The translations under genes were made by a program, and so were the position numbers. This document shows, one piece after another, positions 1 through 24,349 of a stretch of DNA of 24,349 bases (its first letter is position 1; each line of letters begins with the position of its first letter). The DNA is from a virus. The DNA lies in the IMG/VR virus record IMGVR_UViG_3300008258_000063, positions 1 through 24,349 of that record; one strand, given 5' to 3'. The notes beneath the pieces are model-generated. The model searched no databases. It was not told the DNA's origin and saw only the letters and a list, made by a program, of their open reading frames with translations.

Positions 1-102
1 GATAAAAGCTTTAAGATTCAAGTACTTATGATGGAGAAGAAGAAAACAGTTGACAATAAATTTAACTGGGCTTATAAAATTTTAGGAGATGCACTAATAT
101 GA
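1..102 (+). CDS. C-terminal end of an unidentified protein (5' end outside window)
   Basis: Frame 1 is open from the first base to a TGA at 100-102 and encodes the last 33 residues of a protein. The visible tail is Lys-rich in the middle and ends in WAYKILGDALI. Its stop overlaps the start of the next gene as ATGA (99-102), the same coupling seen along this whole arm, which supports a real gene. Nothing in these residues identifies a family. A promoter lies inside its coding sequence. An AGGAG at 84-88 near its end serves the next gene. Confidence 0.6.
   Translation, partial: DKSFKIQVLMMEKKKTVDNKFNWAYKILGDALI
50..78 (+). promoter_or_regulatory. Sigma-70-type promoter P1
   Basis: TTGACA at 50-55 is a perfect -35 box. 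It is followed after exactly 17 bases by TATAAA at 73-78 (5 of 6 to TATAAT). Transcription would start near 85, inside the AGGAG (84-88) that precedes the ATG at 99, so the leader would be very short. The box and its flank (GTTGACAATRA...ATTTAA) resemble promoter P2, 275 bases downstream. Inference from sequence only. Confidence 0.6.
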
Positions 103-341
103 GATGCTATTGCTGTAATAAAATGCTGTCAGATTTTGAAGCCACTCGTAAGAGTGTACATACCAACGAGTACTTAGACATGTGTAATAAATGTTACGCT
201 ACTATCAGTGATGACTTACTAACTTATGAAAGAGCAGACCTATACGATGAAGACGAAGATTACGAAGGAGACGAAGAAATGGATAGTAACGAGTATGATT
301 CTTTTGGTCGTGTGGACAATAGGGTTGACAATGATATTTAA
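99..341 (+). CDS. Small zinc-ribbon protein with acidic tail
   Basis: This 80-residue protein has two CxxC knuckles, Cys3/Cys6 and Cys29/Cys32, spaced as in a zinc ribbon. A strongly acidic stretch of Asp/Glu follows at about residues 47-65. An AGGAG lies 10 bases before the ATG, which also overlaps the previous stop. Its place at the head of the rightward arm, just after promoter P1, suggests early expression. Small zinc-binding or acidic phage proteins made early sometimes bind host RNA polymerase or DNA-binding proteins, but no specific family is recognised here and the function is unknown. It could also be a structural zinc protein of the replication machinery. Confidence 0.7.
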   Translation: MRCYCCNKMLSDFEATRKSVHTNEYLDMCNKCYATISDDLLTYERADLYDEDEDYEGDEEMDSNEYDSFGRVDNRVDNDI

Positions 342-353
342 ATATGTTATACT
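325..353 (+). promoter_or_regulatory. Sigma-70-type promoter P2 with extended -10
   Basis: TTGACA at 325-330 is a perfect -35 box, with a 17-base spacer to TATACT at 348-353. A TG at 345-346 gives an extended -10 (TGnTATACT). The -35 box overlaps the end of the preceding gene. Transcription from about 360 would give an 80-base leader with a possible hairpin (TATCTA 353-358 pairing with TAGATA 375-380, only partly transcribed) and the tandem repeat at 400-437. This is probably the main promoter for the replication genes. Confidence 0.7.
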
Positions 354-399
354 ATCTACTAAGTAGTATTTATATAGATAAGTATTTTATATAGTGTAT

Positions 400-437
400 A
401 CTTAGGAGTTAAACTTAGGAGCTAAACTTAGGAATAA
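400..437 (+). repeat. Tandem 13-bp repeat carrying Shine-Dalgarno cores
   Basis: ACTTAGGAGTTAA (400-412) is repeated as ACTTAGGAGCTAA (413-425), and a degenerate third copy, ACTTAGGAATAA, follows at 426-437. Each copy contains TTAGGA(G), a ribosome-binding core. The third AGGA lies 7 bases before the ATG at 441. The repeat sits in the leader of promoter P2. The stretch 342-440 is the longest gene-free segment of the window. Confidence 0.7.
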
Positions 438-440
438 ACT

Positions 441-605
441 ATGGAAGATAACTACGAAGAAGAAATGCATTACCACTTTGTCGTGCAACACGTAGTCGAT
501 AGTGCTGGTCGCTATGGTATCGATGTAGTCCTACAAGATATCGTTGATGCCTGGAACTTTAGATTAAAGCAACATGATACCACTGCTGAGTTTACATGGA
601 CATGA
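441..605 (+). CDS. Hypothetical small protein (54 aa)
   Basis: The ATG at 441 opens a 54-residue frame ending with TGA at 603-605. The protein starts MEDNYEEEMHYHF and has an acidic N terminus, then an amphipathic segment. It is preceded by AGGA at the end of the tandem repeat and is the first gene after promoter P2. Its stop overlaps the next start (ATGA, 602-605), so translation of the two is probably coupled. No family is recognised. The coupling and the ribosome-binding site are the main support. Confidence 0.6.
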   Translation: MEDNYEEEMHYHFVVQHVVDSAGRYGIDVVLQDIVDAWNFRLKQHDTTAEFTWT

Positions 606-775
606 GAATAATCCATGAGAGAACTGCTAAGTGGGTGGATGATACTTGGAATGTAACTGATGTACCTAGCTACTACTGGGAGGATAAGATAACCAGATCT
701 CCTACATTTAACAGTCTTACTGCTGCACTGCAATGGATTATTAAACACGATGAGGAATTGAATGAAAATAGATAG
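602..775 (+). CDS. Hypothetical small protein (57 aa)
   Basis: This frame runs from the ATG at 602, overlapping the preceding TGA, to a TAG at 773-775 and encodes 57 residues. The protein is rich in Trp and Tyr (TAKWVDDTWN, SYYWEDK) and ends with a charged segment, KHDEELNENR. It overlaps the primase-helicase start (762) by 14 bases. No known family is recognised. Position and tight packing suggest a small phage accessory protein co-translated with the replication genes. Confidence 0.55.
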   Translation: MRIIHERTAKWVDDTWNVTDVPSYYWEDKITRSPTFNSLTAALQWIIKHDEELNENR

Positions 776-2399
776 TAACTTTTTAAAACACATACCATGT
801 ACTAACTGTGGGTCTTCGGATGCTAACAGTTTATACGATGATGGGCATGAGTATTGTCATAAGTGTACAACCTTTAAGAAGGGCTCAGAGGCGATGGTTC
901 AGGCTGTCCTAAGGGAAGGTATCACCCACACTGAGAACTCGTCTCCTAAGCAGTTTAAAACAGTCCTAGAGGCATTGGCAAACGTAGAAGCAAACCCAGT
1001 TGTAGAGCGTGGTATTACTACACAGACTATGCACTTCTTTGGTGCAGGTTCTGATAGCTCAAGTTATTACTTTCCATATTGTGATATCACTGGTAAGGTG
1101 GTGGCTGCTAAGACTCGCTCGATTACTGCTAAGGAGTTTAGTGTTATTGGGGATTGGAAGAGTGCTGTACTATTCGGACAGAACAAATTCCCTCCAGGTG
1201 GTAGGGCTATAACTGTTACTGAGGGAGAGTTTGATGCACTGGCTTGCTATCAGTTGACAGGTTCTCGCTACCCAGTGGTATCTATTCGTAGTGGTGCTAC
1301 GTCAGCGTTGAAGGATTGTCGTACCAGTTTTGAGTATCTAGATTCCTTTGATAAGATTGTGATCTGTTTTGATAACGATGAACCTGGACAGCAAGCAGCT
1401 AACCAGGTTGCTGAATTGTTTGGTAGTAAAGCACACATCTTTAGGTTCAAACAACCTGAGATTAAGGACGCTAACGATTACTTGATTCGTGGTTTAACTA
1501 AGGAGTTTGTTGAGCAGTGGTGGGATGCTGAGAAGTATGTACCTGATGGTATTATAGCAGGTTCTACATTATGGGAGTTAGTTAATCAACCAATCGAGAA
1601 GGCTGAGGTACAGTATCCGTATTATGGAATGAGCAATCTTACCTATGGTATTCGCTTAGGAGAACTGGTAACAGTGACTGCAGGATCTGGGCTCGGTAAG
1701 TCTCAGTTTATGCGGGAGATTGTGTGGCAGATCTTGAGTAAGACTACAGATAACATTGGTCTTATGTTCTTGGAGGAGTCGGTCAAGAAAACTGCTAAGA
1801 GTTTGATGTCACTTGCTGCAAATAAACCACTACACTTACCTGATTGTGAAGTTGAAGAGGAGGAACTACGCTATGCATTTGATGCTACCCTTGGAACTGA
1901 TCGTGTATTTTTGTTTGATCATTTTGGGTCTACCGCCATTGACAATATTATCAACCGAGTACGATTCATGGCAAAAGGTCTTAATTGTCGTTATATATTT
2001 CTTGATCACGTATCGATTGTGGTCAGTGCTCAGGAGAATGGCGACGAAAGAAAAGCTTTAGACGAGATCATGACTAAGCTTCGTACCATTGTGCAAGAGA
2101 CTGGCATTGCATTGTTTGTGGTGTCTCACCTTAAGCGTCCTGATTCTAAGGGGCATGAGGAAGGTGCTGCTACATCCTTGGCACAGCTACGTGGTTCAGG
2201 TTCTATTGCTCAGCTCTCAGACATGGTCATTGGATTAGAACGTAATGGTCAGCATGAGAATGAGCAGGAGCGTAACACTACCTATGTTCGAGTATTGAAG
2301 AATCGTTTTAGTGGTTTAACTGGGTTGGCTTGTCGTCTCTTGTATCGTCGTGATACAGGTAGAATGAATGAGCTCCCTCCTGAGGAAAAGACTTTATAG
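762..2399 (+). CDS. DNA primase-helicase, T7 gp4-like
   Basis: This 545-residue protein is close in length to T7 gp4 (566). It carries an N-terminal zinc-binding domain with Cys13/Cys16 and Cys32/Cys35. A TOPRIM primase domain follows, with EGEFDA at 154-159 and DNDEPG at 204-209. The C-terminal half is a DnaB/RecA-type hexameric helicase: Walker A GSGLGKS at 308-314, a Walker B-like strand YIFLDHVS, a VVSHLKRP segment and the LRGSGSIAQLSD motif before the C terminus. In the T7 family it unwinds the fork with NTP hydrolysis and lays down primers for the phage polymerase, which follows downstream. Start at ATG 762, with a GAGG upstream. All key residues appear intact. Confidence 0.95.
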   Translation: MKIDSNFLKHIPCTNCGSSDANSLYDDGHEYCHKCTTFKKGSEAMVQAVLREGITHTENSSPKQFKTVLEALANVEANPVVERGITTQTMHFFGAGSDSSSYYFPYCDITGKVVAAKTRSITAKEFSVIGDWKSAVLFGQNKFPPGGRAITVTEGEFDALACYQLTGSRYPVVSIRSGATSALKDCRTSFEYLDSFDKIVICFDNDEPGQQAANQVAELFGSKAHIFRFKQPEIKDANDYLIRGLTKEFVEQWWDAEKYVPDGIIAGSTLWELVNQPIEKAEVQYPYYGMSNLTYGIRLGELVTVTAGSGLGKSQFMREIVWQILSKTTDNIGLMFLEESVKKTAKSLMSLAANKPLHLPDCEVEEEELRYAFDATLGTDRVFLFDHFGSTAIDNIINRVRFMAKGLNCRYIFLDHVSIVVSAQENGDERKALDEIMTKLRTIVQETGIALFVVSHLKRPDSKGHEEGAATSLAQLRGSGSIAQLSDMVIGLERNGQHENEQERNTTYVRVLKNRFSGLTGLACRLLYRRDTGRMNELPPEEKTL

Positions 2400-2410
2400 G
2401 GGTTGCTAAT

Positions 2411-2668
2411 ATGAATGAAGCATGTTATAATAATATGTCTGGTATAAAATGGGGAGGCACTATCTTATGTTTAATTGGAATAGCGTTAACTAGCTTCAAT
2501 GTATATCCACTTAATATACTATTTGGACTGGTTGGATCAGGCTTGTGGGCTTATGCTGGTGTACTGCAGCGTGACATACCTTTGATCTTGGTTGAGGTTG
2601 TAGCAGTTGCCCTGTACTTTGCAGGGGTGGTCTCTTATGTAACATATTCGTTGCATAACTGGCTTTAA
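2411..2668 (+). CDS. Small integral membrane protein, three predicted helices
   Basis: This 85-residue protein has three hydrophobic stretches, at about residues 14-28, 35-52 and 56-78, joined by short polar loops. It starts 11 bases after the helicase stop. Its pattern (short polar N terminus, helix, YPLNILFGLVGSGLWAYAGV, helix) recalls small inner-membrane proteins carried by aquatic phages, possibly the DUF6552 type, but I cannot confirm that without a search. With the next gene it forms a membrane pair inserted between the helicase and polymerase genes. Possible roles are modifying the host membrane or excluding other phages. No catalytic motif is visible. Confidence 0.65.
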   Translation: MNEACYNNMSGIKWGGTILCLIGIALTSFNVYPLNILFGLVGSGLWAYAGVLQRDIPLILVEVVAVALYFAGVVSYVTYSLHNWL

Positions 2669-2688
2669 CGTAACATTTATATTACATT

Positions 2689-2910
2689 ATGAAAGACTTT
2701 TTAATTGTTATGGCTGCTTTGTTTGGCTTAGTAATTGGTTTTTTAGTCAGTGAACATAAACACAGGCTAGATAATATAGAATGTAATAGTTATTCTACTA
2801 AGCATTCTAAATGGGATGGATACCTAGCACGAAACGAACATGGAGATATACGTTGCTTTTGGTTAGAGCGTGAATATCCTTGGAGACTTAGGCATGGAGT
2901 ACCTGTTTAA
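2689..2910 (+). CDS. Small single-span membrane protein
   Basis: This 73-residue protein has one hydrophobic segment at residues 4-20 (FLIVMAALFGLVIGFLV), then a polar domain with two Cys (C33, C56) and several Trp/Tyr. The N-terminal helix could be a signal anchor placing the rest in the periplasm, where the two Cys might form a disulfide; this is inference. The stop overlaps the FkbM start by one base (TAATG). No convincing ribosome-binding site precedes the start. Family not recognised. Confidence 0.6.
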   Translation: MKDFLIVMAALFGLVIGFLVSEHKHRLDNIECNSYSTKHSKWDGYLARNEHGDIRCFWLEREYPWRLRHGVPV

Positions 2911-3563
2911 TGGCACATCCTGATCAACTATTTGGAGATAAAACCTATGCACAGCATGGAGATGATATTGTTATTCGGGTTCTCTTTAACAGTCTCGGTA
3001 TTAATACTCCTTCATACTTGGACGTGGGAGCACACCATCCTGAAACCATTAGTAATACTAAGTTGTTTTATGACACTGGTTCTCGTGGTATTAATGTTGA
3101 AGCAAATCCTGAGTTACATAAATTATTCGTAGAACAGAGACCTGGGGATGTTAATCTCAACGTAGGAGTAGGAACTAAGTCAGGCTTCCAAGACTTCTAT
3201 ATGATTGATAGTCATTCAGGACGTAACACTTTTGTTAAGAAGATAGCTGAAGAATTTGTTAGAGATTATCCTGAGTTTAGTATTACAGAAGTAAAACAAA
3301 TACCAGTCTTTACAATCGAGCAGGTACTACAACATCGCAATGTTCCCGACTTCTTAACGATTGATATTGAGGGCATGGACTATGATGTATTACAGAGTAT
3401 TGATTATCGCAGGTATCCATTTAAAGTAATCTGCGTTGAGATACAACCATATAGTGAAGAAGATATCAGGACTCTAATGTTTAGTGTCGGTTATCATTCT
3501 GTTATTCGATGTGGTTCTAACTTGATATTCATTGATAAAAATTTAACAAATCGAGTAAGATAA
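2910..3563 (+). CDS. FkbM-family methyltransferase
   Basis: This 217-residue protein has the Rossmann SAM-binding loop YLDVGAHHP (residues 36-44), the acidic end of strand 2 in NVEANP (62-67), and the family signature FLTIDIEGMDYDVL at 148-161 followed by the strand VICVEIQP. FkbM-family enzymes are SAM-dependent O-methyltransferases that act on small molecules and on sugars of glycans. The full domain is present at a typical length. It sits between two small membrane protein genes and the DNA polymerase gene, an unusual place for a sugar-modifying enzyme. Its target could be a host surface glycan, a phage structural glycan or a small metabolite; the sequence does not say. Confidence 0.85.
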   Translation: MAHPDQLFGDKTYAQHGDDIVIRVLFNSLGINTPSYLDVGAHHPETISNTKLFYDTGSRGINVEANPELHKLFVEQRPGDVNLNVGVGTKSGFQDFYMIDSHSGRNTFVKKIAEEFVRDYPEFSITEVKQIPVFTIEQVLQHRNVPDFLTIDIEGMDYDVLQSIDYRRYPFKVICVEIQPYSEEDIRTLMFSVGYHSVIRCGSNLIFIDKNLTNRVR

Positions 3564-3566
3564 TGT

Positions 3567-5213
3567 ATGCGTGTAATATTAGACATAGAAACAAATCTTA
3601 AGCATGACAAGATATGGATGTGCGTTACTAGAGAAATAGGAGGAGATGTAATAGTATGGAAGGAAGCAAGAGAGTTACAAAAGTATTTGGACAGTTGCGA
3701 TTTGATTATCATGCACAACGGAATATGCTTCGATGCCCCAGTACTGAGAAAGAACTGGAACATTACGATGAAGCAGAACCAGATGTGCGACACGCTCGTA
3801 CTAAGTCGCCTCCTAAGCCCAAGCCTAGAGGGAGGACATAGTCTTGCTGCATGGGGTGGACGCTTAGGTTTTCCTAAGGGAGACTTCAATGACTGGGATG
3901 CTGGGTACTCTGCTGAGATGGAAGCTTATTGTATCCAAGATACTTTAGTAACTGAGAAGTTGTACCTACATTTAACTACTGAATTAACTAGAAATAAATT
4001 TGACGAGAGGAGTATTAAACTTGAGCACAATGTACAAGCGGTCATCGCAAAGCAAGAAGAAAGTGGCTTCAAACTCAACGAAAGGAATGCTATCATTCTT
4101 CTTTCAACGCTGCAAAATAAGTTGGTTGTTCTTGAAACTGAGCTTCAAAACATTTTTCCAACCAAGACAATCTTACGAGTCTCAGAGAAAACAGGCAAGC
4201 CTCTTAAGCCAATCATCGAACCCTTTAACCCAGGAAGTAGAAAGCAAATTGGTGAAAGACTTCAAGAAAAGGGTTGGAAACCCGACAAGTATACGGAAAC
4301 AGGTCAGCCCATCGTCGACGAAGGGACGCTCGAAGGCTTAGATTTTCCTGAAGCTAAAGCTATCGCTGAGTACTTGTTACTACAGAAAAGAATAGCACAG
4401 ATTCAATCGTGGTTAAAAGCAATACAACCTGATGGTAGGGTGCGTGGTAAGGTAATAACGAATGGTGCAGTCACTGGACGAATGACGCACCACAGTCCTA
4501 ACATGGCACAAGTACCTAGTTGTGGTAGCCCCTACGGAGAAGATTGTAGGGATCTTTGGATTGTAGAGAAAGGATATAAGTTAGTAGGTATTGATGCCTC
4601 AGGATTAGAACTGAGAATGCTTGCTCACTACATGAAAGACGATGCGTATATTTATGAGGTCACACAAGGTGATATCCACACTGCCAACCAGAAAGCTGCT
4701 GGACTCGAAACACGTGCTCAAGCAAAGACGTTTATATATGCATTCCTCTATGGTGCAGGGGCTGCCAAGATCGGGAAAGTTGTGGGTGCTGGAGCGAAAG
4801 AAGGACAACGACTTATTGATTCTTTTCTGGAAAACACCCCGAAATTACGAACACTTAGGGAGGACGTGGCTAGAATCTGCAAGTCGTCGGGATCATTACC
4901 AGGTCTTGATGGACGTAGACTATACGTTAGATCTGACCATGCAGCACTCAACACACTTCTCCAAGGTGCGGGTGCGATTGTCATGAAGCAAGCATTAGTT
5001 ATCCTAGATGAACGACTGAGTAAGCTTGGTGTTGATTATAAGTTTGTTGCTAATGTGCATGACGAATGGCAGATTGAAGTAGCAGAAGCCTACGCAGATA
5101 TGGTAGGTAAGTTAGGAGTACAAGCTATTGAGCAAGCAGGTCGTATATTAGAAATGCGATGCCCTCTCACTGGTGCGTACAGGGTAGGTAATTCATGGAA
5201 GGAAACACACTGA
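3567..5213 (+). CDS. DNA polymerase, family A, with 3'-5' exonuclease (T7 gp5-like)
   Basis: This 548-residue polymerase has an intact proofreading domain: Exo I with Asp6 and Glu8 (LDIET), Exo II NGICFDAP with Asp56, the DTLVLSRLL segment (75-83) and Exo III Tyr121-x3-Asp125. The polymerase domain has motif A GIDASGLELRMLAHY with Asp343, motif B (RAQAKTFIYAFLYGAG) with Lys387 and Tyr391, and motif C VHDEWQ with Asp499/Glu500. It is about 150 residues shorter than T7 DNA polymerase (704), so it probably lacks the thioredoxin-binding insertion and has shorter linkers. It starts 3 bases after FkbM, and its TGA overlaps the next ATG. Family assignment is firm. How it gains processivity is unknown. 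Confidence 0.96.
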   Translation: MRVILDIETNLKHDKIWMCVTREIGGDVIVWKEARELQKYLDSCDLIIMHNGICFDAPVLRKNWNITMKQNQMCDTLVLSRLLSPSLEGGHSLAAWGGRLGFPKGDFNDWDAGYSAEMEAYCIQDTLVTEKLYLHLTTELTRNKFDERSIKLEHNVQAVIAKQEESGFKLNERNAIILLSTLQNKLVVLETELQNIFPTKTILRVSEKTGKPLKPIIEPFNPGSRKQIGERLQEKGWKPDKYTETGQPIVDEGTLEGLDFPEAKAIAEYLLLQKRIAQIQSWLKAIQPDGRVRGKVITNGAVTGRMTHHSPNMAQVPSCGSPYGEDCRDLWIVEKGYKLVGIDASGLELRMLAHYMKDDAYIYEVTQGDIHTANQKAAGLETRAQAKTFIYAFLYGAGAAKIGKVVGAGAKEGQRLIDSFLENTPKLRTLREDVARICKSSGSLPGLDGRRLYVRSDHAALNTLLQGAGAIVMKQALVILDERLSKLGVDYKFVANVHDEWQIEVAEAYADMVGKLGVQAIEQAGRILEMRCPLTGAYRVGNSWKETH

Positions 5214-5362
5214 TGGATGAGATTAAACAAGTAGTACTTAAACTTCTAAGACAAGGTAATCATGTATCGACTGTTAGAACACTGCTACGTGACGCAGAGA
5301 AAGAACTAGATCAAGCACAGGAATACTTAGAAGCTGTTAAAGAAGCAGACTTTGCTCCATGA
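5213..5362 (+). CDS. Hypothetical small helical protein (49 aa)
   Basis: The ATG at 5213 shares its A with the polymerase TGA, and the frame runs to a TGA at 5360-5362. The 49 residues (starting MDEIKQVVLKLLRQGN) are strongly predicted to be helical with heptad-like Leu/Val spacing and many charged residues. It overlaps the next start as ATGA. Its coupling to the polymerase gene makes a polymerase-associated or replication role possible, but no family is recognised. Confidence 0.6.
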   Translation: MDEIKQVVLKLLRQGNHVSTVRTLLRDAEKELDQAQEYLEAVKEADFAP

Positions 5363-5538
5363 AAGTAGCAGAGTTGCCTGAACATGTAGAACCATTAGTT
5401 ATCGTGGGAGACGACAATAATTACTTGACTGTCTATACTTGTATGTCTAACGAAGATACTATTGAATTGCTGCGTCGTTCCTTGCATGTCCTTGAAATGG
5501 AACAGGAACAAGCAGGTATTAATTTGCATTTGCATTAA
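5359..5538 (+). CDS. Hypothetical small protein (59 aa)
   Basis: The frame from ATG 5359 (overlapping the previous stop) to TAA at 5536-5538 encodes 59 residues. It has a beta-like N-terminal half (EPLVIVGDDNNYLTVYT) and a helical second half, IELLRRSLHVLEMEQEQ. The two-part layout and ATGA coupling support a real gene. The tail NLHLH comes from a TTTGCA tandem repeat that also forms the upstream part of promoter P3. Function not recognised. Confidence 0.55.
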   Translation: MKVAELPEHVEPLVIVGDDNNYLTVYTCMSNEDTIELLRRSLHVLEMEQEQAGINLHLH

Positions 5539-5552
5539 AAGTATGCTATAAT
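5524..5552 (+). promoter_or_regulatory. Extended -10 promoter P3 before the ssDNA-binding protein gene
   Basis: TATAAT at 5547-5552 is a perfect -10 box with TG at 5544-5545 (TGCTATAAT). A weak -35, TTGCAT (5524-5529, matching only TTG), lies 17 bases upstream. The start point would be about 5559, 25 bases before the ATG at 5584, leaving room for the strong AAGGAG ribosome-binding site. Extra transcription here would suit a protein needed in large amounts. Confidence 0.55.
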
Positions 5553-5583
5553 ATATATGTAGTTATTTACTAAGGAGAAATAA

Positions 5584-6003
5584 ATGGAACAAGCAAAACC
5601 AGTACCAATCAAAGCCGACCTCTTCTGGGCTTCATTAAACGAGAAGAACAAAATCTCTGAGAAGTTTCAGGTAGATCTTTGCAACCTATCTAAGGATGCT
5701 GTAAAGACTTTGATGGAGATGGGTATCAATGTAAAGAACGATGCTGGTAAACCAGACCAAGGATTCTTTGTCACTGCTAAGAGTAAGTTATATCCTATCC
5801 TTGCAGTGGATGAGAAGGGCTCACCAATCAATGTTAAGATTGCTAACGGCTCTAAGGGTGTAGCACTTATCAAACCATACAGCTATAATGTTGGTGGTAA
5901 GAAAGGTGTAGGAGTTGGTATCAGTAAGATTGTAGTTAAAGAACTCATCGAGTATACTCCTAAGGGTATGAACTTAGCTGATATCGAGGAAGAAGCTCTT
6001 TAA
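5584..6003 (+). CDS. Single-stranded DNA-binding protein, T7 gp2.5-like
   Basis: This 139-residue protein sits between polymerase and exonuclease genes. It is beta-rich with conserved aromatic and basic residues (LFWASL, GFFVTAKSKLYP, IKPYSYNVGGKKGVGVG) and has the acidic C-terminal tail typical of phage ssDNA-binding proteins (LADIEEEAL). The acidic tail normally docks on polymerase and helicase and is displaced when DNA binds. It is shorter than T7 gp2.5 (232 residues) and ends in Leu, not Phe. It has the best ribosome-binding site of the arm (AAGGAG) and its own promoter. Its stop overlaps the next ATG (TAATG). The call rests on context, tail and general pattern. Confidence 0.75.
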   Translation: MEQAKPVPIKADLFWASLNEKNKISEKFQVDLCNLSKDAVKTLMEMGINVKNDAGKPDQGFFVTAKSKLYPILAVDEKGSPINVKIANGSKGVALIKPYSYNVGGKKGVGVGISKIVVKELIEYTPKGMNLADIEEEAL

Positions 6004-6746
6004 TGCAAACAGCCCTCATTGATGGGGACATACTAGTATATCGCATTGGCTTTGCTTCAGAAGATGAAACAGAGTCAATAGCGATTTCTAGGTGTAGTGA
6101 ATTCTTAGAGAACCTAATTCTCTTCAATGGCTTTGAAGATTACAAAGGGTACTTAACAGGTGGTGATAACTTCAGGCACGAGATAGCTAAGACTGCTCCG
6201 TATAAGGGTAATCGTAAAGCTGCAAAGCCTAAGCACTACGAACTCCTCAGAGAGTACATGATTAAAGCATGGAACTTTGAGCTGATCGTAGGACAAGAAG
6301 CTGACGACGCTCTAGGAATTGCAGCGTATGCTCTTGAGCCTGGTGAGTATTGTATTTGTACTATCGATAAAGACTTAGATATGATACGAGGAGATCACTT
6401 TAATTTTACTAAGGATCTTCGCTACTTCATTACTGAGGAAGAAGGTATTAGGAATTTTTATAAACAGATTTTAACTGGTGATAGGGTCGACAATGTTATT
6501 GGGCTTAAAGGCATTGGAGAAGTTAAAGCAGAGAGAATACTTAAAGAATGCAAAGACGAAAACGAAATGTATACTGCTGTCCTGGAGGCTTACCAAGGCG
6601 ACGAAGCAAGGGTACTGGAGAACGGACAATTGTTATGGATAAGAAGACAGTCAAACGAAATCTGGAAACCTCCAAAGTTATCTACGTCCAGTGGGTCGAC
6701 GCAGTTGCCGACGCAGGATGGGAAGACGAAGTCAAAGCAGAAATAG
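6003..6746 (+). CDS. 5'-3' exonuclease, T7 gp6 / FEN-like
   Basis: This 247-residue protein has the FEN-type metal-binding acidic residues in order: DGD (Asp7, Asp9), the PYKGNRK segment (66-72), QEADDALG (Glu99, Asp101, Asp102), TIDKDLDMI (Asp122, Asp124), and TGDRVDN (Asp160, Asp163) leading into the helix-hairpin GLKGIG (167-172). In T7 the homologue degrades host DNA and removes RNA primers. The final ~25 residues are a Ser/Thr/Lys-rich tail outside the family core, and they coincide exactly with the overlap with the next gene (6635-6746), so the tail may be a by-product of that overlap. Confidence 0.92.
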   Translation: MQTALIDGDILVYRIGFASEDETESIAISRCSEFLENLILFNGFEDYKGYLTGGDNFRHEIAKTAPYKGNRKAAKPKHYELLREYMIKAWNFELIVGQEADDALGIAAYALEPGEYCICTIDKDLDMIRGDHFNFTKDLRYFITEEEGIRNFYKQILTGDRVDNVIGLKGIGEVKAERILKECKDENEMYTAVLEAYQGDEARVLENGQLLWIRRQSNEIWKPPKLSTSSGSTQLPTQDGKTKSKQK

Positions 6747-6976
6747 ATCTTTGTCATACTGTAGGGTTCTTGATTAGTGAAACAAAAGATGCTTTATGTA
6801 TTGCGTCCACAGTGTCTAAAGATAATAGTAACGCTAGGATACACATACCTAAGGCATGGATAAAGAAACGAAAGGTAATTAAGTTTGAAACCACAGTCAG
6901 CAAAAGCAAAAGGAAGAAAGCTACAGCAGTGGGTGAGAGACCAGATACTCCAACGATTCCCTACGCTGAGCACTGA
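6635..6976 (+). CDS. Conserved hypothetical phage protein (113 aa)
   Basis: The frame is open from 6548, but the ATG at 6635 (MDKKTVKRNLETS) is chosen because the upstream residues are Arg/Cys-rich shadow sequence of the exonuclease. The protein begins its fold with VIYVQWVDAVADAGW and has a beta-rich core (VGFLISETKDALCIAST, then NARIHIPKAWIKKRKVI). This WxDA...GFLI...IPK layout is one I recognise from other T7-like phages, always of unknown function. It overlaps the exonuclease gene by 112 bases and the next nuclease gene by 92 bases in different frames. The basic tail SKSKRKKATAV lies in the second overlap. Confidence 0.7.
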   Translation: MDKKTVKRNLETSKVIYVQWVDAVADAGWEDEVKAEIDLCHTVGFLISETKDALCIASTVSKDNSNARIHIPKAWIKKRKVIKFETTVSKSKRKKATAVGERPDTPTIPYAEH

Positions 6977-7223
6977 TGATGTCAGAAGCACAAGCATGGG
7001 GGCGGGTGGAGAGGATGTTCAGCTTAGCTCGGCTGCTCGTAGTGTTTTTCCTTTTCAGGTTGAGTGCAAGAATCGTAAAGCTATTGCAGTCTTCAAGGAT
7101 TATGAACAAGCTCAGACGCATGGACTAGTCGAGCCACTCGTAGTCTTGAAGCAGAACAATAGTAAACCACTTGTACTTGTGGATGCTGAATACTTTTTTG
7201 ATTTAGTTAAACGTGGTAGTTAG
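6885..7223 (+). CDS. PD-(D/E)XK nuclease, Holliday-junction-resolvase-like
   Basis: This 112-residue protein starts KPQSAKAKGRKLQQWV and has GAGGEDVQLS (39-48) with Asp44, then FQVECKNRK with Glu60-Cys-Lys62, and a helix with YEQAQTHG (73-80). The D-x15-ExK arrangement followed by a conserved Gln is the active site of PD-(D/E)XK nucleases related to archaeal-type Holliday junction resolvases. The position fits T7 gp3 (endonuclease I), which resolves branched DNA before packaging, though sequence similarity to T7 gp3 itself is not obvious. The start overlaps the preceding gene by 92 bases. Confidence 0.75.
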   Translation: MKPQSAKAKGRKLQQWVRDQILQRFPTLSTDDVRSTSMGAGGEDVQLSSAARSVFPFQVECKNRKAIAVFKDYEQAQTHGLVEPLVVLKQNNSKPLVLVDAEYFFDLVKRGS

Positions 7224-7273
7224 TTACAAAACATTTTTGTTGTACCGACTGCTACGTATTATTAGGAGAATAA

Positions 7274-7519
7274 ATGGAACAAGACCTAAACAGAATTAAT
7301 CGTTATGTCTTTGAGTTTATAGAAGGTGGAGAAGTGGATGCTAAGTATGGCTTTCCATTTAATAAAGAACTTCGGCATGAGTTCCAGATCCCAGCATCGC
7401 AGTCTTGGGATTATGTAGTGCGAGAGTTCCTAAGCTTTTTATCAAACATCTATGGCTATGACATTAAAATAGAAGGATACAATGACGACCCACTTGATAA
7501 TACCAGACTGCCAGGTTAA
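7274..7519 (+). CDS. Hypothetical acidic protein (81 aa)
   Basis: This 81-residue acidic protein has a good ribosome-binding site (TTAGGAGAATAA before the ATG). It contains SWDYVVREFLSFLSNIYGY, probably a helix with aromatic face, after a polar N-terminal half. It follows a 50-base gap that contains only a weak A/T hairpin. The last 12 residues overlap the phosphoesterase gene in another frame. No family recognised. The ribosome-binding site and placement support expression. Confidence 0.6.
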   Translation: MEQDLNRINRYVFEFIEGGEVDAKYGFPFNKELRHEFQIPASQSWDYVVREFLSFLSNIYGYDIKIEGYNDDPLDNTRLPG

Positions 7520-8246
7520 GCCTGGTCATGATTATAGTTATTTAAAAGCGATTGGAAACTACATTGTTAAGAAACGTCCTGATGTTATTGTTAATATTGG
7601 GGACTTTGCGGACATGCCTTCACTATCAAGCTACGATAAGGGAAAGAAGTCCTTTGAGGGTAGACGATACAAGAATGATGTATTAGCAACACACGAAGCA
7701 ATGGACATCTTATTAAAACCACTGCATGACTTGCAAGCAAGACAGCGGAGGAATAAAGATAAGGTGTATAAACCACGAATGATATTAACATTAGGGAATC
7801 ATGAGCATCGTATTAATCGTGCAGTTGAAAACGATTCGATGTTAGATGGTACTATATCTATTGGAGACTTGAAGTATGCTGAGGCAGGTTGGGAAGTTAT
7901 TCCTTTTGAGCAGCCAGTTATTATTGATGGTGTTCTATATTCCCATTATGTTACTGCAGGTGCTCTTAATCGCCCTGTTGGATCAGCAGCAGCGATTATC
8001 TCCAAGAAACACCAGTCGTGTGTTGTGGGTCATCAACAAGGTAGACAAGTTGCTTATGCTATTCGAGCAGATGGCAAAACGCTTACAGCTATAATTGCAG
8101 GGAGTTGTTATGAACACGACGAAGATTACATGGGTGCTCAAGGCAACCACTATTGGAGAGGTATTGTGGTCTTACACGAAGTTCATGATGGTTGCTTCGA
8201 TGAGATGTTTGTTTCCTTAGACTTTTTAAAGAAGAGGTATTTATGA
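7482..8246 (+). CDS. Metallophosphoesterase (calcineurin-like)
   Basis: This 254-residue protein has the calcineurin-like metal-binding order: Asp9 in IPDCQVKPG, NIGDFAD (Asp41, Asp44), TLGNHEHR (105-110), His155 in VLYSHYV and GHQQG with His184. The first motif is DCQ, not the usual DxH, and the last is GHQQ, not GHxH. Phage members with a D-x-Q first motif are familiar to me, so this is likely a phage subfamily and not decay. Substrates of such phage enzymes are mostly unknown; nucleic acid ends or nucleotides are possible. It lies in the DNA metabolism segment. It overlaps the preceding gene by 38 bases and the next by 4. Confidence 0.85.
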   Translation: MTTHLIIPDCQVKPGHDYSYLKAIGNYIVKKRPDVIVNIGDFADMPSLSSYDKGKKSFEGRRYKNDVLATHEAMDILLKPLHDLQARQRRNKDKVYKPRMILTLGNHEHRINRAVENDSMLDGTISIGDLKYAEAGWEVIPFEQPVIIDGVLYSHYVTAGALNRPVGSAAAIISKKHQSCVVGHQQGRQVAYAIRADGKTLTAIIAGSCYEHDEDYMGAQGNHYWRGIVVLHEVHDGCFDEMFVSLDFLKKRYL

Positions 8247-8554
8247 ATCCAATAGCAATGCCTAAGCCTTACGGCTATTCAGATAATTGTCCAGGTGAAA
8301 TAACCTTAGAAGAATACTTTCGTAGACTTCAAGTGGAAGAGCCTGAGTTAACTCCTAGGGATACACAGGTAGGAGGTCAACACTATCACAAAGGAGATGG
8401 TATACAGCCTTGGGATATTATAGAAGCTTGGGAGCTTGACTTCTGGGAGGGAAATGTGGTAAAATATATACTACGTTGGAAACATAAAGACGGACTGCAG
8501 GACTTACAGAAAGCGAGACACTACCTTGACTACATCATTAGTAAAAATTCTTAA
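8243..8554 (+). CDS. DUF3310 protein, T7 gp1.7-like (possible nucleotide kinase)
   Basis: The 103-residue protein has a variable first 40 residues, then the DUF3310 signature: QVGGQHYHKG, IQPWDIIEAWELDFWEGN, VVKYILRWKHKDGLQDL and KARHYLDYII. The same domain occurs in T7 gp1.7, reported to phosphorylate dTMP and dGMP. A role in nucleotide supply would fit the ribonucleotide reductase downstream. This form is the short domain alone. The ATG overlaps the phosphoesterase stop as ATGA (8243-8246). The domain call is firm; the enzymatic role is by analogy. Confidence 0.88.
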   Translation: MNPIAMPKPYGYSDNCPGEITLEEYFRRLQVEEPELTPRDTQVGGQHYHKGDGIQPWDIIEAWELDFWEGNVVKYILRWKHKDGLQDLQKARHYLDYIISKNS

Positions 8555-8588
8555 CGAATCACATAAATTTTTAGAGGAGCAGAAACCA

Positions 8589-8879
8589 GTGAAGACAGTA
8601 AAATTTAATAAGTTTTTCCCAGATGACAATGCATTTATTACAGTTGATGGACGCATGGATAAGGATGATGATTGGCAAGTTAACTTAACCATTCAGGCTG
8701 ATACTAAGAATGTAGTTAACTGGTGGTGTAGTGATTGGAACTACAAAGAATCTGTAGTACAGTTAAAAGCTTTTCAAGATGGTGCTCAGAAAGCTATAGA
8801 CTTTATCACAGCTTGTGCTACTCAACCAGCCAAGGCAGCTAAAGCTAACGCTACTAAGCGTGCTGCTAAGAAAAAGTAA
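8589..8879 (+). CDS. Conserved hypothetical protein with Ala/Lys-rich tail
   Basis: The frame extends upstream to a TTG at 8526, but I place the start at GTG 8589 because AGAGGAG at 8573-8579 lies 9 bases before it and the TTG would overlap the DUF3310 gene with no ribosome-binding site. The 96-residue product has a beta-rich core (FNKFFPDDNAFITVDGRM, WQVNLTIQA, WWCSDWNYKE). Its tail, after about residue 78, consists almost only of Ala, Lys, Thr and Asn (AKAAKANATKRAAKKK), resembling histone H1-type tails that contact DNA. Function unknown; DNA binding is an inference from the tail. Confidence 0.65.
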   Translation: MKTVKFNKFFPDDNAFITVDGRMDKDDDWQVNLTIQADTKNVVNWWCSDWNYKESVVQLKAFQDGAQKAIDFITACATQPAKAAKANATKRAAKKK

Positions 8880-9056
8880 ATGAACCGTACTCTTACGCTG
8901 CCAGAGTTAAAAGAACGGTTGAAGAGTTTAGACGAAGTAATGCTTCTGGAGCTACTCGACATAGCTTCAGAAGATTTAGTAGAAACTTTTAGCGATACGA
9001 TAGAGAACAATTATAACCGACTTCTAAAAGAAGTAGATTGGGAAGAAACTGAATGA
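8880..9056 (+). CDS. Small acidic helical protein (58 aa)
   Basis: The ATG at 8880 directly follows the previous TAA, and the frame runs to TGA at 9054-9056 for 58 residues. The pattern TLPELKERLKSLDEVMLLEL then IASEDLVETF and a tail with Trp is a small acidic helical protein of a type I recognise in many aquatic phages and some myoviruses, with no known role. It overlaps the next start by four bases (ATGA, 9053-9056), so it is part of the co-translated chain. Confidence 0.65.
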   Translation: MNRTLTLPELKERLKSLDEVMLLELLDIASEDLVETFSDTIENNYNRLLKEVDWEETE

Positions 9057-10039
9057 TACCTAAAGATAAACAAATTAACTTCTATGCGATACGAGATCAA
9101 ATAACTGCTAATCCTGCTTATCATTATGGTATGGATTTGATAAAGCAAGGTGACTGGGAGTATGGTTTTTATCTGCATGAGTTACGTTCGTTACCTGATC
9201 TTAGGTATCCTCAAGGAGTCAAGACTGATTTTGTTAAAACACCTGTCTGGATTCCTGGGATGAATTGCAAAGGAAAGAACGCTATTGTTTGGTCTGAAGC
9301 AGGATGGGGGGACATGCTGCAGTTTAGTCGCTTTATTCCTCTGCTAAAAGATGCAGGGATTAAAACTGTAAAGTTATTATTTCCAGATTCAATGACTAGA
9401 ATACTTAAAAGGTTGCCCAATCACGATGGTCTTTTTCTACCTCAGGAGTCTTTTCCTGGAGCAGTAAAAATTAAAGCGATGTCGCTGCTTTATTTCTTAA
9501 TAGAGAATAGAGTTATTCCTGCTAAGCCTGTTGAAAAAATGTATGGCAGTAAAGGTATCTTTCGTAATCCAGAGATTGTAAAACCTAAGAGAGAGAAACC
9601 ACTGCTAGGTTACTGCTACACTACATTTAACAATAGCTGGAACATGAAGATGAAGCAGATGCCTAAGGAACTGATGGATAATTTTATTAAGCAGCATCCT
9701 GAAGTTGACTGGGTATCGTTGCAGCAAAACGATGGCTTTATTACTTCAGATAAATGGAGCGATACTGCTGATCAGATTCAAACACTAGATGGAGTAATCT
9801 CTGTGGACTCAGCGGTAGCTCACTGTGCAGGATCTGTTGGAGTACCTGTAGCAAATCTTATTGGTCAAGAAAGACTAGCATGCTGGAGATGGTATCCTAA
9901 AGGTGAGAAAACCCACTGGTACGATAGTATGAAGACTGTTTGGTTTGACACATGGACAGAAGGGCTGGAAGAAGCATTAAAGCATTTTACAGTTACTAAG
10001 AAAAAGAAACAAAGTAAAACAAAGAAAGAGGTAGCATGA
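9053..10039 (+). CDS. GT9-like glycosyltransferase-fold protein
   Basis: The 328-residue protein has a conserved nucleotide-sugar-transferase pattern: VWSEAGWGDMLQFSRFIPLL (79-98), LLFPDSM, a second half beginning with LLGYCYTTFNNSWNMKMKQM, and ISVDSAVAHCAGSVGVPVAN (249-268) followed by WRWYP. These match the C-terminal glycosyltransferase region of phage proteins related to heptosyltransferases (GT9) and TPR-linked transferases. About 70 N-terminal residues look like a remnant TPR-type helical part (YHYGMDLIKQGDWEYGF). The likely reaction is sugar transfer from an activated donor, but substrate is unknown. The Lys-rich tail (KKKKQSKTKKEVA) overlaps the reductase start by 4 bases. Placement among nucleotide-metabolism genes is unusual. 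Confidence 0.75.
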   Translation: MIPKDKQINFYAIRDQITANPAYHYGMDLIKQGDWEYGFYLHELRSLPDLRYPQGVKTDFVKTPVWIPGMNCKGKNAIVWSEAGWGDMLQFSRFIPLLKDAGIKTVKLLFPDSMTRILKRLPNHDGLFLPQESFPGAVKIKAMSLLYFLIENRVIPAKPVEKMYGSKGIFRNPEIVKPKREKPLLGYCYTTFNNSWNMKMKQMPKELMDNFIKQHPEVDWVSLQQNDGFITSDKWSDTADQIQTLDGVISVDSAVAHCAGSVGVPVANLIGQERLACWRWYPKGEKTHWYDSMKTVWFDTWTEGLEEALKHFTVTKKKKQSKTKKEVA

Positions 10040-11943
10040 CAGAATTTAATACACCGTTTAGTACCGTAGGATATATCACATACAAAAGGACATACGCTCG
10101 TCGATTGAACGAAACAGATCCTGCTAGTCCTACAGAAGAGTTTGAAGACACAGTTAATCGTGTCGTAGCAGCATCTAATACCCAGCTTAATTGTGGCTTT
10201 ACAGAAGCTGAGCAGAAACGCTTACAGAAATACTTGATGGAACTGAAGGGTACTGTAGCAGGTCGCTTCTTATGGCAGCTCGGCACTGACACAGTAGGTC
10301 GTCTAGGTCTAGCCAGTCTACAGAACTGTGCATTCACTGTGGTAGATCAGCCAGTACGTCCTTTCACCTGGGCTATGGATCTATTGATGCTTGGATCAGG
10401 AGTAGGCTACAACATTCAGCGTGAGCATGTTGCTAAGCTTCCTCCAGTTAATGTTAACTTCTCTGCTCCTACTCGTGTAGATAGTAGTGATGCTGACTTT
10501 ATCGTACCTGATTCTCGTGAAGGATGGGTTAAGCTCCTAGGTAAAACACTGAAGGCAGCCTTCTTATCTAATACTGCTACGACCTTTACTTATTCAACAA
10601 AGCTAGTACGTGGTAAGGGTTCTCCTATCAAAGGCTTTGGAGGCACTGCTTCAGGTGCTGAGGATTTATGTTGGGGTATTGCTAAGATTAGTGAGATCTT
10701 AGAGAAGAGAGTAGGTAGACCAGTACGTTCTATCGACTGCCTTGACATTATGAATATTATCGGTGCAGTAGTAGTCGCTGGTAATGTAAGACGTTCTGCT
10801 CAGATTGCTATTGGCGATCCTGATGACGTTGAGTACTTACTGGCTAAACGGTGGGACATGGGTAACATCCCTTCGTGGAGAGCTATGTCTAATAACAGCG
10901 TAGTATGTAACGACTTCAAAGATCTACATGAGTATTTCTGGGATGGGTACGAAGGTAAGGGCGAACCTTATGGTTTAATAAACCTGAAGCTTAGTAGAAA
11001 GATTGGAAGACTGGGAGAGACTCAGTATCCTGACCCTAAGGTTATGGGTTACAATCCTTGTGCTGAGCAGTCCCTAGCTCCGTATGAGACTTGCTGTTTA
11101 GCTGAGGTATATCTATCTAACGTGTCATCTAAGGAAGAGTTTGTTGACATCTGTAAGTTACTATACCGCATTAATAAGCACAGTCTTGCACTGCCCTGCC
11201 ATCTCGAAGAGACTGCAGATATTGTGCATAGTAATATGAGGATGGGTATCGGTGTAACAGGTGTGCTACAGGCGACAGAAGAGCAGCGTAGTTGGTTGTC
11301 TGATGCTTATGAAGAGCTCCGAGCTTTTGATAAGGAGTACAGTGCTAAGCATGGCTTTCCTGAGTCAGTAAAACTAACCACTGTTAAACCTTCAGGTACT
11401 CTGTCGTTACTGCCAGGTGTAACTTCGGGTTGCCATCCTGCGTATTCTAAGTACATGATTCGTAGGATTCGTATCTCAGCAGACCACTCATTAGTACAAG
11501 TCTGTCGTGATCATGGTTATCCTGTGGAGTATCAGCGTAACTTCGATGGCTCAGCGGATCATAGCACCATGGTAGTTAGCTTCCCATTCTGTTATCCAGA
11601 GGGAACAAAGCTGGCTGCTGAGATGACTGCTATTGATCAGTTAGAAGTTGTGAAATGGTTGCAAACTACTTGGTCAGACAATAGTGTTTCCTGTACAGTG
11701 TACTATCGTAAGGAAGAACTACCTGAGATTAAGAAGTACCTTGCTAAGAACTACAAGCACAACCACAAGTCCTTGTCTTTCTTGCTACACAACGAGCATG
11801 GCTTCCACCAAGCACCATTGGAGGAGATTACTAAAGAGCAGTATGATGAGCTAGTTGCTAAGACTCGCTTGATTACTAAGATTGATGAAGCAACCTTTGA
11901 CGGAGGGGACGAGTGTGCCAGTGGTGCATGTCCAGTTAAATGA
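10036..11943 (+). CDS. Ribonucleoside-triphosphate reductase, adenosylcobalamin-dependent (class II)
   Basis: This 635-residue monomeric-type reductase has the redox Cys98 (LQNCAFTV), GSGVGYNIQ, the active-site loop NPCAEQS with Cys342 and Glu344, Cys353 in ETCCLAEV (11 residues after Cys342, as between Cys408 and Cys419 of the Lactobacillus enzyme), the TVKPSGTLSLLPGVTSG segment, and the C-terminal redox pair Cys627/Cys632 in ECASGACPVK. Class II enzymes make the thiyl radical from adenosylcobalamin, need no oxygen or second subunit, and here act on NTPs. It is about 100 residues shorter than the Lactobacillus RTPR (739). No intein or intron interrupts it. It supplies dNTPs for phage replication and implies that cobalamin is available in the host. 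Confidence 0.95.
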   Translation: MTEFNTPFSTVGYITYKRTYARRLNETDPASPTEEFEDTVNRVVAASNTQLNCGFTEAEQKRLQKYLMELKGTVAGRFLWQLGTDTVGRLGLASLQNCAFTVVDQPVRPFTWAMDLLMLGSGVGYNIQREHVAKLPPVNVNFSAPTRVDSSDADFIVPDSREGWVKLLGKTLKAAFLSNTATTFTYSTKLVRGKGSPIKGFGGTASGAEDLCWGIAKISEILEKRVGRPVRSIDCLDIMNIIGAVVVAGNVRRSAQIAIGDPDDVEYLLAKRWDMGNIPSWRAMSNNSVVCNDFKDLHEYFWDGYEGKGEPYGLINLKLSRKIGRLGETQYPDPKVMGYNPCAEQSLAPYETCCLAEVYLSNVSSKEEFVDICKLLYRINKHSLALPCHLEETADIVHSNMRMGIGVTGVLQATEEQRSWLSDAYEELRAFDKEYSAKHGFPESVKLTTVKPSGTLSLLPGVTSGCHPAYSKYMIRRIRISADHSLVQVCRDHGYPVEYQRNFDGSADHSTMVVSFPFCYPEGTKLAAEMTAIDQLEVVKWLQTTWSDNSVSCTVYYRKEELPEIKKYLAKNYKHNHKSLSFLLHNEHGFHQAPLEEITKEQYDELVAKTRLITKIDEATFDGGDECASGACPVK

Positions 11944-12101
11944 AAATAGAACTGCTATGCTTAACTGAGAATGAGGATGGGTCTGCTGATGTAGATCTTG
12001 AATTAGACGAAGAAGCTAAGATTCTTCTCATTCAGGTTGGTTTAGAAACCCTGCTCACCAGAGCAATTGATAAATACAAGGAAGAATCAAATGAGTCTTG
12101 A
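11940..12101 (+). CDS. Small acidic protein (53 aa)
   Basis: The ATG at 11940 overlaps the reductase TGA (ATGA, 11940-11943), and the frame ends with TGA at 12099-12101. The 53-residue acidic product contains LDEEAKILLIQVGLETLLTR, a segment typical of a short helical phage protein. It probably folds as a beta strand plus two helices. I have seen similar small proteins in other T7-like phages but know no role. Translation is likely coupled to the reductase. Confidence 0.6.
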   Translation: MKIELLCLTENEDGSADVDLELDEEAKILLIQVGLETLLTRAIDKYKEESNES

Positions 12102-12219
12102 ACTATATTTTCTCACTGGATTTATGGTAGGTTTTGAATATGTCGCTGATTATGATGATTGTCGACATCTAATTGTAGACTTAGGAATATTCAGACTACT
12201 GTTTTCTTTTGAGTTGTAA
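12091..12219 (+). CDS. Hypothetical small protein (42 aa)
   Basis: The ATG at 12091 lies inside the end of the previous gene (11-base overlap) in another frame. A run to TAA at 12217-12219 encodes 42 mostly hydrophobic and aromatic residues, beginning MSLELYFLTGFMVGFEY. A possible ribosome-binding sequence (AAGGAAGAAT) precedes it. The frame ends 6 bases before the terminator stem, which fits a last gene of the operon. No family recognised. It could also be non-coding. Confidence 0.45.
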   Translation: MSLELYFLTGFMVGFEYVADYDDCRHLIVDLGIFRLLFSFEL

Positions 12220-12225
12220 CTTAAG

Positions 12226-12247
12226 AGCCCCTTCGGGGGCTTTTTTT
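12226..12247 (+). terminator. Intrinsic terminator ending the rightward arm
   Basis: A perfect 6-base stem AGCCCC (12226-12231) pairs with GGGGCT (12236-12241) around a stable TTCG tetraloop and is followed by a run of T to 12247. It ends transcription of the replication arm. The stem would also form in leftward transcripts, but that side lacks a T-run, so it looks one-directional. The T-tract contains the stop codon (12246-12248) of the converging endolysin gene. Confidence 0.93.
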
Positions 12248-12680
12248 ATTGGAACGGACGAGTACCAGCTTTATCAATAATCAAGGCTTGTCTTCGGGGT
12301 TTATCAGCAATACCGTTAGGAACGCTTAGATGAGTCCAGGAGCTGAATTCTTCTATGATTTGATCATAGGGTATGTCCGAAGCAATGCAAGCCTCTACAA
12401 CCTGTTTAGGGGTCATTCCTGGGACTCTCAAATCAGCAGCACAACCTAGCCTATGCTGGCTAGTGTCCTTGCTACCGACAGAGTCGTTGACTGGTTTAGA
12501 TCTAAAGCCTGAGTTAATCATAATAGGCTTACCTAGGAGACTTCTAACCTGCTCAAGCAATGCTGCTAAGCGAGTTAAGTTAGCAACCTCACTGGCATTA
12601 GGGGTATTATCTAAGTTCTTACGCTCTGCTACTTCAGAGTGAGTTAGTTCTTCTAAGGTAAAGTTATTACTTAGATTCAT
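12246..12680 (-). CDS. Endolysin: M15 family peptidase (D-Ala-D-Ala carboxypeptidase-like)
   Basis: This 144-residue protein matches the peptidase M15 fold: INSGFRSKPVNDSVG (55-69), SQHRLGCAADLRV with zinc ligands His76 and Asp83, and IIEEFSSWTHLSV with catalytic Glu110 or Glu111 and zinc ligand His117. Such enzymes cut peptide bonds in the peptidoglycan stem. There is no signal peptide, so release would depend on the holin encoded just upstream. It is the last gene of the leftward arm, with its stop inside the T-tract of the opposing terminator. Its start overlaps the holin end by 14 bases. Confidence 0.9.
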   Translation of the reverse strand: MNLSNNFTLEELTHSEVAERKNLDNTPNASEVANLTRLAALLEQVRSLLGKPIMINSGFRSKPVNDSVGSKDTSQHRLGCAADLRVPGMTPKQVVEACIASDIPYDQIIEEFSSWTHLSVPNGIADKPRRQALIIDKAGTRPFQ

Positions 12681-13077
12681 CTTTTTTCTTTTTCATTTCC
12701 ATAATCTTCTCCAGCGAGCGACCACCGAAATAGAAGGACATAATCAACATACCCCATTGACCTAGGAGTTCAACATAGTTGTTGTTTACTTCTATATCCC
12801 ATGCCGACATCGTAGCAAAGGCAGAGTAGACTAAGAGAATAAACACTAGGGTCATGGGTCTTATATTCTTAGACAGCCAGCTATCACTAGCCATGTCTGC
12901 TTCTTGACGCTTTGTGAGTTCTTGTGCCTCAATATTATCAGCGTTTAACTCAGCAAGCTTTCCTTCTTGTTGCATCTGTAGTAGTTCTTTCTGAGCCTTT
13001 GCCTTAGCTTCTGGATCAGGAATGAATTTATCTAGGACTTTCATCCCAACATCGAATAGTGCCATCAATGGTAACAT
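12667..13077 (-). CDS. Holin of the 3-TM / gene-transfer-release type
   Basis: This 136-residue protein has an N-terminal hydrophobic stretch, a charged helical middle including KFIPDPEAKAKAQKELLQMQ, and two clear membrane segments, at about 74-93 (TLVFILLVYSAFATMSAWDI) and 103-118 (LLGQWGMLIMSFYFGG). It ends with a very basic/charged tail. The segments DSWLSKNIRPMT and YFGGRSLEKI are the signature of the holin family first described for gene-transfer-agent release (HOL3TM type). It would form the membrane lesion that lets the endolysin reach the wall. It abuts the coiled-coil gene (shared base 13077) and overlaps the endolysin. Confidence 0.85.
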   Translation of the reverse strand: MLPLMALFDVGMKVLDKFIPDPEAKAKAQKELLQMQQEGKLAELNADNIEAQELTKRQEADMASDSWLSKNIRPMTLVFILLVYSAFATMSAWDIEVNNNYVELLGQWGMLIMSFYFGGRSLEKIMEMKKKKDESK

Positions 13078-13526
13078 TATTTATACCCCCAGGTTAGATA
13101 CCAAGCAATGACCGCAGCCACTGCATAGCACATGAACATTGCTCTACGAACCTTTGCCAAATCTTCTTTAAACTCTCTAGTAAGTTCATTGTCTTGTTTC
13201 TCTATTTTTTGTTTAACGGATTCGATTTCACCCCAGCGTTTAGTTCCATGCTTTCTTATGAAATCAGCTTTTACTTTTGCTTCCTCAATGCGAATGTCTT
13301 CTTGACGTTGCCATTCCATTAATGCTCTCTTGAAGTACTGCTCTTTAAAGACCTGTGTTTCTCGTATTTGTCTCTTACGCTCTAAGTCTTTCTGCTGTGC
13401 TACTGCTGCAGCGTCCTTCTGTACATCGGTAATACTTTTAGTAATAGACTTACTAGCCTCTCGACTAGCATCCATACTACTTGTTACAGACTTTGCTCCT
13501 TCTATAAAACCAAATTGATCTGACAT
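13077..13526 (-). CDS. Coiled-coil protein with C-terminal membrane anchor
   Basis: This 149-residue protein is almost wholly charged helix (residues 35-125, many Lys/Glu/Arg/Gln, coiled-coil-like) and ends with one membrane span at about 129-145 (AMFMCYAVAAVIAWYLTW). It lies between the large internal virion protein and the holin. Its role may be in the lysis cassette (for example an anchor or spanin-like bridge, although the anchor end is opposite to usual inner-membrane spanins) or in the virion core. I do not recognise a named family. No strong ribosome-binding site is visible. Confidence 0.6.
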   Translation of the reverse strand: MSDQFGFIEGAKSVTSSMDASREASKSITKSITDVQKDAAAVAQQKDLERKRQIRETQVFKEQYFKRALMEWQRQEDIRIEEAKVKADFIRKHGTKRWGEIESVKQKIEKQDNELTREFKEDLAKVRRAMFMCYAVAAVIAWYLTWGYK

Positions 13527-13529
13527 ATC

Positions 13530-16500
13530 TCATTCTTCTAGTTCTAATCCTTTTTTAGCAAGCTTTGCTCTAATAAACTGATCTCTAAATTCAGGATCTC
13601 TCATCTTCTCCATGAGCATAATATTCGTAGCAGTTTTTCTACCATTTCTAAAAGCCCGTTCTAGCATTACTTTTTGCATAGATGCAGGAGCGTTTTGATA
13701 ACCAACAGTTTGTATTAATCCTGACGCAGTTGCTTCTATAAACTGACTAGATATGGCTTGGTACTTTCCAATATCTTCTCCAGATAACTCTACACCACGT
13801 AGCGTTTTACCTGGTAAGTTATAATCTACTTTAGTTCTAGCAATCTCTTCTTGAAGTTGGTTACGTGCAGCAGGAGTTGTTTGTAATCCAGTGTATGCAG
13901 CAAATCCATAAGCAAGGTTTGGACGTTCTCCTCCTACTAACATAGATTGAGCTGGTAATTCTTGGCGAGATGGTATAGGAAGACCTAATCCGAAGTCAGG
14001 TACACGAGCTTGTACTGCTTCACCAAATCCAGTTACAACACGAGCATACGGATCTCTACCACGTGCAGGAGCTGCTATAATAGAAGGGACTAATAAACCA
14101 GCAAATCCGTTTACAAAACTACCACCATATCTCTCTGGATCGTGCAGTGCTTGAAGAAGACCAGAAACACCTTCTAAGTATGTTTTAGATATGATGTTCT
14201 TAGTCACACCTGCTACAACATCAATAACTAAATCTTTTTCTTTCTTAGAATCATACTTAGGTTTAGACACATAATCACGTACTGCGTTAATACCATCTAC
14301 TGAAGAACCCATAATAGTTGCTAAAGGTTCTACACGAGCATAAGCATACCAAGTATCCCCAATCTTAACACTATACTCAGGGATACCAGCAGCAATCATA
14401 GCGTTACGCTTAGCAGCATCCTTAGGATATGAACCAGTGATGTTACCTTCAGCTACCTGTTGAGCTAGTGCAGCAGTTATACCAAGTCCAACAGCAGTAC
14501 GAGCTATCTTAACATCCGTAGGAGTGTTCTTAGAGAATACACCTAAGGGAGTATAAGATAAAGCATCCTTCATAATATTGATAGGAGTCTTAACGAAGGG
14601 AATTACTGGAGCTACCCAGGGGTGAGCTGCTCTAAGAGCTAAGAGTTTATTACCAAAGCTACCTAAGTCTGCTTGGAATGTAGCTTGCTTAGCAAAGTTA
14701 CGTACATCATCAACAAGTTTGACACGTACATTATCAGGTAGTGTAGCTAACTCAGGAGCTTTAAGAACATTATCTTTCCAGTCTAAAGTCTTGGTGTTTA
14801 CTTTACGTAACGCACTATACACAGCTTCAGGATCGCCATACTTACCAGAAGAAGCTAAGCGATAGGCTTGAGCATTGTATTCCATACGACGGAAAATAGA
14901 CTTGAAGAACTCGTCAACACCTACGCTAAGGCGACTAGGAACACGAACCACTTGACCTAGAATCTTCTCAACTTTAGTAGCACCTTCTTGAGCACCGATA
15001 GCCCCACGAATCTCAGGCATTGCTGCGTCTAACGGAGATCCTCTTAGTAAACCTTCTTTAGTAAAGTATGCGGATTCTAATAAACCATCCATCAATCCTC
15101 TAAATGCAGGAAGAACTTCTCCAATCTTAACTTTACTTGCAGGGTTGACTGCTTGTAAAATACGCTCAGTACCTAATAGTCCTATCTTAGCAATACCAGA
15201 GAATGCGTTAACTGCAGTGGTAGCTAGACCAGAGATGTAAGAGTTAACTACAAACTCACCAAACTTATCTGCCCAGCCTGGCTGCTTTACTGCATCTTTA
15301 GTTAAGTTAGCCAGTGCTTCGTTCTTATTAAAGCTAGTACCAGGAGAAGCTTTTATAGCAGATACAGCATCTCTTAATGCAAAGATGTCTGACAGTTCTT
15401 TACCACCATTCTTAGATAATCCTTTTAAGATCTCCTCAGTAGAACCAATTACTTTCTTCTGAGCTTTAGCTGCTGCTAAGGCACGACCAATATTAGATAC
15501 GTTACCAATAGCGGAGATTAGATCACGACCACCTAGTTCTTGTACCTTACGATTAAGTAAGAAGTTTACTGCGGAGTCAGCAGGAATATTGAGAGGTGTT
15601 GTATCTAACTCAGTAGCAATAGCTCCTTTGTTAGCTGATACGATACGAGTAAGTAACTGCTCTGGGTCTTCTGCTTTGTAGCCAGCTTTAAGATACGCTG
15701 CTAAGTTCTGTTCACGTAATGGATTATCTGCACTGAATGCAGCAGTAAACCTTGAAGCAGGTATGTCAGTTAGTCTGAACGGAGCATCTGTAAAGAGAGC
15801 ACGATAGTCTCCACCAGCAATCTCATTGGTCAGCTTAGTAGCTAACTCAGAGTCTTCTAACTGCTGGAGTAAAGGAACAATACTGTCTTGTAGTTCAATG
15901 TTCTTAGCAGCACCTACATCAGCAATCTCTTGAGCTAACGGACTTAATGGTACGTTGTCTTGAGTAACACCAGTAGTTAGCCCAGTCTTAGTATTTTGTA
16001 ATTCTTTACCTGCTTGCTGTACTGCTTCACGACCTGTACGATTAACAAGTGCTCCTATTGTACCGCCAAGTGTTCCTCCTAAGACAATACCTGCAGCAGA
16101 CGAAGCTACTCTTCCTAAGTCTTCATCAGAATAAATTGGTTGTAGTGCTCCAGCAACACCTCCTCCAGCAGCACCTCCAGCAACTAATCCTTTAGCTCCT
16201 TTGAATAACAATGATCCTGGAATAAGTGTAGAAGGATTAACCAAACCTCCTACGAATGTGCCTAATACACCAGACACAGGATTCTCTGCAGTCATTTGAC
16301 GAACACGAGATTCTTCTTCTACTTGTTCAGCAGTTGGTTCTTTGCCTAATAACTGAGCAGCTCCTGTGATTTCAGAGCCTACTGCTTGACGAGCTGCTGC
16401 TGTGAAGGTTTCAAACGCAGTAGCACCTGTACGGTTTAAGTACTCAACAATATCTTTATCTGATAAGCCAGCCTTACGAGCACCTTCTAAATCATATTCA

Positions 16501-16580
16501 GTGCCTTGTGCTAAGTAAGATGCAATATCAGTATAAGATAAGCCAGCTTTTCTAGCTCCTAAAACATCATATGTAGCCAT
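13530..16580 (-). CDS. Large internal virion protein (T7 gp16 position)
   Basis: The 1016-residue protein, the longest in the window, sits after two other core-type genes in the order of T7 gp14-gp15-gp16. It starts with two copies of a 20-residue motif (period 25 residues). A long Gly/Ala-rich hydrophobic stretch follows at about 105-185 and may enter membranes, as expected for a DNA-ejection channel protein. The middle and end are helical, with segments such as AAHPWVAPVIPFVKTPINIM that I recognise from large proteins of aquatic phages. I cannot see a lytic transglycosylase domain like that at the N terminus of T7 gp16. The ejection-core call therefore rests on size, order and neighbours. 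Confidence 0.65.
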   Translation of the reverse strand: MATYDVLGARKAGLSYTDIASYLAQGTEYDLEGARKAGLSDKDIVEYLNRTGATAFETFTAAARQAVGSEITGAAQLLGKEPTAEQVEEESRVRQMTAENPVSGVLGTFVGGLVNPSTLIPGSLLFKGAKGLVAGGAAGGGVAGALQPIYSDEDLGRVASSAAGIVLGGTLGGTIGALVNRTGREAVQQAGKELQNTKTGLTTGVTQDNVPLSPLAQEIADVGAAKNIELQDSIVPLLQQLEDSELATKLTNEIAGGDYRALFTDAPFRLTDIPASRFTAAFSADNPLREQNLAAYLKAGYKAEDPEQLLTRIVSANKGAIATELDTTPLNIPADSAVNFLLNRKVQELGGRDLISAIGNVSNIGRALAAAKAQKKVIGSTEEILKGLSKNGGKELSDIFALRDAVSAIKASPGTSFNKNEALANLTKDAVKQPGWADKFGEFVVNSYISGLATTAVNAFSGIAKIGLLGTERILQAVNPASKVKIGEVLPAFRGLMDGLLESAYFTKEGLLRGSPLDAAMPEIRGAIGAQEGATKVEKILGQVVRVPSRLSVGVDEFFKSIFRRMEYNAQAYRLASSGKYGDPEAVYSALRKVNTKTLDWKDNVLKAPELATLPDNVRVKLVDDVRNFAKQATFQADLGSFGNKLLALRAAHPWVAPVIPFVKTPINIMKDALSYTPLGVFSKNTPTDVKIARTAVGLGITAALAQQVAEGNITGSYPKDAAKRNAMIAAGIPEYSVKIGDTWYAYARVEPLATIMGSSVDGINAVRDYVSKPKYDSKKEKDLVIDVVAGVTKNIISKTYLEGVSGLLQALHDPERYGGSFVNGFAGLLVPSIIAAPARGRDPYARVVTGFGEAVQARVPDFGLGLPIPSRQELPAQSMLVGGERPNLAYGFAAYTGLQTTPAARNQLQEEIARTKVDYNLPGKTLRGVELSGEDIGKYQAISSQFIEATASGLIQTVGYQNAPASMQKVMLERAFRNGRKTATNIMLMEKMRDPEFRDQFIRAKLAKKGLELEE
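16437..16571 (-). repeat. Two-copy 25-residue repeat in the large internal virion protein
   Basis: Residues 4-23 and 29-48 carry the same pattern, YD(V/L)xGARKAGLSxxDIxxYL, with a 25-residue (75-base) period. The copies differ in their linkers, and the DNA copies are diverged, so this looks like an old duplication of a short helical module. Confidence 0.8.
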
Positions 16581-16587
16581 GTTACCC

Positions 16588-17706
16588 TTACTGAATAACT
16601 ACTCTAGTGCCAAAATTAGCTTGTATTTTTGCTTGGAGTGCGTTGATTCTTTGCTGTATTTCTGCTCGATATGCAGGTTCAGTTTCTAATCTCTGTAGAT
16701 TTGCTCTAGCGTCTGCTTGTATTTGTTGGTACTCAGGATCTAAAGCAATTTTATATGTACCTGCTGCTTGATCATATGGACTAGCTACTGTAGGAGCTGC
16801 TGCGGAAGCTGCTGGTGCAGGTGCTGCAGATGATGCTGGAGCTGTAGTAGTAGGTGGATTACGTTTGTCAAATGAAGCAGGACTTGGTTTTTCTCCTGCA
16901 GGAGTAGTTCCTGGTTTACCTTTATTTAAAACGCTATCTACAATTGCACTAGTTACTACAATTCTATCTACTTCTTTACGAGTTTTCTTATCGTAATAAA
17001 CAATAACACCACCACCGTTTTGATCAGGAATTGCTGTTTTATCTAGTTTACCTTCTTCGTATTCAGCATTGTATTTACGAATCTTAGCACGTTCTGCCTC
17101 AGTTTGAACAGATAAAAGTTCCATACTAAGCTCATCTTTACGACGCTTTTTATCAATATCAAGTTGAATCTGACCACGTTGTTCAGCAAGTCTATTAGCC
17201 AATGCATCATTACCAGCATCACGAGCTTTAGCAATCTGCTCATCAAGCAGTTGAGGATTCTTAGTATATAGCTCAGTCTCAAGAACTTGAGTTCTAAGTT
17301 TCTCTCCTCTAGCTTTTTCTGCTTCAGCTTCTACTCTACGTAGTTCCTGAGTAGCCATCAGAGCTTGCTGACCTAAACCAGCTTCAGCGAATCCTGTTTG
17401 TAGATTTCTATAGAAAGACAATGGATCGTTAGGATCAGAGTTCTGCATAGCAGTATTGTAAACATTCTGTACACTGGTTAACTTCTGTAATACAGGATTA
17501 GTAACTTCAAAGAAGCCACGATCTTGTGCTACGTTAACTAAGCCTCTACCCAGCAGTGAACCAAGCTGTGCTCCTAGTTGATTCTGTGCAGGTAAAGCAC
17601 CTATACGAGCTTGTTCTTGTTGAATTAATTGTTGACGATACAACTCAGGATCTGCACCAAGCAGTGCTTGTTGATTACCTAAAAGTGGATTTACTGGCTG
17701 TCCCAT
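16588..17706 (-). CDS. Internal virion protein C-like (T7 gp15 position)
   Basis: This 372-residue protein is mostly charged helix: a Gln/Leu/Glu-rich first half (residues 1-205, with RRVEAEAEKARGEKLRTQ) is coiled-coil-like. A small beta segment follows (GGGVIVYYDKKTRKEVDRIV), then a Pro/Ala/Thr/Ser linker at about 270-310 and a helical C terminus. It is bounded by a gp14-like and a gp16-like gene, which suits a core or ejection protein. It is much shorter than T7 gp15, so function is inferred only from order and composition. AAGGAAT precedes its ATG. Confidence 0.5.
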   Translation of the reverse strand: MGQPVNPLLGNQQALLGADPELYRQQLIQQEQARIGALPAQNQLGAQLGSLLGRGLVNVAQDRGFFEVTNPVLQKLTSVQNVYNTAMQNSDPNDPLSFYRNLQTGFAEAGLGQQALMATQELRRVEAEAEKARGEKLRTQVLETELYTKNPQLLDEQIAKARDAGNDALANRLAEQRGQIQLDIDKKRRKDELSMELLSVQTEAERAKIRKYNAEYEEGKLDKTAIPDQNGGGVIVYYDKKTRKEVDRIVVTSAIVDSVLNKGKPGTTPAGEKPSPASFDKRNPPTTTAPASSAAPAPAASAAAPTVASPYDQAAGTYKIALDPEYQQIQADARANLQRLETEPAYRAEIQQRINALQAKIQANFGTRVVIQ

Positions 17707-17715
17707 AATTATTCC

Positions 17716-18702
17716 TTAGAATTGAAAATCTCTAGAAGACGGTTGATATTGTTGCGTTGGTTTAGGAGCACCATAAGCACCCGCAGCAGACCCAATTAAA
17801 CTAGATAAGAACTGATTGTTCAGTGACTGAGCTGCTACGTTAGCACCATACTGGGTCTGAGCACCTTGCAGCATACCTCCTAAGTAGCCCTGAGCACCTG
17901 CAGTTTGACCTGGCATCTGAGCTGTGCCTAATGCAAGACCTACTTGATAAGGTTGCATAGCCATGTTCTCTACTTGACTGGACAATCCTAACTGAGTTTG
18001 TAAAGGAGAGTAAGCACCCGCATAGCCTTGTACTTGTGTGCCTAGTAATCCAGCACCAGTGCCTACTAAACTAGCACCAAACTGTGTTCTTTGACGAGCA
18101 GCTTGATCAGCTTCAGCAGCTAATTGTAGATCTTGCTGAGCTAGTGCATTGTAGTATGCTTGCATTTCAGGATTCGCAGGAGCACGACCTGTACCAGTTT
18201 GAACTCCTAAGCCACCACGACCAGTAGCAAAAGCACGACTACGAAGACCAGCAAGCGATTGTTCACGTAAAGGCTGTAATAAACCTTGTCGTGATGCAAT
18301 ATAATCCTGAGCAGCTTGCTCTGGAGACGTAGCTAAATAGTCTTGACCTAGTTTAAACAAGCCCTGAGAAACACCAGTCAGTGGAGCGTACTGACTTTGT
18401 ACTTGTTCTGCTTGTGCTAACGTAGGAGCAAACCTACCAAAGAGTTGATTCTGCAAGGCAGATAACTCAGGAGCTGGTGTGTATCCTCCTGAGGAGATAT
18501 AAGGAACACCAGTGGCAGGGTCTATCTCACGAGTAAACTGAGACGTACCAAACCTGGTAGTCATCCCTACAGGACGGAACGCAGAGATATTAGCAGCATC
18601 TATGCCAGCTTGTCGCTGTTGTGCTGCAGCTTGCTCTCCTGCTTTTCGTACCCCACTAGCCCCTGTAAAGGGGTCTAATACTGCACTAACTATACCGCCC
18701 AT
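17716..18702 (-). CDS. Internal virion protein B-like (T7 gp14 position)
   Basis: The 328-residue protein is rich in Ala, Gln and Gly. It begins with MGGIVSAVLDPFTGASG, a hydrophobic amphipathic start common to phage ejection proteins, and has a central Gln/Ala helical region plus repeated LG/YG-rich segments (SLVGTGAGLLGTQVQGYAG, ALGTAQMPGQTAGAQGYLGG). Such alternate Gly/Ala runs are typical of virion proteins that can pass membranes. It comes first in the gp14-15-16-like trio. A good AGGAGC ribosome-binding site precedes the start. It overlaps the preceding gene by 13 bases. Confidence 0.6.
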   Translation of the reverse strand: MGGIVSAVLDPFTGASGVRKAGEQAAAQQRQAGIDAANISAFRPVGMTTRFGTSQFTREIDPATGVPYISSGGYTPAPELSALQNQLFGRFAPTLAQAEQVQSQYAPLTGVSQGLFKLGQDYLATSPEQAAQDYIASRQGLLQPLREQSLAGLRSRAFATGRGGLGVQTGTGRAPANPEMQAYYNALAQQDLQLAAEADQAARQRTQFGASLVGTGAGLLGTQVQGYAGAYSPLQTQLGLSSQVENMAMQPYQVGLALGTAQMPGQTAGAQGYLGGMLQGAQTQYGANVAAQSLNNQFLSSLIGSAAGAYGAPKPTQQYQPSSRDFQF

Positions 18703-18986
18703 GTTTTGCTCCTAATAAATATAGTGTATTTCTTGTAGTTAACTTCTATAGGTTTTAATACTTCCCATCCTGTTACTGAACCAAACTTAGCAAGTTTAGT
18801 ATTCTCTTCTTCTACTAATGCTAACAGAGGAACATTAGTTAGATATTGTAATAAGTTTAAATCTTCTAAGTACTTCTTCTTTACTTCCTGCGACCACTTA
18901 TGTACATCTGTATGAAACCACAATGCTGCATCGTGTAATTCTAAGTACATTGTGTAGTCGTCTCTAAGGACTACAGGTACTTTCAT
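18690..18986 (-). CDS. Hypothetical protein (98 aa), possible GNAT-fold, gp13 position
   Basis: The 98-residue protein contains LWFHTDVHKWSQEVKKKYLE, then VPLLALVEEENTKLAKFGSV and a closing beta stretch NYKKYTIFIRSKTW. The order of a helix with HKW, a strand with A-L and an N-x-K-L-x-K-F-G segment recalls the small GNAT-like proteins found next to T7-like tail genes, including T7 gp13, and the location between tail and core genes is the same. That link is tentative, and no acetyl-CoA loop is evident. The gene starts 1 base after the fibre stop and overlaps the next by 13 bases. Confidence 0.55.
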   Translation of the reverse strand: MKVPVVLRDDYTMYLELHDAALWFHTDVHKWSQEVKKKYLEDLNLLQYLTNVPLLALVEEENTKLAKFGSVTGWEVLKPIEVNYKKYTIFIRSKTWAV

Positions 18987-18987
18987 C

Positions 18988-19710
18988 TTAGGTCTTCATA
19001 ATAAACGCTAATGCATAGTATGGAGGCAAGTTCTGATTCGTACCGCTAGAGCCTTCTGTACTAATTGATACAGATGAAGAACTCGTTAAACCAATTGTTG
19101 CTGCCGTAGCAGTTCCTGATAAAACATATGCAGAAACACCAGCTAGTGATTGGTTAGTTCCTGCAATTTGTTCAGAAGAACCAACTTGAGAAGTAGTATT
19201 TACTGTAGCATTAGCTGCTATAAAATGGCTGTGTCCAGCATCTGTATGTGTATGGCTCACAACCCCAGCATCTTTAGTACCGCCAGTCTGCGTATTAGAA
19301 CCAGTGATAGTAGAATATGCAACACCAGCAGAATCACTATGAGCACCAATAATAAATCTGTTACGAAGATCAGGAGTGCTATTAGAACCATTACACAATA
19401 CCCATCCTGTAGGAATAGTAGCAATTGTTCCAGACCACATCATAATCATACCTGATGTAAACGCTGCTGATAAAGCAGTCTGTACAAAAGCAGTAGTAGC
19501 TACTTGTGTTGTGTTCGTAGCAGCAGATGCTGTAGGTGCTGTAGGAGTTCCTGTTAAAGCAGGACTATTTAAGTCTGCTTTGGATGAAATAGCAGAAGCT
19601 ACCGCAGTTAACTCAGTATCAATTTCTGTACCTTTAACAATCTTGCCTGAGTTACCAGTAGGTAATCCATCTTTAGCTGTAAAGTTAGTTGCTTTTGTAT
19701 AGTTTGCCAT
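18988..19710 (-). CDS. Tail fibre with phage tail collar domain
   Basis: The 240-residue protein has an N-terminal Thr/Asp part, a fibre-type repeat (SPALTGTPTAPTAS, TTQVATTAFVQ, residues 49-78), a tail collar domain at about 88-122 (GWVLCNGS, TPDLRNRFIIG), and a His-rich metal-binding segment SHTHTDAGHSHF (His153, 155, 160, 162) like that coordinated in T4 gp12. It ends with NLPPYYALAFIMKT, the classic end of this family. Short trimeric fibres of this type bind cell-surface glycans. It sits between tail tubular B and the 98-residue gene. Confidence 0.9.
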   Translation of the reverse strand: MANYTKATNFTAKDGLPTGNSGKIVKGTEIDTELTAVASAISSKADLNSPALTGTPTAPTASAATNTTQVATTAFVQTALSAAFTSGMIMMWSGTIATIPTGWVLCNGSNSTPDLRNRFIIGAHSDSAGVAYSTITGSNTQTGGTKDAGVVSHTHTDAGHSHFIAANATVNTTSQVGSSEQIAGTNQSLAGVSAYVLSGTATAATIGLTSSSSVSISTEGSSGTNQNLPPYYALAFIMKT

Positions 19711-19719
19711 ATTATGTCC

Positions 19720-21372
19720 TTAGACTAAAGTCTTTCCTTGCTTGATTGCTACGTCTATTTTCTGAATTGAAACTGGGTTTCCATTAATATCTGCTTCTAA
19801 GCCTAGCTGCATTACAGTTCCTTGACCACCAGCATTAATGTTAAAGCGATCTAAAACAATACCTGAGGTATACTCAGCAATATTATATTCGGTTGAGCCA
19901 GGGATAGTGTCTACAGTAGAATTATTATATTCATATATTGTAGCAGCGTCTAAAGCATATGTAGTAGCTTGATAACTCTCACTATAATCAAAGCCCCACT
20001 TAATAGCCACTGATTGGTTAGTGCCTCCAATCAATACCCAACCAATCTTTTTTAGTAACTTAAGATTTGTAGACGCATCAAAATCAAAGTAATTAGTAAA
20101 GTAAGCAAGACGATAACTAGAAGTATTATCAGTATAGCCGTAGTATTTACCGATATATCCTGGCTTACCTAAGTATAAGTCTCTAGCTTGTGTTACAAAG
20201 AATGACTTAGGTTCAATACTATCCCAGACTGTAGCTCTCATAGAACCATCTTGCAGTGCAGCACGAGTGTCAAAACAATATACAAACTTAGTTGTAGGAA
20301 GTGTTAATAAATATATAGCGTCTCTTTCATAGTAGACACTTTTAATCTTAGTTAAGTCTGTTTCTGAAAACACAGCAGACATTAGCTCATCACGAACATT
20401 CTTAGAGATGTCCCGCATTGGCATAGACTTTTCTTGGACTACTCGCTGTAGACTACGAACTCCTGAATCAGATAAGAACAATACATCTGTTGCAATATTC
20501 TGTACTGAATCTCTAGCAATACATCCTACATTATAGATAACTTCAACAAGTGTTAACGCTCCTGTGTCTAAAGGATTAGCATAGATTGCTATGTTCTTAC
20601 GACCAAAGAATATAATATATCCGTTATGTGCTGCTGCAGCAATTACAGGATCACCGTTAGGTAATACTTCTTGTAGGTTTAAATAACCAGCAGAACCATT
20701 TAAGAAATCTGTGCCAGCTAGTAAATCGCTGAAATAGACAGTTTGAGTGTCTCCTGAGATACCACCACACCATATTCTTCCATAAGCAGAAAGCACCCAG
20801 CTAGGCATGAATGTTGCTGTGCTATGATTAGAAGGTAACTTAGCGTCATCTCCTACACGCTGGTAGCCAAATGTACCGCTATCGTGCGAACTAAAAGGAT
20901 TACCAGAAATAGGTAACTCATGATACACCAGCATAGGATGTGCTGCTTGTGCTAAATATACATGAGCTTGAAAGTCTGTAACATCTCCATAAGACATGGC
21001 AGCACCTTGCCAGTTATTACCTGTAATGGTATAAGTAGCGTTACCGCTGTTAGTAGTGTTACGCACTGTCTTAGTAGTCATCGTAGTAGTTCCTACAAAT
21101 AACTGATTATTACCAGCACTTAACACTTGATTACTACCGCCATCAACTAATTCAAATATAAACTCTACTGCGTTACCTGATCCTAAGTCAGTATTAACTG
21201 CAGAGTTTACTGTAGTCCACCCACGACGAGCACCGATACGACCATACTTATCAATTACACAATTCTGAGCTTTTAATGCATAACCAGAAGCCAAAGTAAT
21301 ACTAGACTCTTGTAGATTGAGTCCATAGAATCCAGGAGCTGCTATAGACGATGTCTGTAGTTGACTAGCCAT
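19720..21372 (-). CDS. Tail tubular protein B / nozzle-like
   Basis: The 550-residue, beta-rich protein begins SSIAAPGFYGLNLQESS and continues with NCVIDKYGRIGARRGW, a pattern I know from tail-nozzle proteins of T7-like and pelagiphage-type viruses. The rest is alternating beta strands with many aromatic and Gly residues, as in a propeller-like tube domain. It directly follows tail tubular A (1 base apart), as gp11-gp12 in T7. It is shorter than T7 gp12 (794). In the virion it would form the tip of the tail tube through which DNA exits. Confidence 0.75.
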   Translation of the reverse strand: MASQLQTSSIAAPGFYGLNLQESSITLASGYALKAQNCVIDKYGRIGARRGWTTVNSAVNTDLGSGNAVEFIFELVDGGSNQVLSAGNNQLFVGTTTMTTKTVRNTTNSGNATYTITGNNWQGAAMSYGDVTDFQAHVYLAQAAHPMLVYHELPISGNPFSSHDSGTFGYQRVGDDAKLPSNHSTATFMPSWVLSAYGRIWCGGISGDTQTVYFSDLLAGTDFLNGSAGYLNLQEVLPNGDPVIAAAAHNGYIIFFGRKNIAIYANPLDTGALTLVEVIYNVGCIARDSVQNIATDVLFLSDSGVRSLQRVVQEKSMPMRDISKNVRDELMSAVFSETDLTKIKSVYYERDAIYLLTLPTTKFVYCFDTRAALQDGSMRATVWDSIEPKSFFVTQARDLYLGKPGYIGKYYGYTDNTSSYRLAYFTNYFDFDASTNLKLLKKIGWVLIGGTNQSVAIKWGFDYSESYQATTYALDAATIYEYNNSTVDTIPGSTEYNIAEYTSGIVLDRFNINAGGQGTVMQLGLEADINGNPVSIQKIDVAIKQGKTLV

Positions 21373-22020
21373 TTAGATTGCTTCCCAGGCTTGTTCTTCT
21401 ATATATCGTCCTGATTCAAGTGCTATAGCGTCTGCTAAGCTCTGCTTCATTAACTGATATGTCTCCCCAGCTTGTACTCCTCCGTCCTCACCACGCTCTG
21501 CCTGAGCCCTTGCAAGAGCTCCTAAGATTACTGGCTCTTCAGGTACTAATAAATTATCAGCGTTAACTGCTAAGGGTACTTGTGGTTTAATAATATTAAA
21601 ACGAAGGTTATAAGCACCATCAGGAATAGGGTATAAGTCTACCTGAGTATTTCCACTGGAATTAACACCATTGAAGTTATAATATGCAGGAGACCCCTTC
21701 TGAGGAGTGGTCATTAAGAACTGCTGATCCATCCACCTAGTAGAAGCTAATTCTACAAAAGTATTTTGAGTATCATTAATAACATCGATAACTCTAAATC
21801 TTTGACCTGAGCCCACTAGAACATAGTTAAATACATCTGCAGTAGTGGTAGCACTAAGAGTTTCAGACAAAGCATTCCAGTTGTAGGAGTCTTCTACGAC
21901 CCTTTTAGAATCATTGACAAACTTAGCAATCAATTTTACATAGGCATTATCAGATACCGAGGAAGCCTCAGGTTCACGCAGCCTAATCAGTACGTCATTT
22001 ACTAGTTGAATGTAGTTCAT
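21373..22020 (-). CDS. Tail tubular protein A (T7 gp11-like)
   Basis: This 215-residue protein starts MNYIQLVNDVLIRLREPEAS, the familiar N terminus of T7-type tail tubular protein A, and ends in a long helix (ERGEDGGVQAGETYQLMKQS, then IALESGRYIEEQAWEAI). It bridges the portal and the nozzle in this family. The length is close to T7 gp11 (196). The start ATG at 22020 has no ribosome-binding site upstream, and it falls where transcription should begin from the promoter at 22028-22056, so the message is probably leaderless. Confidence 0.88.
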   Translation of the reverse strand: MNYIQLVNDVLIRLREPEASSVSDNAYVKLIAKFVNDSKRVVEDSYNWNALSETLSATTTADVFNYVLVGSGQRFRVIDVINDTQNTFVELASTRWMDQQFLMTTPQKGSPAYYNFNGVNSSGNTQVDLYPIPDGAYNLRFNIIKPQVPLAVNADNLLVPEEPVILGALARAQAERGEDGGVQAGETYQLMKQSLADAIALESGRYIEEQAWEAI

Positions 22021-22027
22021 ATCTTAT

Positions 22028-22056
22028 ATTATACCATAAAATTGATTAAAAGTCAA
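22028..22056 (-). promoter_or_regulatory. Sigma-70-type promoter P4 for the tail genes
   Basis: Read on the minus strand, TTGACT (22056-22051, 5 of 6) is followed after exactly 17 bases by a perfect TATAAT (22033-22028), with a TG one base upstream of it (TGGTATAAT), an extended -10. The initiation point would fall at about 22021-22020, on the A of the tail tubular A ATG. This is the best promoter in the leftward arm. Confidence 0.75.
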
Positions 22057-22064
22057 TACCTTAA

Positions 22065-22310
22065 TTAACAGTCCCACTTCTTTAATGCTAAGGCTTTGCG
22101 GGTAGGTCTGCCCTTTTCATCTTTCATAGCCCCTTTTACTCCACTCATACGAGCACAGAAGCTCTTACGTCTTCCAGCAGCTTTAGGGGATTTTGCAGCC
22201 TCTTTAGCAGAAACTGGAGGCTTCAGGTTAGAGCCTGTCTTCTTGTTGAAGTAAGCCCTTCCTTTAGCGTTTAAACCACCTTCAGGATTCTGATATACCT
22301 TCTTAACCAT
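22065..22310 (-). CDS. Small basic protein, DUF6321-like
   Basis: The 81-residue, Lys/Arg-rich protein carries GGLNAKGRAYFNKKTGSNLK, RRKSFCARMSGVKGAMKD and GRPTRKALALKKW, the pattern of a small basic family (DUF6321 type) that I associate with marine and freshwater phages. No function is known to me. It ends DC and has Cys in FCARM. Its start shares one base with the end of the upstream basic gene. It lies between the virion genes and promoter P4, suggesting a virion or DNA-condensing role, which is inference. Confidence 0.75.
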   Translation of the reverse strand: MVKKVYQNPEGGLNAKGRAYFNKKTGSNLKPPVSAKEAAKSPKAAGRRKSFCARMSGVKGAMKDEKGRPTRKALALKKWDC

Positions 22311-22540
22311 TACCGATACCCCGCTGTCTTCTTTGCTATGTTCTTTGGTTGTTTTACAAACTGTTTACCTGCTTTATTTCCTTTAGCTTTAGCTTTATTC
22401 GTAGCAGCTTTCTCTGCAGGACTTAGTGCCTTCCAAGCAGCATCAGGTAGATAGCGTTTCTTGCCCTTACTAGGCGAACCATCTGAAGTTCTCCACTTCT
22501 GTGCTGACCAGTCTTTTAGAGACTGTTGAGGATTCTTCAT
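22310..22540 (-). CDS. Small basic protein, DUF5872-like
   Basis: The 76-residue protein has MKNPQQSLKDWSAQKWRTSD, KKRYLPDAAWKALSPAEKAA, and a Lys-rich end with TNKAKAKGNKAGKQFVKQP. This arrangement (W-x-x-QKWRT, RYLP, TxKAKxKG, GKQFVxQP) matches small phage proteins annotated as DUF5872 in my memory; a search would confirm it. Strongly basic throughout. Its ATG overlaps the stop of the upstream basic gene (ATGA, 22540-22537). Confidence 0.75.
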   Translation of the reverse strand: MKNPQQSLKDWSAQKWRTSDGSPSKGKKRYLPDAAWKALSPAEKAATNKAKAKGNKAGKQFVKQPKNIAKKTAGYR

Positions 22541-22722
22541 GATTTATAACCACCGCCCTTGCTCTTGTACTGACGAGCTAGAAGCTGTGCCTTTCTTGCT
22601 GACCATTCGCCAGGGTCTCCACCTTTACTACCTGCCTTAATCTTGTTAAACAAGGTCTTACGCATAGTAGGTTTGGTGTAGACTCCTGCTTGGTTTACTT
22701 TAGACTTAGGCTTAGTAGCCAC
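22537..22722 (-). CDS. Small basic conserved protein (61 aa, GTG start)
   Basis: The frame runs up to GTG 22731, but the GTG at 22722 is preferred because it gives the product MATKPKSKVNQAGVYTKPTM, the N terminus I know from related phages. The rest includes RKTLFNKIKAGSKGGDPGEW and SARKAQLLARQYKSKGGGY. The protein is Lys/Arg/Gly-rich and probably binds nucleic acid or packs with it, but function is unknown. It overlaps the upstream 47-residue gene by 11 bases and the downstream one by 4. Confidence 0.7.
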   Translation of the reverse strand: MATKPKSKVNQAGVYTKPTMRKTLFNKIKAGSKGGDPGEWSARKAQLLARQYKSKGGGYKS

Positions 22723-22855
22723 GCATTGCACCCATCTTCTTAGCTGGCTTAGCTTTAGGAGTAGTCATCTTCATGCCTGTTTTCTGAGCATATGACTTAG
22801 CTTGCTTCTTACCCTTAGTTGTATAGGGGAACTTCTTGTCTTTGACCATTGGCAT
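22712..22855 (-). CDS. Tiny very basic protein (47 aa)
   Basis: An ATG at 22855-22853 with AAAGGAAATAAT in front opens a 47-residue frame ending at TAA 22714-22712. The product starts MPMVKDKKFPYTTKGKKQAK and ends KPAKKMGAMRGY, almost a third Lys. It starts the run of four small basic genes and overlaps the second by 11 bases. No family is assigned. The ribosome-binding site and packing support a real gene. Confidence 0.65.
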   Translation of the reverse strand: MPMVKDKKFPYTTKGKKQAKSYAQKTGMKMTTPKAKPAKKMGAMRGY

Positions 22856-22877
22856 ATTATTTCCTTTTGTTTAGTTG

Positions 22878-23231
22878 TTATACAAAGTTTTGTACGGTAC
22901 TGCGTTGCTCTAATTCTAGTGTTACAATACAGCTTGCATTCGTTGCACCAGTTTCAATTAATACACGAATCTCATCATGCTCATCTAAGACTACATGGGC
23001 TTGTCCGTCAATGCGTAAGAAGTTCTTACCTGTTAAAGAATAATCATATACTACAGCAATCTCTACATTCTCAGAAGCGTCATACCAGAATGCTCTGAAG
23101 TTCTTAGCAGAAGCTGTGCCGTTGTAAGCATACAATAAAGTCCACTTAGCAATGTTCCTAGTTGGAACAGTAAACATTGTTGTCAATGTATTAGCAGTAA
23201 GATTCTTGCCTACGGAATGTGGTCTACTCAT
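22878..23231 (-). CDS. Conserved beta-rich virion-type protein (117 aa)
   Basis: The 117-residue protein begins MSRPHSVGKNLTANTLTTMF and is beta-strand rich (TVPTRNIAKWTLLYAYN, NVEIAVVYDYSL, IRVLIETGATNASCIVTLE). This pattern is common in small virion proteins of aquatic phages located near tail genes, often of unknown exact location (head decoration or tail-tip base). Its start overlaps the XhlA-like stop as ATGA (23231-23228). A 22-base gap with a good ribosome-binding site follows it. Confidence 0.65.
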   Translation of the reverse strand: MSRPHSVGKNLTANTLTTMFTVPTRNIAKWTLLYAYNGTASAKNFRAFWYDASENVEIAVVYDYSLTGKNFLRIDGQAHVVLDEHDEIRVLIETGATNASCIVTLELEQRSTVQNFV

Positions 23232-23380
23232 TTAAGTACCAAAGTTAATAAAGTTATGATAATAAATCCAGCAGTGCCTATGAGAATCTGTTCTAGTCTC
23301 TTTAGTCTAGCGTGTATCTGTTCGTATCGAACCTTACAGACTTCTTCGTGGCTTAGGAGTTTTAATTCAGCTTCGGTCAT
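23228..23380 (-). CDS. Small XhlA/hemolysin-like membrane protein (50 aa)
   Basis: The ATG at 23380 overlaps the adhesin stop as ATGA, so it is chosen over an in-frame ATG at 23416 that would lie inside the adhesin gene. The 50-residue product has a charged helix with VCKVRYEQIHARLKRLEQIL followed by one membrane span (IGTAGFIIITLLTLVLK). The IHxRLxRLE-then-membrane layout is that of the XhlA/hemolysin family, small anchored proteins that help lysis in Bacillus prophages. It is far from the holin-endolysin pair. Confidence 0.7.
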   Translation of the reverse strand: MTEAELKLLSHEEVCKVRYEQIHARLKRLEQILIGTAGFIIITLLTLVLK

Positions 23381-24349
23381 GTAACACCAACCCACGATAC
23401 TAGATTTTCGTTCCATACATAGCTTTTACCATCAGTGGGATACGGATATGGAGGATTCCATAAACAAGTCTCATCATTTAATAACCAGCTTGGGTGTGGT
23501 TTTGGAGGAACAAACGCATCTCTTACTGCATCATAGGTATAACCTATGCCAGCATAGTTTTTACGAAAAGGAACACCGCCTAACATATGAATACCTCCAT
23601 GAGTATTATAAGAAGTCTGTTTATAAACTTCGCCTGTTCTAGCGGATAGTTCTATCTCTTTGCCATTATCTTCATCACGACCTACTGTAACAAAGATTAC
23701 AGTAAATCCACCGGCAGAACTAGATGTTTGAGTAACTCCACCTGAAAATGTAGCACTATAAGAATCTGGAATTTTAATTACAACAATACCAGAACCGCCA
23801 TTTGCACCGCTTGCCCAAGTACCGTTATAAGAACCTGCACCGCCACCGCCACCTTTATTTGTCTCCCCAACAGTTCCTGCTGCACCGCTACTACCTCCAG
23901 CACCACCTCCATCTGACGCAGTTCCACCAGTAGCAATAAAACCAACTCCACCAGCAGCACCCCCACCGCCAGCACGACCTACACTTGATCCTGTAATTGA
24001 AGAAGAAACTCCAGTACCGCCACCACCATTGACAGTCGTAGTTCCAGTTCCACCAACCCCACCAGCTCCACCGCCACCACCGGGACCGTAACTTGGAGAG
24101 CCTGTATTTTGACCACCAGCAAATCCTTGATTAGCAGTTCCAGCAGCAGCAGTAAATGTTGGCGCACCGCCAAAAGTTCCTGCGCCGCCTCCTGATCCAC
24201 CTGAATTACCAGCAGCACCACCCCCACCATAACCGCCACCAGTTGAAGTAATGGTTGATAAAACAGAATTGCTACCATTAGTTCCACTTCCAGTTGCACC
24301 TGAACCACCGCCACCAACAGTTACTGTATAAGTTGTTCCTATATTTAAA
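23377..24349 (-). CDS. Gly-rich tail adhesin with C-terminal aromatic domain (5' end outside window)
   Basis: The minus-strand frame is open from the window edge to the TGA at 23379-23377 (323 residues seen), with no stop in between; it has no ATG in its first two thirds, so a start-based scan reads it as two hydrophobic Val/Leu ORFs in another frame. The visible part begins with a beta motif GTTYTVTVGGGG. Gly-rich runs follow (YGGGGAAGNSGGSGGGAG, then GPGGGGGAGGVGGTG). A motif GSGIVVIKIPDSYSATFSGG, common to phage Gly-rich tail fibres, ends that part. A Trp/Tyr/Pro-rich C-terminal domain follows (FRKNYAGIGYTYDAVRDAFV, WNPPYPYP, YVWNENLVSWV), like one I know as separate proteins of cyanophages. 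The likely role is adhesion to the host. Confidence 0.85.
   Translation of the reverse strand, partial: LNIGTTYTVTVGGGGSGATGSGTNGSNSVLSTITSTGGGYGGGGAAGNSGGSGGGAGTFGGAPTFTAAAGTANQGFAGGQNTGSPSYGPGGGGGAGGVGGTGTTTVNGGGGTGVSSSITGSSVGRAGGGGAAGGVGFIATGGTASDGGGAGGSSGAAGTVGETNKGGGGGAGSYNGTWASGANGGSGIVVIKIPDSYSATFSGGVTQTSSSAGGFTVIFVTVGRDEDNGKEIELSARTGEVYKQTSYNTHGGIHMLGGVPFRKNYAGIGYTYDAVRDAFVPPKPHPSWLLNDETCLWNPPYPYPTDGKSYVWNENLVSWVGVT

Follow-up and report, generated by a model that had tools for sequence, protein, structure and literature searches.

Four small basic phage proteins as apparent modules of a mosaic late-gene set, two of them with a fused counterpart in SAR11 genomes

The 24,349-base window analysed here, an IMG/VR virus record classed as linear and often a fragment, carries four overlapping genes transcribed on the minus strand in the order P4, P3, P2, P1 (Table 1). 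P3 and P4 overlap by 11 bases, P2 and P3 by 4 bases (ATGA) and P1 and P2 by 1 base (TAATG), and AAAAGGAAATAAT lies 5' of P4 as a plausible ribosome-binding site read from the sequence. An earlier, sequence-only reading had described a cluster of four tiny overlapping genes for basic proteins, and the sizes (47, 61, 76 and 81 aa), minus-strand positions and overlaps were all confirmed. Its description of the products as basic was also borne out: computed net charges were +17 for P1, +16 for P2, +13 for P3 (64-aa form) and +13 for P4, with pI values of 10.5–10.6, whereas the five adjacent proteins computed were acidic or near neutral.

Table 1 Features of the window and of the other loci discussed
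Feature	Coordinates	Strand	Description
62-aa protein	23228..23416	-	C-terminal hydrophobic stretch; possibly a small membrane protein, from its sequence; precedes the 117-aa virion-type gene
117-aa virion-type protein	22878..23231	-	directly upstream of P4
P4	22712..22855	-	47 aa; MPMV-K-Y/F-YT family, weakly like phrog_33179
P3	22537..22722	-	61 aa from ATG (64 aa from GTG at 22731); phrog_17747; partner of P2
P2	22310..22540	-	76 aa; phrog_14910 family; partner of P3
P1	22065..22310	-	81 aa; DUF6321 (PF19846); predicted compact helical domain
Putative sigma-70-like promoter	22028..22056	-	TTGACT-17-TATAAT, TG before the -10; between P1 and adaptor
Head–tail adaptor (SU10 type)	21373..22020	-	directly downstream of P1; PF24175, E = 3.4e-13
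550-aa protein	19720..21372	-	after adaptor; phrog_5107, E = 2.1e-30; phrog_578, E = 3.5e-13
GLYANIHAKRKR-type copies	L002:5958-6089; L004:4852-5001; L006:5567-5719; L089:4204-4380		likeness by eye; only L002 scanned
Q7 (phrog_7595)	L038:446-727		small basic family
Monooxygenase gene of HMO-2011	L001:6389-7471		between the P3 and P2 genes
P3-P2 fusion, Nostocales cyanobacterium HT-58-2	L210:4857-5228		on complete chromosome
P2-P3 fusion, SAR11	L245:4986-5402		138 aa from the first ATG

The 117-aa protein gave profile matches to S-SCSM1_27 (i-E = 4.8e-18), which has the GenBank product name 'virion protein' and lies two genes from the DUF6321 protein of S-SCSM1, and to HMO-2011 gene 64 (i-E = 2.8e-30), which adjoins the P3 gene in that phage. 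The match to S-SCSM1_27 supports the earlier placing of the cluster next to a virion-type gene, but the downstream neighbour, previously taken as a tail tube gene, is better read as a head–tail adaptor from its match to PF24175. This adaptor is acidic (computed net charge −11, pI 4.4), and the 550-aa protein after it carries conflicting PHROG labels (amidase versus head closure). The putative promoter agrees with the consensus at 11 of 12 positions, the best of 25 sites in 12,000–24,349; it is a consensus match only, and chance alone would give 25.3 sites at the threshold of the scan. The family of the 62-aa protein upstream was present in 32 of the 80 loci of the P1 scan described below (the best 80 of at least 579).

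Median dN/dS was 0.089 for each of P1, P2 and P3, 0.194 for P4, 0.181 for the 117-aa gene and 0.085 for the adaptor, calculated from pairs that all include the window sequence and so are not independent (usable pairs: P1, 41 of 108; P2, 8 of 81; P3, 6 of 80; P4, 28 of 37; 117-aa gene, 16 of 73; adaptor, 9 of 90; pairs with a synonymous distance outside 0.05–1.5 or a length below 80% were dropped). P1–P3 are under purifying selection as strong as that on the adjacent tail-adaptor gene. Because the families recur on one strand elsewhere and median dN/dS is low, the cluster is more than chance, and P1–P4 are real, conserved proteins.

Profile searches assign three of the four to families without known function. 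P1 is a full member of DUF6321, with no difference from it (PF19846, E = 1.4e-28, 99.7 bits against a gathering cut-off of 28.5, profile positions 2–72 of 72; 98.8 bits by genome search), P2 belongs to phrog_14910 (E = 5.9e-37, positions 3–79 of 80) and P3 to phrog_17747 (E = 1.6e-37, positions 4–63 of 63), while P4 matched phrog_33179 only weakly (E = 0.022 over positions 1–38 of 42). NCBIfam returned no match for any of the four, and a literature search by family name found no paper dealing with DUF6321. AlphaFold modelled P1 as a compact helical domain (pLDDT 86.7, pTM 0.66, 22 sequences), and a naturally occurring P3-P2 fusion (L107) was predicted at pLDDT 80.2 and pTM 0.49. None of the 32 PDB chains aligned to the P1 model reached a Z of 2, and the best of 19 aligned to the fusion had a Z of 2.6, which is no useful match; profile searches of the PDB drew a blank with P1 and P3, P2 had no hit better than E = 0.73, and sequence searches gave nothing usable. 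In BFVD, P1 matched further DUF6321 domains, among them those of a protein named Ferritin/DPS and of an AAA-domain protein. Neither P1 nor P3-P2 gave a nucleic-acid-binding fold in these comparisons, which counts against a nucleic-acid role.

In tblastn searches of phage records at E = 1e-3, P1 was found in 117, P2 in 19 and P3 in 17, with P1 rising to 471 records at E = 0.1 and P4 giving no match in the collection at E = 0.01. Both P2 and P3 were held by 16 records, so the earlier claim that these families of unknown function are seen together in aquatic phages was upheld. The hosts are Pelagibacter, Roseobacter-group bacteria, SAR116, Methylophilales and cyanobacteria. The DNA polymerase of the window is closest to those of the Pelagibacter phages HTVC104P, HTVC103P and HTVC115P (47–51% identity), all of which also carry P2 and P3.

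Two scans of IMG/VR, one with P2 (at least 595 confirmed stretches) and one with P1 (at least 579), were each analysed for their best 80 loci. The P2-scan loci held P3 in 79 of 80 cases, always adjacent to P2, along with P1 in 35, P4 in 27 and the adaptor in 13; the sole locus without P3 begins just 42 bases before the P2 frame. The full order P4-P3-P2-P1 on one strand, for which the earlier reading had suggested looking in other phages, occurred in 8 of these 80 (L015, L025, L030, L049, L052, L065, L066 and L070). The P1-scan loci had a different core: P1 in all 80, the adaptor in 79, the 550-aa gene in 72, the 117-aa gene in 65 and P4 in 50, and P2 and P3 in only 3 each. From this difference, P4 and P1 appear to belong to the adaptor neighbourhood, with P3-P2 an optional pair inserted between them. 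Across 169 viral loci, in which some contigs are included twice (for example, L015 and L139), P1 and the adaptor lay within 2.5 kb of each other in 83 among the matches listed, every one of these 83 pairs sharing a strand, and strand agreement at this distance was also complete for P2 and P3 (89 of 89) and for P1 and P4 (63 of 63). An apparent enrichment of small basic ORFs near the anchors (625 of 1,544 within 1.5 kb against 71 of 1,182 beyond) was not used as evidence, as the counts include the anchor genes themselves.

The genes recur in similar late regions of other phages. In HTVC168P the order is scaffold, two small genes, DUF6321 and capsid; in P-SCSP1a it is capsid, DUF6321, gene 15 and tail tubular protein A; and in MEP402 the cluster directly precedes terL. 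The DUF6321 protein lies between terS and terL in ACG-2014f, S-SZBM1, S-CREM2 and S-SCSM1. Among isolates, HTVC168P has P1, CRP-13 has P2 and P3, and MEP402 has P1–P4 types, in each case as individual genes. Raw counts, taken without a background control from loci cut at about 5 kb, placed a TerL-like ORF in 16 of the 80 IMG/VR P2 loci (best 80 of at least 595; 15 within 3 kb, 10 within 1 kb and 15 on the same strand) and, among the matches listed, in 11 of 66 genome-contig loci, never more than 3 kb away and always on the same strand. Not every phage shows a late position: Microcystis phage LMM01 carries its DUF6321 gene among helicase and clamp-loader (replication) genes rather than virion genes, which counts against a virion reading. 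Cargo can separate P3 from P2, as in HMO-2011, where the two genes flank one annotated as methanesulfonate monooxygenase alpha subunit.

P2 and P3 also occur as single chains. S-CRES1 gp97 consists of P3 followed by P2, and S-EIV1 AHV82147 of P3 followed by the start of P2; a scan of IMG/VR with the S-CRES1 protein gave 11 loci, 9 of which (L099–L107) have both domains in one ORF. Together with the fusion of opposite order described below, domain matches indicate that P2 and P3 move together, with natural fusions in either order. Further small basic families keep the same company. Four phages encode a GLYANIHAKRKR-type basic protein of 43–58 aa only a few genes away from DUF6321, and proteins of this type are fused to DUF6321 in PHROG families: phrog_11180 has a match to phrog_16028 ('GLYANIH', small basic) at 14–54 and DUF6321 at 66–141, and phrog_28131 has the phrog_16028 match at 4–44 and DUF6321 at 300–372. 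Another small basic family, Q7, is present in the same clusters (L038 and 38 other loci); 38 copies are no more than 2.5 kb from P1 or P2, without exception on the same strand. Q7 is also embedded at 535–604 of the portal of phage CL131 (i-E = 2.8e-12), a protein identified by LC-MS/MS according to its authors (PMC6293099). Homology between P1 and Q7, suspected from a common R-x-SF-x-x-R pattern, is not claimed (hhalign probability 21%). Judged by their order, combinations and fusions, the P1–P4 families look like a mosaic late-gene kit of interchangeable modules common to many unrelated aquatic phages.

The bearing of this kit on the virion comes from T4-like cyanophages, in which DUF6321 forms the C-terminus of long proteins encoded near the terminase genes (ACG-2014f, 849 aa; S-SCSM1_29, 517 aa; Syn9 gp114, 443 aa, two genes after terS with terL outside the stretch examined). 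The S-CREM2 member, ORF137, is a 490-aa protein encoded between terS and terL with DUF6321 at 415–488 (Pfam, 3.5e-10; our own profile, 1.6e-13). Table 3 of PMC10665884 places ORF137 among 52 proteins detected after CsCl purification of virions, with 4 unique peptides that cover 4.1% of the chain. One DUF6321 fusion protein was thus detected in virions; given the low coverage, the peptides not being placed along the chain and the net acidity of ORF137 (−20), the DUF6321 domain itself may or may not lie inside the head. S-SCSM1_29 bears the record product name 'virion protein'; the S-SCSM1 record has 48 CDS so labelled (16 + 15 + 0 + 5 + 12) against 45 proteins detected according to PMC9602691, so the label follows the proteome closely but not exactly, and S-SCSM1_29 is likely, though not certain, to be among the detected virion proteins. 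By contrast, the DUF6321 protein of S-SZBM1, gp084 (S-SZBM1_192 by position and neighbour lengths), and the 707-aa gp082 (S-SZBM1_194) are absent from the 30 detected virion proteins in Table 1 of PMC9146016. For S-CREM1, 14 virion proteins were detected. The accessible virion-proteome literature yielded no virion record for P2, P3 or P4, and the accessible part of the P-SCSP1u cryo-EM paper no mention of gp14, gp15 or mass spectrometry. Fully cleaved tryptic peptides of 7–30 residues number only 2 for P1, 4 for P2, 2 for P3 and 0 for P4, so tryptic digestion is a poor test for these small versions. For the DUF6321 family, the proposal of virion packaging draws support from S-CREM2 and from the S-SCSM1_29 label, and meets a counter-example in S-SZBM1. 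Inspected by eye, the gp114-like chains had no consistent T4-type prohead-protease site ahead of their modules, and that idea was dropped.

P2 and P3 are not confined to phages. A scan of genome contigs with the P2 alignment confirmed at least 66 loci (589 stretches examined), and among the matches listed P3 was also present in 62 of 66. At least 22 of the loci are from Pelagibacteraceae, on contigs of up to 521 kb, and carry an ORF of 140–156 aa (stop to stop) with the domains in the order P2-P3. An SDR gene was nearby, among the matches listed, in 22 of 22 such loci with the L245 query and 20 of 22 with the L225 query, and the flanks also held TspO (16), DUF3833 (15), a CMAS-type methyltransferase (13) and DUF1365 (11), in counts that are affected by the incomplete ends of some of the 22 loci. 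Of 99 sampled genomes of the family (completeness not given), 12 carried a P2-P3 match, one of them (G047) in two separate pieces. A short, midpoint-rooted tree of the P2 domain (22 rows) placed the five SAR11 rows in one clade (99/97), nested in a branch with HTVC033P, HTVC034P and two phage copies from SAR11 contigs, which fits a transfer of P2-P3 from phage to host. As some SAR11 genomes carry P2-P3 beside ordinary metabolic genes, the pair is not only a virion part, and nothing else speaks as strongly as this cellular gene against a role in the virion alone. Nostocales cyanobacterium HT-58-2 has a P3-P2 fusion on its complete chromosome, about 100 bases after a 533-aa terminase-like ORF (used as a TerL seed; no Pfam match), and judging from that neighbour this locus is probably a prophage. 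At a further locus (L256), P3 and P2 follow a Pfam-confirmed terminase in a prophage-like or viral setting.

Our preferred reading, which we hold tentatively and at a little short of even likelihood, is that P1–P4 are separately encoded units drawn from a mosaic repertoire of strongly basic late phage proteins with nucleic acid as their partner, with DUF6321 at least sometimes in the virion and P2-P3 acting as one unit. The association would take place while the genome is being packaged or afterwards; P1, as a DUF6321 protein, and probably P4 would be part of the head–tail section of the virion programme, with a few copies carried inside the particle or on its surface; and P3 and P2 would work together as a two-part unit. 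We infer that the ligand may be DNA, that the proteins may lie inside the head and condense or protect the genome, and that they may be ejected with it. The sequence-only reading had suggested virion-packaged DNA-condensing proteins or factors ejected with the genome; co-occurrence of the families and the detection of DUF6321 in the virions of one phage support part of this, and the SAR11 P2-P3 gene is left unexplained by a purely virion role.

Late proteins that act inside the cell and outside the virion, coating or compacting replicated DNA or helping to hand it to the terminase, are a possible but rather unlikely explanation. The frequent nearness to terminase genes, the fused P2-P3 gene of SAR11 and the absence of the DUF6321 protein from the detected S-SZBM1 virion proteins all speak for such a role, against which stand the detection of a DUF6321 protein in S-CREM2 virions and the fact that in relatives of the window P1 tracks the adaptor (79 of 80 P1 loci, the best 80 of at least 579) and not the terminase. 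It is very unlikely that the proteins instead serve assembly, as cationic peptides that stabilize acidic neck proteins of the portal and adaptor rather than DNA: the acidic adaptor does directly follow P1 and Q7 is embedded in a portal, but most P2 loci have P2-P3 with no recognized adaptor nearby (adaptor in 13 of 80, the best 80 of at least 595), and the pair occurs in SAR11 cells.

Small basic proteins often bind RNA, and this, with the lack of a recognized DNA-binding fold for P1 or P3-P2, would suit host take-over factors that act on RNA, ribosomes or transcription and are made late or ejected; the late-region location beside structural genes and the detection of one DUF6321 family member in virions make this highly doubtful. 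Basic coats that would guard DNA against light or oxidative damage, whether it is packaged or entering the cell, with the SAR11 gene doing likewise for the cell, seem hardly probable, although TspO, DUF3833, CMAS and DUF1365 flank many copies of the SAR11 gene in a set that resembles the light and singlet-oxygen stress clusters of alphaproteobacteria, and one DUF6321 domain belongs to the protein named Ferritin/DPS. The neighbours of the L240 and L245 genes differ, and a match is found in only 12 of the 99 sampled genomes, whose completeness is not given. A more extensive version, in which an exchangeable protamine-like kit, made as tiny genes or as fused virion proteins, coats and protects the packaged genome and SAR11 has domesticated P2-P3 as a genome-protecting protein within a light-stress cluster, is likewise distinctly unlikely.

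Of known systems, the gp114-type proteins of T4-like cyanophages (phrog_727, phrog_3477 and relatives) share DUF6321 and the late region near the terminase with the window set, but they are single long chains (443–849 aa for the three translated), whereas the window modules are separate small genes. The SAR11 fusion holds both window domains in one chain and differs in its reversed domain order and in being flanked by SDR and other metabolic genes. T7 gp6.7 and gp7.3 and the internal head proteins of T4 are small, several of them basic, encoded near head or tail genes and carried in the virion, and P1–P4 are like them, compared by description only, in size, gene setting and charge.

Small size and low tryptic coverage hide the P1–P4 families, yet their homologues are numerous, with at least 595 (P2) and at least 579 (P1) confirmed stretches in IMG/VR. 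If the modules do coat DNA, this way of filling heads would be widespread among marine and freshwater phages yet missed by standard proteomics. The counterpart in SAR11, which are abundant marine bacteria, would allow the function to be tested outside a phage.
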